Part shown: in pieces, positions 1-64,000 of the stretch
How the letters are laid out: each line of letters opens with the position of its first letter
Numbering within the stretch: the stretch's first letter is position 1
DNA from: Caldilineaceae bacterium
Lineage (GTDB): Bacteria; Chloroflexota; Anaerolineae; Caldilineales; Caldilineaceae
Direction: 5' to 3'
Length of the DNA: 64,000 bases
Assembly: GCA_020433455.1 (NCBI GenBank)
Contig: JAGRCP010000091.1
Span: forward strand, 1-64,000
Program-made: the position numbers and the translations under genes
Notes under the pieces: generated by a model
What the model was told of the DNA's origin: nothing
Databases searched by the model: none
Seen by the model: the letters and a program-made list of their open reading frames with translations, nothing else

Positions 1-252
1 GCCTGGCATACCCATCCTCTGGGCCAAACGCTGATCATCACCGCGGGTTGCGGCCGCGTTCAGCGCTGGGGCGGCCCGGTGGAAACAGTCAATCCGGGCG
101 ACGTTGTGATCTTTCTGCCGGGCGAAAAGCACTGGCACGGCGCAGCGCCGACCACAGCCATGACCCACATTGCCGTCCACGAAACCCTCGATGGTTCAGC
201 GGTAACGTGGATGGAACATGTCACCGACGAGCAATATCGGGAAGAAAGCTGA
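1..252 (+). CDS. Cupin-domain protein, C-terminal fragment
   Basis: The gene enters from the left edge; 83 codons are visible before TGA. The fragment opens with a histidine pair (WHTHPLGQ), continues with a glycine-rich turn and ends with [17 protein letters not shown]. This is the paired motif of a conserved cupin barrel, with His residues that normally hold a metal. Small stand-alone cupins of this sort are often encoded next to aldo/keto reductases or decarboxylases, and an aldo/keto reductase starts 6 bases downstream here, so the two are probably co-transcribed. Substrate and reaction cannot be read from the fragment. Confidence 0.8.
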
Positions 253-258
253 ACGAAG

Positions 259-1242
259 ATGGACTATATGAAATTCGGCAATACGGGCCTGGAAGTATCT
301 CCGCTTTGTTTGGGATGCATGAGTTTTGGTTCGGCGGAGGGCTGGTTTCACAATGATTGGGCGCTCAGCGAAGAAGAGAGCCGGGTGATCATCAAGCGCG
401 CTCTCGACCTGGGCGTCAATTTTTTTGACACGGCAAACGTCTATGCCTACGGCGTGAGCGAAGAGATACTGGGCCGGGCCCTCAAGGAGTACGCCAACCG
501 GGATGAAGTCGTGGTGGCCACCAAAATCCATGGTCGGATGCACGCCGGACCCAATGGGGCCGGCCTTTCCCGCAAGGCCATCATGAGCGAAATCGACAAG
601 AGCCTCGCGCGTCTGGGCATGGACTATGTGGACCTCTACATCATCCACCGCTGGGATTACGCCACCCCCATCGAAGAGACGCTGGCGGCCCTGCATGACG
701 TCGTCCGCGCAGGGAAGGTCCGGTACATCGGCGCGTCAGCCATGTACGCCTGGCAGTTCCAAAAGGCGCTCTACGCGGCGGAAACCCACGGCTGGACGCG
801 CTTTGTCTCCATGCAGAATCATATGAATCTCCTCTACCGGGAAGAGGAACGGGAAATGCTGCCCCTTTGCCGGGAGGAGAAGATTGCCGTCACGCCCTAC
901 AGCCCCCTGGCGTCGGGCAGATTGGCCCGCGCCGCTTCCGAGACAACCCCGCGCCTGGAAACGGACCCCATTGCCAAGCGCAAGTATGACGCAACGGCAG
1001 GTGCCGACAGGCTGGTCATTGATCGGGTTGCGGAGATCGCGGCCAGGCATAATGCGCCCCGGGCCCATATCGCCCTGGCCTGGCTGCGGCAGAAGGACCC
1101 GGTCGTTGCGCCTATCATCGGCGCGACCAAGCTCTCCCATCTGGAAAGCGCGGTAGAGTCTCTCTCCGTCCGGTTGACGCCGGAAGACGTCGCCTATCTG
1201 GAAGAGCCGTACGTGCCCCATGCCGTTGTCGGACCGTCATAG
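259..1242 (+). CDS. Aldo/keto reductase
   Basis: A 327-residue NADPH-dependent aldo/keto reductase with a TIM barrel. The family catalytic tetrad is visible: Asp57 and Tyr62 in FFDTANVY, Lys89 in VATKIH, and His130 in DLYIIHRWD. The C-terminal PIIGATKLSHLE segment is typical of the cofactor-binding end. It most resembles the YajO/IolS-like subgroup that reduces sugars or other aldehydes; the physiological substrate is unknown. It follows the cupin gene by 6 bases, suggesting a two-gene unit, and is followed by a 15-bp hairpin. The start at 259 has only a weak ribosome site; ATG 268 is an alternative that would remove three residues. Confidence 0.93.
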   Translation: MDYMKFGNTGLEVSPLCLGCMSFGSAEGWFHNDWALSEEESRVIIKRALDLGVNFFDTANVYAYGVSEEILGRALKEYANRDEVVVATKIHGRMHAGPNGAGLSRKAIMSEIDKSLARLGMDYVDLYIIHRWDYATPIEETLAALHDVVRAGKVRYIGASAMYAWQFQKALYAAETHGWTRFVSMQNHMNLLYREEEREMLPLCREEKIAVTPYSPLASGRLARAASETTPRLETDPIAKRKYDATAGADRLVIDRVAEIAARHNAPRAHIALAWLRQKDPVVAPIIGATKLSHLESAVESLSVRLTPEDVAYLEEPYVPHAVVGPS

Positions 1243-1271
1243 ATTGGTGGAAGTGACTCAATCTTCCGGAA

Positions 1272-1313
1272 GATGGGTGATGCGTGATAGTTTCCATCCA
1301 CGCATCACCCATC
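1272..1313 (+). terminator. Hairpin after the aldo/keto reductase gene
   Basis: Perfect 15-bp inverted repeat (1272-1286 with 1299-1313, GATGGGTGATGCGTG and its complement) around a 12-base loop, 29 bases after the stop. No T-run follows, so it is a probable rather than certain terminator. Confidence 0.55.
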
Positions 1314-1402
1314 AAATCCTTACGCGTCCGACAACAACCTGCCTGCATTCCGCAAGCGCCCAATAGCCATCCCCGCCATTCACCTGATATCGAGTTAGCC
1401 GC

Positions 1403-2347
1403 ATGCGCACGGCGACCCAACGCACTTCCCGCACCAACGTCGCCGGTATCGGCTTCCTGGTGCTGGCCATGTTTGTCCTCTCCTTACAGGATGTAGCCAT
1501 CAAATGGATCAACGGCAGCTATCCTGTACTGGAGATCACCATTCTTCGCAATTTGGCCGCCCTGCCCTGCACCCTCATCCTCTTCCGCATGGAGGGCGGG
1601 CGGGGATTACCGACGACCCAACGGTATACGCTGGAATATGCTCGGGGACTCCTTCTCTTCCTCTCCTTCACCACCTACATGATGGGGCTGGCCGCTCTGC
1701 CCTTGGCTGATGTCTCCGCCATTCGTAACTCGGCGCCCTTGCTCATTACCTTCCTGTCGGTTGTGCTGTTGGGGGAACACGTGGGGTCGCGTCGCTGGCT
1801 GGCGCTGATTATCGGCTTCATGGGCGTTCTGCTGATTATCCAACCGGGCGGAGCGACCTTCAACATGGGCTCCATTTTCGTCCTGCTGGCCACCCTCTTC
1901 TACGCCCTCAACATCATCATTACGCGTCAACTGCGCACGACCGACAGCAGCGCCACCATGGCCTACTACAGCACCCTGGTGTATCTGGCCGCCGCCTTGA
2001 TTTTGACCCCCTTCGTTCTCTTCGTGGGAGAAATTCCCAACGCACACCCGAGTATCGTCTTTCTCTTCCGCGCCTGGGCCATGCCGACCCTCACGGACTG
2101 GCTCATTATGGTCGGGTTAGGCTTTATCTGGGCCATTGGGATGTATCTCATCGCCCGGGCCTACAGCCTGGCGCAGGCGTCGGCCGCCGCGCCGTTTGAG
2201 TATGTTGCGCTGCTTTTCAGCGTCTTCTGGGGCTTTACTATCTGGGGGGAAATTCCTACCTGGGCAACCTGGATCGGCGCAACGATTACAGTCTTGAGCG
2301 GCCTGTACATCCTCTATCGCGAGCGGGCAGAACCGCCTTCCACATAG
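1403..2347 (+). CDS. EamA/DMT-family transporter
   Basis: A 314-residue integral membrane protein of the drug/metabolite transporter superfamily. About ten hydrophobic segments are arranged as two EamA repeats: residues of about 10-145, with the conserved PLADVSAIRNSAPLL-type segment, and about 155-300, with ASAAAPFEYVALLFSVFWG. The second repeat ends in a short charged tail, as is usual. These proteins export or take up small metabolites such as amino acids; the substrate cannot be assigned from sequence. The 3' end overlaps the convergent SRPBCC gene by 34 bases. No clear ribosome site was found for the chosen start. Confidence 0.9.
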   Translation: MRTATQRTSRTNVAGIGFLVLAMFVLSLQDVAIKWINGSYPVLEITILRNLAALPCTLILFRMEGGRGLPTTQRYTLEYARGLLLFLSFTTYMMGLAALPLADVSAIRNSAPLLITFLSVVLLGEHVGSRRWLALIIGFMGVLLIIQPGGATFNMGSIFVLLATLFYALNIIITRQLRTTDSSATMAYYSTLVYLAAALILTPFVLFVGEIPNAHPSIVFLFRAWAMPTLTDWLIMVGLGFIWAIGMYLIARAYSLAQASAAAPFEYVALLFSVFWGFTIWGEIPTWATWIGATITVLSGLYILYRERAEPPST

Positions 2348-2736
2348 CGGGCAAAATTATCCAGAATGGCCTGCCAGCCCTGACGCTGCATCTCGGCTTC
2401 ATTGGACGATTCCGCCTCAAACGTCTCGCGCACGGTAACCGTATCGTCCATAGGCAGAAATTCTACCCTGACCAGGCGGCCATCGTCCAGCGCGTACTCA
2501 ATCAGCTCCATGAGCTTGACCCGGGTATATTCGCCCGTGAAGTCAAAGCCGGCGCTGCCGTCCCTGGCCTCCATGCGCGAGGAAAAAATCCCGCCCGGCC
2601 GCAAATCAACTGAAGCATCAGTCGTGTGCCAATCATCGGAAGCGGCGTTCCACTGCATGATATCAGCGGGCGTATTCCACGCCTGCCAGACTGCATCCAA
2701 TGGCGCGGTTATGTTCGTCTCAATGGTAATCTGCAC
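2314..2736 (-). CDS. SRPBCC (AHSA1-like) protein
   Basis: A small START-like ligand-binding protein of the AHSA1/SRPBCC type. It opens with QITIETNITAPLDAVWQAW and ends with GWQAILDNFARYVE, both hallmark segments of the family. I chose the GTG at 2736 because AAAGGAGA lies about 8 bases upstream and the family fold begins exactly there, giving 140 residues; ATG 2766 would add ten residues that overlap the ribosome site. The role is unknown: members bind hydrophobic ligands or act as co-chaperone-like modules. It converges on the EamA transporter gene with a short overlap. Confidence 0.85.
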   Translation of the reverse strand: MQITIETNITAPLDAVWQAWNTPADIMQWNAASDDWHTTDASVDLRPGGIFSSRMEARDGSAGFDFTGEYTRVKLMELIEYALDDGRLVRVEFLPMDDTVTVRETFEAESSNEAEMQRQGWQAILDNFARYVEGGSARSR

Positions 2737-2857
2737 GTTGCGTTTCTCCTTTGCAAGGTTATTCAATTCATCTGTTCGGGTTGCGTATCCATTTCACAAT
2801 ACAACAAAAGCCTAAATTCGATGAAATCGAATCGGATGAAATTGAGTTCAGTTTAGT

Positions 2858-2886
2858 TTGTGAATTTTGTTGCAATCTGGTATTCT
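2858..2886 (+). promoter_or_regulatory. Sigma-70-type promoter for the DASS transporter
   Basis: TTGTGA (2858-2863), a 17-base spacer and TATTCT (2881-2886) with an upstream TGG that resembles an extended -10, in a locally AT-rich stretch about 100 bases before the transporter start. Confidence 0.5.
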
Positions 2887-2982
2887 GATCCCGCTGTTCG
2901 CTTTATAAATTGCCCGGCATCCGACGGGTAGAGAAGGGGATTGCCGGGCGCTTCCATCACTTTTTCGCAGCGGGAGACTGCA

Positions 2983-4428
2983 ATGAAATCAACATACTGG
3001 AAAGCGCTTGTTCCTGTTGTCGTGGCCGTCGTAATTGCCCTAATTCCCCCGCCGGCCGGATTGGAGGTTTATGCCTGGCGCTACTTTGCCGTCTTCATCG
3101 GCGTGGTGCTGGGCCTCATTTTGGAGCCGTTGCCCGCAGCCGCTATCGGTTTTATCGGCGCCGTAGCCATGGCGCTGCTGGGGCTGCCCTTTAGTCCGGC
3201 GGATCGAGCCGCAGAAGGGTTTTCCCTGCCGTCAGAGGCCATCAAATGGGTGCTGAGCGGCTTCGGCAACACGACGGTCTGGTTGATTTTTGCCGCCTTT
3301 ATGCTGGCGCTGGGTTATCAAAAAACGGGGTTGGGCAGACGCCTGGGCCTGCTTCTGGTAGAGAAACTGGGACGGCGCACCCTGGGCCTGGGGTATGCCG
3401 TCGCCCTCGCCGACTTGATTCTGGCTCCCTTCACGCCGTCCAACACCGCTCGCAGCGGCGGCACCATCTTCCCCATCATCCGCAACATCCCCAGCCTGTA
3501 CGGCTCTGAGCCGGGCGAGACCTCACGTAAAATCGGTTCCTACATCATGTGGACCGCCTTGGCCACGACCACGGTAACCAGCTCCATGTTTATTACGGCC
3601 CTGGCGCCGAATCTGTTGGCGGTCGAAATCGTCAAGCGAACGGTAGACATTGACATTGCCTGGATGCAGTGGTTTCTGGGCTTCATCCCTGTAGGTGCAT
3701 TGCTCTTTCTGCTTGTTCCTTCTTTGACCTACATACTCTACCCGCCCGAAATCAAGACCAGTAATGAGGTGCCTGCATGGGCGCGGCAGGAATTAAAGGA
3801 CATGGGACCTTTTAGCCGCAACGAGCTGATCATGGCGCTGCTGGCGCTGTTGGCGCTGGTCCTGTGGATTGTGGGCGGAAACTTTATCCACGGCACCATG
3901 GTGGCGCTGGCCGTCATCTGTCTCATGCTCATCACCCACGTTATCGAATGGGACGACATGTTGGCCAATAAGCCGGCCTGGAACGTGTTGGTCTGGTTTG
4001 CCACGCTGGTAACCCTGGCCGGCGGACTGAGCAAGGTGGGTTTCGTCGATTGGTTCTCTAACAGTGCGGCCGGCATGTTGACCGGCATGGCCCCTATGAC
4101 GGTCATGATCATTCTGGTCGTTCTCTTTTTCGTTGTTCACTATCTCTTTGCCAGCGTCACGGCCCACGTGACTGCGGTCCTGCCCGTCTTTCTGGCTGCG
4201 GGCGCGGCCGTGCCCGGCATTAACATGATGGTCTTTACCCTGCTCCTCTGCTTCTCTCTGGGCATCATGGGCATCATCACCCCCTACGGTACAGGGCCCA
4301 GCCCGGTTTATTTCGGCAGCGGCTACATCTCGCGCAAGGATTTTTGGGTAATGGGATCGATCTTTGGGTTGATTTTCCTGGTTCTCTTCCTGGTAATTGA
4401 AATCCCTTATCTCCTCGCGATTTACTAA
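2983..4428 (+). CDS. DASS/SLC13-family dicarboxylate transporter
   Basis: A 481-residue membrane protein of the divalent anion:sodium symporter family (CitT/TtdT/2-oxoglutarate-malate translocator branch). Many hydrophobic helices are visible. The two substrate/sodium-binding hairpin motifs are recognisable: TPSNTARSGGTIFP in the N-terminal half and ITPYGTGPSPVYFGSGYI in the C-terminal half, the latter close to the E. coli tartrate/succinate antiporter type. It probably moves a C4-C6 dicarboxylate by exchange or with sodium. I chose ATG 2983, preceded by GGGAGA, rather than the open-frame ATG at 2941. It has its own promoter-like sequence and a downstream hairpin, so it looks monocistronic. 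Confidence 0.92.
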   Translation: MKSTYWKALVPVVVAVVIALIPPPAGLEVYAWRYFAVFIGVVLGLILEPLPAAAIGFIGAVAMALLGLPFSPADRAAEGFSLPSEAIKWVLSGFGNTTVWLIFAAFMLALGYQKTGLGRRLGLLLVEKLGRRTLGLGYAVALADLILAPFTPSNTARSGGTIFPIIRNIPSLYGSEPGETSRKIGSYIMWTALATTTVTSSMFITALAPNLLAVEIVKRTVDIDIAWMQWFLGFIPVGALLFLLVPSLTYILYPPEIKTSNEVPAWARQELKDMGPFSRNELIMALLALLALVLWIVGGNFIHGTMVALAVICLMLITHVIEWDDMLANKPAWNVLVWFATLVTLAGGLSKVGFVDWFSNSAAGMLTGMAPMTVMIILVVLFFVVHYLFASVTAHVTAVLPVFLAAGAAVPGINMMVFTLLLCFSLGIMGIITPYGTGPSPVYFGSGYISRKDFWVMGSIFGLIFLVLFLVIEIPYLLAIY

Positions 4429-4460
4429 AATTCGGAACTGTTTACAAGTTAAAGACGTCA

Positions 4461-4497
4461 GCGGAAGGACCTGTTCAGTACGAGTGGGTTCTTCCGC
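4461..4497 (+). terminator. Hairpin after the DASS transporter gene
   Basis: GCGGAAG (4461-4467) pairs with CTTCCGC (4491-4497), and the four inner bases on each side also pair with one G-T wobble. The stop codon is 33 bases upstream. Confidence 0.45.
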
Positions 4498-4555
4498 CCA
4501 GAACGCTGCTGCCGCGCTCCCTTCCGTCATACGGATCAGTTGAATATATGTACGC

Positions 4556-4585
4556 TTGGGCTGTGGCTGTGAGAGGGGCTATAAT
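4556..4585 (+). promoter_or_regulatory. Promoter of gcvH
   Basis: Perfect TATAAT at 4580-4585 with TTGGGC at 4556-4561 and an 18-base spacer. The ATG of gcvH lies 48 bases after the -10, preceded by a purine-rich GCGAGGAT. Confidence 0.6.
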
Positions 4586-4632
4586 GGCTCCACTGAAGTG
4601 TCAATCAACGAGAAAGAGCGAGGATAAAAAGC

Positions 4633-5022
4633 ATGGCTGAAGTAATTGACGGGCTTTATTACAGCAGGGATGATGAGTGGGTCAAGGTAGACGGGAATGA
4701 AGTCACTATTGGCATCACCGATTATGCGCAGGATGCGCTTTCCGATGTGGTCTATCTGGAATTGCCTGAAGCGGGCGCAGCCTTCAACGCCGGCGACATT
4801 TTTGGCGTCGTGGAATCGGTCAAAGCCGCCTCCGACCTCTACTCGCCTGTGAGCGGCGAGGTTATCGAAACAAACGAAGCGCTCCTGGATGCGCCGGAAC
4901 TGGTGAACGATGACCCCTTCGGCGCGGCGTGGATGATCAAAATGAGCCTGAACAACAGCGGCGAGTTGGGCGAACTCATGGATGCAGGCGGATACGCGGC
5001 CTATTGCGAAGAACGCGAATAA
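4633..5022 (+). CDS. gcvH: Glycine cleavage system H protein
   Basis: A 129-residue lipoyl carrier, the usual length for GcvH. The lipoylation site is Lys64 in GVVESVKAASDLYSPVSGEV, and the protein opens with the typical YSRDDEWVKVDGNEVTIGITDYAQ segment split by a beta turn. It carries the aminomethyl group between the P, T and L proteins of glycine cleavage. None of gcvP, gcvT or lpd is encoded in the window, and the gene is flanked by its own promoter and a terminator. It may therefore serve a distant glycine cleavage operon or act as a lipoyl donor. Identification is secure; the partner set is not. Confidence 0.95.
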   Translation: MAEVIDGLYYSRDDEWVKVDGNEVTIGITDYAQDALSDVVYLELPEAGAAFNAGDIFGVVESVKAASDLYSPVSGEVIETNEALLDAPELVNDDPFGAAWMIKMSLNNSGELGELMDAGGYAAYCEERE

Positions 5023-5058
5023 CGCTGTTACTCGCTGGTTCTCAACCTCTCAATCTCC

Positions 5059-5092
5059 AATCTCTCAATCTCGGAACAGAGATTGAGAGATT
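5059..5092. terminator. Bidirectional terminator between gcvH and the CoA-transferase gene
   Basis: Perfect 14-bp inverted repeat AATCTCTCAATCTC / GAGATTGAGAGATT around a GGAACA loop, in the 78-base gap between two convergent genes. The sequence belongs to a GATTGAG/GATTGGA heptad family also seen at 25124-25165. Confidence 0.6.
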
Positions 5093-5100
5093 ATATCGCG

Positions 5101-6453
5101 CTATGTCCCCTCTATCCCCAGCGCGAACCCGGCCGTGGTTTTGGCCCGTACTTCTTCCAGCGTCGCGCCCGGCATCAGTTCTGTGAGCGTTAACTTTCCC
5201 GCTATAAAACGAAAAACGGCCAGATCGGTGATCACCACATCGACCGCCTCCCGCGCGGTCAGCGGCAGGGTGCATTCGGGCACGATCTTGGCCGACCCGT
5301 CCCGGTTGGTATGGGTCATGGTAATGATCAGCCGCTTGGCGCCCGAAGCCAGGTCCATGGCTCCGCCTACGCCCAACAGGGGCTTGCCCGGTACGGCCCA
5401 GTTGGCCAGATTGCCCGCCTCGTCCACCTGCAATCCGCCCATGATGGCCACATCCACATGGCCGCCCCGGATCATGGCAAACGAGTCGGCGCTGTCGAAA
5501 TAGCTGCTCCCCGGCAACGCGGTAACGGGAATCTTGCCCGCGTTCACCGGATAATCCAGCGCGCCGCCGTCCTGGGGCGACGGCCCCACGCCCAGCATGC
5601 CGTTCTCCGTGTGCATGATGATGCCGTGCTCCAGCGTGATGAGATCGGCCGTCAGGGTGGGGATGCCGATGCCCAGATTCACGACGTCGCCCGGATGCAG
5701 CTCGGCCAGCGCGCGCTCGGCCATGACCATGCGCACGGCGCCTGCTTTTTTGATGCTGCTTGCCACCGACGCCGACGACCCCAGTTCTTCCTGGGTGGTA
5801 TGGGCCTGAACCAGATAATCCACATAACAGCCGGGCGTGTGGACGGCATCGGGATCCAGCTCGCCCACGGGCACAATCTCCTCGGCCTCCACGATGACCA
5901 GGTCCGCGGCCGTGGCCATGGCCCGGTTAAAGTTCTGCTCGGTCATGCGGTAGACGAGGTTGCCTGCCGTATCGGCCTGCCAGGCGCGGATGAAAGCCAC
6001 ATCGCCCCGCAATGCCGGCTGAAAAATTTGCTCCATGCCGTTGATGACCTTCGTTTCGCGCCCTTCCGCCAGAACGGTGCCCGCGCCTGTGGGCGTAAAG
6101 AAACCGCCGATCCCCGCGCCGCCGGCGCGCAGCGCCTCGGCCAGGGAACCCTGGGGAATCAGCTCGATCTCGATTGCGCCTGACTGGGCGGCCTCGACTG
6201 CTTCCCGATTGCTGGTGAAGTAGGAGCCGATGGCCCGTTTGATTTGGCCGTTGCGCAGGAGCCGCCCGCCGCCCAACCCGGCCTCGCCTACGTTGTTGGC
6301 GATGTAGGTCAGGTCGCGCACGTCCGTCTCGGCCAGCGCATGGAGCAAGTGAACGGGATTGCCCGTCATGCCAAAGCCGCCTACGAGGAGCGTATCGCCC
6401 GATTTGACCAGCGTTGCGGCTTTTTCCGGGGTGATTTGCGGAATGGTTTTCAT
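5101..6453 (-). CDS. Fused 3-oxoacid CoA-transferase (alpha-beta)
   Basis: A 450-residue single chain in which both subunits of a family I CoA-transferase are fused, as in mitochondrial SCOT. Residues 1-225 are the A subunit, with the CoA-binding GGFGMTGNP motif at about 25-33. Residues 238-450 are the B subunit, with the catalytic glutamate Glu283 in [11 protein letters not shown]. It moves CoA between a short 3-oxoacid and an acyl-CoA such as succinyl-CoA. Its ATG overlaps the thiolase stop by 4 bases (ATGA), so the two are translationally coupled: thiolase then CoA-transferase is the standard pair for cleaving or making a 3-oxoacyl-CoA. The exact substrate (acetoacetate, 3-oxoadipate or another) is not decided by sequence. 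Confidence 0.93.
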
Positions 6454-7736
6454 GGCTCAATCTCGATGATCGTCGCTTCGCCCTGACCGACGCCTACGCA
6501 CAAAGTTGCCAATCCGTAGCGCATGGGCTCGCCCGCGGCCTGACGCCGCCGCATCTCGTAAATCAGGGTAGTGAGGATGCGCGCGCCCGAGCAGCCCAGG
6601 GGATGGCCCAACGCAATAGCGCCGCCGTTGACGTTGGTAATCGCCTCTGACAATCCCAGTTCCCGCAGCACGGCAATGGCCTGCGCGGCGAAAGCTTCAT
6701 TGAGTTCCGCCAGGTTCACATCCTCCAGGACCAGCCCCGCCCGGATCAGCGCTTTACGCGTCGCGGCCACGGGTCCCAGCCCCATGACCCGCGGATCCAC
6801 GCCCGCCGCGGCCGAGGCCATCCACCGAGCCAGGGGACGCACGCCCAGAGCATCCGCCTTACGCCGGGACATGAGGACCAGCGCACAGGCCCCGTCGTTG
6901 AGGCCGCTGGCATTGCCCGCGGTGACGCTGCCGCCCGTTCGGAAGGCCGGCCGCAATTGGGATAACTGCTCCAGGTTCGTATCAACCGCGTACCCGTCAT
7001 CGCGCTTGACCATGCGCGGATGTTCATCCGTGTCGAAGATAACGGGCGGCTGCTTGCGCCGGGGAATCTCCACGGGAACGATCTCCGCGTCAAAACGGCC
7101 GGCGTTGATCGCATCCACCGCGCGCTGCTGGCTTTGGAGCGCAAAGCGGTCCTGTTCGGCCCGGCTGATCTCGCCGCCGGTCAACTCGCCCGCCCGGCTC
7201 ATCTCTACGATATTCTCGGCGGTTTCGCCCATGGCCTCCAGGGGAAAGAGCGCCTCCATGCGGGGATTGGGATAGCGCCAGCCCAGCGTCGTATCCCAAC
7301 CGGTGATGTTGCCCGACGGGCCAAAGCCCACGGGATTCTTGGGCAGGGAATAGGGCGCGCGGGTCATGCTCTCCACGCCGCCGGCGATGAAAATATCGCC
7401 TTCGCCGCAGGCAATGGCCCGGGCCGCCTGGTTCACGGCATTGAGGCCGCTGGCGCAAAGGCGGTTCAGCGTCACGCCGGCCACGTGATCGGGCAGGCCT
7501 GCCAGGAGCAGGGCCATGCGCGCCACGTTGCGGTTATCTTCGCCCGCCTGGTTGGCGCAGCCCAGGTAGACCTCCTCCACCTCGCTGCCGTCAATCCCGG
7601 CCCGGGCCGCGGCCGCCTGGATTACCCGCGCCGCCAAATCGTCGGGCCGCACGTCCGCCAGCCCGCCCCGAATGCGGCCAATCGGCGTGCGCACCGCGCT
7701 CACGATAACTACATCGTTCATGCTCGACTCTGTCAT
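6450..7736 (-). CDS. Thiolase (acetyl-CoA acetyltransferase / 3-oxoadipyl-CoA thiolase type)
   Basis: A 428-residue thiolase. The active-site cysteine is Cys94 in [11 protein letters not shown]; the other catalytic elements are NEAFA (346-350), His378 in GHPLG and Cys413 in LCVGVGQGE. It catalyses CoA-dependent cleavage of a 3-oxoacyl-CoA or the reverse condensation. Its start overlaps the stop of the upstream AOR gene by 4 bases (ATGA) and its stop overlaps the CoA-transferase start the same way, so three enzymes are coupled in one message. An internal ATG five codons later (7721) is an alternative start. The degradative PaaJ/PcaF style of the motifs suggests beta-ketoacid catabolism. Confidence 0.94.
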
Positions 7737-9439
7737 ATTTTAGCGTATATGTTATGGACGTCCTCGCCGTGAAAGCGAGCTACGTGGTCCGTGGGCGGAA
7801 TAGGCTCGTCATAGAAGAAGGCGGGCAGCTCATCATCCGCCGCGGTGAAGCCCGCCAGGCGGTTGAATTCCGCCTCCAGGCGCAGGGTCTCGCGCCCCAA
7901 CTCCTCGAAGAAGGACGGCTCCAGGTTAGCCCCTGTGGCGTCATTAAACGACTGGGTGATAAAGTCCACATTGGCCCCCGTCACCGTGCGGCCGAAAATA
8001 CACAGGCCCACCGAGTCCGCCGCGGCTGAGCCGATCTGTGCGTCCAGGCTCACGTCCGCCAGTTCATCCAGCTCCTTATCGTGGGAGGGATAGCGGGGTG
8101 CGTTGCCGGCCGTGTGATCCGCTCCCTGGGCGCTGGCCATCATGGTGATGCCCGTTACTTCGGCCACTCGGGGATCATATGCGCTAATCGCCTGGCGCTT
8201 AATCACCGGCACCCGGGCCAGCCCGTAGTAGGCGCCCGCGCGGGCCGTGCCTTGCGCCCAGATGCGGCCCTTTTGCGACCCTGCACGAATCTCCTTGAGC
8301 GCCGCGATCATGAAGTCCACATCGCCGAAGTCGGCCAGTCCGGCCTCCATGAGCACGGCCAGCATGGCGCCCGTCTCGATGGTATCCACGCCCAGATCGT
8401 TGGCGATGTGGTTGAGCGCGGCCAAGTAATCCGGCTCGGTGATGCCGCAGTTGGAGCCGAGCAGGCCCAGGGTCTCGTATTCCACAGGCGAGGTGACTTC
8501 TTTGCCCTCGGCGTCTACGTAAATGTTGCTGCACTGGATGACGCAGCCGGGCATGCAGGCGTGGGTCTGCTCGCCGCCTCGCTCGGTGTTGCGCGGGCCG
8601 ATAAAGTCGCCGCCCATTTTGAAGACGCCCTCATCCGCGTCTACCAATTGCCCGGCGCTGAAATTGCGCACCGGCAGGCCGCCCACATGGTTCATGTAGT
8701 CGGCCATGCCCATGGTGCCTACGGCGTTATAAAAATTCGTGACCACGGGATCATCCTGTAGCATCCGGGCGTAGGTGCGCACATCCTGAAGTACGGCCTT
8801 GCGATCGTAGAGCGCGGGCATCTTGTCCAGATCCGCGACGATGGCCTTCACCCGCTTGTTGCCCATGACTGCGCCGACGCCGCCCCGGGCCGCCAGGCGC
8901 GACGGACGGCGATCGCTGTCGCTGAAGGCGATCCCCGCGATCAGGCCGCCGTATTCGCCCACGGGCCCGCAGAGCGCCAGGCTCACCTTCTTGCCGTAGC
9001 GCTCATGGAGCAGCGCCGCGGCTTCGTAGTTTCCCTTGCCCAAATAGGGCGTTGCGTCATCAAAACTGACTGCGCCGTCCTTGGTCAGATGGATAACCAC
9101 CCACTCACCCGCTGCGCCGTGGAGTGTAAAACCGGAAATTTCCAACTGGCCCAGGGCATAGCTGAACGTTCCGCCGCCGTTGGCTTCCTTGATGCCGCCG
9201 GTGAGGGGGCTCTTGCAGCCCACGCTGGTGCGATTGGCGTTCGAGTAGCTCGTTCCGGCCATGGGACCGGCCGAGAAAATCAGGGGATTCTCCGGGGAGT
9301 TGGGGTCAATCGCGGCCGCGCCCATTTCCAACAGCGTTTTGGCAATGAGATAACGACCGACTTTGACGAGCTGTTCGCCCGACTTTTCCTCTGGGACTAC
9401 GCTGCGGTCGGTCAGGTTGATCTGCAGAAATTTACGCAT
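7733..9439 (-). CDS. Aldehyde:ferredoxin oxidoreductase-family protein (tungsten/molybdenum)
   Basis: A 568-residue member of the AOR family, slightly shorter than the usual 600 or so. Residues 1-205 form the pterin-binding domain, including [15 protein letters not shown] and the [17 protein letters not shown] motif. The 4Fe-4S cluster ligands are visible as Cys295, Cys299 and Cys303 (C-x3-C-x3-C) and Cys480 in [10 protein letters not shown]. The family oxidises aldehydes to carboxylic acids with a tungsto- or molybdo-bispterin cofactor and passes electrons to ferredoxin. It is first in a coupled AOR-thiolase-CoA-transferase unit, so it may feed a carboxylate into CoA activation or run as a carboxylate reductase. 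Substrate and metal are inference only. Confidence 0.93.
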
Positions 9440-9471
9440 GGTTTTCTCACTTTCGCAGTTTAATTATAGTG

Positions 9472-9843
9472 TCACGCCATGGCCACCACAAACGCAATGG
9501 CATGATTGCCGTCATGGCTCAGGCTCAGGGACCACTGCTGCAAGCCCATCGTCTCCGCCTGATGGGCGGCCTTGTTATAGAGCAAGAGAAGGGGCGCGCC
9601 GCTCTCAGCGTGGCGACGGATTTCAATATCGGTCCACGTAATCTCCTCGCGCCAGACGCCCGTGCCCAGCGCCTTGGCCACGGCTTCTTTGGCTGCGAAG
9701 CGTGCGGCCAGAGACTCAGTCCGGCCGCGGCAGACGGCCAACTCAGCCGGCGTGTAGATCCGATGTAGGAAGCGATTGCCGTGGCGGTCAATCGCCCGGG
9801 CGATGCGGTCTATTTCAATAATATCCACGCCGGTGCGCAACAT
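9472..9843 (-). CDS. acpS: Holo-[acyl-carrier-protein] synthase
   Basis: A 123-residue phosphopantetheinyl transferase that activates acyl carrier protein. The two family signatures are clear: GVDIIEIDRIARAI at the N-terminus and ESLAARFAAKEAVAKALGTG in the middle, where Asp and Glu hold magnesium. ATG 9843 is preferred because GGAAAGG sits 5 bases upstream and the family begins with ML-RTGVDI; ATG 9861 would add six residues. The gene lies 32 bases upstream of the AOR gene on the same strand and could lead that operon. A TATAAT (minus strand, 9887-9892) sits 44 bases upstream of the start. Confidence 0.93.
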   Translation of the reverse strand: MLRTGVDIIEIDRIARAIDRHGNRFLHRIYTPAELAVCRGRTESLAARFAAKEAVAKALGTGVWREEITWTDIEIRRHAESGAPLLLLYNKAAHQAETMGLQQWSLSLSHDGNHAIAFVVAMA

Positions 9844-9886
9844 GGGAACCTTTCCGGGCATAGATTGGTTGATTCATTATCGGCTG

Positions 9887-9892
9887 ATTATA
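9887..9892 (-). promoter_or_regulatory. Possible -10 element for acpS and the downstream operon
   Basis: A TATAAT on the minus strand, 44 bases before the acpS start, in the divergent gap to pncC. No convincing -35 was found at the usual distance. Confidence 0.35.
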
Positions 9893-9988
9893 CTCTACCC
9901 TTGCGGACAGGCCTACCTGTTGCCTGACGCTCCATAAGCGTGGTGGAAAAGGCGACGATCACATCAGGAAGGGCGAGAGCAAATCAAG

Positions 9989-10495
9989 ATGACGCTACCA
10001 ACAATGCCTGCGCTTACGGCCATGGCCCGGGCGGCAGGTGAAGGCCTGACGGCCCGTGGTCTTATCTGCGCGGCGGCGGAAAGCTGTACGGGCGGCCTCA
10101 TCGGCCATATCATCACCGAAAATGCCGGCAGTTCCGCCTACTTTGCAGGCAGCGCGGTGGTCTACAGCTATGCGGCCAAGGAAGCGCTGCTGGGCGTTGA
10201 CCACGCCACGCTGACCGCGGCGGGCGCGGTTTCCCCCCAGGTTGCCCGGCAGATGGCGGAGGGAGCGCGGCGGGTTTATAACGCGGACGTGGCCGTCTCG
10301 GTAACGGGCATTGCCGGGCCGGGCGGCGCGCTGCCGGGTAAGCCTACGGGCACGGTTTTCCTCCACCTCAGCGCACGGGACGGCTACAGTCGGGGTGCGC
10401 ACCACGTCTGGCCGGCCGGCCGCAGCGGTAACAAGCTGCTCAGCGCGCAGGCCGCACTGGGCTTGCTGCAAGATTATCTGGATAGCCTGGCGTGA
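9989..10495 (+). CDS. pncC: Nicotinamide-nucleotide amidohydrolase (CinA C-terminal domain)
   Basis: A 168-residue stand-alone CinA-C domain. The diagnostic [18 protein letters not shown] and the later [11 protein letters not shown] (about residues 105-115) match PncC, which deamidates NMN to nicotinate mononucleotide in pyridine-nucleotide recycling. The N-terminal CinA MoaB-like domain is absent. It is transcribed divergently from acpS. A purine-rich AGGAAGGG is about 15 bases upstream of ATG 9989, rather far; ATG 10004 is another candidate start. Confidence 0.9.
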
Positions 10496-10551
10496 AGTAG
10501 AATGGGGCCGGAGTTGATTTGTTCCTACGATTAGCAAAATGGACAAGCATC

Positions 10552-10821
10552 ATGCGACAGGAAGTAATGGTAGACGAACCGGTGGATGCCCTCATCCGCG
10601 TCATGCCCAGCGGAGAAGTGCGCCCGACGTCCTTCCTCTGGCGCGGCCGTACTCGCTATGTCGGCGACCTGGGCCGCACGTGGGAAGAGCGCATCGACAG
10701 CCGTACGGTGCGCTGTTACCTGATTCAATCAGTTGATAACGACACGTTTGAACTGCGCTGGGATCCGGCGGCCGACGCGTGGACGATTCATCGCGCCTGG
10801 CTGCGGGACCTGGTAGCGTAA
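10552..10821 (+). CDS. Conserved small protein, DUF6504-like
   Basis: An 89-residue soluble protein that follows pncC by 56 bases. It has a compact beta-rich pattern with PTSFLWRGRTRYVGDLGRTWEE near residue 20 split by turns, and a C-terminal YLIQSVDNDTFELRWDP...W.IHRAWL segment. The layout (a FxWRGRxYxV strand followed by a ligand-like W-x-L strand) recalls small DUF6504-type proteins encoded with DNA polymerase/ImuB genes in other bacteria, but I would not assign a function. ATG 10552 is chosen because the conserved region begins there; TTG 10519 would add 11 residues of low quality. Confidence 0.65.
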   Translation: MRQEVMVDEPVDALIRVMPSGEVRPTSFLWRGRTRYVGDLGRTWEERIDSRTVRCYLIQSVDNDTFELRWDPAADAWTIHRAWLRDLVA

Positions 10822-11052
10822 GCAAATCTAATATAGTCCGCGGCGCAAATACCACGCCAGAAGCTCTATGGCTCTATTACCCACAGGCACGGCAAGACTT
10901 TTGACGGAATTCACCAAATCGTTTGGAATTTATAAGGTTATCGAACACGGTCGTTCCTCGCCCTCCCCATTGACTGCCCCCACGATCCCTTAGTCGGGGC
11001 GACAAATCCCTCAGCGTTCTCAAAACCGATTATTGAACTATTGGAGATCGAC

Positions 11053-14000
11053 ATGCTGGATTACTATGGTCAACGCTCTAAATTGTGGCAGCGTATTTTT
11101 CTATTGATTAACTTATTTTTGCTCGCAGCCGCCGGCACAAGCTCGGCCCGGGCGGTTGATAACCGGGCCAAAATTTCTCTCCCTGTACAGCAAATTCCCA
11201 ACACGCCCGATACGTCAACGGCCGGTGGTGCAGAAGTAGAATGGCGTCATCTGGTTGACGGAAGCGAAACGCTCCCCACCCCGCCCGGCTCGACTGACCA
11301 GACCGCCTCATTAGTACTGGACGTTGATCGGGACGGCGTTAACGATTTTATTATTGGCGCTCGGCGTGAACCGGGGCCGGCTGTCGTCTGGTATCGCCGT
11401 ACTGCGCGTGACTGGCAGATATACATAATTGAAAACGAAGTATTACCGATTGAAGCCGGCGGAGCAGTCCATGATGTGGACGGCGACGGCGATTTGGACA
11501 TCGTCTTCGGCAGCGACTCAAACGATAATAAAATCTGGTGGTGGGAGAATCCCTACCCAACCTACCGATCTGATACGCCATGGACTCGACATACCATCAG
11601 GGCAAATGGCCCAAATCAATATCATGACATGATTTTCAGCGATGTGGACGGCGATGAAGAAGCCGAATTCATCTTTTGGAACCAGCGCGGGCAGCAGTTG
11701 CTGGTGGCCGAGATTCCGGCAGATCCCCGCTCGAATACTCCTTGGCCAGCTACCCCCATTTTTGAATGTGCGGACAGCTTCTGTGAAGGCCTGGCCATAG
11801 ACGATATCGACTTGGACGGGAATCTTGACATCGTAGGCGGCGGACGCTGGTTCAAGCGCGAACCAAACGGCTCGTACCAACCCTTTCTTCTCGACGAAGA
11901 CCTAAGCTGGAGTCGAGTAGCCGTAGGCCAACTCATACCCGGCGGTCGCCCTGAAATAGTCATGTCGCAAGCCGAGATTGTCGGACCAATGCGCTGGTAT
12001 TTTTGGAATGGCAGCCAATGGGTCAGCAAAGATTTGCTGGGTTATGATCCAACCACAACCCATAGTCTACAGATTATTGATCTGAATCAGGACGGCTATC
12101 TCGATATCTTTGCCGCAGAGATGCGCCTTGGTGGCGAGAATGAAGATGCCAAAATGAGCGCGTTCTACGGCGATGGGGCAGGTAATTTCACCGTTCATAA
12201 CATAGCAACCGGCATCGGTAATCATGAGTCGCGCGTCGCGGATCTGGATGGCGATGGCGATTTAGATATTCTGGGAAAACCCTTTGATTGGGATACGCCA
12301 CGATTAGACGTGTGGATCAATACGGCAACATCCTTGCCTGTAGATCAATGGCAACGACATGTGGTGGATGATGAGCGTCCGTGGCGCGCTATCTTCATCG
12401 AGCCGGGCGACATAAACGGCGATCAATTGCCTGACATCATTACGGGCGGTTGGTGGTACGCAAATCCCGGTGCGCCGGATGGGGTGTGGGATCGCCGCAT
12501 CATTGGCGAGCCCCTCAACAACATGGCCACGGTGCATGATTTTGACGGCGATGGCGCGCTGGATATTCTCGGTACGGCCGGCGTCGGTTCCGCTGCAAAT
12601 GACGATATGGTGTGGGCGCACAATGACGGAACAGGCAACTTCACCGTTCATCAAAACGTGGATCAGGCCGATGGCGCTTTTCTACAAGGCACAACGGTTA
12701 ATCGCTTCCTCACGGGCGGCCCGCTTCAGGTAATTTTGGCGTGGCAGCAAGGATTAACTGGGACCCAAGCCCTCACCGTGCCGGAAAACCCTGAAACGGA
12801 ACCATGGGAGTGGAGTATAATATCTGATGTTTCTCAGGGTGAGGGATTGGACTCCGCTGATATCGATCGAGACGGCGACAACGATATTCTGCTGGGCACC
12901 AAGTGGCTACGTAATGAAGGGACCGATTGGACGCCCATAACGCTTCATAACCCGGAAACAGGACAGCCGGATCGCTCGTACCTTGTCGACATGGATCGGG
13001 ACGGCGACCTGGATGCCGTCATCGGTTATGGGCATGATGAAGAAGGCAAGCTGGCCTGGTACGAACAACCAGATGATGCCGCGACATTATGGACGGAACA
13101 TCTCATTGCCAATCTGATCAACCCCCAGAGCGTAGATGTAGCGGATATGGATCGGGACGGCGATTTGGATATCGTTGTGGGGGAGCATAATCTCAACGCA
13201 CTGGAGGAATCGCGCCTTTTCCTCTATGAAAATATAGATGGTCAGGGCGGCGCCTGGGAGGCGCACCTGCTTTACACGGGCGATGAGCATCATGATGCAG
13301 CTCGACTCGTAGACATTGACGGTGACGGCGACCTGGACATTGTATCTACAGGTTGGATTCAGAACCGCGTTTTGCTCTATGAAAATCTTGCACCGCTTGC
13401 TGCTGAACTGATCAACATGCCCCAAGCTCGGGCCGGGTGGAACCAGACCCTTGCCGATGAAAACGGTGACGGGCGGGAGAGTGTGACACTGAACGGATCA
13501 GCCAGTACGGACAACGGCTCGATTGAGACATATATCTGGCGCGTTGAGGGTCGTGAAGTCGCGCGGGAGATGATGGCCGAAACGGTTTTATCCGTAGGCG
13601 AACACGTCATCACGCTCACAATCGTTGATGATGAGGGAAATGAGGGAACGGATACAATCAGCGTGCTGATTACGCCTCCTGGGCCGGCTATCAGCGCCCA
13701 ACCGACGGAGCAAATCGTCGCAGCCGGGCAGCGCGCCCACTTTCAGGTTATGGCAACCGGAGCCGAGTCTTTGACTTATCAATGGCAGCGTAATGGCGTG
13801 GACATCCCCGGCGCGACAGCGTCGCGCTATGCGCCGTTGGTTGCACCCGCCGATGATGGGCAAGCTTTGCGCGTCATCATTACCAACGCCTATGGTTCTG
13901 TCACCAGTCAGGAAGTAACGCTACGCGTTTCAACCCTGGCTGATGACTTTAACCGCTGCGCGCTTGATCAAACCCGCTGGACCTTCCATGATCCCCAAGC

Positions 14001-15081
14001 CGGAACAGAAGGCGCTTCCACGCTTACAGTGGATGGGGAGCGCCTTTTCCTCTCCGTGCCGGGAAACGTAAATCACGATGTGTGGACGGACGGCATTCAA
14101 GCCCCCTATTTAACAATGCCGATGGCGGATGAAGATTTTGCTCTGGAAATGAAGTTTGATTCCGGTGTCAGCCAGGTATATCAGCTTCAGGGGCTACTGG
14201 TATTGGAAGATGACGAAAATTTTGTACGTATCAATGTACAGAAGAACCCTGACGGGCTCAGACTGTTGGGCGTCAGCTTCACCAACGGCAATCCAGACAT
14301 CGAATTCAACAACACCGTCCCCGGGATTGCTAAGTCGTTCTATCTTCGCCTGAAGCGCACGGGCGATGTCTGGCAAGCCTACTACTCTATCGACGGCGAA
14401 CAGTGGGTAGGTGATGATGCCTATCGCTTTACACATACGCTTCAGGTGAGGAGCGTCGGTCCCTTTGCAGGAAATGTAGCGTTGGCAGACAAAACGCCCC
14501 CGCCATTGACGATGGTCCTTGACTACGTGATGGACAGCAGCTTGCCTCTTACTCATGAGGACATATGGGTGCTGACGCCCAGCGCCTTAAGTGCTGCCGC
14601 ATCGCCGCCCGTTGCAAGCGATCTACTCATTGTTCCGGTAGGCGATGAGCAGTGCAGTGAAATTCTGCGCCTGACGGTACAACCCGCATCCGGTTGGAAT
14701 TTGGAACGTTGGACGGGAACGCCCGACGCTGCCCAACAAAATCCTATAGAAGCTCGCTTTACTCGTTTCAACGAGATTGTAGCCCACCTGATCCGCAGCG
14801 AGCAGTATCAGTTGGTTACAGCTGTTATAGCCGATGGCGGCGGACCCGGCGGGCTAATCGAGCGAACGCCGGATAAATCGGCCTATACCTCAGGCGAAAG
14901 CGTTACGCTTTCTGCTCAGCCTGCACCAGGCTGGCGTTTTATCGGCTGGCGCGGCAGCATCACCGGCAGCAATAACCCCATTACGCTCATTATGGACGGA
15001 AACAAAACGATTGAAGCCGTCTTTGAAGAATCGCCGGATGGGGAGATAGAGCAACTCTACTTGCCGCTGGTGGAGCGATAA
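11053..15081 (+). CDS. Giant secreted VCBS/FG-GAP repeat protein
   Basis: About 1342 residues. The N-terminus has a signal peptide (WQRIFLLINLFLLAAAG) and ATG 11053 is preceded by TTGGAG. About twelve calcium-binding-loop repeats of the D-x-D-x-D-G-D-x-D-I type follow (for example DVDGDGDLDIVFG, DMDRDGDLDIVVG), as in integrin-like FG-GAP/VCBS propellers, to about residue 800. After these come a PKD-like domain, an Ig-like domain (YQWQRNGVDIPGA), a DUF1349/concanavalin-like sandwich and two InlB/Flg_new-type repeats (GWNLERWTG, GWRFIGWRG). The chain ends in LYLPLVER. It is likely surface-attached or released and binds glycans or partners. The only neighbour that shares this tail is the C25 protein at 53.7-56.8 kb. 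Confidence 0.9.
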   Translation: MLDYYGQRSKLWQRIFLLINLFLLAAAGTSSARAVDNRAKISLPVQQIPNTPDTSTAGGAEVEWRHLVDGSETLPTPPGSTDQTASLVLDVDRDGVNDFIIGARREPGPAVVWYRRTARDWQIYIIENEVLPIEAGGAVHDVDGDGDLDIVFGSDSNDNKIWWWENPYPTYRSDTPWTRHTIRANGPNQYHDMIFSDVDGDEEAEFIFWNQRGQQLLVAEIPADPRSNTPWPATPIFECADSFCEGLAIDDIDLDGNLDIVGGGRWFKREPNGSYQPFLLDEDLSWSRVAVGQLIPGGRPEIVMSQAEIVGPMRWYFWNGSQWVSKDLLGYDPTTTHSLQIIDLNQDGYLDIFAAEMRLGGENEDAKMSAFYGDGAGNFTVHNIATGIGNHESRVADLDGDGDLDILGKPFDWDTPRLDVWINTATSLPVDQWQRHVVDDERPWRAIFIEPGDINGDQLPDIITGGWWYANPGAPDGVWDRRIIGEPLNNMATVHDFDGDGALDILGTAGVGSAANDDMVWAHNDGTGNFTVHQNVDQADGAFLQGTTVNRFLTGGPLQVILAWQQGLTGTQALTVPENPETEPWEWSIISDVSQGEGLDSADIDRDGDNDILLGTKWLRNEGTDWTPITLHNPETGQPDRSYLVDMDRDGDLDAVIGYGHDEEGKLAWYEQPDDAATLWTEHLIANLINPQSVDVADMDRDGDLDIVVGEHNLNALEESRLFLYENIDGQGGAWEAHLLYTGDEHHDAARLVDIDGDGDLDIVSTGWIQNRVLLYENLAPLAAELINMPQARAGWNQTLADENGDGRESVTLNGSASTDNGSIETYIWRVEGREVAREMMAETVLSVGEHVITLTIVDDEGNEGTDTISVLITPPGPAISAQPTEQIVAAGQRAHFQVMATGAESLTYQWQRNGVDIPGATASRYAPLVAPADDGQALRVIITNAYGSVTSQEVTLRVSTLADDFNRCALDQTRWTFHDPQAGTEGASTLTVDGERLFLSVPGNVNHDVWTDGIQAPYLTMPMADEDFALEMKFDSGVSQVYQLQGLLVLEDDENFVRINVQKNPDGLRLLGVSFTNGNPDIEFNNTVPGIAKSFYLRLKRTGDVWQAYYSIDGEQWVGDDAYRFTHTLQVRSVGPFAGNVALADKTPPPLTMVLDYVMDSSLPLTHEDIWVLTPSALSAAASPPVASDLLIVPVGDEQCSEILRLTVQPASGWNLERWTGTPDAAQQNPIEARFTRFNEIVAHLIRSEQYQLVTAVIADGGGPGGLIERTPDKSAYTSGESVTLSAQPAPGWRFIGWRGSITGSNNPITLIMDGNKTIEAVFEESPDGEIEQLYLPLVER

Positions 15082-15538
15082 GAGCAGCGAAAAATTTAAA
15101 ATGACGGCTCAATGATCGGAGGAGACGATTGCTGTAGCTGCCCGCCCGGGAGCGCCGGACCCCAGTCCGGTATATCTTGCCAAGCTGGAGCTTGGCGCTC
15201 CCAGGGACGTCTGCAACTGATGTGGACCGATGTGCCAATATCTTCTTGCGTTGGCCTATGATGATTTGCTCTTTGCCGCAGTTGCGGTGCGATGGCATTG
15301 GAGCTGTCGCCCGTCAATGGCGCCGATGGCCCTATCTCTGATTTTTCGTGGTAACATATCTCCCAAACCAGAATTTCAGTTGTTCATGATTGGTCATTCT
15401 GATCGAGAAACCAAAGAAGCGAAGAATCTGTTGCCTGTAGCAGAGAAACTATTCCTCGTTACCTGAATTCGTGAACTGCTGAATTTGCATATCGTATGTT
15501 GTCACTGCCCTTTTCTATCTGCCGGCTTCTGTCTCCTC
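15082..15538. other. 457-base gap: cloverleaf repeat, no convincing gene
   Basis: No open frame here has codon or domain support. The first third holds the three-way-junction repeat at 15148-15202; the rest, to the helicase start, is ordinary sequence with no clear promoter. A 73-residue minus-strand frame (15096-15317) only reads through the repeat. Confidence 0.6.
15148..15202. repeat. Cloverleaf-type dispersed repeat, copy 1
   Basis: Outer stem GGGAGCGCC (15148-15156) with GGCGCTCCC (15194-15202). Inside, hairpin 1 pairs 15155-15160 with 15165-15170 (CCGGAC/GTCCGG) and hairpin 2 pairs GCCAAGCT with AGCTTGGC (15179-15196). A diverged homologue lies at 38443-38502, so this is a dispersed element rather than a local terminator. 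Confidence 0.7.
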
Positions 15539-17845
15539 ATGTCCACAGACTTCAAACCACGCCCAGCCCAGCAAGCGATTCTCGCCTACGAGGGCGGCCC
15601 CATGGGCGTGAGCGCAGTGCCGGGCAGCGGCAAGACATTTACCCTGAGCCTCCTGGCCGCGCAACTGGTGGAAAAGCTGGCCGCGCAGGGCAAGCTGGAC
15701 GAACAGGAAGTTCTTATCGTCACGTTCACCAACAGCGCGGTGGAGAACTTTCGCAGCCGTATCGGTCAATTCCTGCGTGAAGAGCGCGGTCTGCTCTCGG
15801 GCGTAGGTTATCGGGTGCGCACGCTCCATGGTCTGGCCCACGACATCGTACGCGAGCGCCCCGGTCTGGTGGGGCTGAGCGAAAATTTCGACATCATCGA
15901 TGAGCGCACGGCCAATGACATCAAACGCGATGCGGTTATCGCCTACATGCAAACCAATCCCGATGTCTTTGGTCCCTTCATTCTGCCCGAGTATCTGCAA
16001 AACCCCCGACGCATCGAGCGCTACCTCCTGGCCGATGCCGTGGACCTGGCCAACAACCTGATTCGCGTGGCCAAAGAATTGCGCGTAGAGGCCGGAGCGT
16101 TGGCCGCACGGCTGGAGCAGCAGAGCGGTACGTGGCCGCTGCTGAATTTCGGCATCCGTGTTTACGCTGATTATCAGCGCAGCCTCTTTACCCGCGGGGC
16201 CGTGGATTTTGACGACCTCATCGTGCTGGCGCTCCAGGCGCTTCAGACCGATGATCATTTTCTCCACCGCCTGCAGGCGCGCTGGCCTTATGTCCTGGAA
16301 GATGAGGCCCAGGATTCCAGCCTGCTGCAAGAGACCATGCTGCGCCTGTTGACCAATGACACGGGCAACTGGGTGCGGGTGGGCGATCCCAATCAGGCTA
16401 TCAACACAACCTTTACCAGCGCGGACATTCGCTACCTGCGCGATTTTGTGCGGCGCTACCCCGACCAGTCGCGCAACCTGCCCAATTCGGGACGTTCGGC
16501 CTTGCCCATTATTGACGCAGCCAACTTCCTCATTGAGTGGTCCCGACGCGCGCATCCCGTGCTGGACGAAAAGGAAGCTCTGGCGCCGCCGCTAATCGAG
16601 CCCACTGCGCCCGATGACCCCCAACCCAATCCGCCGCCGGGCAATCCGGCCGTCCACATCTACGACCGCGCGCTGACGCCGGATGAGGAGCTGAACGTGA
16701 TCCTCACCAGCCTGGCCCGCTGGCTGCCTGAACACGCCGGGGAGACCGTAGCCGTCCTCGCACCGGAGAATAACCGGGGCTTCAAAGTTGCCGATGCCCT
16801 CAAGGATCACGGCATTGCCTATGATGACAGCCTCCTGCGTTCGGACAGCGCCACCCGGGCTGCCGCCCTGGCTCTGGCCATCATCCTCGGCTACATTGCT
16901 GAACCCCAGTCGCCTGGAAAACTGGCTGCGCTGTGGGAAGAGGTCTGGTGGCCCAAGCTGGGCGTTCGTCGCCTGCGTCAACTCCATGGCCTGACCGACG
17001 CACAGGAAATCCCCGGCTTTGATCCCACCGTCACGCCGGAACCGGTAGCGGTCTTTGGCCGCGCGCTGAGCAAATTGCGCCAGCCGGAAGATTTTATTTT
17101 TCCCGGCGCGGCCGATTGGCTGGACGCCATCGGCTGGTTGGATGAGGTTCCATACTTTTCCGCGCTGGTCGAAACGTTCCGCGATAATCTGAAAGATTGG
17201 ACCAAAGCCGCCATTCTGCCCGTAGATGAACTGCTGCTTACTTTGGGCAATGACATTTTCGACAAACCCGCGAATCTGGCCCTTACCCATCGCCTGGCCG
17301 TCTTGCTGGCCAAGCTGAGCGAGGAAAATCCCGCCTGGCGTCTGCCTGAACTGGCGGGCGAGCTGGACGATATCGCCCAGAACAAGCGTCGTCTCCTGGG
17401 CTTCACCGAAGATGCCCTGGGCTATGAGGCCAAGCCCGGTCAGGTAACGGTTGCGACCATGCACGCAGCCAAGGGACTGGAATGGGATCGGGTCTACCTG
17501 TTGGCCGTCAATGACTATAGTTACCCCGCGGGGCTGGACAGCGAAAGCTATCGGGGCGAGCGCTGGTACGTGCGCAATCGCCTCAATCTTGTGGCCGAGG
17601 CGGAAGCCCAACTGCGCCTGCTCCACGACGGCTCTCTGGACGGGTACGCGGCGGGCGAGGCCACGGTTCAGGCCCGCCGTGCGATAGGGGCCGAGCGTCT
17701 GCGCCTGCTCTACGTGGGCGTTACCCGGGCGCGCCGGGAATTGATCCTCACCTATAACACCGGCCGCAATCCCGAAAAGAGCCCCAACAATCCGGCCGTT
17801 GCGTTTGAGGCGCTCCACGGATTTGTGCACGGTGCATCAGAGTGA
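15539..17845 (+). CDS. UvrD/PcrA-type ATP-dependent DNA helicase
   Basis: A 768-residue superfamily 1A helicase. Motif order is complete: Walker A AVPGSGKT near residue 30, motif II YVLEDEAQDSS (DEAQ form), motif III GDPNQAI, the VATMHAAKGLEWDRVYL motif and RLLYVGVTRARREL (motif VI). It translocates 3'-5' on single-stranded DNA and unwinds it in repair or replication restart. Length and motif variant (DEAQ, VGVTRAR) point to a helicase of the UvrD/Rep/RecB superfamily without a fused nuclease. ATG 15539 is chosen because the fold begins with KPRPAQQAIL. The stop overlaps the next gene by GTGA, so it is coupled to the methyltransferase although its function is unrelated. Confidence 0.92.
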   Translation: MSTDFKPRPAQQAILAYEGGPMGVSAVPGSGKTFTLSLLAAQLVEKLAAQGKLDEQEVLIVTFTNSAVENFRSRIGQFLREERGLLSGVGYRVRTLHGLAHDIVRERPGLVGLSENFDIIDERTANDIKRDAVIAYMQTNPDVFGPFILPEYLQNPRRIERYLLADAVDLANNLIRVAKELRVEAGALAARLEQQSGTWPLLNFGIRVYADYQRSLFTRGAVDFDDLIVLALQALQTDDHFLHRLQARWPYVLEDEAQDSSLLQETMLRLLTNDTGNWVRVGDPNQAINTTFTSADIRYLRDFVRRYPDQSRNLPNSGRSALPIIDAANFLIEWSRRAHPVLDEKEALAPPLIEPTAPDDPQPNPPPGNPAVHIYDRALTPDEELNVILTSLARWLPEHAGETVAVLAPENNRGFKVADALKDHGIAYDDSLLRSDSATRAAALALAIILGYIAEPQSPGKLAALWEEVWWPKLGVRRLRQLHGLTDAQEIPGFDPTVTPEPVAVFGRALSKLRQPEDFIFPGAADWLDAIGWLDEVPYFSALVETFRDNLKDWTKAAILPVDELLLTLGNDIFDKPANLALTHRLAVLLAKLSEENPAWRLPELAGELDDIAQNKRRLLGFTEDALGYEAKPGQVTVATMHAAKGLEWDRVYLLAVNDYSYPAGLDSESYRGERWYVRNRLNLVAEAEAQLRLLHDGSLDGYAAGEATVQARRAIGAERLRLLYVGVTRARRELILTYNTGRNPEKSPNNPAVAFEALHGFVHGASE

Positions 17846-18546
17846 ACAATCATCTTATGCGCGATATGGACGATATGGAATGGTATCCCACGGCGAACTC
17901 CCGCACGCCCGTGGCGTTTGATCCCGCGTGGCGGGTGATGGATGTAGGCAGCGGCCATAACCCGCACCCCCGGGCCGACGTCATCGTGGAGCGTTATTTA
18001 GAGGATGTCGGTACGCCGGCCGGCCGCTCCGGTCGTGCAGTCGTCCGGCCTGCGGGCGCGCAGTTGGTGATTGCCGACGGGACGGCCCTGCCCTTTGGCG
18101 ACAAGGCCTTTGACTTCATCGTCTGCTCCCATGTGGCCGAACACGTTGAGGAAATCGACGGATTTTGCAGGGAACTGAACCGGGTCGGTCAGCGTGGCTT
18201 TATCGAGACGCCGGGCAAGTGGGGCGAATACCTGCGCCATCCCCGCTATCATCGCTGGTTTGTCTCCCTCCGTGACGGGGCCCTCTGCTTCGATCCCGCG
18301 CCGGTTGACCATCCACTGGGCGCACTGGGAAAGCTGTTTTACAGCATCTACTTTTATCGGGGGCGCCAGCTTGCAAGCGCCGATGTCTACGCCTTCGCCC
18401 ATGGCGCGCCCCGTCCGCTGCACTACGGCTTGGTCATTATCTCGCGCCTGCTCCACCGCGCCTGGCAAGCCCTCACCCCCCTTACCCACACGCGTTTGCT
18501 GTGGCAAGGTGAATTTCGCTGGCGCGTACGCGGCGGAAAGCGCTAA
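17842..18546 (+). CDS. SAM-dependent methyltransferase (class I)
   Basis: A 234-residue Rossmann-fold methyltransferase of the Methyltransf_11 kind. Motif I is WRVMDVGSGHNPHPRADVIVE (about residues 30-50, split at the GxGxxP turn), and the post-I segment contains ADGTALPFGDKAFDFIVCSHVAEHVEE. The GTG start overlaps the helicase stop by 4 bases; ATG 17857 is an alternative. It leads the long polysaccharide cluster, so the likely acceptor is a sugar or a lipid-linked intermediate. The substrate is inferred only from context. Confidence 0.85.
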   Translation: MNNHLMRDMDDMEWYPTANSRTPVAFDPAWRVMDVGSGHNPHPRADVIVERYLEDVGTPAGRSGRAVVRPAGAQLVIADGTALPFGDKAFDFIVCSHVAEHVEEIDGFCRELNRVGQRGFIETPGKWGEYLRHPRYHRWFVSLRDGALCFDPAPVDHPLGALGKLFYSIYFYRGRQLASADVYAFAHGAPRPLHYGLVIISRLLHRAWQALTPLTHTRLLWQGEFRWRVRGGKR

Positions 18547-18548
18547 GC

Positions 18549-19877
18549 ATGGCCGGCCTCGCCAAAGACAGCGCCATCACTCTGGGCGCACGCGTTATCA
18601 TGCTCGTGTTAGTCATGGCCACCAGCATCATCATCTCCCGTGTCCTGGGCCCTGCCCACAAAGGCAGCTACAGCCTGCTGCTGCTGATTATCAACACGCT
18701 GCTGTTGCTGCTGGTCTTCGGGGTTGGTTCCGCTAATGTCTACCTCGGCGCACGCAACGCGGACAAGCTGCCTGCCCTGGCGGGGAATTCCCTGGCCGCG
18801 GCGCTGGCGTTGGGCGCGCTGGGCATTCTGATCACCTGGCTGGCGCTCCGGGTTCCGGCCGTTGCGGTCTATCTTCAGGGCAACGGCATCAGGCCAGGTT
18901 GGCTCATGGCTCTGGTCTTTGTTTTGCCGCTGCTGCTGCTGGCCAACTTTTTTCAGGAAATCGTCCGCGCAAGCGGCCGCATTGTCAGCTACAACCTCAT
19001 CAGCGTTATCAGCGCCGCGACCGCGCTGGCAGGAGCCGTGCTTTTCATCTGGATCGGGCAGTGGGGGCTGATAGGCGCGCTGGCAGCCTGGCTTCTCTCC
19101 CGGCTGGTCATGACCGCGGCGGCTGTACTTCTGGCCCTCAAGACCCTGCATGGTCGCCTGCGCCTGGATCGGTCCGTCTGGCGAGAGACGTTGCGCTTCG
19201 GACTCCAGCTTCATCCCGGCAACATCGCCCAATTCCTCAACTATCGGCTGGACGTACTCCTCATCGGCTACTTCCTGGCTCCGCTGCAGGTCGGCCTCTA
19301 CGTGACGGCCACCAATCTTACCGAGATTATCTGGGAAATTCCCCACTCCATTCGCACGGTGCTGCTCCATCGCGTGGCCGCCCAGGGCGACGACCACGCG
19401 CATGACGCCGTAACGGCGCAAGTGACCCGCATCACCATGACGCTGGTGGGGGCCATCTGCCTGGCCGCCTGCCTGCTGAGCGCACCCGCCATTCGCCTGC
19501 TCTACGGCGTTGACTACCTGCCGGCCGCGCCTGCCCTCATTCTCCTCATGCCCGGCGTCTGGGCGTTGAGTCTGGGCAAGCTTCTGGCCATTCATCTGGC
19601 CGGAACGGGACGCCCCAAAATCGGCACGATTGCTGCTCTGGTCTCCCTGGCCGCCACGTTGATCCTGGACCTTCTGCTGATTCCCCGCTTCGGCATTCGG
19701 GGCGCGGCCGCGGCGTCAGCCGTTGCCTACATCATCTCCACGCTGGTCACCCTGCGCGTCTACCTGCGGGTGACCGGCCAGTCCGTACGCGAAGTAACGC
19801 TCATGAACCGGGCGGATCGCCTACGCCTGCGCGGCTGGTTGGCGAATCTGCGCACATCGCTGCCCGCAGCCAGGTGA
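18549..19877 (+). CDS. Polysaccharide flippase (Wzx/MATE-like)
   Basis: A 442-residue membrane protein with about twelve hydrophobic segments, starting 2 bases after the methyltransferase stop. It belongs to the polysaccharide biosynthesis/MviN-MATE superfamily (PF01943/PF14667): an N-terminal helix pair with GSYSLLLLIINTLLLLLVFGVGSA, a C-terminal half with ALILLMPGVWALSLGKLLAIHLAGTGRPK, and a charged tail. It probably flips a lipid-linked oligosaccharide repeat unit across the cytoplasmic membrane. The GTGA overlap with the sulfotransferase gene places it firmly in the same message. Confidence 0.9.
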   Translation: MAGLAKDSAITLGARVIMLVLVMATSIIISRVLGPAHKGSYSLLLLIINTLLLLLVFGVGSANVYLGARNADKLPALAGNSLAAALALGALGILITWLALRVPAVAVYLQGNGIRPGWLMALVFVLPLLLLANFFQEIVRASGRIVSYNLISVISAATALAGAVLFIWIGQWGLIGALAAWLLSRLVMTAAAVLLALKTLHGRLRLDRSVWRETLRFGLQLHPGNIAQFLNYRLDVLLIGYFLAPLQVGLYVTATNLTEIIWEIPHSIRTVLLHRVAAQGDDHAHDAVTAQVTRITMTLVGAICLAACLLSAPAIRLLYGVDYLPAAPALILLMPGVWALSLGKLLAIHLAGTGRPKIGTIAALVSLAATLILDLLLIPRFGIRGAAAASAVAYIISTLVTLRVYLRVTGQSVREVTLMNRADRLRLRGWLANLRTSLPAAR

Positions 19878-20731
19878 GGCGCATCATGCCCAGAGTTCCG
19901 GCGCGGCTCAAGCGCCGCCTTCCCCCCCAACAGGAGATGAATGTTGCGCTCCATTTCTGGATCACCCCCGGGCAGATCCGCACCTGGGCGGAGCAGACGC
20001 ACCTCTTCTTTATCCTGGGATTGGGGCGTTCAGGCACAACTTTTCTGGCCCATCTTTTGGCCGAAGACAGGCGCGCACGCGTGTACCATGAGCCGGTGCG
20101 GCGGGACTTCCAGGCGTATAACCGGGCATTTGTCAATCCCGCGGCTGCGCAGCGCTATATCGCGCGTTTCCGCAGCCGCGACATTTACCTGCGCGGGCGC
20201 GATGCAACCGTCTACGGCGAGGTAAACAGCGCACTGCGCCGTCACGCCTTTGCGCTGCAGACGTGCTTTCCCCAGGCGACGCTCCTCCACCTGGTGCGTG
20301 ACGGACGCGACGTCGTTCGCTCTCTGGCTCCCCGGCGCACCCTGCGTCCAGACGATCCCAACACCTCCGCGGTCCAGCCTCAGCCGTACGATCCGTGGTA
20401 TGACAATTGGCCGTCCATGGACCGTTTTGCCCGCCTCTGCTGGTACTGGCAGGCGGAGAATGCCTTTGTGCGTCAGGCCGCGGGCGCGACGATCCGCTTT
20501 GAGGAGCTGCTGGCCAATTACGACGTTCTGGCCGCGTCGGTGCTGGATCCCTGTCGTCTGCACGTTTCCCGGGCGCAATGGCAGCAGGCCGTGGCCCGGC
20601 CCCGCAACCGGACGGAGCGTCATGCATTAGCAGAACCGGAAGCATGGCTCCCCGAACAGAACGCTACCTTCTGGCGCATCTGCGGCGAGGAGATGGCGGC
20701 GTGCGGTTATGTACGGGAAGATGCGGCATGA
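19874..20731 (+). CDS. Sulfotransferase-family protein
   Basis: About 281-285 residues of a PAPS-dependent sulfotransferase fold. The PAPS-binding loop is visible as FILGLGRSGTTFLAHLL (GRSGTT at about residues 56-61) and the second motif as HLVRDGRDVVRSLAP near residue 140. It probably adds sulfate to a sugar in the surface polysaccharide. GTG 19874 overlaps the flippase stop; ATG 19886 is the alternative. Its stop overlaps the following glycosyltransferase start by ATGA. Sulfated cell-surface glycans are much better known in eukaryotes and marine bacteria, which makes this gene notable. Confidence 0.85.
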   Translation: MRRIMPRVPARLKRRLPPQQEMNVALHFWITPGQIRTWAEQTHLFFILGLGRSGTTFLAHLLAEDRRARVYHEPVRRDFQAYNRAFVNPAAAQRYIARFRSRDIYLRGRDATVYGEVNSALRRHAFALQTCFPQATLLHLVRDGRDVVRSLAPRRTLRPDDPNTSAVQPQPYDPWYDNWPSMDRFARLCWYWQAENAFVRQAAGATIRFEELLANYDVLAASVLDPCRLHVSRAQWQQAVARPRNRTERHALAEPEAWLPEQNATFWRICGEEMAACGYVREDAA

Positions 20732-21903
20732 ACATCCTCATCATGGCCCGGGATTATAAGCCCCTCACCGGCGGTATTGCCGAGTATACCCACCGCCTGG
20801 CCCTGGAACTGCACCGAAGCGGCGACCGGGTGCGCGTGCTCAGCCAGACCAGGCCCGACGCAGAGGAGTTTGATGCCGCCGTCCCGTTCTCTGTTATGCG
20901 GGCAAACTTCAGCCGCTACGGCGAGTGGGGGCCGATTGCCCTGATCCCGCGTCAAAACGCCCTGCGGCGCGCTTTTCTGTATAGCCGGCCTGACGTTGTG
21001 ATCTGTAACAGTTTGGGGCGCGAAGGGCAGGCATGCCGACGTTTTTGTCGCATGCACTCTATCCCGTTCGTCCTCTTTACCTACGGCCGGGAAATCACGC
21101 GCCTCCAGCACTTTATCCAGGCACATGAACGCCCCCGCTACACCCACGTCATGGGTTACATTCTCCGGCACGCCAATGCGGTCGTTACCATCAGCCGCTA
21201 TACCAGAGACTGTTTGCTGGAGCTACACGTCGATCCGGGCCGGATCGCCCTGGTCCCGCCGGGGATCGATCCGGACGATCGGACCCCGCCCGCAGGCCTG
21301 ACCCGGTTTGCTTTGCCGGCCGACCCCGCCGCGCCGGTGCTGTTGACCGTGGCTCGGCTGGTGGAGCGCAAGGGCGTGGATACGGTGCTGGCCGCATTAC
21401 CGGACATCGTGCGCCATGCCCCTGACCTGGTCTACGTTATTGCGGGGGAGGGTCCTGCGGCAGAGGAGTTGGCCGCGCAGGCCCAGGTACTGGGCATTGA
21501 ACGCCACGTGCTCTTCACCGGCCGCGTCAGCGAGGGAGAAAAAAGCGCGCTGCTGGATCGGGCGAACATCTTCATCATGCCCAATCGGCGGCCGGCCGAC
21601 GGCGACGTGGAAGGCTTCGGCATCGTCTTTCTCGAAGCGGGTCTCCACGGCAAACCCGTCATCGGCGGTGCGTCCGGCGGTGCGGTTGACGCCATCGATC
21701 ACGGCGTGACGGGCCTGCTGATCCAGCCGGACGCGCCGGACGCATTGCGCGATGCGGTCATCACCCTGCTGGATGCGCCAGATCTGGCTGCCCGGATGGG
21801 GGCGGCCGGTGCACGAAGAGCGCGTGAGGAATTCGCCTGGATCCGGAGCGGCGCCTTGTTGCGCGCGCGCTTGCTGCAACTGACCGGTACAGAGGGCGAA
21901 TAG
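20728..21903 (+). CDS. Glycosyltransferase family 4
   Basis: A 391-residue GT-B glycosyltransferase. It opens with NILIMARDYKPLTGGIAEYTH (acceptor domain) and has the GT4 donor signature GKPVIGGASGGAVDAIDHG plus VEGFGIVFLEAGLHG (E-x7-E). The start, ATG 20728, overlaps the sulfotransferase stop by ATGA; a longer frame to 20578 is an out-of-frame extension of no merit. It retains the sugar-nucleotide donor anomer and probably adds one hexose to the repeat unit. Confidence 0.92.
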   Translation: MNILIMARDYKPLTGGIAEYTHRLALELHRSGDRVRVLSQTRPDAEEFDAAVPFSVMRANFSRYGEWGPIALIPRQNALRRAFLYSRPDVVICNSLGREGQACRRFCRMHSIPFVLFTYGREITRLQHFIQAHERPRYTHVMGYILRHANAVVTISRYTRDCLLELHVDPGRIALVPPGIDPDDRTPPAGLTRFALPADPAAPVLLTVARLVERKGVDTVLAALPDIVRHAPDLVYVIAGEGPAAEELAAQAQVLGIERHVLFTGRVSEGEKSALLDRANIFIMPNRRPADGDVEGFGIVFLEAGLHGKPVIGGASGGAVDAIDHGVTGLLIQPDAPDALRDAVITLLDAPDLAARMGAAGARRAREEFAWIRSGALLRARLLQLTGTEGE

Positions 21904-21906
21904 GCC

Positions 21907-23082
21907 ATGCGCATTGCCTTTTTCGCCCATTATGCAGGCCAATACGGGGCCAATCAATCGCTTCTGACCCTTGTGCAAGACCTCCGCAAGTTCGGCGTAG
22001 AGCCAATCGTCTTTCTGCCTGAAGCAGGACCGTTTCAGGTTAATCTGACGCAGGCGCAAATTGCCTGGCGACGGCTGCCCTATACGCTGTGGATGACGCC
22101 CCGGCGCCGCTTCTGGCATGCGCCCGGTCAACTGTGGCGAAACGGGCGCGCGCTGCCCCGTGTGGAACAAGCGCTGTCTCAGGACCATATCGACCTTGTT
22201 TACACCAACTCAACCGTCATCGGCGTCGGCGCGCAGGCTGCCCAGGAGTTGAATTTGCCCCACGTCTGGCACCTGCGCGAATTGCCCCAGGCGGCTTTCG
22301 GCATGTTCTACGCCGCGGGATGGCGTCACGCCCGGGCCGTCATGGCCGCGTCAACTGCGTTTATCGCCGTCTCCCGGACTGTTCGGAGCCAGGGGTTGCC
22401 GTCTGCGCTTCAATCTCGCTGTCGGGTGATCTATAATGGCGTCCTCAGTGAGGCGGCTATGCGCTCCCTCTATCCGCTGACTGACGGGAAGAGCGGGAAC
22501 GACGGACGCGGTTCTTTCGTCTTTGCCATGTTGGGCAGCATCAATCCCAATAAGGGGCAAGAGCAGGCCCTGCGTGCGCTGGCGCAATTGCCCGTCCAAC
22601 TAAACGCCGTGCTGCATATTGCCGGCACGGGCGGACATCGCTACGTGGCCCGCCTGGAGCGTCTGGCTCATGAATTGGGAATTGGGGACCGGGTGCGCTT
22701 TTTAGGCTATCTGGCCGAACCCCAGGACGTGTATCGTCAGGCCGACGGCGTGCTGGTTTGCAGCGCGGTCGAGGGCATGGGCCGGGTAACCGCTGAATCC
22801 ATGGCGCTGGGGTTACCGGTCATCGGACGCGACAGCACCGGCACGGCGGAGCTAATCGACGACGGCGTGACCGGCCTTCTCTACGACGGGACGGCGGCGG
22901 ACCTGGCCCGCCAAATGGTGCGCCTCATGACCACGCCGGAACTGGCCGAGCGCCTGCGTTGGGCGGCTCATGCGCAGGCGCTGACCCACTTTACAACGGA
23001 ACGCTATTCGGCCGCGGTGTGGGGCGTTTGCCGCACCGCGCTGACCAGCAATCAGCCCGGAAGTCAATCCAGCTCCTCATGA
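21907..23082 (+). CDS. Glycosyltransferase family 4
   Basis: A 391-residue GT-B enzyme starting 3 bases after the previous gene. The N-terminal half contains HYAGQYGANQSLLTLVQDL, and the C-terminal donor domain contains NPNKGQEQALRALAQL and EGMGRVTAESMALGLPVIG (E-x7-E motif). It differs from its upstream neighbour enough to be a distinct enzyme, not a recent duplicate. It overlaps the GT2 gene by ATGA, again marking tight coupling. Confidence 0.92.
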   Translation: MRIAFFAHYAGQYGANQSLLTLVQDLRKFGVEPIVFLPEAGPFQVNLTQAQIAWRRLPYTLWMTPRRRFWHAPGQLWRNGRALPRVEQALSQDHIDLVYTNSTVIGVGAQAAQELNLPHVWHLRELPQAAFGMFYAAGWRHARAVMAASTAFIAVSRTVRSQGLPSALQSRCRVIYNGVLSEAAMRSLYPLTDGKSGNDGRGSFVFAMLGSINPNKGQEQALRALAQLPVQLNAVLHIAGTGGHRYVARLERLAHELGIGDRVRFLGYLAEPQDVYRQADGVLVCSAVEGMGRVTAESMALGLPVIGRDSTGTAELIDDGVTGLLYDGTAADLARQMVRLMTTPELAERLRWAAHAQALTHFTTERYSAAVWGVCRTALTSNQPGSQSSSS

Positions 23083-23999
23083 ATGAACCCGTCCTGCCCC
23101 TCATCCGGAATCCGGCCGTTGATCTCTCCATCATCATCGCGACGTGGAACAACGCCAGGGACATCCAGGCGTGTCTGGCTTCGCTGCCGGCCGGATTCGG
23201 GAATCTGACCGGCGAAGTGATCGTGGTAGACAACGCGTCCGCTGACGATACAGCGGAGCGAATCGCGGCAAATTTTTCTGCTGTGACGCTGCTGCGCAAC
23301 GCAGAGAACGAAGGGTTTGCCCGCGCCAATAACCGGGGCATGGTCCAGGCCCGGGGCCGCTACATTCTGCTTCTGAATCCGGACACAATTGTGGAGCCGG
23401 GCGCATTGCAGATGCTGAGCGCCTATCTGGATGAGCAGCCCCATGTCGGCGCAGCAGGGCCCCGGTTGGCGCGCCCGGACGGCACGATCCAGCGTTCCTG
23501 TCTGCGCTTCGTCTCCCTGCGCGCTTTGGTGACGGGCTATCTGCGCGGGGGCGATTATCTGCCGGCCGCGACGAGCCGCCCCAGTCGGGTGGAGGGATTG
23601 TCGGGCGCGGCGCTGCTGCTGCGCCGACGCGCGTTGGATGAGGTGGGGCTATTGGACGAACGGTTTTTTATGTATGGGGAAGATACGGACATTTGCTATC
23701 GGCTAAATCAGGCCGGCTGGGCGGTCTGCTATTATCCGTCGGCGCATATCATTCATCTTGGCGGCCAAAGCGCAGGGCAAATCCCGGCCGAAACGTACGT
23801 GCGCCGACGCATGGCCCAGCTTCAGTTCGTTCGCAAGCATGGCGCAACCGGGGAAGCAATGCTCATGGCGCAACTCATGCGCTGGAGTCTGCGCCTGCGC
23901 GCGGCGCGCGCGCAGGGCCCGCAGCGGGCTTATTTCCGATCCATCCTGCATGCGCTGAACACGCGGATCGCCGCCAAGCCGGAAGCGCGGTCATCCTGA
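23079..23999 (+). CDS. Glycosyltransferase family 2
   Basis: A 306-residue GT-A enzyme. The nucleotide-binding start is DLSIIIATWNNARDIQACL, the VVDNASADDTAE motif follows, and the metal-binding region is represented by LLNPDTIV (DxD-like). The acceptor part contains the GYLRGGDY and GEDTDICYRLNQAGW elements of the rhamnosyltransferase-like GT2 group. The start, ATG 23079, overlaps the previous stop by ATGA. An inverting transferase, probably of a deoxyhexose or hexose. Confidence 0.92.
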   Translation: MNEPVLPLIRNPAVDLSIIIATWNNARDIQACLASLPAGFGNLTGEVIVVDNASADDTAERIAANFSAVTLLRNAENEGFARANNRGMVQARGRYILLLNPDTIVEPGALQMLSAYLDEQPHVGAAGPRLARPDGTIQRSCLRFVSLRALVTGYLRGGDYLPAATSRPSRVEGLSGAALLLRRRALDEVGLLDERFFMYGEDTDICYRLNQAGWAVCYYPSAHIIHLGGQSAGQIPAETYVRRRMAQLQFVRKHGATGEAMLMAQLMRWSLRLRAARAQGPQRAYFRSILHALNTRIAAKPEARSS

Positions 24000-25129
24000 T
24001 GCACGTCTGCCATCTTTCCAGCGTCCATCGCGCCCTGGACGGGCGCATCTTCTACCGGGAAGCGTGCAGCCTGGTCCGGTCTGGTCACGCGGCCACGGTA
24101 ATCGCACGTCACCCTCGGGATGAAGTTGTGGACGGCGTGCAGGTGCTGGGATTAGCGTCTTCCCCGCGCTGGGCGCGTCCGCTCCTGTGGTGCAGGCTTA
24201 TTGAGCGAGCAGTATCCGTCAAAGCCGACATCTATCAGATTCACGATCCCGAGCTGCTGCTCCTGCTGCCCCGGCTGAAACGACGCACAGGCAGGCCCAT
24301 AGTCTACGATGTCCACGAGGCGAATGCGGACTTTGCCGCCATGAAAGCGGCAAAGTTGGGCGCGTCGGCGGGAGCAGCCGGGCAGATAGTAGAACGTCTG
24401 GAGCCGCGGCTGGCCGGGCAGTGCGCAGGCATCATTGCCGCGGATGAGCGTATTGCCGCAACGTTTGCTCATCTGCCTCGGCCCGCGGTGACGCTCTACA
24501 ACTACCCCACGCGTGAATTTATTCAGGAGGCCGCAGCCGCGCCGGCGATTCATGAAGAGCCGGTCATTTTGCATTTGGGCACCCACACAAAGGAACGGGG
24601 CGCGCACCTCTTGCTGGATGCATTTGCTGCGGTCTGCGCAGGCGTTCCCCGGGCGCGCCTTCTGCTGGCGGGGCCGTTTCATCCCGCCGCGCTTGAAGAT
24701 GAGATGCGCGCGCGTGCCGCGGCGCTGGGGCTGGCGGACCGCGTCATCTTCACCGGCCGCTTGCCCTTTGCCACCGTAAGTCGGTATCTTCGCCAGGCCA
24801 TGGTCGGCTGGATTCCCTTGCAGGCTACGCCCAAGTACGAGAAGAATATTCCCACCAAGCTCTTCGAGTATATGGCCTATGGCCTGCCCGTAGTCAGCAG
24901 CGATCTGGCCTCGGTGCGCCCTTATCTGGCCGGCAGTGGAGCCGGTCTGCTGGTTTCCCCTGCGGATCCCGCCGCACACGCTGCGGCCCTCCTTGCGCTG
25001 CTGCGCAATCCGCGACAGGCTGCGTCCATGGGGGCCGCGGGGCGTGTGCTGGTGGTTGCGCGTTATAATTGGGCGGCGATGGAGGGGAAGATGGCGGCGT
25101 TTTATGGGGAGGTTGTGAGGGGAAATTGA
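23999..25129 (+). CDS. Glycosyltransferase family 4
   Basis: A 376-residue GT-B enzyme. It begins at ATG 23999 with HVCHLSSVHRALDGRIFYRE, typical of GT4 enzymes that start from lipid-linked or mannose donors, and ends with a PTKLFEYMAYGLPVVSSDL donor-domain signature (E-x7-E). TGATG overlap joins it to the GT2 gene. The final residues are read from the first unit of a heptad repeat (GATTGAA), so the C-terminus may be lengthened or shortened by slippage in the repeat. Confidence 0.9.
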   Translation: MHVCHLSSVHRALDGRIFYREACSLVRSGHAATVIARHPRDEVVDGVQVLGLASSPRWARPLLWCRLIERAVSVKADIYQIHDPELLLLLPRLKRRTGRPIVYDVHEANADFAAMKAAKLGASAGAAGQIVERLEPRLAGQCAGIIAADERIAATFAHLPRPAVTLYNYPTREFIQEAAAAPAIHEEPVILHLGTHTKERGAHLLLDAFAAVCAGVPRARLLLAGPFHPAALEDEMRARAAALGLADRVIFTGRLPFATVSRYLRQAMVGWIPLQATPKYEKNIPTKLFEYMAYGLPVVSSDLASVRPYLAGSGAGLLVSPADPAAHAAALLALLRNPRQAASMGAAGRVLVVARYNWAAMEGKMAAFYGEVVRGN

Positions 25130-25165
25130 AGATTGAAGATTGAAGATTGGAGATTGGAGATTGGG
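25124..25165 (+). repeat. Heptad tandem repeat GATTGAA/GATTGGA
   Basis: Six consecutive 7-base units (AATTGAA, GATTGAA, GATTGAA, GATTGGA, GATTGGA, GATTGGG). The first contains the stop codon of the upstream glycosyltransferase. A reverse-complement version of the same heptad forms the hairpin at 5059-5092. Confidence 0.75.
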
Positions 25166-25210
25166 AATTTGCAATCTCTGTTTTTGAGCTGTTGATCCTG
25201 AGCCGAAGCT

Positions 25211-26443
25211 ATGCGCATTCTGTATCTTTCTCAATATTACCCGCCTGAGATCGGCGCGACCCAAACCCGGGCTGCGGAATTGGCACGCGGGCTGGTGCGC
25301 GCAGGGCACAGGGTAACCATGCTGGCGGAGATGCCCAACCATCCCCATGGCGTGATGGCGCCCGAATACCGGGGCCGTCTCGTCGCCCGCAGCCGGGAAG
25401 CGGGCATTGATGTCGTGCGGGTATGGGTGAAAACGTCGCCCGAAAAGACGTTTTCCACGCGCATGGCCTTCTACCTAAGCTACATGGCGATGGCCGTGGC
25501 CGCGGGGCAGGTGCAGCGTGGGCGATATGACGCAATCTACGCGACGTCGCCGCCCCTTTTCGTGGCCGGCGCGGGTCTGGTCCTGAGCCATAGCCGACGC
25601 ACGCCGCTGATCATGGAAGTGCGTGATTTATGGCCGGAGTCCGCTGTCCAGTTGGGGGAACTGAGCAATGCCCGGGCCATCGCCGCGGCGACGCGCCTGG
25701 AAGAGGCGTGCTATGCCCGAGCCCGCCACATCGTGACGGCAACCGAGGGCATTCGCCAGGCGCTTCTGGCCCGGGGCCTGCCGCCGGAGAAGCTCACGGT
25801 CCTGCCCAACGGAGCCAACACGGAATTGTATACGCCCCGGCCCCGTGATCCCGGACTGGCAGCCCGGCTGGGGGTGACCACTGATCAATTCGTGGTCCTC
25901 TATACCGGTCTCCACGGTCTGGCCCACGGCTTGGAGACGGTGCTGGACGCGGCCGCCCTCTTGCGGGATCGGCCGGAGATACGCTTCCTCCTGGTGGGGG
26001 ACGGCCCGCAGAAAGCTGCTCTGCGGCAGACGGCTGAACGCAAAAATCTCGCCAACGTGCGCTTTATTGATGCTGTCCCTGAGAGCAATCTGCCCGACAT
26101 CCTTGCGCTGGGCCACGTGGGGATTGATGTGCGGCGGGATGTGGGCATTTCCCAGGGGACGTTGCCCGTCAAAATGTTTACCTACATGGCCTGCGGTCTG
26201 CCGGTCATTCTCGCCATTACGGGCGAAGCGACGATACTGGTGGAGAAAGCGGACGCGGGTCTAATCGTTCCGCCCGAAACGCCCCAGGCGCTGGCCCATG
26301 CGATCCTCACCTTGCAGGTCGATCCTGCACGCCGGGAGCGCATGGGGCGCAACGGCCGCGCGCTGGTCGTTGCCCGCTACTCGCGTCAGGCTCAAGCCGG
26401 TCGGCTGGCCGATCTTTTGGACTATATGGTCGGCGAGCGCTAA
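25211..26443 (+). CDS. Glycosyltransferase family 4 (WcaI-like)
   Basis: A 410-residue GT-B enzyme with the N-terminal RILYLSQYYPPEIGATQTRAAELA and the HVGIDVRRDVG and GLPVILAITGEA elements of the WcaI/fucosyltransferase-like GT4 subgroup. A 67-base linker with heptad repeats separates it from the previous gene, so it may have its own transcription start, though it keeps the strand and functional context of the cluster. It probably adds a deoxyhexose or uronate to the exopolysaccharide. Confidence 0.92.
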   Translation: MRILYLSQYYPPEIGATQTRAAELARGLVRAGHRVTMLAEMPNHPHGVMAPEYRGRLVARSREAGIDVVRVWVKTSPEKTFSTRMAFYLSYMAMAVAAGQVQRGRYDAIYATSPPLFVAGAGLVLSHSRRTPLIMEVRDLWPESAVQLGELSNARAIAAATRLEEACYARARHIVTATEGIRQALLARGLPPEKLTVLPNGANTELYTPRPRDPGLAARLGVTTDQFVVLYTGLHGLAHGLETVLDAAALLRDRPEIRFLLVGDGPQKAALRQTAERKNLANVRFIDAVPESNLPDILALGHVGIDVRRDVGISQGTLPVKMFTYMACGLPVILAITGEATILVEKADAGLIVPPETPQALAHAILTLQVDPARRERMGRNGRALVVARYSRQAQAGRLADLLDYMVGER

Positions 26444-26463
26444 GATGGCGGGGAAAATCATCA

Positions 26464-26567
26464 TGAGAAATCAGAAACAAAGAACAAGAAACCCAAAATC
26501 AGAAACAGGAAATCAGGAACCGCAAGTAAGTCTGCGTTTCTCATTCCTCATTTCTCGTTCCTGATTT
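26464..26567 (+). repeat. Inverted, degenerate GAAATCAGGAAC-type repeats in a 151-base intergenic gap
   Basis: The gap 26444-26594 holds a run of AAATCAGAAAC and AAATCAGGAAC variants followed by their complements. An exact 11-bp inverted pair is AAATCAGGAAC (26510-26520) with GTTCCTGATTT (26557-26567). This could fold as a long hairpin and act as a terminator or insulator, but no T-run marks it. Confidence 0.5.
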
Positions 26568-26594
26568 TTCAAACGGACGATTACGAGATATTGC

Positions 26595-27641
26595 ATGCCC
26601 ATTCGTTTTGGCTTAATCGGCTGTGGCCGGGTCGCTCCCCGCCACGCCCAGTCCATCAGGCAGTTGCCGGAGACGACTCTGGCCGCAGTCGCCGACATAA
26701 AGCCCTATCGCGCCGATCGCTTCGCCGAAGAATACAACGCCCCGGCGCTGTACGATCATCACGCCCTGCTGGCTCGGGACGACATTGACGCGGTAACCAT
26801 CTGCGTGCCCAGCGGACTCCACGCACAGGTAACGCTGGATGCGCTCCATGCCGGCAAGCACGTGTTGGTGGAGAAGCCCATCGCCCTCTCTCTGGCCGAT
26901 GCAGACCGCATGATCGAGACGGCCCGGGCCCGAAACCTGACCCTGGGCGTGGTCCTGCAGAACCGCTACAATTCGCCTATGCAGCAGGTCCGCAGGCTAA
27001 TCGATCAGGGCGGCCTGGGCAGGCTTCTTTTGGGCAGCGCAACCGTGCGCTGGTATCGTCCCCAGTCCTACTATGAAGACGACTGGCACGGCACTATTGC
27101 CATGGACGGCGGCGCGCTCATGAACCAAAGCATTCATCACATTGATGCGCTTCAGTGGTTCATGGGGCCGGTGCAGTCCGTCCAGGCGTATACCGCGACG
27201 CTGGCCCACACCATGGAGGCCGAAGACGTGGGCGTAGCCGTGCTGCGTTTTGCCAATGGCGCGTTGGCCACCGTTGAAGGGTCCACCGTCACCTGGCCCC
27301 AAAACCTGGAAGGTTCGGTTGCCGTCTTCGGCGAGCACGGCTCCGTCAAGATCGGCGGTACGGCCCTCAACCGCATCACCCTGTGGAAGGTGGCGGGCCA
27401 GCTGGAGCAGGAAGCGGAGATTCTCACCAGCCAGCGTCTGGATCCGCCGTCGGTCTATGGCTATAGTCACCGGGAAGTGATCCATAATTTCGCCCAGGCG
27501 CTGCTTCATAATCGGACGCCGGACACCACCGGCGAAGACGCCCGCAGGTCTCTGGAGTTGGTATTGGCAATTTACGCGGCGGCGCGACAGGGGACAGAGA
27601 TAACCCTGCCTTTGTCATCGGACAATCGTGAATCCCGGTAG
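26595..27641 (+). CDS. Gfo/Idh/MocA-family sugar-nucleotide oxidoreductase
   Basis: A 348-residue NAD(P)-dependent dehydrogenase. The N-terminal Rossmann motif is RFGLIGCGRVAPRHAQ, the NAD-site loop is AVTICVPSGLHAQVT, and the catalytic EKPIALS (Lys in EKP) is at about residue 95. The C-terminal domain carries MDGGALMNQSIHHIDAL, the conserved active-site strand with its His pair. Enzymes of this kind oxidise sugar nucleotides, such as in making 3-keto or N-acetyl-aminouronates (WlbA-like). In this cluster it probably makes an unusual sugar donor. Confidence 0.88.
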   Translation: MPIRFGLIGCGRVAPRHAQSIRQLPETTLAAVADIKPYRADRFAEEYNAPALYDHHALLARDDIDAVTICVPSGLHAQVTLDALHAGKHVLVEKPIALSLADADRMIETARARNLTLGVVLQNRYNSPMQQVRRLIDQGGLGRLLLGSATVRWYRPQSYYEDDWHGTIAMDGGALMNQSIHHIDALQWFMGPVQSVQAYTATLAHTMEAEDVGVAVLRFANGALATVEGSTVTWPQNLEGSVAVFGEHGSVKIGGTALNRITLWKVAGQLEQEAEILTSQRLDPPSVYGYSHREVIHNFAQALLHNRTPDTTGEDARRSLELVLAIYAAARQGTEITLPLSSDNRESR

Positions 27642-27726
27642 AAGTCCGCATACGGCCTCTGCCAGGGGTAGAGCCGTCGGTTTTTGCCGCTGTATTCTCG
27701 CTGAACTGTAATCGTGGAATCCCATC

Positions 27727-30700
27727 ATGACAAACACGCAAACTAAACTCGGGGCCTGGTGCACGGGCCTGATCGAAGCCGCGTGGCTGGCCGCGCTCAC
27801 CCTGGCGCCCCTCTTCTTTAACGTCTATTCCAGCCGCGTCTTCGAGCCCGACAAGATTACGCTTATCCGGACTGCGGCTTTGGTTACGCTGGTCGCATGG
27901 AGCATACGCTGGGTGGATAGCGGCCGCCTCTGGCTGCCCGTATCGGACAATCCAGCCGTTTCCGCGTCCTGGCGTAAGACGCCCTTTCTCCTCCCCATGG
28001 GCCTGCTGGTGATTGCCTACCTTGTCAGCACACTTTTCAGCGTGGCGCCTTTTGTAAGCTGGTTCGGCTCATACCAGCGCCTCCAGGGTACGTATACATT
28101 TCTCGCCTACGTCACGATTGCATTGGCCGTCATGGCTCATCTGCGCCATGACGAGCAGATTCGTCGCTTACGCCATGTCATTATCATCACCAGCCTGCCC
28201 ATTGCCATTTACGGCATGTTGCAGCACATGGGGCTGGACCCGCTGCCTTGGGGCGGCGACGTGCAGACGCGGATTGCTTCGACCGCCGGGAATGCGATCT
28301 TCCTGGCCGCTTACCTGCTGATGGCCTTCTTCTTCACGTTGGAGCGGGTATTCAGCAGTTTCGCTCACCTGTTGCGCAGCGATAAAAAAGAGGATGGCGA
28401 GCCCGACAGCGCCAACATCGAAAGCCAGGATATCCCCACCGCGCTGGCAGGCGGCGCGTATCTCTTCATTCTGATGGTTCAGTTATTGGCTATTTTTTGG
28501 ACCCAAAGCCGCGGTCCGGTATTGGGCCTGCTGGCTGGGCTCTATCTCTTCGTGCTCCTGCTTTTCAGCGCGCTGCGGCCGCGAGGGTATCGCATTTTTA
28601 CGTCGGCCTGGGTAGGGACAGGACTGTTGGGCGTCGTCATGCTCTTTCTGCTCAACACCACAACATTATTCAGCGGCGTTCATTCGATTGACTCGCTGGC
28701 GCGGCTCAGCACCCTGCTGGATCTGGAGAGCAACACGGCGCAAGTGCGCATCAACATCTGGCAAGGCGCGGCCGATATGGTGGCGCCCCATCCGCCCCTG
28801 GTGCAACCCGACGGAACCACGGATCGCCTCAACCCTATTCGCCCGCTGGTAGGCTATGGCCCGGAGACCATGTGGGTGGCCTACAATCCTTTCTACCCCG
28901 TAACGCTGGGCCATTATGAATCGCGTAACGCCAGCCCGGATCGGTCCCACAATGAGACCTGGGATGCGCTGATCATCACCGGGCTGTTGGGCTTCCTGGC
29001 TTACATGTGGCTTTTTATCGCCATCTTCTACTGGTCCCTGCGCTGGTTGGGGTTATTGGTCAACCGGCGGGATCAGATTCTTTTCGGCGCGCTATTGGGG
29101 CTTTCCAGCCTGGCGTTTGTTATCAGCTTTTACTATTTCGACAATAGCTGGCGCTATCTGGGCGTGGCGCTGCCCGCGGGGTTAATTTTGGGGCTGGCCG
29201 TTTACATTACTATGGCCGCATTCCTGCATGAAGACGATCCGGAAACCCGACGCGATTTTCCCCGTCAAATTCTGCTGATTACCCTCTTGGTAACCATGGT
29301 GGCCCACTTTGTGGAGATCCACTTCGGCATTGCCATTGCCGCCACCCGCACCTACTTTTGGGTGATGACCGGCCTTCTGCTGGTTACGGGCATGGGCTGG
29401 GTGCAGCCGGAAGCCTACGCGGTTATCGATGATCCGGCTGAAGAAGCCGCCGCATCAAGCACGGAGAGTAAGAGCCGGCGCCGGACGCAGCAGAAGCGAC
29501 GTCCGCGCCAGGCTCTGCCCGTTACTTCTTCCACGGTCATGACGGACCTGCTCATTTTTCTCACCCTTACTTTTACCTTTACCACCAACAGTGCGGGCCT
29601 GGAAAATCCCTTCGCCATTCTGCGCAACAGCGTATTCAATACCGATTTGCTGGCGCGGCCGGCCATCTTCCTGCTTCTGATCTTCACCTGGCTGGTAGCC
29701 GTCACCGTAGGGATGACTACCGAGTCCCTGCGCCATCGCTACCTGCCCCAATGGAGCTGGTGGCTCAAGGGATATCTTGTCCACGGCTTGATTGTGTGGG
29801 GCGGCTGGCTGATCTACGGCCTGATGCAGTCCCGACGGCTTATTCCCGGCCTGGCGGGGACGGGGCTGGATGAACAGCTCAATTTTCTCGCCGGGCACTT
29901 CGCCCTTTTCACCTGGCTGGTAATTTTGTGGACGCTGGCGGCCGCAACCGTTTATAGCCGGCCGATTCTGCGCAGCCGTGCCGTCGCGGCGATTCGGCTA
30001 TTGCCCAGCCTGGCCGCCGGCGTCGCGGCAGCCGCGCTAGCGCTCTTCCTCATTATTACCGTAAATATCGGCCTGGTGCGCGCCGACGTTATTTACAAAC
30101 AAGGTCAGCAATTCGACAGTCAGCGCAGTTGGGCCACCAGCATTGAACTCTATAAGCGCGCCCTGGCCTCACGCACCACCGAAGATCACTATATGCTCTT
30201 CCTGGGGCGTGCGCTGCTGGAACGGGCCAAGGAGGTCGAACCGAGCAATACGTCGCTGCTGGGTGAGGCGCCCACGCTGGACAGCGTGCTGGCGCTGGAT
30301 CAGACCGCCATTGCCCAACTAAGTCAGGAAGACCTCCTGCGTGCGGCTGAGGCAGTGCTGCTGCAAGCCCAACGCGTCAATCCGCTCAACACAGATCATA
30401 CGGCAAATCTGGCCCGGCTCTATCGCACCTGGTCCGATCTTACGGATAACGAAGCGGAAGCCGAGGCGATGCTGAACAAGAGTCTTGCCATGTACGCAAC
30501 CACCGTACAGCTTAGTCCCCATAACGTACGCCTGTGGAATGAAAATGCCAATGCGCACTTGGCGCGGGGCGAGCGGGATGTGGCGGAAACCATCTATACC
30601 GAAAATTTGCAGCGGGACGATCTCTACGACGAAACCTATGTGCTGTTGGCCGATATGTACAGCCGCCGGGGAGATGATCAGGCCGCCATCGACCTACTGG

Positions 30701-31353
30701 AGACAGGCGTCGAAAAGCTGTCGGCCAGTCCGGCCCGGCGTGTTCACCCCTCATTGCAGATGTACAGCTACTTGAGCGTCGCGTATGCAAAAACCGGCCA
30801 GTTGGAAAAGGCTATCGCCGCCAATCAAGAGATTTTGCAGCGTGACCCCAACAACCTGGTTGCGCTGCGCAATACGGCCATTATTTATCGGGACCTGGGA
30901 GATGAGACGGGCGACGCCGCGGCCTATGTCAAGGGAATTGAGGCCGTTAACCAGGGCCTTGCCGTGGCCGGGCGGGGAACCGACCTGCGCGATCTCCATC
31001 AGGTAGCCGTCGAGTTGAATCAACGCCTGGGCGACAATGAGGCGCTGATACAGCATTACCAGGCTCTCTACGATCTCACCGGAGACGCTAACGCATTGCG
31101 CAATCTCTACAACACCGCGCTTAAGACAGAGGACTGGACAACGGCCGTGGGCGCACTGACCGAGCTGGTTGCGCTGGAGCCGGACGATTATCATCATCCT
31201 CTGGCCCTGGCCCAGATTCTTTACCAGACCGGTGATGCAGCAGGCGCGCTGCCCTACGCCGAGCAGGCTTTGGCCCTCGCGCCTGCTGAAGAGCAGGCTG
31301 CGATCACTGAACTCGTCGCATTGCTGCAAAGCGATGCGGACGCAACGGACTGA
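27727..31353 (+). CDS. O-antigen ligase/polymerase-like membrane protein with C-terminal TPRs
   Basis: A 1208-residue fusion. The first 780 or so residues carry about sixteen hydrophobic helices with the Wzy/WaaL-type core (for example [18 protein letters not shown]-like loop, an RGPVLGL segment, YGPETM and the RSHNETWD loop), so it probably polymerises or ligates oligosaccharide units in the membrane. Residues of about 790-1200 form tetratricopeptide repeats, probably in the extracytoplasmic space, with helix pairs such as [19 protein letters not shown]-fused polymerases are common in bacteria without LPS. It overlaps nothing and is followed after 5 bases by the WecA-type gene. The substrate is inferred from the cluster. 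Confidence 0.85.
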
Positions 31354-31358
31354 ACATC

Positions 31359-32360
31359 ATGAACTATGTACTCATGGGGACGGTTGCCCTGCTCCTCGCC
31401 GTCGGCGGCACTCCTCTGATTCGGCGGCTGGCGCTCCAAACCGGCGTAATCGACATGCCCGCCGCGCGTAAGCTACACGGCAGTCCCGTGCCGTTGCTGG
31501 GCGGTGCAGCCATCTATCTGGCCTTTATTGTCGCCCTGATTTTCTTTGGCGACCGCGCCTACATCAATGAAGTTGTGGGCATCTTCGTCGGTGCGAGCCT
31601 CATGAGCCTTATGGGGCTGTGGGACGACGCCTGGGGCCTGGGGAGCTATGTCAAGCTGGCCGGTCAGGTCGTGGCCGCGGCCGTCCTGATCTACAGCGGC
31701 GTGCGGGTTCAGCTTTTCGGCAACTGGCTGGATGTGGCCCTGACCTTCTTTTGGGTTGTCGCCATTACCAACGCCTTTAACCTGCTGGACAATATGGACG
31801 GCCTGTCGGGGGGCATCGCCATGATCGCGGCTGTCTTTTTTACGCTGTTGGCCGCGCTGAGCGATCAGTATCTGGTCGGTGCGCTGGCGGCTACCCTGGC
31901 GGGGGCCTGCGCAGGCTTCCTCTTCTACAACTGGAATCCCGCGCGTATTTTCATGGGCGACGCCGGCAGTCTTTTTCTGGGTTTTTTGCTGGCGGCCGTG
32001 GGCATCAAGCTGCGCTTTCCCAGCAGCAGCAACACCATCACCTGGATGATTCCCGTGCTGGTGCTGATTCTGCCCATCTTCGACACGACGCTGGTCTTCA
32101 TCAGCCGCCTGCGCCGGGGCAAAAATCCCCTCACGACGCCGGGCAAGGATCACGTGAGCCATCGCCTGGCTCAAATGACCGGCAGCCGACGCGAGGCGGT
32201 GCTCATCTGCTATCTCATTGCCTGCGCCGGAGGAATCGCCGCCGTCTTTTTGACCCAGGCCACGCCGCTGGAGGCAGCCCTGCTGGGCGGCGTTATTGCC
32301 CTCGTCACGATCTTCGCCGTCTGGTGGCTGGAGACCCATTACCCGGGCAAGACGCAATGA
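31359..32360 (+). CDS. Undecaprenyl-phosphate sugar-1-phosphate transferase (WecA/MraY family)
   Basis: A 333-residue polytopic enzyme. The WecA/MraY signature is complete: [18 protein letters not shown] in the first cytosolic loop, [20 protein letters not shown] and [15 protein letters not shown] (metal-binding Asp cluster), and HVSHRLAQ near the C-terminus. It transfers a HexNAc-1-phosphate to undecaprenyl phosphate, the initiating step of polysaccharide or teichoic-like glycan synthesis. Its placement just downstream of the polymerase closes the polysaccharide cluster. Confidence 0.93.
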
Positions 32361-32472
32361 CCACGCGGCCGAGAAACGATTCTCCCCCTTCTATGCTACA
32401 CTATTTGTAAAATGAGTTTCCCCACAATTTTCCCAGCCTGATTGCTACAAACTCCTTGAGGGAGGAACAATT

Positions 32473-33864
32473 TTGAAACGCTATGCAACTTCTCTGAAAA
32501 ATCTGGCCGACCGGACAGGCATCATGAGTCGTCTTGGACTCTTTGTCGGCCTTGCGCTCCTGTTGGCCGCCTGCGGCGGAGTGCAGCCCAGCGACAGCCC
32601 GGCCCCCGGCACGACGGATACAGCAGCGGATGCGGCGACCCCCATTCCCGCGGAGGAAAACGACAGCGGCGACGTGATCGAAATCGCACCCGCTGATAAC
32701 GCCGGCGAACTGCCGGCAGGCGATCGTCCCCTGGCTACGCTGGAGCCCGAAGCGCGCAACGGATATTTTACCGAGGCGCCGGACCTGACCATCGATCCCG
32801 CGGCCAACTACTATGCGACCATTGCCACGGAAAAGGGCGATATCGTCGTGCAGCTTTTCGCCGATCGTGCGCCGGTTACGGTTAACAACTTTGTCTTTCT
32901 GGCCAATCAGGGCTTTTACGACAACACGACCTTCCATCGGGTTCTGGACGGCTTCATGGCCCAGGCCGGCGATCCCACGGGGACGGGCACGGGCGGACCG
33001 GGCTATCAATTTCAGGATGAGTTTACGCCGGGCCTGACGTTTGATCGGCCCGGATTGCTGGCCATGGCCAATGGCGGGCCGAGCACCAACGGCAGTCAGT
33101 TTTTCATTACCTTTGCGCCGACCGAATGGCTCGACGGCTATCACACCATCTTCGGCGAAGTAATTTCCGGCAACGAAGTGCTGGCGCAACTGACCCGCCG
33201 GGACCCCACTCAGAATCCGACGGAGCCGGGCGACGTCATCACATCCATCATCATCGAAACCCGGCCGGAAAGCGTCCTGCCCACGCCCACGCCCCTGCCG
33301 CCCACGCCGACGCCCTATGCGCCCACCAGCCTGGAAGGCGACCGTCCTCTAGCCGAATTGGCGCCGGAAGAACGCAACGCTTATTTCAACGCGCCGCCCG
33401 AAATGGTCATCGATGCGGCAGCCGACTATCGCGCAATCCTCACGACCAGCAAGGGTGATATTGAGTTGACGCTCAACGCGGAAGAGGCGCCGATTGCCGT
33501 CAATAACTTTGTCGTTCTGGTCAACCTGGGCTTCTATGACGGATTGTCCATCACGGCCATCCCCGATCAGGCGCTGGTCTTTGGATCGCTCACCGAGGAT
33601 CAGGCCTCTGACGTGGGCTATACTTTTGCGCCGGAAACCGGCTTTGAACCGGCCCGGGGCTCGCTGGCGTACGTGGTGCTTCAGCCCATGCCCAACGAAC
33701 CGCCGGTGAGCAGCGGCAGTCAGCTACTCATCGCTCTCACCGATCCGCCCGTAGAGACGGCTCAATTCTACAGCTTCTTCGGAACGGTCACCGACGGGGA
33801 CGATGTGCTGGACGAACTCACGTCTGACGACATCATCGAATCTGTGACGATTGTCGAGGAGTAG
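32473..33864 (+). CDS. Cyclophilin-type peptidylprolyl isomerase lipoprotein with a second degenerate domain
   Basis: A 463-residue lipoprotein. A signal peptide ends in the lipobox LLAAC (Cys34). TTG 32473 is chosen because GGGAGG lies 8 bases upstream. Domain 1 (about residues 115-262) is a working cyclophilin: [14 protein letters not shown] and GSQFFITF are present. A Pro/Thr-rich linker ([11 protein letters not shown]) leads to domain 2 (about 310-463), which keeps the [20 protein letters not shown] strand pattern split by a turn but lacks the FHRV/FMxQ catalytic motif. The second copy is probably structural. It likely assists folding of exported proteins in the envelope. Confidence 0.92.
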
Positions 33865-33874
33865 CCTGCACAGC

Positions 33875-34504
33875 ATGAATCATCCGAATCCTAAAGTCGA
33901 TCCCTACTTTATCGAAGGCTGCGGACGCTGCGCCCTGGTAGGCACGCCCGAATGTAAAGTGCATACATGGGAAGAGGAATTGGCCCACCTCAGGCGGATT
34001 TGCCTGGATTCCGACCTGACCGAGGAACTGAAATGGAGTCAGCCTTGCTACACGGTTGGAGGCCGCAATCTTATAATGATCGCGGCCTTCAAGGACAACT
34101 GCGTTCTTAGTTTCTTTAAGGGCGCCTTGTTAAAAGATCCCCACGGCATTTTGGAAAAGCCGGGCGGGAATAGCCGGGCAGGGCGAGTGGTTCGCTTTAC
34201 GGATGTGGCACAGGTGCTGGAACAGGAACCCATCCTGAAAGCTTACATTGAAGAGAGCATCGCGGCGGAAAAAGCCGGTTTGGAAGTGGTTGCGGAAGAC
34301 GACGAACTTGTCCTTCCCGAGGAGCTAGAGGAAAAGTTCGCCGAGGATCCCGATTTCATGGCTGCGTTTGAGGCCCTGACGCCGGGGCGACAACGAGGCT
34401 ACGCAATCTATTTCTCTTCCGCTAAACAGTCCAAAACCCGGACCGCCAGAATCGAAAAGCATATGCCCAGGATTTTTGAAGGCCTGGGCATGCACGATCG
34501 ATAG
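33875..34504 (+). CDS. YdeI/OmdA-associated family protein
   Basis: A 209-residue cytosolic protein. The N-terminal DUF1801-like segment contains ELKWSQPCYTVGGRNLIMI and CVLSFFKGALLKDP, which match the DUF1801/YdeI alpha-beta fold. The C-terminal EALTPGRQRGYAIYFSSAKQSKTR is the conserved end of YdeI-like proteins. The function is not known with confidence; E. coli relatives are linked to peptide resistance. A longer frame from 33851 overlaps the stop of the cyclophilin gene; ATG 33875 better matches the family start. Confidence 0.85.
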   Translation: MNHPNPKVDPYFIEGCGRCALVGTPECKVHTWEEELAHLRRICLDSDLTEELKWSQPCYTVGGRNLIMIAAFKDNCVLSFFKGALLKDPHGILEKPGGNSRAGRVVRFTDVAQVLEQEPILKAYIEESIAAEKAGLEVVAEDDELVLPEELEEKFAEDPDFMAAFEALTPGRQRGYAIYFSSAKQSKTRTARIEKHMPRIFEGLGMHDR

Positions 34505-34579
34505 AAGCGCTCTTTTCCGCTCTCGCCCCGGCTATGCCCACCCCGGCGTAAACGTCGGCAACGCCGAGAAAGGAAAATT

Positions 34580-35518
34580 ATGAGCGCTTCACCTTCCCGG
34601 ACCCAGTCCCCATCCGCAACCGATTACGGACACGACCTTCTCTTCGGGACATTTACGACGCCGGTGGCTCACCCGCCCATGCAGGCCGTGGAGATGGCCA
34701 TGGCCGCGGATCGGGCCGGTCTCGACATGGTAACTTTCCAGGATCATCCGTATCAACCTGCGTTCTATGATACCTGGACCCTTTTGTCGTACATAGCGGC
34801 GCGCACGGAGCGGGTTCGGCTCGGCACGAATGTCCTCAATTTGCCCTTGCGGCAGCCGGCGGTAATCGCGCGCAGCGCTGCCGGTCTGGATATTCTGACC
34901 GGCGGTCGTGTCGAGTTAGGTCTCGGGGCGGGCGCATTTTGGGATGCCATTGTCGCAATGGGCGGACGACGGCTGAAGCCCGGCGATTCGATTACCGCGC
35001 TGGAAGAAGCCATCGCGATCATAAGCGAAATTTGGGACACGGAAAAAAGTGGCGGCGTGCGCGTTGACGGACAGTTTTATCAGGTAAAGGGCGCCAAACG
35101 CGGCCCGGCGCCCGCGCACAAGATCGGAATTCACATCGGCGCATACAAGCCGCGGATGCTCAACCTCACCGGTCGCCTTGGCGACGGTTGGCTGCCCAGC
35201 CTCAGTTACCTGTCGGAGGGCATGCCCGCGCTGACGGAGATGAACCGCCTCATCGACGAAGGCGCCGTTTCCGTCGGGCGCGCGCCTGCCGCCGTGCGAC
35301 GTTTTTTGAATATTTCCGGCCGCTTTATGAATGCGGGAGAGTCATTCCTCAATGGTCCGCCCCGGCAGTGGGCGGAAGACCTGGCGGGGCTCACCTTGAA
35401 TTATGGGATTTCCGGCTTCATTCTCGCGGCTGATGACCGGACCACAATCGAGATCTTCGCGGGGGAAGTTGCTCCGGCTACGCGTGAGCTTGTCGCCCGG
35501 GAGCGGGCCCGGTCGTAG
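34580..35518 (+). CDS. LLM-class (luciferase-like) flavin-dependent oxidoreductase
   Basis: A 312-residue bacterial-luciferase-like TIM barrel. The N-terminal LLFGTFTTPVAHPPM strand, the ERVRLGTNVLNLPLRQPAVIARSAAGLD segment (split by turns) and GRVELGLGAGAFWDA (flavin-phosphate site) are typical of F420- or FMN-dependent monooxygenases and reductases. The later GDGWLPSLSY is the conserved C-terminal loop. Cofactor and substrate are not decided. A clear AAAGGAAAA precedes ATG 34580. Confidence 0.9.
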   Translation: MSASPSRTQSPSATDYGHDLLFGTFTTPVAHPPMQAVEMAMAADRAGLDMVTFQDHPYQPAFYDTWTLLSYIAARTERVRLGTNVLNLPLRQPAVIARSAAGLDILTGGRVELGLGAGAFWDAIVAMGGRRLKPGDSITALEEAIAIISEIWDTEKSGGVRVDGQFYQVKGAKRGPAPAHKIGIHIGAYKPRMLNLTGRLGDGWLPSLSYLSEGMPALTEMNRLIDEGAVSVGRAPAAVRRFLNISGRFMNAGESFLNGPPRQWAEDLAGLTLNYGISGFILAADDRTTIEIFAGEVAPATRELVARERARS

Positions 35519-35572
35519 GTCCGGCAGGCGTTTGCCGGTCGGGACGCTTGCTGCCCAAGTCGGCGTCCCGGC

Positions 35573-38137
35573 TTATTTTGCTTCCTCTCGAATCCACATG
35601 CGCCGTCCGTCACTGCTGATGGTGATGCGCCCGGCCTGGTCGTTGCGCAGCACCAGGCGGCCGTCCAGCGTGGCGAGAACTTCCTGCGCCGGATGGCCAT
35701 AGTCATTATCCGCCCCCACCTGGATCACCGCTACCGCCGGATCAACCGCCTCCACAAATTCGGGACTCGTGGCGCTGCTGCTGCCGTGATGCCCTACTTT
35801 GAGCACCGCTGCTTGAACGGGTGCGTCCTGGGCCAGCCAGACATCCTCGCTGGGCAGGCCCGCATCCCCCGTGAGGAGTACGCTGAAGTCGCCGTAGACG
35901 AGCTTGGCCACCAGCGAATTCTCATTGTCAGCGTGTTCGTGCTCAAACCCGCCCGGCGGCGGCCACAATATCCATAGCCCTACGCCGTCGCCCAGATCGA
36001 TCCAGCCGTCCGCCTCCTGGGCGACAAGCTTTGCGCCTCCCCGCGCAACACGCTCGCGCCATATCTCCGCCGCGGGATCGGCGCGGCTGACCGGCGTGTC
36101 CAGCGCATAGGTGACGTTAAAGCGACCCGGAACGCTTGTCTGTCCGGCCATGTGGTCAGCGTCGGGATGGGTGAGAAGCAACACGTCAATGGTGCGGTCC
36201 CAGAATGGCAGGGTCGCCCCCAGTTCGCCCAGTAAGCGCTCCGGTTCCGCGCCGCCGTCAATTAGGAGTTGCCGCCCGGATGGTGTGGCGATGAGGATGC
36301 CGTCGCCCTGGCCGATGTCCAGAAAGTGGACGTGGAGACGACCGTCGGGCTGGGTCAGGGCCATGCGCCAGAGCAGGAGCGCAAGGACGGCCAGTACCCC
36401 TGCGGTCGCGGGGCCGGCCAGGCGGACAAGTGCGCCGGCGTGCAGGCGGCGCAGCAGGCTATGGCCGCCCTCGCTCAGTTGTCCCCGCCAGTGCATTCCG
36501 AAGATGACCGCATAGGTAAGGATCAGCGCGCCCAGGCCGTAGCTGCTCACGGCCAGACTCGCGCCGGGCAAGGCCGCGGTCCAGCGCACCATGGCCACGG
36601 TCCAGACCAGGCTGAACCACGGAATCCAGAGCAGGGGCTGGGCCAGCCAGTCCAGTCCGGCCGCGCCTGCCAGCACGCCGCCCGATCCCCAGAGCATGAT
36701 GTAGGGTTGAACCGGACTAATGAGGAGATTGGTCAGGAGGCTGACCACGCTCAGGCGGCCGAAGTAGTAAACGACCAGGGGCAGGGTCGTCACGTTGGCC
36801 GCAATGGTGACCAGCAGGCCGTCCTCTACCAGGCCCCGAGCCAGGCTCTGCGTGCGCACAGTGAGGGCCTGGGCGGATGCGCCGGATTCGGCCAGGAGAG
36901 GGCCGCCGAAACCGGGAACCAGGCGACCAAACCCCGCCGTGATGGCGGGTGAAAAGAGGATCAGCCCCGCCGTGGCCGCGCTAGAAAGCTGGAAGCCCAC
37001 ATCCCACAACGTCAGGGGATTCACCAGCGTCATGGCCCAGCAGGCCGCGGCCAGGCTCACCAGCGCGGTGCTGCTCCGGTTGAGCGCGAGGGCCGTCACG
37101 AAGAGTCCGCCCATGAGCGCGGCGCGCATAACCGCAGCGTCGCCGCCTACCAGCAGCGCATAGAGTCCGATGGCCGCGAGGGTGGGCAGGACCGCGCGTC
37201 GCCGCCCCAGCAGGCGGGCAGCCAGGGCCATGATCAGACCGGAGATGAGGGCCACGTTGGAGCCGGAAATCACGATTACGTGACTCGTACCGGTCAGGTT
37301 GAACTGGTCGTAGAGATCGTCGGGGATCGCGGCCTCGATGCCCAGCAGCATGCCGTTGGCCAGCGCGGCGTAAGGTTCGGGCAGCAGGCGATTGAGCGCA
37401 TTCTCGCCCCGGGCTCGGAATCCGTAAACGGCGCGCAAATAGGCCCGCCCTTGACGCGGCCCGGCCATAGGCGTGATCTGCGCGCTGTAGAGGAGGCTGT
37501 GGACGCCTTTGCGCGCCAGGTACTCCCGATAGGAAAAATCTTCAAAGACGGGCGGCGTGGTCAAACGGCCGCGTATGCGCAGAGGCTGGCCGTAGACGTA
37601 GCGCGCTTCTGCGCTTGTGGTCAGGCGCAGGACGCCGTCTATGACCTGGACCTGCCCCGCGCCGGTCAGCTTGGTGACGGTAACGTGGAAACGCTGGCGC
37701 GTGCCGTCCACCAGGGGGTAGCTGCTCACGTAGCCTTCCAGACGTACGTCAGGTGCGCTGTCATCAAAAGCCCGATCTGCAGGCAGATTGTAAAAAGCCA
37801 GGTCTGTTTCATCCCAGCAGGGCGTGAGGGGATTGGCGGCATAACGCAGCGCACCGCCAAGCGCGCAGAGCGCGAGCGCAGTCAGCAATCCCCGCGTCCA
37901 CAGCGTAGACGGCGGCGGACGAAAACCCGCGCTCTGGGGCCAACGCAGAGGCGATGCATCCGGTGAAGTCTGCCAACGGTTGATGAGCGACACAAAGGGC
38001 AAGAGGAGCAGTGGCCCCATCCACAACCAGGGAGGAAAACCGCAACTCATGAAGCCGGCGCTCCACGCAAGGCGACCGAGCGTGAGACCGGCAAAATAGG
38101 CCAGGGCGCAGTAGAGGAGGAACATGCGGGGGACCAT
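35573..38137 (-). CDS. comEC: ComEC/Rec2-type DNA-uptake channel
   Basis: About 854 residues from ATG 38137 (the frame continues open to 38380, but the added residues have low quality; the true start is unsure). An N-terminal membrane region and a DUF4131-like domain (ARYVYGQPLRIRGRL, YREYLARKGVHSL) are followed by the competence-domain helices with GTSHVIVISGSNVALISGL. A C-terminal metallo-beta-lactamase-like domain holds GQGDGILI, LLLTHPDADHMAG and LTGDAG. The protein forms the transmembrane channel that brings single-stranded DNA into the cell during transformation; the cytosolic domain may degrade the other strand. The window shows no comEA or pilus genes. Confidence 0.93.
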   Translation of the reverse strand: MVPRMFLLYCALAYFAGLTLGRLAWSAGFMSCGFPPWLWMGPLLLLPFVSLINRWQTSPDASPLRWPQSAGFRPPPSTLWTRGLLTALALCALGGALRYAANPLTPCWDETDLAFYNLPADRAFDDSAPDVRLEGYVSSYPLVDGTRQRFHVTVTKLTGAGQVQVIDGVLRLTTSAEARYVYGQPLRIRGRLTTPPVFEDFSYREYLARKGVHSLLYSAQITPMAGPRQGRAYLRAVYGFRARGENALNRLLPEPYAALANGMLLGIEAAIPDDLYDQFNLTGTSHVIVISGSNVALISGLIMALAARLLGRRRAVLPTLAAIGLYALLVGGDAAVMRAALMGGLFVTALALNRSSTALVSLAAACWAMTLVNPLTLWDVGFQLSSAATAGLILFSPAITAGFGRLVPGFGGPLLAESGASAQALTVRTQSLARGLVEDGLLVTIAANVTTLPLVVYYFGRLSVVSLLTNLLISPVQPYIMLWGSGGVLAGAAGLDWLAQPLLWIPWFSLVWTVAMVRWTAALPGASLAVSSYGLGALILTYAVIFGMHWRGQLSEGGHSLLRRLHAGALVRLAGPATAGVLAVLALLLWRMALTQPDGRLHVHFLDIGQGDGILIATPSGRQLLIDGGAEPERLLGELGATLPFWDRTIDVLLLTHPDADHMAGQTSVPGRFNVTYALDTPVSRADPAAEIWRERVARGGAKLVAQEADGWIDLGDGVGLWILWPPPGGFEHEHADNENSLVAKLVYGDFSVLLTGDAGLPSEDVWLAQDAPVQAAVLKVGHHGSSSATSPEFVEAVDPAVAVIQVGADNDYGHPAQEVLATLDGRLVLRNDQAGRITISSDGRRMWIREEAK

Positions 38138-38373
38138 GTCCTTTCGGTTAATCAATGCCGAATAAGAAAACGGAAAAACGCGGGAGCGGGCGGGCGGAGC
38201 AACGGCCGGCGGCAGATGCAGTCTCGCCTGCCCCTTGCCGCCAGTATAGCATGGGCGTTTTTCGGATTCAACCGTCATTTTCTGGGAGGGATGTATTTTG
38301 TGCCGGGGGAATGGAGTGGGGTTACGTGGCGGTGGAGCGGCGGGATGCGATGCTCCCTGCAATAGCTGCATAA

Positions 38374-38402
38374 TTCGCAAGCCGGAACAAATGTGCTACA
38401 AT
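38374..38402 (+). promoter_or_regulatory. Extended -10 promoter upstream of the nuclease-like/Tudor gene
   Basis: TTCGCA (38374-38379), a 17-base spacer and TGC-TACAAT (-10 at 38397-38402). The start codon is 242 bases downstream, so the leader carries both repeats. Confidence 0.45.
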
Positions 38403-38442
38403 TCCGTCGTGATCAGATTAGCGGCTTCCAGTTGCGGCCGGA

Positions 38443-38502
38443 GCCTGGGAGTGCCAAACCCCAGGCCGACAGTTACCCAGCTGGCGCTTGGCCATGCCAG
38501 GC
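38443..38502. repeat. Cloverleaf-type dispersed repeat, copy 2
   Basis: GCCTGGGAGTGCCAAACCCC... at the 5' half and CCCAGCTGGCGCTTGG...CCAGGC at the 3' half align with 15148-15202 (GGGAGCGCC-ACCCCAG-CCG and AGCTGG-GCTTGG-CCAGG). Outer stems GCCTGG/CCAGGC and GCCAA/TTGGC are intact. It is diverged but clearly related. Confidence 0.65.
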
Positions 38503-38556
38503 GTCGAATCTTATGTGGTTGACAAAGGCGAGGCCGTCCAGCAATTGAATTTTCAG

Positions 38557-38599
38557 TAGGGTGAGCTCCTTGCGGACGCCCGCAAGGGGCTTCACCCTA
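38557..38599. repeat. Perfect nested inverted repeat
   Basis: Outer TAGGGTGA (38557-38564) pairs with TCACCCTA (38592-38599), and inner CCTTGCGG (38568-38575) pairs with CCGCAAGG (38580-38587) around an ACGC loop. Both stems are exact. Confidence 0.75.
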
Positions 38600-38643
38600 C
38601 CACATGAAATCCCAAAGAACTACAGAGAGCAAAGAGTAAGTCT

Positions 38644-39393
38644 ATGAGCGCCTATTTTTCCATGTTGTCCTGGCGGGAGATTCTAGCCAGGATTTTTATT
38701 GATTTCGACTGTCGGGAAAACGACAGCCCCGAATGGCTGATCAACCCCGCAACCCGCCGCCGTTTGAAATTAGACCTGCTCTATCCCGATATCAACGTGG
38801 CAATCCGCTTCATCGGGCTGACGGCCAAAGGGCAGCGGCGTCAGAGTGACTGGGAGGCGCTGGAGAATGAACAGCGGGACCAGACCCGGGTGGAGCTCTG
38901 CCGCGTCAACGGTGTGCAGCTCGCGCTGGTGGATATCAACGGCGATCCGGTCAAGCAGCTTGACGGCCTCCTGCGCGTGCTGACGCGCGCTGAGCGGGTG
39001 TTGGGGGAAAGCAAGCTTCCGGCCAAGACGCGGAATGCGTTGCGCAGCCGTTTGATCGATGCCCGGGCCCGGGCCGAGGAACTCCGCGCCCTTGTCCGCA
39101 AGCAACCGGAGCAGATGATGGCCAATTTGGCCGAAAGTTGGCGCGATCGGGAGAATAGCCTTGCCGCCGATTTGCAAACCGGCAGCGCCAACGGTGCGTC
39201 CGGCGCGCCCACGGTGAACCTGGCCAAGCTCGATCCGGGCAAGCGGGTGCGTCATGCACGGTTCGGCGACGGAGTCATTACCGCAATCGCAGGCAGTGAT
39301 GACGATCAGACCATCGCCATCCTTTTTGACGCCTCGCTGGAGCGGACCTTTCTCGCGTCTCTGATTGAAGATAAGCTGGAACTGCTTCCATAG
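38644..39393 (+). CDS. Nuclease-like domain fused to a PcrA-type Tudor domain
   Basis: A 249-residue protein. Residues of about 25-100 resemble the PD-(D/E)XK/DUF559-type fold (LDLLYPDINVAIRFIG then RDQTRVELCRVNG), with Asp44 where the first catalytic acid lies. The second acidic position (the E of an IEVDG motif) is Arg55, so the nuclease may be inactive. A helical linker follows, and residues 197-249 form a clear Tudor-like SH3 barrel (LDPGKRVRHARFGDGVITAI) of the kind found at the C-terminus of PcrA/UvrD helicases, where it binds RNA polymerase. The function is unknown; a role in coupling DNA processing to transcription is an inference. Confidence 0.6.
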   Translation: MSAYFSMLSWREILARIFIDFDCRENDSPEWLINPATRRRLKLDLLYPDINVAIRFIGLTAKGQRRQSDWEALENEQRDQTRVELCRVNGVQLALVDINGDPVKQLDGLLRVLTRAERVLGESKLPAKTRNALRSRLIDARARAEELRALVRKQPEQMMANLAESWRDRENSLAADLQTGSANGASGAPTVNLAKLDPGKRVRHARFGDGVITAIAGSDDDQTIAILFDASLERTFLASLIEDKLELLP

Positions 39394-39427
39394 CGCGGGG
39401 GATGGCTTACCGTCTAGAGGGGCATGG

Positions 39428-39433
39428 TACAAT
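39428..39433 (+). promoter_or_regulatory. Possible extended -10 for the DedA-like gene
   Basis: TGG-TACAAT (39425-39433) precedes the DedA-like start by about 42 bases. No good -35 is at the standard distance. Confidence 0.3.
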
Positions 39434-39474
39434 AAGGGCCGGATCATTCTTGCTTCCGTCGCACCCGCTACGGT

Positions 39475-40083
39475 ATGTTCCCGGAATTCCTCATGCCCCA
39501 CACCGAAGCGCCGTCCGTTTTGCCCCAGAAGATCGAAGATCAGCGCGTTCCTATGCGAGCCTGGGGCAAGCTGATTGCAGGCGCCCTGGTAATTCTGCTT
39601 ATTACCGTAGCCTGTTTCTGGATCGTCATGAATCCCGAGTGGGTAGAGGCGCTGGACCACTGGGGCTATCTGGGGGCCTTCCTCATCAGCCTCATTGCCA
39701 GCGCCACGATTATCCTCCCGGCGCCGGGATTGGCCATCGTGGCCGCCATGGGCGTGGCCCTCAATCCGCTTGCCCTGAGCGTAGTTGCGGGTGCAGGCAG
39801 CGCGCTGGGTGAATTGAGCGGCTATCTGGCCGGAGCCGGCGGCCGCGCCCTGATCCCCGAACGACACCAGCCCCTCTTTGAGCGCATTCAACATTTCGCC
39901 GAAAGTTCCCACGCGCCTTTGGCCTTCTTCCTTTTGGCCGCGCTGCCCCTGCCGATTTTTGACGTCGCGGGCATGGCCGCGGGCGTCATGGGCATGCGCG
40001 TCTCCTCGTTTCTCATCTCCGTGGCGCTGGGCAAGACCGTCAAGTACCTGGGACTCATTTTGCTGGTGGATTACCTGGTGTAG
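39475..40083 (+). CDS. DedA/SNARE-associated (VTT) membrane protein
   Basis: A 202-residue membrane protein with four to five hydrophobic segments. The VTT/DedA core appears as LPAPGLAIVAAMGVALNPL, GAGSALGELSGYLAGAGG and the G-x-V-x3-V-S-x-F-x-I pattern near the end (MGMRVSSFLISVALGKTVKY). Proteins of this group move or balance phospholipids across the membrane. The N-terminal 40 residues before the first helix are longer than usual; ATG 39493 would cut six. A strong hairpin follows the stop. Confidence 0.85.
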   Translation: MFPEFLMPHTEAPSVLPQKIEDQRVPMRAWGKLIAGALVILLITVACFWIVMNPEWVEALDHWGYLGAFLISLIASATIILPAPGLAIVAAMGVALNPLALSVVAGAGSALGELSGYLAGAGGRALIPERHQPLFERIQHFAESSHAPLAFFLLAALPLPIFDVAGMAAGVMGMRVSSFLISVALGKTVKYLGLILLVDYLV

Positions 40084-40115
40084 AGGAAACCGCCTGGCCG
40101 GCCAGACGGTTTCCT
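40084..40115 (+). terminator. Palindromic hairpin after the DedA-like gene
   Basis: AGGAAACCG-C-CTGGCC pairs with GGCCAG-A-CGGTTTCCT directly after the stop, a 16-bp stem with one mismatch and no unpaired loop. Confidence 0.5.
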
Positions 40116-40412
40116 CGCCGCAATACATCACCATTCTGTCGGGTTACATTCCGGTCAGTCCGGCCAAATATCGGGAATATCGGGAGCAGTTGCGTCAAGC
40201 GCTGGCGACGAATGCCAGCGAATTGATGGGCGAAGACGCGGAGGAAGTCCCCCCATGTCACGCCTGATATGTCCACAGATGACGCGCTGCGCATCATGCT
40301 CGACCCGGAGAATTTCATGCTGCCGGTGGTAGAAAACGGCAAGGTGGTGGGCGTGATCACCCGCACGGATATGGTGCGGTTGATTGAACGGCTGGAGACG
40401 CAGAACGACTGA
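40112..40412 (+). pseudogene. CBS-domain protein remnant, frameshifted
   Basis: An open stretch encodes SGYIPVSPAKYREYREQLRQ and ELMGEDAEEVP, which look like the linker of a CBS-domain protein. In the next frame from 40254 it continues as VTPDMSTDDALRIMLDPENF, MLPVVENGKVVGVITRTDM and so on to a TGA at 40410-40412, a classic C-terminal CBS motif. The switch falls in a run of six Cs (40249-40254), and deleting one C restores a single frame. No credible start codon is present, so the 5' part, normally another CBS domain, is missing. Either decay or a sequencing error in the homopolymer explains the shift; the missing 5' end favours decay. Confidence 0.7.
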
Positions 40413-40436
40413 TCGGTTATCCGATAGAAAGTGCGC

Positions 40437-40474
40437 AAACAAAAGAGCCCCGATAGGTCGGGGCTCTTTTGTTT
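40437..40474 (+). terminator. Rho-independent terminator
   Basis: AAACAAAAGAGCCCCGA pairs perfectly with TCGGGGCTCTTTTGTTT around a TAGG loop (17 bp including the flanking A/T), with a T-rich 3' arm. It ends the pseudogene region and would also stop transcription from the convergent gene. Confidence 0.9.
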
Positions 40475-40537
40475 GCCTTTTAGATGTCTTGTCCTGAACG
40501 GTGAGAAGTCGGCAACCTATTCACCGTTGTCTGCGCT

Positions 40538-43141
40538 TTATTCCCCGAAGGGCGCCTTGGTAAGATTGCATTGTTGATTCGTTGGCGTAATGCCCTGCGC
40601 CTGCGCCGCTTCCACAGTCATGATGTCCTTAACATCATTGATATCTGTTAGCACACTCATATCATCGGCTGGGCACAACGTATACATATATCTGTTTCCA
40701 CCCCGCATATAGAGCCGAAAATAGCTGAAGGAGTTGTCCTGTGTGCGAATGACGTACTGTTTGCCGACCTCAAGTTTTAGTTGATCTGTATTCTCCTTTG
40801 TGGTCGCTGTAGGCGACTCTGTCGTAGCAGGAGACTCGACAGAAGCGTCCTGGACACAGCGAACAGAGAAGCCGTAACGCAAACCGGCAATACCGCCGGC
40901 TCCGGCGTCACTTTCATGAATGAACAACAGTGATTCTCTCGATTCGTTAACAGGGGTAGAGCTCCAGAAATAGGCGAATTTGCCAAAATCATAAGAATCA
41001 GGTCCATCACCTCCCTGGCCGCCGGCGGGTCGCGCATTCCACCCGCTCGTGTTGGTTGCTTTGTTGCCTGTCCCCCAGAAAGCCGGATCGCTCAACTTGA
41101 GATGAGCGTCAGCGCCCTGGCTGTCCAGAAGAGCCTGGAAATCCGCCTGAGAGGGAACACGCCAACCGCTGGGGCAAATGTTGCAGGAAGATTGTTTGAC
41201 TGCATAGGCATTGTAGAGCGCGCCATACTCTTGTTGTGCTTTCGAATCGTCCCCAACATCGCTACTCCATGTATAAGCTGCGCCTTCCTGCGTCACCCAT
41301 TGCGCCTTATCGCTAATAAACGGAATACTGACTTGTTTGGATGGATCCGAATTGTCGCTACAAGTTGTTGTACGCAGATTCTCCGCCATCCAGAGTTGCT
41401 GGTCGACTTGAACTGTCTGATAGACATTCCCGTCTGAATCACTAACGGTGCCAGGCTTTGTCTCGCTCTGCGCTTTGGTCGATGTGGAAGTCGGTGCAGC
41501 TGTAGGCTTGGGTTTCGCAGCCTCGCCGGGATTTTTACATTCGACATCTCTCACGGCCACCGCAATAAAGTACCATTTCCCGTTTGCCGTGGCCGCGCCG
41601 TAGCCGACCTCGGGATAGCAACCATCGACATTGAACCAGGGGCGGAAGTGGCTATCGCTGACCATCCAGGAATTCGGGGAATTACCTAACGCCCCCCCGC
41701 TGGCCGCCTCTACTGCGTTCCCGGGAGCGTCGAAGAATTTGAGGCGATCTTCCATGTTGAGAAGGTTTACGCTCTTACCGCTCTTGGGATCCCTAAAGGC
41801 AGTTGGGCCTTCATGGCTTACTTTGTCAACAGATGCAAGATATTCCGCCTGAAGTTGCGCCGCTTGGTTGAGCTTGTCATTCAAAACGTGATCGGCAAAG
41901 TAGGGCGGCGTCTCACTTTGTCTGTAGACCTTTTCCGTTTGGGTACAGTTATAGGGTTTTTTCCCATCTTGATCAGTTTTTACGGTGTCCTGGCTCAGAT
42001 CGAGAGCGCAGGTCGCGTCATTCTCCTTGCGAAAATCCGGGTCATGACGTCCGGCATTCCCGTATGCCAACATCTGCTCCCGGAAGGCATCCAGATTCGC
42101 GGGCGCCTGCACTTTGGGATAATATTGGCCCGCCTTTGTCTGTTGGCCCAGCTCAACCATCCTGGCTTTAGCCAGCATTGTGTCGGGGATTGGCACCTGC
42201 AGGGTGGGCTCTGTTGCGTTGGGCGAGACGAGGATGACCATGTCGACGCTTTGCCATTCGCCCGTCTTTGGTACGGGCAGTTGTTTGGCAAGCGGTTTCC
42301 CGACGGCGCTGTTCAGATTCCCGTCGATCCACAACATGTCATTTGTTCCCGATTTGCGTTTGAGTGCAACCTGGCCTTTGTCGAATTGCGGCTTGTCGTA
42401 GGTGATCTTGGCTTCTACAAAGGAATACTCTGTCCCGTCCACGGTCTGGTTTGGAAATTGACGGGGAGCTTTGTCTACATCGTACTTTTTGGGGTCCGCT
42501 GCCATAATCGCTTCGGCAAAAGTAGCCGGAAGAGGCGTGTCAAAGACATATTCGGTTCCATCCATGCGGCCCAGCCAATATCGCTGCTGATTACCGAAGA
42601 GCGACAGACGGATGGTAGGCGTCTCATCGCCCGAGGAGATAAGAACGAGCAGGTTGGCTCTTTTCCAGGCGCTGCCCGGCGACATTGGGGTCGCCTGAGC
42701 CTTTACTGCTTTGGCGACAACAGGCCACTCGGCGCTCTTTGCGTCCATCGTGAACCATTTAGCGCCCAGCGTCCCGTCGATCACATATGAAATACTGCCT
42801 TTGTCGATTGCATCTTTATCCCAGCTTACTTCAGTCGTTACAAAGGAATAGGTCTTTCCGTCGATGGTCTGAGTCGAAGGTTTCGGAAGACTCTTCTGTG
42901 CCGCATACTCCGAGCCGTCGGCGGTAAGCATGGCCGCAAAATCGCTCGGCAAGAGAGTATCAAACAGATACTCTGTACCTGTTTCGTCCAGGCGGCCGAG
43001 CCAATATGTCTGTTGAGATTGTGCAAAGGCCGGCATCCCCCCGATCACAAGTAACGTTAGGATTAACAGCATCGCAAAGAGCTGTATAATCCCTTTTTGA
43101 CGATTCCGTCGTTGACTCAATACGCACTGCCCGATTTGCAT
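40538..43141 (-). CDS. Secreted protein with CAP-like and FISUMP domains
   Basis: An 867-residue exported protein; AAAGGG lies 8 bases before ATG 43141. A signal peptide ends near residue 40 (GGMPAFA-QSQQ). Two internal repeats of about 140 residues follow (YWLGRLDETGTEYLFDTLLP and YWLGRMDGTEYVFDTPLP). Then comes a CAP/SCP-like helical segment at about 410-545 (LNDKLNQAAQLQAEYLA). A Thr/Ser/Lys-rich linker leads to a Fib_succ_major/FISUMP domain at about 560-775 with GNVYQTVQVDQQLWMAENLR, GALYNAYAV, CPSGWRVPSQADFQALLD and SVRCVQD. The last 90 residues show no known domain. It is divergent from the metalloprotease gene with a 292-base control region between. Confidence 0.8.
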   Translation of the reverse strand: MQIGQCVLSQRRNRQKGIIQLFAMLLILTLLVIGGMPAFAQSQQTYWLGRLDETGTEYLFDTLLPSDFAAMLTADGSEYAAQKSLPKPSTQTIDGKTYSFVTTEVSWDKDAIDKGSISYVIDGTLGAKWFTMDAKSAEWPVVAKAVKAQATPMSPGSAWKRANLLVLISSGDETPTIRLSLFGNQQRYWLGRMDGTEYVFDTPLPATFAEAIMAADPKKYDVDKAPRQFPNQTVDGTEYSFVEAKITYDKPQFDKGQVALKRKSGTNDMLWIDGNLNSAVGKPLAKQLPVPKTGEWQSVDMVILVSPNATEPTLQVPIPDTMLAKARMVELGQQTKAGQYYPKVQAPANLDAFREQMLAYGNAGRHDPDFRKENDATCALDLSQDTVKTDQDGKKPYNCTQTEKVYRQSETPPYFADHVLNDKLNQAAQLQAEYLASVDKVSHEGPTAFRDPKSGKSVNLLNMEDRLKFFDAPGNAVEAASGGALGNSPNSWMVSDSHFRPWFNVDGCYPEVGYGAATANGKWYFIAVAVRDVECKNPGEAAKPKPTAAPTSTSTKAQSETKPGTVSDSDGNVYQTVQVDQQLWMAENLRTTTCSDNSDPSKQVSIPFISDKAQWVTQEGAAYTWSSDVGDDSKAQQEYGALYNAYAVKQSSCNICPSGWRVPSQADFQALLDSQGADAHLKLSDPAFWGTGNKATNTSGWNARPAGGQGGDGPDSYDFGKFAYFWSSTPVNESRESLLFIHESDAGAGGIAGLRYGFSVRCVQDASVESPATTESPTATTKENTDQLKLEVGKQYVIRTQDNSFSYFRLYMRGGNRYMYTLCPADDMSVLTDINDVKDIMTVEAAQAQGITPTNQQCNLTKAPFGE

Positions 43142-43433
43142 GGAAGTTCCCTTTCTACTCTAGAAAAAATTGGTGTATGTCCCTCCATAGTCGCTGGTTT
43201 ATTTGCAATGTATCTCTCATGCTTGTTCGACGCAGACGACTACCAAAGTGATTCCGACACTATACAAAAACAAGCGCTTCCAAAACGCTTCCAAGCTGGA
43301 TAAGACGGATAGTTATATTGAACCCATCTGCCCTATAATCTGGAAGCGAACGATTTGCGGCGGAAAAATGGGGCGCGGCGAAGCGCCTGCCATGCAGCAG
43401 CACCTCAACACAGGCAGCGGAATCCAGGGGAAA
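43142..43433 (+). other. 292-base control region between two divergent secreted/protease genes
   Basis: AT-rich with a TATAAT at 43334-43339 and CGCTTCCAA direct repeats at 43275-43294; an inverted copy TGGAAGCG lies at 43341-43348. No protein-coding gene is supported here, although the following frame is open across part of it. Confidence 0.65.
43275..43348 (+). promoter_or_regulatory. Direct repeat operator candidate (CGCTTCCAA x2 and an inverted copy)
   Basis: CGCTTCCAA at 43275-43283 and again at 43286-43294, start-to-start 11 bases, and TGGAAGCG (its complement) at 43341-43348 next to the TATAAT at 43334. SARP/AfsR-type activators bind direct repeats spaced one helical turn apart, and two such regulators are encoded 3-9 kb away. 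Confidence 0.55.
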
Positions 43434-46121
43434 ATGATGGCGGACATAGAAAGCGGCGATCAGCAGAGCACGAAGGACTTAACCTCTATTCTCATCGGCT
43501 CGATCATCCGTATAGAGAGCGGCGCGCCCCAGGGCGGCTATCTCAGCCTCCTGAAAACGGTGGCGGACGAACCCCGCATCTCAATGTATGCGGATCCCGA
43601 CGTGCTGGCGTTTGTGGCGACATACGCGAAAAACGATCGCGCCGACGGCTCCGGGAGTTGGCAGATTCTCTCTGCCGATGGGGCAAAGCAGATTGGCGAA
43701 CGGCTCGCCTTCGGGGATAGGATTCACCTGCTCAACATGGGTCCGACCGCCGGGTATCTGGATAGCTTTGAGTGGGTTGATCGGCTGGAGCCCTTCAAAG
43801 AGTACCCCATGCAGATTGGCGTCTTTACCAGCGAAGCAAGGCGGGGCAGGAGCATATCCGGCACGTGGACGGTGACGGGCGAAGAAGCGGGAACGTTCAT
43901 TGCAGCAGGCGATCGCATCGAGCTGGAGAACGGATATCCCGGCGCGGGTAAGCTCTATGCGTATGGAGACGTGACCGGCCATCCGCTCTTCACAACCCGA
44001 TATGAAGGATTCCGCCGCTTTGTCTTCACCGGACCGAAGCCGGGCGCAAAGATCGACGACGCAGATCAAATTGCCTCCCCCAACTGGACGGTTACATTAG
44101 CCGACCGCTCGCTCCATCTGTACGATATCTACCACCAGATCAGCAGCCCAGGCGGCGATCCGGAAACAGCGCGCTACGATCGGGGCTTCTTCAAAATCGG
44201 TTTTGATGACGGACCGGAGATGCAAATCGTTGCACTGGATCTCTCCTCGTCCGATCAGGGGGAAACGCTCTCCGGCACGGTCCGTTTTGAGGGGCGGGGA
44301 GAGGAGCCGCTGATTGCCAAACACGGCAATGAGAACGTCTATGATATCTATCTGCAGCCGAAAGACATTCCCATTGATGAGAGCAAGAAGCGGAACGGCC
44401 AGTGGCAACTCGGCGTCCGCAAACATCAGCGCGTCACATCGCTGGCGGTGAGCATCAGCGCGCAGGGCGAACTTTCCGGCACGATCGCCTATATCGGTGA
44501 AGAGCCTGTCATCATTCAAGGTCTGCGGGGAGTTGTCACGCCGAATAACCTTGATCTCTATCGGTCCGGCAAACGCGCGCCGGAATGGGTCACAGAGCGA
44601 ATCTACAGGGTGGAACTTGAGATTGTCGAGACCTACAAGGAGCTATTCACCGCTGTCGCGGGGATGACCGACAGCGACATCGATGACGTTTTGAGCCAAT
44701 CTTTGAATCAACCGGCTGACACGGAGGTCCCGGACGGCGAAAGCGTTACAGGCGCTTCAACGCTGCTTGACCGTGAATTTCAGGTCCAACAACTGTTGAA
44801 TCTCTACACGCTCAGCCGACAGTTGAGCGCCTTCTTCCGCTATACCCTGATTCCCCTGATGGAGCAATCGCTGGAAGATCACCGCGCAAATTCCGCCGGG
44901 ACGCTTGCGCCCATCCAGCTCTTCCGCCAATGCTTTCAACATGTTGCGACCGATCATGCGATCATCCGCCAGGCAACGATTCAGCGTCAATGGAACGCCG
45001 CTGAGGATGGAGTTAACCTGAGCGCGGCGGAGCTTCTGAAGACGGATAAGCTGGCCGTCAAAGCCGTTATGCCTTTTCGCAAACTGCTGGCGAACGATGC
45101 CGACGGCGGTGACGCCCCGGCTGTGATCACCTACCAGAGCGAGAATACCTATATCCACCTCACGCCCTACGCAAAACAGTTTATCCTGATCGGCGTCAGC
45201 TACGATCGGGTTCCGCCGGCGGCCGTCGCCTTTGCGCATAAAACCCTCCTCGGCAAAGACTTTTACGCCTATGAAATCATGGCCATTCCCCATGAGGCAG
45301 GCCACTATATCTACCAGCACGGAAAACGCAACGGTCAGGGATTTCCCGAGTTGAGCAGGCAATTCCAGGGGAATCCCTACTATCACTGGTGCGAAGAAAT
45401 CTTTGCCGATGTCTATGGCTGTGTCGTGGCCGGACCGCTTGCCGCAATCAGCATGCAGGCGATGCTCATGTCCATCGATCGGGACCGGGCGTGGCAAGAT
45501 GACGAACAGCATCCCACGCCGGTTCTGCGTATCTATCTCTTTGCGGAAATTTTGCGCGTCCTCAATGAATTGATGCCCGATCGCTATGCTTTCAAAGACG
45601 GGGCGGACAAGATCGATGTCACCGATCAGCTCGACCGGGATTGGACCGAAATCCTGCGGGTATGGCGATATGATCCCATGAACAACGAGCGGGAAGAAGA
45701 CGAACTGTCCGAACGTCCCCAACGCGTCTTCATGCATGACGGCGCTGATTTATCGCTGGATACAATTGTCAACGTAGAAAGGGTAATGCAGGCGATTCGG
45801 CCGATGATCGTCACCTTCGCTAAATGGTTGCTGGACACGGCTGATTTCGGCGATCAGGAAGACGAGGCGCAACGTTCTGAGGAGAGGCTTTCCCTGAAAA
45901 TTCCCTGGACCCGGCTGAATCGGACGACAACTGCGCCCTATAACGATGTGATGGCGGCGATGACCGATCGGGATTTCGCCCGCAAGCGGGCGCCCGGTCA
46001 ACTCGTACGCGGGCCAAAAAACAATGCACCGTCGGCCGCTCAATCGAGCGCTGATGATCGGTTACGACAATATCTACAGGAGTGGGATGACAGCGGTCCC
46101 CACGGGTGGGGCGGACATTGA
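43434..46121 (+). CDS. Gluzincin-like metalloprotease-domain protein
   Basis: About 895 residues from ATG 43434 (preceded by AGGGGAAA; ATGs at 43368 and 43392 are alternatives). The first 450 residues are beta-rich with repeated segments (IRIESGAPQGGYL, GDRIHLLNMGPTAGYL, GDRIELENGYPGAGKLY) that resemble a modular binding scaffold. The protease core holds His620-Glu-Ala-Gly-His624 (IPHEAGHYIYQHG) followed by Glu655-Ile-Phe-Ala-Asp659 (CEEIFADVYG), which is the HExxH then ExxxD layout of gluzincins. No signal peptide is visible. It is divergent from the CAP/FISUMP gene and next to the BTAD regulators. The target and whether it is exported are unknown. Confidence 0.7.
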   Translation: MMADIESGDQQSTKDLTSILIGSIIRIESGAPQGGYLSLLKTVADEPRISMYADPDVLAFVATYAKNDRADGSGSWQILSADGAKQIGERLAFGDRIHLLNMGPTAGYLDSFEWVDRLEPFKEYPMQIGVFTSEARRGRSISGTWTVTGEEAGTFIAAGDRIELENGYPGAGKLYAYGDVTGHPLFTTRYEGFRRFVFTGPKPGAKIDDADQIASPNWTVTLADRSLHLYDIYHQISSPGGDPETARYDRGFFKIGFDDGPEMQIVALDLSSSDQGETLSGTVRFEGRGEEPLIAKHGNENVYDIYLQPKDIPIDESKKRNGQWQLGVRKHQRVTSLAVSISAQGELSGTIAYIGEEPVIIQGLRGVVTPNNLDLYRSGKRAPEWVTERIYRVELEIVETYKELFTAVAGMTDSDIDDVLSQSLNQPADTEVPDGESVTGASTLLDREFQVQQLLNLYTLSRQLSAFFRYTLIPLMEQSLEDHRANSAGTLAPIQLFRQCFQHVATDHAIIRQATIQRQWNAAEDGVNLSAAELLKTDKLAVKAVMPFRKLLANDADGGDAPAVITYQSENTYIHLTPYAKQFILIGVSYDRVPPAAVAFAHKTLLGKDFYAYEIMAIPHEAGHYIYQHGKRNGQGFPELSRQFQGNPYYHWCEEIFADVYGCVVAGPLAAISMQAMLMSIDRDRAWQDDEQHPTPVLRIYLFAEILRVLNELMPDRYAFKDGADKIDVTDQLDRDWTEILRVWRYDPMNNEREEDELSERPQRVFMHDGADLSLDTIVNVERVMQAIRPMIVTFAKWLLDTADFGDQEDEAQRSEERLSLKIPWTRLNRTTTAPYNDVMAAMTDRDFARKRAPGQLVRGPKNNAPSAAQSSADDRLRQYLQEWDDSGPHGWGGH

Positions 46122-46159
46122 GACAAAAGGCTTGTTACATTCTTAATTCAGATCGGGAT

Positions 46160-49105
46160 TTACCGCCGCAGCAACGCCGTCAGTTGCGGGTCCGCCAGCC
46201 CGATATTTAATCGGTGCGCGCACTCTTTGGCTTCCCGACTCTTATCATTTTCATTCAATTCAGCATAAAGCCGGGAAAGGTAGTAGTAAGAATAAGCCTG
46301 CTCATAGCGATCGCCCAGTTCACAAAAAATTTGCAGCCCTTCCGTCAGCAACTCCGCCCCTCTGGCGCGTTCTTTGCTGATTTGGTGCAGAAGGCCCAAT
46401 TGCGTCTTGACCAGAGCCTCCCAACGCAAGCTGCCCAACTTTTGGAAATTATCCAGACATTCGTAGCCGAAAGTCATTGCTTCGTTATATTGGCCATGCT
46501 CCTTACACAGCAAAAGTCGTTCGTAGAGCACGGCCGCGTATTCGCCGAGGTCATTGAGCTGAAGGCTAACCTGGAACGCTTCCGTCAGGTGGCGCTCTGC
46601 CTCTGCATCTGCATCCATTCGGTTTTCGACCCGTGCCAGGTTGCGCAGCGTTTCGACATAGCTGGATGAGCGCGGCAATGGGCGCTGTAGCGCGATGGAT
46701 CGGGTCAGATATGCATAGGCTGTCGGAAAATCCCGGTACAATTTCACGTGGCAGATCGCCATCAAATTGAGGTTTTGAGCAACCCCCAACGGATTATTTT
46801 CCTCCTCAAAAATACGCAGTGATTCCGCAAAGAGCGCCAATGCAGATTCATCTTCAGCCTGTTCATTGTGGATACGCCCCAAAAGGTACTTTACCCGCGC
46901 AATCCCCAACGCTTCTTCCAAACCCATAAAATTTTTAAGCGCCGCGTCGAGATGCCTCAGCGCCGATTCGTATTCGTTCAGCTCTATCTCAATCTCACCC
47001 AGCCGTAACTGCATGCCTGCTTCTGCGGCTTTATCATCCAGCGCGCGGGCCGCGTCCAGCGCCTGCGTCAGCCCTTCTCTCATCTCCTGAAAGCGAACTT
47101 GCCGGAATCGCGGTTCATCCAATATCTGCACAAAATCGAGCACCGTCGGCCATATTTTCTGAGCGTGGGCTTTGGCGATTGCGACTGAAAAGTTACGCCA
47201 CTCAGGCCTGAGCGTCGCATATCGATCTCGATTATCACGGGCGAGTTCGTAAAAATAAGCGACAAACGCCTGTTCCACGTCTGGCCCGGCTTTCCCCAAC
47301 TTCTCCGCAGCAAGCTGACGTACGAGAGCGTGCATGCCGTAGCGCTCCGCTTCGTGCTGCTGTTGGAGCAATGACTTCTCGCACAGCAGATCGAGATCAT
47401 CCGGCAGGATCCCGGCGATAGAGGTCGCAGCCTCTGCCGTAAAGCTTGCCGGGAAGACGGAGAGCGCGGCCAGCGCGGCCTGTTCGTCCGCGGTCAACAA
47501 CTGCCATGAGGTCTCAAAGACCGCCCGCATACTGCGGTGGCGCGGATCCGCATCCCGCAGGCGCGTCGTCAGGAAGTCCAGAGAGCGGCTGATGGACTCG
47601 CTAATCTGACGCAGCGAACGGCGACGCACCCAGGCCGCGGCCAGGGCAATCCCCAGCGGCGAACCGTCCACCAATCCGCAAATTTGGCGCATCTCCGCCA
47701 AGTTATCCTCAGTCACGACGAAGTCCGCCCGGGCCATCCGGCCCTGTTGGGCGAAAAGGGCTACGGCTGCGCCCGGATCAGCGTCGGCTGACGTCCCGTT
47801 TCCCAGGGGCAAGCCGCCAAGCGTCATGACTGACTCCGCGGCTAAGTTGAGCGGTTCCCGCGAAGTCGCCACAATCGCGATCTCCGGCGCACGCTTGAGC
47901 CAGGAGGAGAGGAAGCCGATTTCATCCAGCGCCCCTTCGCAATTATCCAGGATCAGCAGCATTCGCTTGTCGCGCAGGATAGCAATTACCTGTTCGCCTC
48001 TGATCTGCTTCTCCTCCTGAGGCTTTCCTGCCTCTCCCGGCCGGATCGCCTCACCAACGGCAATTTTGATTGCTTCCGCATCATCTCTGACCGTCTCCAG
48101 AGAGACAAACCAGACGCCGTCAGGAAAATTCTCCTTTGCCTGTTCGGCCGTCTCCACGGCCAAACGCGTCTTGCCCATTCCGCCCGCGCCCACAATGGTG
48201 ATGAGGCGGCAGCTCGGATCGACCAGGCGTTGGAGCAGATAGGCTTGCTCGCTTTCTCGGCCAAAAAAACGGTTGATTTGTAGAGGCAAATTGTGAGAAA
48301 CGCCCGCATCTGCCGGTGCGGTAGATACGCCATCAAAGATTTCCCGGCGAAGCTGTTGCGTTTCTTCTTCCGGCTCAACGCCCAACTCCTCGCCCAATAC
48401 CAGCATGCATTGCTCATATTGAGCCAGAGCGGCGTTCCGATCACCCCGGCGGTGATGCGCGGTCATCACGGTACGGTGGGCGGCCTCCAACCAGGGCTCA
48501 ACGGCGAGCTGACGCTGGGCCACGCCCAACGCCGCCTCCCATTCGCCGCGCGCACAGTGCGCGTCTTGCAGCAGGGTCATGGCATCCACAGCTTGCCGGC
48601 GGTAGTACTCGCGTTGGGCGGTCAGCCACGTTTCCCACGTATCGCTTGGAAAATTCAGTCCGGTCAGAAATTCGCCGCGTATCAGATTGACCGCTTTGCG
48701 CAGGCCGGCCAGGCAACTTGGACAGCCTGCCAGTTGACGGTGGGTATGGGTTGCGACCGTCGTCAGCAACTCTTCAAACCGGATTGCATCGATCTCGATG
48801 TCGTCGCCGGCGCGCAGCGCAATCTGTTTGCGGTCCGCCTCGATCCTGGCGGGCGTTGCTTTGTCATCGTCCAACGCACGGCGGAGACGCGTCAGGCGGT
48901 TGCGTAAATAGGTGAGGGCGTCTTTGTCAGAACGGTCGGGTGAGAGCAGGGCTGCCGGCGTGTCCCGGCGCTGGGGAATGCCTTGATGGACGGCCAGATA
49001 GGCAAGCAGCACGCGTTCAGCGTCGGTACGGAACGCAGCGGAATGCCCATCGACTGTTACCCGAAGCGGGCCAAGCATGGATATTTGGAGTATCTGGGCA
49101 CGCAT
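46160..49105 (-). CDS. AfsR/SARP-like regulator with BTAD, STAND ATPase and TPR domains
   Basis: A 981-residue signal-transducing NTPase. Residues 1-100 are a winged-helix DNA-binding domain (ISMLGPLRVTVDG), residues 100-260 a bacterial transcriptional activation domain (FLTGLNFPSDTWETWL), and residues 280-560 an NB-ARC/STAND ATPase with Walker A GAGGMGKT (306-313) and Walker B RMLLILDNCE. TPR repeats follow to the end. Between helices lies His120-x-His122-x5-Cys128-x2-Cys131, a possible metal site that the second regulator lacks. It probably integrates a signal through the TPRs and activates target genes. The stop is 38 bases from the convergent metalloprotease gene. Confidence 0.9.
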   Translation of the reverse strand: MRAQILQISMLGPLRVTVDGHSAAFRTDAERVLLAYLAVHQGIPQRRDTPAALLSPDRSDKDALTYLRNRLTRLRRALDDDKATPARIEADRKQIALRAGDDIEIDAIRFEELLTTVATHTHRQLAGCPSCLAGLRKAVNLIRGEFLTGLNFPSDTWETWLTAQREYYRRQAVDAMTLLQDAHCARGEWEAALGVAQRQLAVEPWLEAAHRTVMTAHHRRGDRNAALAQYEQCMLVLGEELGVEPEEETQQLRREIFDGVSTAPADAGVSHNLPLQINRFFGRESEQAYLLQRLVDPSCRLITIVGAGGMGKTRLAVETAEQAKENFPDGVWFVSLETVRDDAEAIKIAVGEAIRPGEAGKPQEEKQIRGEQVIAILRDKRMLLILDNCEGALDEIGFLSSWLKRAPEIAIVATSREPLNLAAESVMTLGGLPLGNGTSADADPGAAVALFAQQGRMARADFVVTEDNLAEMRQICGLVDGSPLGIALAAAWVRRRSLRQISESISRSLDFLTTRLRDADPRHRSMRAVFETSWQLLTADEQAALAALSVFPASFTAEAATSIAGILPDDLDLLCEKSLLQQQHEAERYGMHALVRQLAAEKLGKAGPDVEQAFVAYFYELARDNRDRYATLRPEWRNFSVAIAKAHAQKIWPTVLDFVQILDEPRFRQVRFQEMREGLTQALDAARALDDKAAEAGMQLRLGEIEIELNEYESALRHLDAALKNFMGLEEALGIARVKYLLGRIHNEQAEDESALALFAESLRIFEEENNPLGVAQNLNLMAICHVKLYRDFPTAYAYLTRSIALQRPLPRSSSYVETLRNLARVENRMDADAEAERHLTEAFQVSLQLNDLGEYAAVLYERLLLCKEHGQYNEAMTFGYECLDNFQKLGSLRWEALVKTQLGLLHQISKERARGAELLTEGLQIFCELGDRYEQAYSYYYLSRLYAELNENDKSREAKECAHRLNIGLADPQLTALLRR

Positions 49106-49125
49106 AAGAAATCTCGTTTGAATGA

Positions 49126-49177
49126 GCGCACCCTACCGCACCCAAAACTCTCTTTTCGTGGGTGCGATGGGGGTGCG
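49126..49177. promoter_or_regulatory. Inverted pair of direct repeats (CGCACCC / GGGTGCG)
   Basis: CGCACCC occurs at 49127-49133 and 49137-49143, and GGGTGCG at 49160-49166 and 49171-49177. The two pairs are mutually complementary, so the 52 bases can fold as a stem with a 16-base loop. It lies in the gap between the regulator start (49105, minus) and the peptide gene (49261, plus), an ideal operator place. Confidence 0.55.
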
Positions 49178-49260
49178 GGCCCGCCGTAGGCTGTGGTTGT
49201 CGTCGGAGTTCAGGACGTCACGCCGAAACAACCACAAAGTATACCTATGGAGGATTTCTT

Positions 49261-49377
49261 GTGACACGCTTGATGAGTTGGAAAGCATTTGCTGTTACTG
49301 CCGCGTTTTCGCTGTTGGTTGCACTGCACCCTGTCGTCGTCTTTGCCGGCGGATGCGGCGGACACACAGGATGTTAA
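49261..49377 (+). CDS. Small secreted Cys-rich peptide (38 residues)
   Basis: Too short for most gene callers but strongly supported. The GTG at 49261 is preceded by GGAGG (49249-49253) at 7 bases. The product has a short positive N-terminus (MTRLMSWK), a 20-residue hydrophobic core and a V-x-A-type signal peptidase site at VFA, leaving GGCGGHTGC as a predicted mature 9-residue peptide with two Cys and one His. The frame ends in TAA and a very strong hairpin follows at 49416-49461. Two large AfsR-like regulators flank it. It could be a signalling peptide, a metal-binding peptide or a modified peptide precursor; nothing in sequence settles which. Confidence 0.7.
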   Translation: MTRLMSWKAFAVTAAFSLLVALHPVVVFAGGCGGHTGC

Positions 49378-49415
49378 GTCCCTGGCAGATAGCCTGCGGC
49401 TAGGGCTCAGCCGGC

Positions 49416-49461
49416 CCAAAAGAAGCGGGTTTGTCGACGGCGACAGACCCGCTTCTTTTGG
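49416..49461. terminator. Strong bidirectional terminator
   Basis: CCAAAAGAAGCGGGT-TTGTCG pairs with CGACAG-ACCCGCTTCTTTTGG around an ACGG loop: 21 bp with one G-T pair. It separates the peptide gene (plus) from the 3' end of the second regulator (minus). Confidence 0.85.
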
Positions 49462-49482
49462 AGAGCGCGATCAATCGCTTGT

Positions 49483-52425
49483 TTAATAATCGCGGACCTC
49501 AGCCAGGCCGGCCCTCACTTCTGTCGCCAATGGGCGGTTTCCAATCAGCTCTGCAATCTGCAGCGCCCTCTCCAAATTTTCACACGCCGAGCCGATTTCT
49601 CCCATCCGGCAATAATTTTTCCCCAAATTACCGTAAATTTCTCCTTGGGAGGCGAGATTGCCGCTCGTTGTCGCCAGCTCAAGACCACGCTGCAAATAGC
49701 GGTGCGCCCCCGTGTAATCGCCCCGCTCGGTCGCGATCATGCTCAGGTTGCTGAGCAGCGTGGATTGCCGATGACGATCGTCCAGTTGTTCGGAGAGCGC
49801 AAGCGCCCGATCCATTGCTTCCTGGGCGGCAGGCAGATCGCCCTGATGATAGCAGACAAGACCGATGCTGTTCAGGCTGCCGCTTAGCGCCTGGAGATGC
49901 TCAAGCGTCTGCCAGGCGCGGCAGGCCTGCTGCAGATCATCGTGCGCCGCATCATACCGGCTTTGGATATCGTTGATCACGCCCAGATGATGTCGGCACC
50001 AGCCAATGAGCCGAACGCCTTCCGGCAGGCCGGCATTTTGAAGCGCACGGGCGATATCGAGCGCTTCATTGAGCTTGTCCGTCGCCGCGTCATACTCGCC
50101 CATGCGCCACAGCGCTTCGCCCCGCAACACATGTGCCATCCCTTCAACCCAACGGTCCTGACCTTGCCGGGCAAGGGGCAACAACGCATCGACTGTTTGA
50201 ACAGCGGCCTGATAGCGACCGAGCCGGTTTTGGAAACGCGCCCGCTCCAGCCCGGCATGAGCCGCCAGGGCGCGCCCGGCCGCGGATTGGGACGCGGCCG
50301 CCTGGGCGGTTGCCTGCATCACGCTTTCTCCTTCCAGCGCCAACCCGCGCAATTGATAGTAGCTGGAGAGCGCGGCAAGCGCGGCGGAAAGCCTGCCGGC
50401 GGTCTCAATGAGTTGGGCCGGAGGCGGTTCTCCCGAAGTTGACGACAGAGAGGCCAATTCTGTTTGCCAGGCCAGACGCACGTTGTCAATATCCGCCTGG
50501 AGCAGGGCCGCCGCCGCTTGCAGCGTGCCTTTCCAGAGCGCATCTTTCTGCTGTGCAAGGAGGGTCAGGTAGTAGCGGGCATGGTTGAGCCGAACCGGGT
50601 CGATGGGTTCACGCCCCACGCCAAACTCGGAAAGCGATATCCGTTTTGTCGCTGCATACGACTGAATGACCGGGTGGAGCGTGTAGCGATCCGCGGCCGG
50701 GATGTAAGTCAAAAGTGATTTGGCGATGAACGCGGCAAGGTGGCAGGCGTCTGCATCAGCGACTTCAAGCGCGGCCGCGCCGGTAAAGCTGCCGCGAAAA
50801 ACCGACAGACGTGCGAGCCGCTGTTGCAGCGCCGGGGAAAGCGTACGCCAGGACATTTCGTAGACGATATGCAAGCCGCGGTGACGTTGGGGAACATCAC
50901 GCAGGGTCGTCGTGAGCGCGTCAAAGCCTTGTCGCAAACTTTCTGCAACCGCCCGCGCCGATGTGCGGCCCGCCAGGGCTGCGGCCAGCTCAATCGCCAG
51001 CGGCAACCCTTCCACCAGACGACAGATTCGACGGACGGCGGTCTGTTCCGCCGCTCGCTCATCATCGATCATCGTCTGCCAGTATTGCTGAGAGCGTCCA
51101 TACTGAGCCAGGCGTGCCATAAACAACTTCACTGCATCGGCGGGCGTTTCATCGTCATCGCTGGCGGGAAAGTTCAATCCATGGAGCGTGATCGTCCATT
51201 CGGCGCTTAGCTGTAACGCCTCACGCGAGGTGATGAGCAACTGCACCCGTTCACAGCGTCGAAGCAGCGCCTGCACAACGGCAATCCCCGCTAGCAAATG
51301 CTCAAAATTATCGAGCACGAGCAGCATCTCTTTGTGCTGAAGATGGGCAAGCAGTTGATCGGTCGGCCTTTCGCTGCCGCTCAAACGCAGATCCAGCGCG
51401 GTGGCGATTTCAACCACAACGGCTTCGGCCATGTCTTCGTCATCAGGATCAATATCGGCCAGTTCCACCAGCCACGCTCCGTCCCGATAGCGATCCAGGC
51501 GGCTGCGGGAGATAGCGGTCGCCAGGCGCGTCTTGCCAACGCCGCCCAGCCCGACAATGGTGAGCAGCCGACACCACGGCTGATCCAGGCGTGCATGAAT
51601 CTCTTGCTGATCCTGAAGACGATCAAGGAATTGATCGTGGGGAGCGGGCAGATTATGGGGCCGAGTCGTGTGGGCGCGTGGGAATAAGCCGCGGCTCTGT
51701 TCGCTCTTTGCCAGCAGAGCCGCCATTTCGGCCGGCGGCTCCACATCCAGTTCCCTGCGCAGCAGATCGGCGCAGTACTCATACTGGATTCTCGCCTCAT
51801 GCACATTGCCGCCCTTCAGCAACAATTGAATCAACAACATATGGGCTGCCTCATCAAGGGAATCGACCTCAATCCAGCGGCGGGCGATTGCAATGCCCAA
51901 TTCCGCATCGTTGACGGCAAGCGCGTATTTTTCGAGCTTATGATAGCCATCAATAACCTGACGGCGGATATGCTCACGCGTCGTTCTGGTCCACTCATCA
52001 AAAGCCGGGGCGTCGGACAGATAAAAATCGGCGAGGAAGTCACCGTGATACCCGCTCAGCGTATTCTGCAGGTGAATCGCGGTTTCCGCCGCATTAACTT
52101 GCCTGATCTTTGCCAGCTCGGCCAGCAGCAGAGAGGAATCAACCGCTTGCCGATTTTCCACGCTCAAGGCGATAGTCTGTTGCGTGATAACCAGAGCATT
52201 GCCTACTTGCTTTCGTAATCTGGTCAACAGCGTGCGCAAATTAGTCAACGCCTGTTGCCGCGGGCGATCTTCCCAGAGCAGCTCAGCGATGAAATCCCGC
52301 CGGTGCGTCTGACCCGTATGCGCCAGATAGATAAGCAGGGCAGCCTCTTTTTGACTGCGGAATTGATTCAGCGGCCGATCGCCTTTATATAAGGATGCTT
52401 CTCCCAGTAATGTAAATGATAGCAT
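49483..52425 (-). CDS. Second AfsR/SARP-like BTAD-STAND-TPR regulator
   Basis: A 980-residue protein of the same layout as the one at 46160: winged-helix domain (LSFTLLGEASLYKGDRPLN), BTAD (about 95-245), STAND ATPase with Walker A GLGGVGKT (292-299) and Walker B MLLVLDNFEHLL, and C-terminal TPRs to the end. The sequence is well diverged from its neighbour and lacks the HxH...CxxC insert. It starts only 8 bases after the meaB stop on the same strand, so the two may be co-transcribed. It reads as a tandem paralogue pair with a peptide gene between, so the two regulators may answer different signals. Confidence 0.9.
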   Translation of the reverse strand: MLSFTLLGEASLYKGDRPLNQFRSQKEAALLIYLAHTGQTHRRDFIAELLWEDRPRQQALTNLRTLLTRLRKQVGNALVITQQTIALSVENRQAVDSSLLLAELAKIRQVNAAETAIHLQNTLSGYHGDFLADFYLSDAPAFDEWTRTTREHIRRQVIDGYHKLEKYALAVNDAELGIAIARRWIEVDSLDEAAHMLLIQLLLKGGNVHEARIQYEYCADLLRRELDVEPPAEMAALLAKSEQSRGLFPRAHTTRPHNLPAPHDQFLDRLQDQQEIHARLDQPWCRLLTIVGLGGVGKTRLATAISRSRLDRYRDGAWLVELADIDPDDEDMAEAVVVEIATALDLRLSGSERPTDQLLAHLQHKEMLLVLDNFEHLLAGIAVVQALLRRCERVQLLITSREALQLSAEWTITLHGLNFPASDDDETPADAVKLFMARLAQYGRSQQYWQTMIDDERAAEQTAVRRICRLVEGLPLAIELAAALAGRTSARAVAESLRQGFDALTTTLRDVPQRHRGLHIVYEMSWRTLSPALQQRLARLSVFRGSFTGAAALEVADADACHLAAFIAKSLLTYIPAADRYTLHPVIQSYAATKRISLSEFGVGREPIDPVRLNHARYYLTLLAQQKDALWKGTLQAAAALLQADIDNVRLAWQTELASLSSTSGEPPPAQLIETAGRLSAALAALSSYYQLRGLALEGESVMQATAQAAASQSAAGRALAAHAGLERARFQNRLGRYQAAVQTVDALLPLARQGQDRWVEGMAHVLRGEALWRMGEYDAATDKLNEALDIARALQNAGLPEGVRLIGWCRHHLGVINDIQSRYDAAHDDLQQACRAWQTLEHLQALSGSLNSIGLVCYHQGDLPAAQEAMDRALALSEQLDDRHRQSTLLSNLSMIATERGDYTGAHRYLQRGLELATTSGNLASQGEIYGNLGKNYCRMGEIGSACENLERALQIAELIGNRPLATEVRAGLAEVRDY

Positions 52426-52433
52426 TAACTTTG

Positions 52434-53567
52434 TTATTCTTGGAGGTTCGTCGCCGCAGCCAGGAGCTGTCGCGCGGCGGTCGTTGCGGGCTGTTCGCCG
52501 GCCGCAACCGCCTGCTCGATATGAGGGAGCAATTGTTGTACTGCCGGATGGGCGTAGAAGTAGGTACGCAACTGCTCATCCACCAACAGGTGAAGCCATT
52601 CCAGATTCTGGCGCAGGCGTCGTTCCGCAAAGAAGCCGTTGGTCCGGGTTATGGTCACATATTTCTCCACAACCTGCCACAGGGCCGCAACGCCGTCTCC
52701 CGTGGCAGCAGAGCAGGTATAGGCACGGGGCGTCCAACCAGGCGTGCCGGGCGTGAGGTAATGAAGCGCACGGTTGTATTCAGCGCGCGCGGCCTCGGCC
52801 TTGATCCGCAAGGGGCCGTCCGCCTTGTTAACGGCGATGGCGTCAGCCAATTCCACTACGCCCTTCTTGATGCCCTGCAGCTCGTCGCCGCCGCCGGGAA
52901 TGAGCACCAGCAGGAAAAAGTCCGTCATGGAGCGGACGGATATTTCGCTCTGTCCCGTCCCCACCGTTTCGATGAGCACGACGTCAAAGCCCGCGGCCGC
53001 GCAGACGAGCATGGATTCCCGGGTCTTACGCGCAACGCCGCCTAACATGCCGCTGGTCGGCGATGGGCGGATAAAGGCGTTCTCCTCGCGTACGAGGCGG
53101 GTCATACGCGTCTTGTCGCCCAGGATGCTGCCGCGGGTCAAGCTGCTGGTGGGATCGATGGCCAATACGGCGACTTTATGGCCTGCTCCGATCAGCTGCA
53201 TGCCCAACGCTTCGATGAGGGTGCTCTTGCCCGCGCCGGGAACGCCGGTGATGCCGACGCGTAGCGCGGCTTCGCTATGGGGCAGCAGGCGCTGCAGCAC
53301 TTCTTGCCCCTTCTCCATGTGGGCCGGCGCATTGCTCTCCACCAGGGTGATGGTGCGGGCCAAAATCGAGCGATCGCCGGCCAGTACGCCGGCCACATGT
53401 TCATCCACCGACAGCCCCGCACGCGCAGAGGCCGGACGCATCACGCGTCCGGCCTCCATGCCGTCATGCCCGCCCATGACGCCCGCCAGCACATGCGAAG
53501 TAAATTCGCTGCCCGCGCCCTCCGGCGTCCACTCCGGTCTGCTTGTCTGTGGTGCCATGCCCTTCAC
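52434..53567 (-). CDS. meaB: MeaB/ArgK-type GTPase chaperone
   Basis: A 377-residue P-loop GTPase of the MeaB family. The P-loop is GVPGAGKSTLIEAL (G1), followed by DPTSSLTRGSILGDKTRM, the GTP-switch ETVGTGQSE and the guanine-specificity NKADG. It gates cobalamin transfer to methylmalonyl-CoA mutase or a related B12 mutase and guards the enzyme from inactivation. No mutase or cobalamin gene is in the window. The GTG 53567 start is uncertain; ATG 53558 is the alternative. The downstream AfsR-like gene begins 8 bases after the stop. Confidence 0.93.
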   Translation of the reverse strand: MKGMAPQTSRPEWTPEGAGSEFTSHVLAGVMGGHDGMEAGRVMRPASARAGLSVDEHVAGVLAGDRSILARTITLVESNAPAHMEKGQEVLQRLLPHSEAALRVGITGVPGAGKSTLIEALGMQLIGAGHKVAVLAIDPTSSLTRGSILGDKTRMTRLVREENAFIRPSPTSGMLGGVARKTRESMLVCAAAGFDVVLIETVGTGQSEISVRSMTDFFLLVLIPGGGDELQGIKKGVVELADAIAVNKADGPLRIKAEAARAEYNRALHYLTPGTPGWTPRAYTCSAATGDGVAALWQVVEKYVTITRTNGFFAERRLRQNLEWLHLLVDEQLRTYFYAHPAVQQLLPHIEQAVAAGEQPATTAARQLLAAATNLQE

Positions 53568-53729
53568 CCGTCCGGTTTTTGTTCACAATAGAACCTTCAT
53601 TCTATTGCATAATGACCGGGTCGGGCAAGCCCTTTATTTTCATTTGGGTGCATCCAAAATGGGTTAGACCGGTAAGGACGCGTCCTCGCGTCCGTCCGCA
53701 TGGCGCCGACATATCCTTTTCATTTTTAC

Positions 53730-56700
53730 TCAATTGTTGCCGATAATGGGCAGGTAAGCGCCGCTGCGCTCCGAGAGGCGCACCTGGGTCATGGGATCGC
53801 CCATGAGCAGAAACGTCCGGCGCACATCGTCGCAGCACGTCGTCCGGGTATACTGCTCAAAATAGCCGTTCAGGGTCAACTCGCCCATACGCGCCCGCTC
53901 GTCTCCCTCCGACCACAACTCCCTATGAAAGCCCCGCTCCAGTGCAAAATGGCCCTGGGCCACGCTCAACCCCGACGATCCCCAGGTCGCGACTGCGCCG
54001 CCATTGGCGCGCAGCAACAGATGCTCATCCAGCGTCATGCCCCAATCCACCGGCTTATGGAACTGGGAAGAGAGGCAGGCCATGGAGAGGGCGATAAAGG
54101 GTTGATCGGCATTGTTGAGCGAGAGCACATCCCAAATGTAGAAGAGATGTTCCGGCGCATCTTTGGGCACGGAGCTGGTGCTGTTGGTCTCGCGATCGGT
54201 AATCGCCCAGCGCCATTGGCTGGCGTGGCCGTTGTACGTCACCAATGCCGCGCCCCGGCGCAGGGTTGACTGAACTTTGTTGTATACAGTCCAGGGGTTG
54301 CCTTCCCGGTAGCCGTCGCTGCTGTTGGGCGTCGCGTAATTGCAGATGCTGCCGTCGCCGTCCAGATCATTCGGATCGTAGATTTGCGTGGGATCGTAAT
54401 AGATCCGATCAATAATGAGCGAATCGGGCAGCGTGCTGATGATCTCGTCGGAATAGGCGGCAAAATTGCCGGCCGTGTCCCGCGGGCCGTCAGGGTCGCA
54501 ATTTTTGATGTAGTTGTCGGTCAGAAAGGTGAGCTTGCTGTTACGCGTATCCCACTCGTTATAATCGGTTTCGTAGCGAACCATTTTGTCGATCAGGTCG
54601 CGCAATTCAGCCGCGTTTTTCACCGGCAATCGCCCAATCATCATGTCGGGGAAAAAGCTGGAACCCGGCAACAAATTGGAGCCTACCGGCTCGTCGCCGG
54701 TCAGGGCGTCGATTCCGTCGAGCTGGACAAAACAGTTCTCACATCCAGTCTGGCGAATAAACGGATCCACGTAGACCTGGTCCGCGCTATTGCCCAGACT
54801 ATAGGCCAGGTAAGGAGGAATCAGGTTCGGGTTCAGCTCATTTCCTTCGTAGTTATGGGGATCCTGGGTGCCGTCGCCCACCAGCACCACGGCGATGGGG
54901 GCAGGATCCCAGTTTGCCGCGGCATAACGCAAAAACTGGCGGATGGCTTCCGGATCTACGTAAGCGTAGCTGTACGCATCGTAGATATCATGTACGTCCA
55001 CGACCGCCACGCGACATTGGGCGCGGTTCAGGCAAGGCTGACTTTTGCGATAATCGACCAGCGGCTGCAAGGTGGAGCGGAGCGCATCCGGCGTGATGTA
55101 GATGATGTCCGCGCCCTGACCGGCCGCTGTGATATCCGTGGGATTATGCGCGGCAACTTCCGGCGTCTGGATGGTTCCTGTCCCGGCAACCAGATAGCGA
55201 TGGGCGCTGCTGGTATCGTCCTGAAAAGTAATCTGACTGTCGCTGCGCGCGGCGTCGGTCAACCGCACCGGGAGAGCAGGATCCGTGATGTCATACAGGC
55301 GAAAGGCGGCAGGAACGTTCTGGAGCTGGTAGCGAACCTGATCGCCGTCAATCTGGCCCGCATCATAGCCCAAAAAAGCGGCGCCGGCGTCGCTGAAATT
55401 GAGTGTTACCTTCTGCCGCCAGACCACCTCATCCAAAAACAGCTCGGCAACGGACTCGATGGTCATGCCGTTGTTGTCCACCGGCGCCGGCGGCAGCAGC
55501 GTTATGCGCATCTGGCGCCCGCGTCCATTCAGCTCATTCGATGTCGCGATCCAGTCATTTTCATTGCTGGGCTCGCTCCACGTATCCAACGTCAGGATCT
55601 CTGCGGCTGCCGACCGGAAATCAGCGCCGCTGCCCTGCCCTACTTCAACCTTTAATTGATAGGCGGCCCGCTTACTGGTGGCCGATCGGACCTCCAGCGT
55701 CGCTGCGCCGGTCAGGGGCAGGCGATTCTCCATCACCCCTTCGACCATGGGCAGATCCGCTTCTGTGGTGGACGATGCTGCACGCATCTGCATGGCGAAC
55801 CAGTGATCGCCCCCGGGGCCGGGCAAGAGGGACGTGTAGGTGTGGTTGACTTGCCAGACGCCTTCCTCATAGGCAACGCTGCGCAGGGGCGCGGCGTCGG
55901 GCGCAACCGAGCGGCGCGGAATAGCCGTTACGCTGCTGCCGTCGTCCGTCACCCAATAAACGTCGGTTTCGTTCCAGTAATCCCCGGCTCCTTCGGCGTA
56001 AAAGGTGAGCGTCTGCCCCTCGATCTGTACGGGAACAGCCTCACCCTGATGCATGACGCCCAGCTGGGCCGGATTGCCGATGGCCAGTCCCGCGGCTTGC
56101 AGCGCGCTCAGGGGTACGCTTTGGAGCCCGGCGTCGCGGACCAGCACTTTTGCGGCCTGCTGATTCGCCGCCGAGTTCGGCGGAGTCAGATCATCATCGG
56201 CCAAAATATCCACGGGGCCGTCCGCTGCATAGAAGAGATCCGTCGGCGATTCCTCCAGGGGACGGGCATGGGGGATGGTAACGCTCAGCTTCTCGACCCG
56301 CATCAGCCGATCGCCCTGGGCAAAAATCGGGTTGATGGCCAGGACGCGGATGCGTTGCCCGCGCATGCGCCCGTCCCGCAAAACGATGATCGGTTCCTGG
56401 GGCAGGGTGCGCTTGCTCTCCGGCACGATGACGTCGGGCATTTCGTCCGGCGCCAGGTCGGGCAGCGCCTGATCTGCCGCGGCTGCCAGTTCACCGCGCC
56501 AGGGCGCGGCATCCAATTGCCGGACAACCCAATCGGGCGCGTCAGGCGCATCAGCATCAACCAACAGCGTTACAAGCTGCACGGGCAGTTCATAGCCGTT
56601 CAGTTCACCCATCTCCCAGTCCGGAAGAGAGAGGGCCGCTGCATCATATGACCGGCTCAAATTTACGTCGATCTGCGTATCAGCGCCCACACGTTGGATG

Positions 56701-56822
56701 CGCAGGCCCGCAGGCATGTTGCCGCGCGTTTCTTCAGGCGTCTGGGCATTGGCCGGCAAAACGGTCAGCAGGAGAAAGAGCGCCAGGAAAAGGCCGGCGA
56801 TTGTATACTTGCGATTCCGCAT
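53730..56822 (-). CDS. Secreted C25 (gingipain-like) cysteine peptidase
   Basis: About 1030 residues. A signal peptide (KYTIAGLFLALFLLLTVLPANA) precedes beta-rich propeptide-like modules. The peptidase region shows the C25 pattern: VVLVGDGTQDPHN, the catalytic His loop VTYNGHASQWRWA and, nearby, the Cys loop FIALSMACLSSQFHKP. The chain ends GAYLPIIGNN. C25 enzymes (gingipains, and archaeal or bacterial homologues) are secreted cysteine proteases, here most likely surface-attached. ATG 56822 is chosen over TTG 56828. Its tail recalls the VCBS protein's LYLPLVER end. Confidence 0.9.
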   Translation of the reverse strand: MRNRKYTIAGLFLALFLLLTVLPANAQTPEETRGNMPAGLRIQRVGADTQIDVNLSRSYDAAALSLPDWEMGELNGYELPVQLVTLLVDADAPDAPDWVVRQLDAAPWRGELAAAADQALPDLAPDEMPDVIVPESKRTLPQEPIIVLRDGRMRGQRIRVLAINPIFAQGDRLMRVEKLSVTIPHARPLEESPTDLFYAADGPVDILADDDLTPPNSAANQQAAKVLVRDAGLQSVPLSALQAAGLAIGNPAQLGVMHQGEAVPVQIEGQTLTFYAEGAGDYWNETDVYWVTDDGSSVTAIPRRSVAPDAAPLRSVAYEEGVWQVNHTYTSLLPGPGGDHWFAMQMRAASSTTEADLPMVEGVMENRLPLTGAATLEVRSATSKRAAYQLKVEVGQGSGADFRSAAAEILTLDTWSEPSNENDWIATSNELNGRGRQMRITLLPPAPVDNNGMTIESVAELFLDEVVWRQKVTLNFSDAGAAFLGYDAGQIDGDQVRYQLQNVPAAFRLYDITDPALPVRLTDAARSDSQITFQDDTSSAHRYLVAGTGTIQTPEVAAHNPTDITAAGQGADIIYITPDALRSTLQPLVDYRKSQPCLNRAQCRVAVVDVHDIYDAYSYAYVDPEAIRQFLRYAAANWDPAPIAVVLVGDGTQDPHNYEGNELNPNLIPPYLAYSLGNSADQVYVDPFIRQTGCENCFVQLDGIDALTGDEPVGSNLLPGSSFFPDMMIGRLPVKNAAELRDLIDKMVRYETDYNEWDTRNSKLTFLTDNYIKNCDPDGPRDTAGNFAAYSDEIISTLPDSLIIDRIYYDPTQIYDPNDLDGDGSICNYATPNSSDGYREGNPWTVYNKVQSTLRRGAALVTYNGHASQWRWAITDRETNSTSSVPKDAPEHLFYIWDVLSLNNADQPFIALSMACLSSQFHKPVDWGMTLDEHLLLRANGGAVATWGSSGLSVAQGHFALERGFHRELWSEGDERARMGELTLNGYFEQYTRTTCCDDVRRTFLLMGDPMTQVRLSERSGAYLPIIGNN

Positions 56823-56981
56823 ATGCAATTACTTTCGATTCAGTTCGGGCAAGCCCGGAGAACGTCCTGACATAAAATAGTAGACGAGCAGGCAAGTTAA
56901 AAAGTTATGGTAGTTTTCCCGCGGGGAAAGATGCCAATCGGCCGGCTGACAGGCGGAAGAACGCTCATATCCGGACAACAA

Positions 56982-57013
56982 AAAAGCGGTGTCGATTCAT
57001 CGACACCGCTTTT
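56982..57013 (-). terminator. Rho-independent terminator of the PEP-CTERM gene
   Basis: AAAAGCGGTGTCGAT (56982-56996) pairs with ATCGACACCGCTTTT (56999-57013) in a 15-bp perfect stem with T-rich flanks. It lies 28 bases beyond the stop of the minus-strand gene. Confidence 0.85.
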
Positions 57014-57040
57014 CGAACTCGCAAAAAATTTGCCGTTCGC

Positions 57041-57367
57041 TTATTCCTTGTTACGGCGAGAGGCGGCCGCCGCAGAGAGAGCCGCCAGGCCCGTGCCAAA
57101 GAGCACGACCGTAATCGGTTCGGGAATCGGTACCGGCTCTGTATCGGGCGTACCGGTCGGCTGGGCGGGCTGGGTCGCCGTAGCCGTAGCAGCCGGAGGT
57201 TGCGTCGCCGTTGCGGTCGGAGTGACCGGTGTAGCAGTCTCAGTTATTTCAGCGGGGGCGCTGTCCTGAGCAAAAGCCATTGCAGGCAAAAGTGCGACTG
57301 TCAGAGCGAGGACGAACACAAATGTAAAAACCAGAACCAGATTTTTTTGAATAAGCTGCATTTTCAT
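57041..57367 (-). CDS. PEP-CTERM surface protein
   Basis: A 108-residue exported protein. A signal peptide (LVFTFVFVLALTVALLPAMAFA) leads to a 45-residue Thr/Pro/Ala-rich linker. The C-terminus is the exosortase sorting signal: the PIPEPITVVLFGTGLAAL segment, then ALSAAAASRRNKE, with the PEP-x-T motif, a hydrophobic helix and an Arg-rich end. AAGGAG sits about 11 bases before the ATG. Such proteins are cleaved and anchored by an exosortase linked to EPS, which fits the nearby polysaccharide genes, but no exosortase is in the window. The mature part has no known domain. Confidence 0.85.
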   Translation of the reverse strand: MKMQLIQKNLVLVFTFVFVLALTVALLPAMAFAQDSAPAEITETATPVTPTATATQPPAATATATQPAQPTGTPDTEPVPIPEPITVVLFGTGLAALSAAAASRRNKE

Positions 57368-57603
57368 GTGGACAATTTCTCCTTGCCGCTGAAGATGACG
57401 AAGAGGATATTACGTAAAAATGTTCTTGCTATCATAAAGCGTAGACGCTACGATATCAAACTTTGTATCGTCCGTCAAATGCTCTGCTGTGAATAACCTG
57501 AGCAATGCGCCTGACGCGTGCCGCATCCGCCGGTTGCTTTGCCATTGATTAGGATTATCGGCGCCAGGCCGTGGGGCGCTTTTTTCCAGAACATTTTTTA
57601 CGG

Positions 57604-57609
57604 TATGAT
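57604..57609 (+). promoter_or_regulatory. Possible -10 element for the MaoC gene
   Basis: TATGAT at 57604-57609 is 54 bases before the ATG; the -35 is not clear. The 296 bases between 57368 and 57663 otherwise hold no supported gene. Confidence 0.3.
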
Positions 57610-57663
57610 GACCGACAACTTCATAGCCGATAAATCAACCGCAAGAAAGGCGGCTTCCTTCCC

Positions 57664-58137
57664 ATGGCGCAATTGACGCGGCCCCACGGCCTCTATTTTG
57701 ATGAATTTACGCCCGGCGACTCGGTAGAAAGCGCGGGACGCACCATCACGGAAACCGATATTGTCAACTTCGCCGCGCTCTCCGGCGACTGGAACCTCAT
57801 CCACACCAACAGCGAATATGCCCAGGATCAGCCCTTCGGCCAACGCATCGCCCATGGCCTGTTAATATTGAGCATTGCCAGCGGTCTGGCCGTGCGTCTG
57901 GGCTTTATGGAAGAGACGGTTATTGCCTTTCGGAGCCTGGATTGGAAATTTGCCAAGCCGGTGCATATCGGCGACACCATCCGCCTGCGGGTCACGGTGG
58001 ATGAGACCAAAGCCGTGCCGCGGATCGGCGGCGGCGTGGTCAACTTCAAGCTGGAGGTCATCAATCAAAACGACGAAGTCTGCCAGCGTGGTCACTGGGA
58101 CCTGCTCTGCCGGGGCAGCGAGGGCGAAGCCGGGTAA
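57664..58137 (+). CDS. MaoC-family dehydratase
   Basis: A 157-residue hot-dog-fold protein with the MaoC hydratase layout: YFDEFTPGDSVES, the catalytic DWNLIHTNSEYA (Asp-His pair), then HGLLILSIASGLAVRLGF. It probably hydrates a trans-2-enoyl-CoA or acts on a related thioester. It is followed by the Cas4-like gene at 8 bases and has no thioesterase or acyl-CoA dehydrogenase nearby. Assignment to the fold is secure; the substrate is not. Confidence 0.92.
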   Translation: MAQLTRPHGLYFDEFTPGDSVESAGRTITETDIVNFAALSGDWNLIHTNSEYAQDQPFGQRIAHGLLILSIASGLAVRLGFMEETVIAFRSLDWKFAKPVHIGDTIRLRVTVDETKAVPRIGGGVVNFKLEVINQNDEVCQRGHWDLLCRGSEGEAG

Positions 58138-58145
58138 GCCCTGCG

Positions 58146-58682
58146 ATGTTTTTTCTGGTCTTCCTTGCGCTCCTGCTGCTCTTTGCCGCCGGCCTGATGC
58201 TGCGCCGGGCGGCTGTCCTGCGCAAGGCGACGGGGCTGCCCCAGGGCGAGGTCGTCTATGATGATTCGGGCGCGCGCCGGGAAGTGGAGGAGCCTCTGCT
58301 CAGCCGGCGTTACGGCCTTGTGGGGCGTCCCGATTATCTGGTGCGCAGCGAGGCCACGGATGACTGGATTCCCGTCGAAGTTAAGAGCGCGCGTGCGCCC
58401 GCCCGTCCGTATGACAGCCATGTTCTGCAACTGGGCGCATACTGTCTGCTGGTGGAAGATCGCTACGGTCGTCGGCCCGACTACGGCCTGCTGCGCTATG
58501 CCGACGCTTCCTTCAGAATTCCCTTTACCGACGCGTTGCGCTATCAGGTGCTGGATGCGGCCGACGCCATTCGCCGCGCCCGCACCGCGCCGAACGTCCA
58601 GCGCAGTCATGCCGAACCCGCGCGTTGTCGAGCGTGCGGCTATCGGGACGGCTGCGGAGAGAGCTTGGCGCGCAATGCGTGA
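58146..58682 (+). CDS. Membrane-anchored Cas4/Dna2-like nuclease-domain protein
   Basis: A 178-residue protein with an N-terminal membrane helix (residues 1-20, FLVFLALLLLFAAGLML) and a Cas4-like PD-(D/E)XK domain. The catalytic pattern is Asp63 in GRPDYLV, Glu78 and Lys80 in IPVEVKS, then the HVLQLGAYCLL QxxxY helix. The C-terminal cysteines form Cys161-x2-Cys164-x5-Cys170, as in Cas4, but the N-terminal Cys that completes the Fe-S cluster is missing. No CRISPR array or cas genes are near. It may act in DNA repair or uptake at the membrane; this is inference. Confidence 0.8.
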   Translation: MFFLVFLALLLLFAAGLMLRRAAVLRKATGLPQGEVVYDDSGARREVEEPLLSRRYGLVGRPDYLVRSEATDDWIPVEVKSARAPARPYDSHVLQLGAYCLLVEDRYGRRPDYGLLRYADASFRIPFTDALRYQVLDAADAIRRARTAPNVQRSHAEPARCRACGYRDGCGESLARNA

Positions 58683-58702
58683 GCCGCCCGCGTCGCAACG
58701 CT

Positions 58703-59995
58703 TTATGCGTCTATTCTGAACGCGGCCACGCCGATCCCGAACAGAACCGCGGCCGCGCCCAGCAGCACGCCCAGCTCGAGTAAAATATCCTGCAAGCCGC
58801 CGTTGAACCAGATAATTTTCTGGAAGGCGTCCATGGCCCAGGCCACCGGCGAAATGTGGCCGATGGTGCGCATAAAGGGCGGGACAATGGCCAGAGGCCA
58901 CCACGCTCCGCCCAACGGCGCCAGGGTGAGGGAGATCAGCCGCTCCAAATTGGCGGCCTGACCGATGGTGCGCATGTGGGGAGCCAGGGCAAAAGTCAGG
59001 CCGGTGATGCAGAGGACGAATGCCGCCATGACCGCCAGCAGTGCGGGAGCGTTACGCCCCAACGGAATCCCCACCGCCGCGCCCACGGTAAAAATTACCA
59101 AAAACTGGACCATGCCCAAAACGAAGTAGGCCCCGGCTTTTCCGGCCAGAATCTGGGCCCGGGAGACGGGTGCGACGGCCGTGCGCTGGAGGGTCCAGTC
59201 GCTGCGCTCCCGGCGCAGAACGGCCATACCGGCCAGCACCGTAAACATGACGAACATCGCGCCCATGCCCGGCACGGCCTGCTCAAAGCCTTGCAGCGTC
59301 GTGTCTTCACTCATGGGCGCAGTGGCGGTAAAATTCACCAGTTCAGGCTGATTTTCCATCCGGCGGACCAGAGCCGTCCGATAGGTCGCGGCGAAATTTT
59401 CCCGCGCCGCGGCATCCGCAAAGAGGGTCTGACCCTCCTGTTCCGCCAGCTCATCAAAGAGATCCACCAACGCCATTCCGGCATATTCGGCCACGTCCGT
59501 TCCATTCAGTTCCTGGACCACCGTCTGGGCAGACTGCAGGATCGGACTGGGGAGGGTGGGATCTTCCAGTGAGTAATAGGCGATGGGCGATGAATTGTCG
59601 ATCGCCTGCTCTCGCTCGGTTGCGAAATCCGGCGGCAGGACGATGAGGGCGGCGGTACGGCCGTTTTGAACGCGCAGCAGCGCCTGGTCCACGGTAGGGA
59701 TTGCCTGGCCGTCCTCCAGGTTGCAGGCGTTTTCGGCATCATTGTCCATGGGGCAAAGGCGCAGGCTGCCGTTCACGGCGTGAAGACGCGTCACAAAGCG
59801 CTGGGTCGCCGCCGTTTCTACAGGAATCACCAGGTCCGCGTTGATTTTTTCCGGGCCGCTGTCTTCGCCGACGCCGAAGGCCCACCCCAGCCCCAGGGTA
59901 AGGAGCAGGGGAATCACGACCACAGAGACCCAATTGCCCGGCTGCTTGAAAAAGATAAACAGATCGTTGCGGGCGATGGTGAAGATTGTTCGCAT
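58703..59995 (-). CDS. ABC-2-type transporter permease
   Basis: A 430-residue ABC-2 permease with one N-terminal helix, a large extracytoplasmic domain of about 150-200 residues and five or six helices in the C-terminal half (LAGMAVLRRERSDWTLQRTAVAPVSRAQILAGK). It is paralogous to the next permease and shares the start context CCTTATGCG. With the ATPase at 61806 it forms a complete exporter, perhaps for a lipid, drug or peptide. The three genes are in the order ATPase, permease, permease on the same strand. Confidence 0.9.
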   Translation of the reverse strand: MRTIFTIARNDLFIFFKQPGNWVSVVVIPLLLTLGLGWAFGVGEDSGPEKINADLVIPVETAATQRFVTRLHAVNGSLRLCPMDNDAENACNLEDGQAIPTVDQALLRVQNGRTAALIVLPPDFATEREQAIDNSSPIAYYSLEDPTLPSPILQSAQTVVQELNGTDVAEYAGMALVDLFDELAEQEGQTLFADAAARENFAATYRTALVRRMENQPELVNFTATAPMSEDTTLQGFEQAVPGMGAMFVMFTVLAGMAVLRRERSDWTLQRTAVAPVSRAQILAGKAGAYFVLGMVQFLVIFTVGAAVGIPLGRNAPALLAVMAAFVLCITGLTFALAPHMRTIGQAANLERLISLTLAPLGGAWWPLAIVPPFMRTIGHISPVAWAMDAFQKIIWFNGGLQDILLELGVLLGAAAVLFGIGVAAFRIDA

Positions 59996-60037
59996 AAGGT
60001 GTCGTTTCGATATGTCGCCTTGACAAAGGACAAATGA

Positions 60038-61723
60038 TTAGAGGTCCAGGCGCTTGCGGAAGAGCCAAACGCCGACGCCGAAGAAGAGCGCGCCCTGCAC
60101 TGCCAGCACCGTCAGATTAAGCCAGATGTCGGTCTCTCCCGTCGCCAGGGTGCGGAAGGCATCGGTCGCCCAGGTGATAAGCGAAAGATTGGCCAGTGCT
60201 GCCGGTACGTAGAAGCCGAAGGAGCCGCCCAGCGCGCCCAGGAACATATTCACCATGGGTCCAAAGACCTGCACCTGTTCTTCCCGGCGGGCAAGCCCCA
60301 CGACCAGGACGCCCAATCCCGCGACGCAAATGCTGATCGCCGCCATGAGCAGCAGGAGGAGATACCAGGGCCCCCCCCAGATAAAGATGGGCCGACGCAA
60401 TATCAGGCTGGAAATACCGGTCAGGAAGAGCATCAGCAAGGCCAACTGCGCCAGGACAACGACGACGTTGCCGGTGAGGAAGCCGGTCAGCACTGTCGTG
60501 CGCGAAGTCGGCGACGCCAGCATGCGCTGAAGGGTCCACTGCTTGCGCTCGTCGTAGATGCTCAGAACGCCGAAAACGCCGGTGAAGAGGGCGAAGAAAA
60601 CGGCCTGGGCCGATCCTACCTGCACCATGACGCGGGCGAAGCGGGGCTGTTCCTGCAATTTATTGACGGGCTCCCGCATAATCGTGATCGACCCGGCGCC
60701 GGGCGCAAAGAGGCAGGCCAGCGCACCGCCGACCTCGTCGCCTATATTTTCGTCCATGTTTTCATCTGTAACAGCAGAGTCATTGCCGCCGGAGAGACCG
60801 CCCACCAATCCGGCCAGGGCGGCAAACCAGGCGTTATTTTCGCCCTGACGCGCGAGAAAAGCCTGCCACTCGCCTGCCGGTGCGGTCAGCGCCGGAGGCG
60901 GTTCGGCGAGGGCTTCACTGTCCATCGGGCCCATACTTTCGATGGCGCTGTCGCCCAGCCCCTGGACGGCCAGCCCCATGCGGCTGAACTGACCCACAAT
61001 CCCCTCGGTGACGGCCCGGGCCACAGACGCCTCGATGGGCATGCCCGCATTGGCGTAGACTTCCACCGGCGCGACTTGCACCGGCGCGATTTCCGCCACT
61101 GCTCCATCCGCCGCCCCGAATTGGCCAAAGGGCATAATGCGATTGGAAAAGTCCGGAGGGATAAGGATGGCCGCGGCATACTCGCCTCCTTCCACGCCGG
61201 CCCGGGCGGCCGTTGTGTCAGTCAATACGGTCGTATTGAAAAGCTGGTCCAACGTCGTGTCATAACCGCTGTCGCTTCCTTCTGCGACCAAGGGACAGGC
61301 GGGCAGATTGTCGCTTGAAAAGCTCGTGGTTGACGCAGCCGCCTGCGGGCTGTCGGGCGCGAGAATGGAGACCAGCACATCGCCGATGTTGAACCCGCTG
61401 CTCGTCGCCGTGGTCGTATCGGTTCCCGTGATCGCGGATTCGGAGGTAAGGCTCAGGTCGAAGAGGGTTCCCCTCAGGTCCGTCCCGGGCGGCAGTAGCG
61501 ACCCCATTTCGCCCGCAGGGTTTATGCCCTGGTCCTGGTTGACAATGGCGATAGGGATGTCGCTCAGGCTTGGCCCGGCGGAGTCTCCGCTCGCGCCGCC
61601 GCCGAAGGCCAGCGCGATAATCGTCGAGAGGAGCAGCGGCGTCAGCAGCATGATGATGAGCAGATTGCGGTCCGTATAGGTGGCAATCAGGTCTTTAGCG
61701 GCAATAGTCCAGATTTTTCGCAT
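60038..61723 (-). CDS. ABC-2-type transporter permease
   Basis: A 561-residue ABC-2 permease. It begins with MRKIWTIAAKDLIATYTDRN, then one helix, a very large extracytoplasmic domain of about 300 residues, and five C-terminal helices with SIYDERKQWTLQRMLASPTSRTTVLTG. The frame runs open to 61786, but ATG 61723 better matches the paralogous neighbour. It pairs with the permease at 58703 as a heterodimer driven by the ATPase upstream. Confidence 0.9.
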   Translation of the reverse strand: MRKIWTIAAKDLIATYTDRNLLIIMLLTPLLLSTIIALAFGGGASGDSAGPSLSDIPIAIVNQDQGINPAGEMGSLLPPGTDLRGTLFDLSLTSESAITGTDTTTATSSGFNIGDVLVSILAPDSPQAAASTTSFSSDNLPACPLVAEGSDSGYDTTLDQLFNTTVLTDTTAARAGVEGGEYAAAILIPPDFSNRIMPFGQFGAADGAVAEIAPVQVAPVEVYANAGMPIEASVARAVTEGIVGQFSRMGLAVQGLGDSAIESMGPMDSEALAEPPPALTAPAGEWQAFLARQGENNAWFAALAGLVGGLSGGNDSAVTDENMDENIGDEVGGALACLFAPGAGSITIMREPVNKLQEQPRFARVMVQVGSAQAVFFALFTGVFGVLSIYDERKQWTLQRMLASPTSRTTVLTGFLTGNVVVVLAQLALLMLFLTGISSLILRRPIFIWGGPWYLLLLLMAAISICVAGLGVLVVGLARREEQVQVFGPMVNMFLGALGGSFGFYVPAALANLSLITWATDAFRTLATGETDIWLNLTVLAVQGALFFGVGVWLFRKRLDL

Positions 61724-61805
61724 AAGGCGTTTGGGTGGTGGGCGAGTTAGCGGGTGGCAGGTTGCAGTCGCAAGTGGCAGGAGCACGGCTCGCCTGCCAC
61801 CTGCA

Positions 61806-62825
61806 TCAGTCGCGCAGCGCGCGGCCGGTCAAGGCCAGGAAGACGGCCTCCAGGTCCGGCTCCTGCACCTTGACGGATTGCACGTCAACGCCGGCCCGGT
61901 TGAGCAGTTCGATAACATCGGGCAGGGCCCGGCGCCCCTGCCCCACGAAGACGTTGAGCTTCCCTGTCAGGCCGATGCCGCCGTCTAATGCAGCCTCGTC
62001 CGGCGGCAGGTACTGGACCCGGCTCACCCCTTTCACCTGCTGCTCCAGAGTAGAGATCAACTCTTCGCTCCAACCGGCTCCGTCAATGGTGAGTTCCAAC
62101 TGATCCTGGCCGCCTACTTGTTGGGTCAGCTCGCCCTGCGTCCCTAAGGCGATAATTTCGCCGTGATCAATGATAGCGACCCGGTCGCTCAACTCCTGGG
62201 CTTCCTCCATCATGTGGGTGGTATACAGGACCGTCATGCCCTGCTCGTCGCGCAGCTGTTTGACTGTGTCCAAAATGCGCCGCCGATTCTGGGGGTCGAT
62301 GCCCACAGTCGGCTCATCCATGTAGATCAGGTCCGGCTTGTGGAGCAGGCCTACGCCGATGTTGACCCGACGCTTCATGCCGCCGGAAAAGGTCTCGATT
62401 CTATCCTTCTGACGGTCGGTCAGGTCGATAAACGCCAGCACTTCATCCACCCTGCGCTGGAGTTCCGCCCCATAGTGGCCATAAAGCTTGCCGAAAAAGA
62501 CCAGATTTTGCCGTGCGCTCAGTTGGGGGTAAAGCGCCACTTCCTGGGGCACAAAGCCCATGAGCTGCTTAGCCGCCATGGGCTCCCGGGTAATGGAGTG
62601 GCCGCCGATAAATGCATCGCCCGCAGTCGGCTTGATCAGGCCGCTGATCATGGAGATAGTCGTCGTTTTGCCCGCGCCGTTGGGGCCCAGAAGGCTAAAA
62701 ATTTCGCCCCGCTCTACGGTTAGGTTAACGTTCTTTACCGCCTCTATCGGCTTGCCGCCCCGATTGGGGTAAGTTTTGGTCAAATGTTCAGTCAAAATCA
62801 TGGGCGCAGCGCCGTTATCAGCCAT
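61806..62825 (-). CDS. ABC transporter ATP-binding protein
   Basis: A 339-residue ATPase of the DrrA/CcmA type. Walker A is LLGPNGAGKTTTISMI, the signature is FSGGMKRRVNIG and Walker B is DLIYMDEPTVGIDP, then the H-loop TTHMMEEA. A C-terminal extension of about 90 residues is typical of drug/lipid exporters. CAGGGAG sits 7 bases before ATG 62825. It feeds two permeases downstream; export of a hydrophobic or peptide substrate is likely. Confidence 0.94.
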   Translation of the reverse strand: MADNGAAPMILTEHLTKTYPNRGGKPIEAVKNVNLTVERGEIFSLLGPNGAGKTTTISMISGLIKPTAGDAFIGGHSITREPMAAKQLMGFVPQEVALYPQLSARQNLVFFGKLYGHYGAELQRRVDEVLAFIDLTDRQKDRIETFSGGMKRRVNIGVGLLHKPDLIYMDEPTVGIDPQNRRRILDTVKQLRDEQGMTVLYTTHMMEEAQELSDRVAIIDHGEIIALGTQGELTQQVGGQDQLELTIDGAGWSEELISTLEQQVKGVSRVQYLPPDEAALDGGIGLTGKLNVFVGQGRRALPDVIELLNRAGVDVQSVKVQEPDLEAVFLALTGRALRD

Positions 62826-62871
62826 GCCGTGGCTCCCTGAAACAGATTGGGCGACGCGTTGTCCGCCGCGG

Positions 62872-62911
62872 GATGAGTACGCAAACCGGTCTATATTACC
62901 AGATGAGTACG
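62872..62911 (+). repeat. 30-base-spaced direct repeat GATGAGTACG
   Basis: GATGAGTACG occurs at 62872-62881 and 62902-62911 (followed by C-AAAC and AAAC), start-to-start 30 bases, in the 256-base gap between the divergent ABC ATPase and phosphomutase genes. It could be an operator. Nothing else was recognised in the gap apart from a purine-rich ribosome site. Confidence 0.4.
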
Positions 62912-63081
62912 AAACCCCCGCATCGAAAGTCGCGGTTTAATCAGAAGCGCGGTCAGGAAAACGCCCGTCCGCGCCCGCGTACAGGAGTTCCTGACGTGCA
63001 GAGGATTCCGGGCGCTTGGGCGATAATAGGAAATAGCCGCAGGATCATTTCAAATCAATTTTAAGGGAGAAGGAAGAAAAC

Positions 63082-64000
63082 ATGAGCGACATTAAATTTG
63101 GCACCGACGGGTGGCGCGGCCGCATCGGCGACGACTACACCTTTGCCAATGCGCGACGCTGCGCCCAGGGCTTTGCCGCCTATCTCGCCGGCCGGGGACT
63201 GGAAGGCGCAACGGTCATCGTCGGCCATGACCGGCGTTTTCAGGCCGAGGACTTCGCCGCGGCCGTAGCGGAAGTGCTGGCGGGCAACGGTTTCGTCGTC
63301 CACCTGACCGACAAGGCCACGCCCACGCCGGTCATCAGCTTTAGCGTGCCCAGCCGGGGCGGCGTGGCCGCGGTCAACATAACCGCCAGCCACAACCCGC
63401 CCCAGGACCTGGGCTTCAAGGTGCGGGACGAGCTGGGCGGAGCCATCGCGCCCGACGGCCTCAAGATCATCGAGTCGCTCATCCCCCCGGCCGATGCGCC
63501 GGACGCCATCAAGATCATGCGCCTTGATGAAGCCCTGGCCACAGAGCGCATCCTCTATTTCGATGCCAAACCCGCCTATCTCGCCCACCTTGCCACGCTC
63601 ATCGACGTGGAGCCCATCAAGGCAGCGGGGCTGACGGTGGTTGTCGATGACATGTGGGGCAACGGCGCGGGCTGGCTGAGTGAGATTCTCGGCGGCGGCG
63701 CCACGGAGATTATCGAGGTGAACGCCGAGCGCAACCCCATCTTCCCCGGCATGTCCCGTCCCGAACCCATCCCGCCTAACGTGGACAACGGACTGGCCGC
63801 GGGGCGTGCGGCCCAGGCGGACTGCGTCTGCATCATGGACGGCGACGCGGATCGTTGCGGCTTCGGCGATGAGAACGGCGAATTTATCGATCAATTGCGG
63901 GTCTACGGCATGCTGGCGTATTATTTTCTGGAAGTACGCGGCGATCGGGGTCCCATCGTCAAGACGCTGAGCACCACTACCATGCTCGACAAGCTGGGCA
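63082..64000 (+). CDS. Phosphoglucomutase/phosphomannomutase family protein, partial
   Basis: The N-terminal 306 residues of an alpha-D-phosphohexomutase; the gene runs off the right edge. It begins [12 protein letters not shown], the active-site serine is Ser103 in TASHNPPQD and the metal-binding loop is Asp253-Gly-Asp255-Ala-Asp257-Arg. It interconverts hexose 1- and 6-phosphates (glucose, mannose or glucosamine). AAGGAAG precedes ATG 63082. It may supply sugar phosphates for the polysaccharide genes, though it lies 30 kb from them. Confidence 0.93.

What the first reader, a model, noticed from the sequence alone, without database searches (positions are those of the whole stretch)
49249..49461. 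A 38-residue secreted Cys-rich peptide gene sits between two AfsR-like STAND regulators
Seen: GTG start with a textbook GGAGG at 7 bases, a short signal peptide, a V-x-A cleavage point and a predicted mature GGCGGHTGC with two Cys and a His, then a 21-bp terminator. Known: SARP/AfsR-type STAND proteins integrate signals and can switch on small peptide or antibiotic genes. Inference: the peptide may be a pheromone, a metal-binding peptide or a modified antimicrobial controlled by one or both regulators. Such a small gene is easily missed in annotation, so it may be undescribed.
Basis: partly seen in the sequence, partly recalled or inferred. Interest (0 to 1): 0.8.

Follow-up and report, generated by a model that had tools for sequence, protein, structure and literature searches.

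The report
Tiny secreted peptide driven by AfsR-like regulators
A 38-residue secreted-peptide gene, easily missed in annotation, belongs to a conserved three-gene unit with two very large AfsR-type regulators and a promoter switch found exactly once per genome, which makes it a good candidate for a peptide signal (or a dedicated secreted effector) controlled by a class of regulators whose trigger is unknown.

Summary
The small gene is real. It starts at GTG 49261, 7 nt after GGAGG, and encodes MTRLMSWKAFAVTAAFSLLVALHPVVVFA|GGCGGHTGC. Two large SARP (AfsR-type) regulators flank it: R1 divergent, R2 convergent.

HMM searches found six full homologues in another family of the same class. All six lie beside R2 orthologues (47-59% identity) and R1 orthologues (57-65%; only R1 fragments on two short contigs). 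The ORFs are under purifying selection. In the 9-11 residue mature end the His is invariant; Cys is usual but not universal, which weakens the metal-ligand reading.

Upstream, all seven loci carry GGGTGCG-N4-GGGTGCG exactly 9 nt before a TAnnnT -10 box, as in SARP-activated promoters. That exact operator occurs once in each of the seven genomes. Upstream of 100 other BTAD-STAND genes, exact 7-mer direct repeats peak sharply at 11-bp spacing. The peptide gene is therefore very probably a dedicated target of R1 and/or R2 (inferred; no binding data).

Function remains inferred. I favour a secreted peptide signal sensed by the TPR end of R1 or R2 (about 0.45); a secreted antimicrobial or effector is close behind (about 0.35). 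Neither Pfam nor NCBIfam holds the peptide, and the open-access searches found no description of the cassette.

The parts
49261..49377 (+). 38-codon secreted peptide gene (GTG start, TAA stop)
49261..49347 (+). predicted signal peptide, 29 residues
   Evidence: read by eye; cleavage-type residues VFA here, TYA/SFA/TFA/SFS in homologues
49348..49374 (+). predicted mature peptide GGCGGHTGC
   Evidence: cleavage inferred
49249..49253 (+). Shine-Dalgarno GGAGG
49160..49177 (+). SARP-type operator GGGTGCG-ATGG-GGGTGCG (11-bp repeat), conserved in 7/7 loci, one exact copy in each genome
49127..49143 (-). second, inverted heptamer pair GGGTGCG-GTA-GGGTGCG (10-bp repeat), on the R1 side; probable secondary or autoregulatory operator
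49187..49192 (+). putative -10 box TAGGCT, 9 nt after the operator; TAnnnT in 7/7 loci
49192..49236 (+). 5'-UTR inverted repeat TGTGGTTGT/ACAACCACA; a hairpin recurs here in homologues, covariation not above shuffles
49416..49461 (.). 21-bp hairpin, probable terminator between the convergent peptide and R2 genes
46160..49105 (-). R1: large SARP (BTAD-NB-ARC-TPR), 981 aa, divergent from the peptide gene
49483..52425 (-). R2: large SARP (BTAD-NB-ARC-TPR), 980 aa, convergent with the peptide gene

Best explanation
The locus is a self-contained cassette, R1 <- operator -> peptide -> <- R2. R1 (possibly with R2) binds the GGGTGCG-N4-GGGTGCG operator as a head-to-tail SARP dimer over the -35 region and activates the peptide gene. 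The 38-residue product is exported by the Sec route, signal peptidase cuts after A29, and a 9-11 residue Gly/His(/Cys)-rich peptide is released, possibly closed by a disulfide where two Cys remain. Most likely the mature peptide is an autoinducing signal: once accumulated (and probably re-imported) it is sensed by the TPR end of R1 or R2, closing a feedback loop. Shown by sequence analysis: the gene, its conservation, the synteny, the operator, the promoter spacing and the single exact operator per genome. Inferred: binding by R1/R2, secretion and cleavage, re-import, TPR sensing and any output.
For: Homologues with the same gene order in six further genomes. Purifying selection: pS exceeds pN in all 21 pairs; 296/178/448 differences at codon positions 1/2/3. 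Heptamers invariant in 7/7 loci while the 4-nt spacer varies. Operator to -10 gap is 9 nt in 7/7. The exact operator occurs once per genome, at this promoter only, in 7/7; G769, which lacks the GGGTGCG operator at its peptide locus, has no exact copy. Exact 7-mer direct repeats spaced 11 bp occur upstream of 33 of 100 BTAD-STAND genes, against 0-9 at other spacings. SARP rule: 11-bp direct repeats, 3' repeat 8 bp from the -10 (PMC10936776). In the R1 orthologues long enough to compare, the TPR end is the least conserved part (51-52% against 70-77% for wHTH and NOD2) and the mature peptide also varies; both fit signal specificity, weakly.
Against: No expression, binding or mass-spectrometry data. 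No importer or protease in the cassette. If R1's only strong site is the peptide promoter, the loop has no visible output in R1's regulon; an output would have to run through R2 or weaker sites, and a single-target regulator fits an effector just as well. TPR domains bind many things. The signal peptide was judged by eye, not by a trained predictor.
Confidence: 0.45

Rival explanations
1. Secreted effector: the peptide is the output, a very small antimicrobial or other extracellular peptide (unmodified, disulfide-closed or modified by enzymes elsewhere), and R1/R2 respond to some other cue and have it as their single dedicated target.
For: One exact operator per genome at the peptide promoter; SARPs classically switch on antibiotic genes (PMC10972967); variable mature end behind a more conserved leader.
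Against: No immunity gene, transporter or modifying enzyme is shared among the loci; 9-11 mostly Gly/Ser/His residues is small and uncharged for a membrane-active peptide.
Confidence: 0.35
2. Metal-binding or redox-sensing secreted peptide using Cys and His as ligands.
For: Five of nine members, and the window's, keep two Cys and one His in the mature end.
Against: Cys spacing is not kept, and two divergent members have no Cys at all; no metal transporter or metal-responsive regulator in the cassette.
Confidence: 0.08
3. Lipoprotein-type peptide: in the six homologues Cys follows the small residue directly (TYA-C, SFA-C, SFS-C), so signal peptidase II could lipidate it, or the released signal peptide itself could be the signal, as with enterococcal sex pheromones (own knowledge).
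For: Cys directly after the predicted cut in six of nine members, and a leader more conserved than the mature end.
Against: No classical lipobox (T or S at -3, aromatic at -2); the window's own member has Gly-Gly before Cys, and two members have none.
Confidence: 0.07
4. Not a protein: the transcript (UTR hairpin plus terminator hairpin) acts as a small RNA and the ORF is incidental.
For: A hairpin recurs in the 5'-UTR.
Against: Clear codon-level constraint; UTR covariation not above shuffles.
Confidence: 0.02

Closest known systems
AfsR-AfsS of Streptomyces coelicolor (large SARP activating afsS)
   Same: Large SARP with wHTH-BTAD-NOD-TPR; two 11-bp direct repeats upstream of the target, overlapping the -35 region (PMC10936776). 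R1 aligns with AfsR over residues 6-599.
   Different: AfsS is described as a master regulator (PMC10936776), not as a secreted peptide. Here the target is a Sec-type micropeptide, divergent from R1 and bounded by a second large SARP, in another phylum.
PimR-pimM of Streptomyces natalensis (SARP-LAL)
   Same: A primary operator with 4-nt spacers and a secondary one with a 3-nt spacer in the promoter of a unique target gene (PMC5930380), as at 49160-49177 and 49127-49143.
   Different: The target is a transcription factor gene; the heptamer is CGGCAAG, with three copies in the main operator.
RRNPP peptide-pheromone systems of Bacillota
   Same: Works-like only: a tiny secreted-peptide gene beside a TPR-containing DNA-binding regulator.
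   Different: R1/R2 are BTAD-NB-ARC-TPR proteins of about 980 aa; re-import and peptide binding are untested; the paper search for RRNPP with Chloroflexi gave nothing relevant.
NosP, a SARP that senses nosiheptide and its intermediate
   Same: Precedent for a SARP whose DNA binding responds to products of a ribosomal peptide pathway (PMC10972967).
   Different: Its ligands belong to a thiopeptide pathway in a biosynthetic gene cluster; here no modifying enzyme is seen.

Membership tests
Large SARP (AfsR-type) regulators: R1 and R2 | BTAD domain | tested here: met
   PF03704 E 1.2e-24 (R1) and 1.2e-11 (R2)
Large SARP (AfsR-type) regulators: R1 and R2 | N-terminal OmpR-type winged helix | tested here: met
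   R1 aligns with the AfsR SARP-domain chain 8hvr over 6-258; R2 matches the AfsR model over 2-592. No direct Pfam wHTH hit.
Large SARP (AfsR-type) regulators: R1 and R2 | NOD/NB-ARC ATPase followed by TPR | tested here: met
   NB-ARC and TPR_12 in both
AfsR itself (NCBIfam equivalog) | score above the equivalog cut-off of NF053617 | tested here: not met
   109 and 80 bits against a cut-off of 1430: relatives, not AfsR orthologues
SARP-activated promoter | heptamer direct repeats spaced 11 bp | tested here: met
SARP-activated promoter | 3' repeat about 8 bp from the -10 element | tested here: met
   9 nt to a TAnnnT hexamer in 7/7 loci; published rule is 8 bp (PMC10936776); the start site itself is not mapped
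SARP-activated promoter | the regulator binds and activates it | not testable with these tools
   needs EMSA and in vitro transcription
Sec-secreted micropeptide | positive n-region, hydrophobic core, small residues at -3/-1 | tested here: inconclusive
   pattern present in the seven cassette members, but read by eye; no trained signal-peptide predictor on hand
RRNPP pheromone systems | receptor with the HTH-TPR architecture of the RRNPP family | tested here: not met
   R1/R2 are BTAD-NB-ARC-TPR proteins
RRNPP pheromone systems | mature peptide is re-imported and binds the TPR domain | not testable with these tools
   needs binding assays
Any Pfam or NCBIfam family for the peptide | credible match to a curated model | tested here: not met
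   no credible match for any of nine members

The most novel reading that the evidence does not exclude
A peptide-pheromone system outside the RRNPP families, in which large AfsR-type SARP-STAND regulators are the cytoplasmic receptors of a 9-11 residue secreted peptide and one of them drives the peptide gene through a private operator, with different heptamer/regulator pairs in related loci (GGGTGCG here, TGAGACG at G769).
Probability: 0.4. Interest if true: 0.9.

Novelty: new variant of a known kind. Interest (0 to 1): 0.72.

Why it matters
For AfsR, the best studied large SARP, it is not known whether any inducer binds the tentative TPR sensor domain (PMC10936776). Here is a compact natural unit of one micropeptide, two large SARPs and one operator that makes the question directly testable with a synthetic nonapeptide. 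It also gives a new conserved micropeptide family, and evidence that 11-bp heptamer repeats mark promoters of BTAD-STAND genes well outside Streptomyces, so targets of these regulators, of which some genomes of this family seem to hold dozens, could be predicted.

Tried and rejected
The single-sequence search in the window's own family (46 genomes) gave only chance matches, inspected one by one; the class-wide search found the real homologues. A C-terminal DNA pattern in 400 genomes of the phylum found only the window's own gene; the other three matches were not small secreted peptides. Scans for other secreted small ORFs upstream of about 100 BTAD-STAND genes gave nothing convincing, so the pairing is not general. 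Operator matches with one mismatch were background: 6 beyond the true site against 6 control matches in the own genome, and similar to controls elsewhere. No 11-bp exact repeat in R2's own promoter in any of seven loci, so R2 shows no sign of autoregulation. 5'-UTR hairpin: recurs, but pair counts do not exceed shuffles; RNAalifold on the whole leader picked another structure; no Rfam family. Plasmid search: no match. First UTR alignment used wrong coordinates for two loci and was replaced. No structure prediction was run: R1's fold is covered by the AfsR match, and TPR fold matches would not tell a peptide receptor from any other TPR protein.

Full report
OBSERVATION. The window holds at 49261-49377 (+) a GTG-started 38-codon ORF, GGAGG 7 nt upstream, encoding MTRLMSWKAFAVTAAFSLLVALHPVVVFAGGCGGHTGC. 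It is divergent from R1 (46160-49105, -) and convergent with R2 (49483-52425, -). A perfect-looking 21-bp hairpin lies between it and R2. Of 20,000 dinucleotide shuffles of the intergenic region, 13 gave an SD-led ORF with a signal-peptide-like stretch. Both neighbours carry BTAD, NB-ARC and TPR domains; R1 aligns with solved AfsR over residues 6-599. The nearest regulator relatives in named genomes are Chloroflexi MAGs, several of them Anaerolineae, so the host is inferred to be a member of Chloroflexota.

HOMOLOGUES. In the 46 genomes of its own family the peptide has no homologue, and its genus is represented by this genome alone. A class-wide search gave two clear ones, and a profile built from the three found further ones in a second family, where six of 52 genomes carry a full-length homologue beside the regulators. 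Mature ends, cut after the small residue: GGCGGHTGC (window), CSVGTHTGC (G591), CSAAGSHGGC (G741), CDAGSHTGCV (G760), CATGSHCGG (G752), CDAGQNGHCGG (G765), CDWAAGHCGG (G579). Two more distant relatives, in G769 and G770, end in GSIGGHTGG and GSGAGHVGG and lack Cys. Over the nine aligned sequences M1, P24, H35 and G37 are invariant. A nine-row profile run over 396 genomes of the class hit only the window and three members of that second family, so the distribution is narrow and patchy.

SYNTENY. R1 orthologues (57-65% identity) and R2 orthologues (47-59%) flank the peptide in all six loci, in the same orientation; in G765 and G579 the contig ends inside R1, so only 174 and 39 residues could be compared there. 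In G741, R1 is split between two frames, a mutation or an assembly error. Genes beyond the three differ from locus to locus, so the unit is R1-peptide-R2.

CONSTRAINT. In all 21 pairwise comparisons of the seven cassette ORFs pS exceeds pN; differences at codon positions 1, 2 and 3 are 296, 178 and 448. Many pS values are near saturation, so the ratio should not be read as a precise number.

OPERATOR. The R1-peptide intergenic region holds GGGTGCG-ATGG-GGGTGCG on the + strand (49160-49177) and GGGTGCG-GTA-GGGTGCG on the - strand (49127-49143). None of 20,000 shuffles held both an 11- and a 10-bp spaced exact heptamer pair, and in the 5.25-Mb genome the pattern with 3-4 nt spacer occurs at these two places only. 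In all seven loci the heptamers of the peptide-side operator are identical while the spacer varies, and a TAnnnT hexamer starts exactly 9 nt downstream. A search of the seven genomes finds the exact 4-nt-spaced operator once in each, always at this promoter; G769, whose distant relative uses another heptamer, has none; matches with one mismatch are at the level of the reversed-pattern control. Reading the G769 locus, its promoter has TGAGACG-ATAG-TGAGACG, again 9 nt before a TAnnnT (TACCTT), preceded by an inverted pair, as in the window. G770 shows no such repeat in the short stretch available.

GENERALITY. Upstream of 100 non-redundant BTAD-STAND genes of the window's family, exact 7-mer direct repeats were found at 11-bp spacing in 33, against 0-9 at each other spacing from 8 to 35; 8-mers with one mismatch gave 54 against 5-20 (a first set of 33 regions, showed the same). 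Start codons were assigned by a simple rule, so positions are approximate; the spacing statistic does not depend on them.

COMPARISON. SARP promoters have direct repeats spaced 11 or 22 bp, the 3' repeat 8 bp from the -10 element (PMC10936776). PimR has a 4-nt-spaced primary and a 3-nt-spaced secondary operator at its unique target (PMC5930380), very like the window. AfsR's TPR is a tentative sensor and no inducer is known (PMC10936776). NosP shows that a SARP can respond to products of a ribosomal peptide pathway (PMC10972967). R1 and R2 are large SARPs but score far below the AfsR equivalog cut-off. They are not RRNPP proteins.

MECHANISM. Best supported: R1 and/or R2 activates the peptide gene from the private operator. 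Which of the two binds is not shown. R1 is divergent next to the operator, and only R1's side has a second heptamer pair; R2 shows no repeat in its own promoter; but in G769 the only adjacent regulator stands in R2's position. Export and cleavage follow from the sequence pattern. That the product is a signal is inference: a minimal cassette without enzymes, variable mature ends, a TPR region that diverges faster than the DNA-binding and NOD regions, and a regulator class with an unknown inducer. Against it, the same single-target pattern fits an effector. I give the signal model 0.45, the effector 0.35, and 0.17 to metal-binding, lipoprotein and RNA readings together. The metal reading loses weight because Cys is not kept in all members.

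NOVELTY. No member matches Pfam or NCBIfam credibly. Paper searches over open-access full text found no description of this cassette or of peptide-sensing BTAD-STAND proteins in Chloroflexota; subscription papers are not covered. I rate it a new variant of a known kind: a SARP-type regulator with a dedicated small target gene, but with a new secreted micropeptide family and a two-regulator cassette.

Noticed in passing
upstream regions of BTAD-STAND genes, loci L049-L077 and L091-L170: Exact 7-mer direct repeats at 11-bp spacing upstream of a third of BTAD-STAND genes, with different heptamers for different genes: a possible genome-scale way to predict targets of these regulators.
   Followed up: partly
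43203-46121: 972-aa protein with a sub-cut-off match to OAA-family lectins and a HEAGH metallopeptidase-like motif, next to R1's 3' end; not shared with the other loci.
   Followed up: no
L182:2363-4060, L212:1287-2933, L213:1361-3028: Proteins of about 550-566 aa with no Pfam hit, apparently related by eye, beside R1's 3' end in three of six loci.
   Followed up: no
L046 (own genome C36), ORF starting at 805 on the - strand: A 56-aa signal-peptide-like ORF with a strong SD, divergent from another STAND regulator; no sequence resemblance to this peptide.
   Followed up: no
52425-52434: R2 starts about 9 bp after the end of a MeaB-like GTPase gene on the same strand (family named from memory), so in this genome R2 may be co-transcribed with it; other loci differ.
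   Followed up: no
L182:4123-7071: The R1 orthologue of G741 is split between two reading frames (mutation or assembly error), while its peptide and R2 are intact.
   Followed up: no
53730-56828 and 40538-43141: By eye, a large secreted protein resembling gingipain-type C25 peptidases and a secreted protein with CAP- and FISUMP-like stretches; not tested.
   Followed up: no
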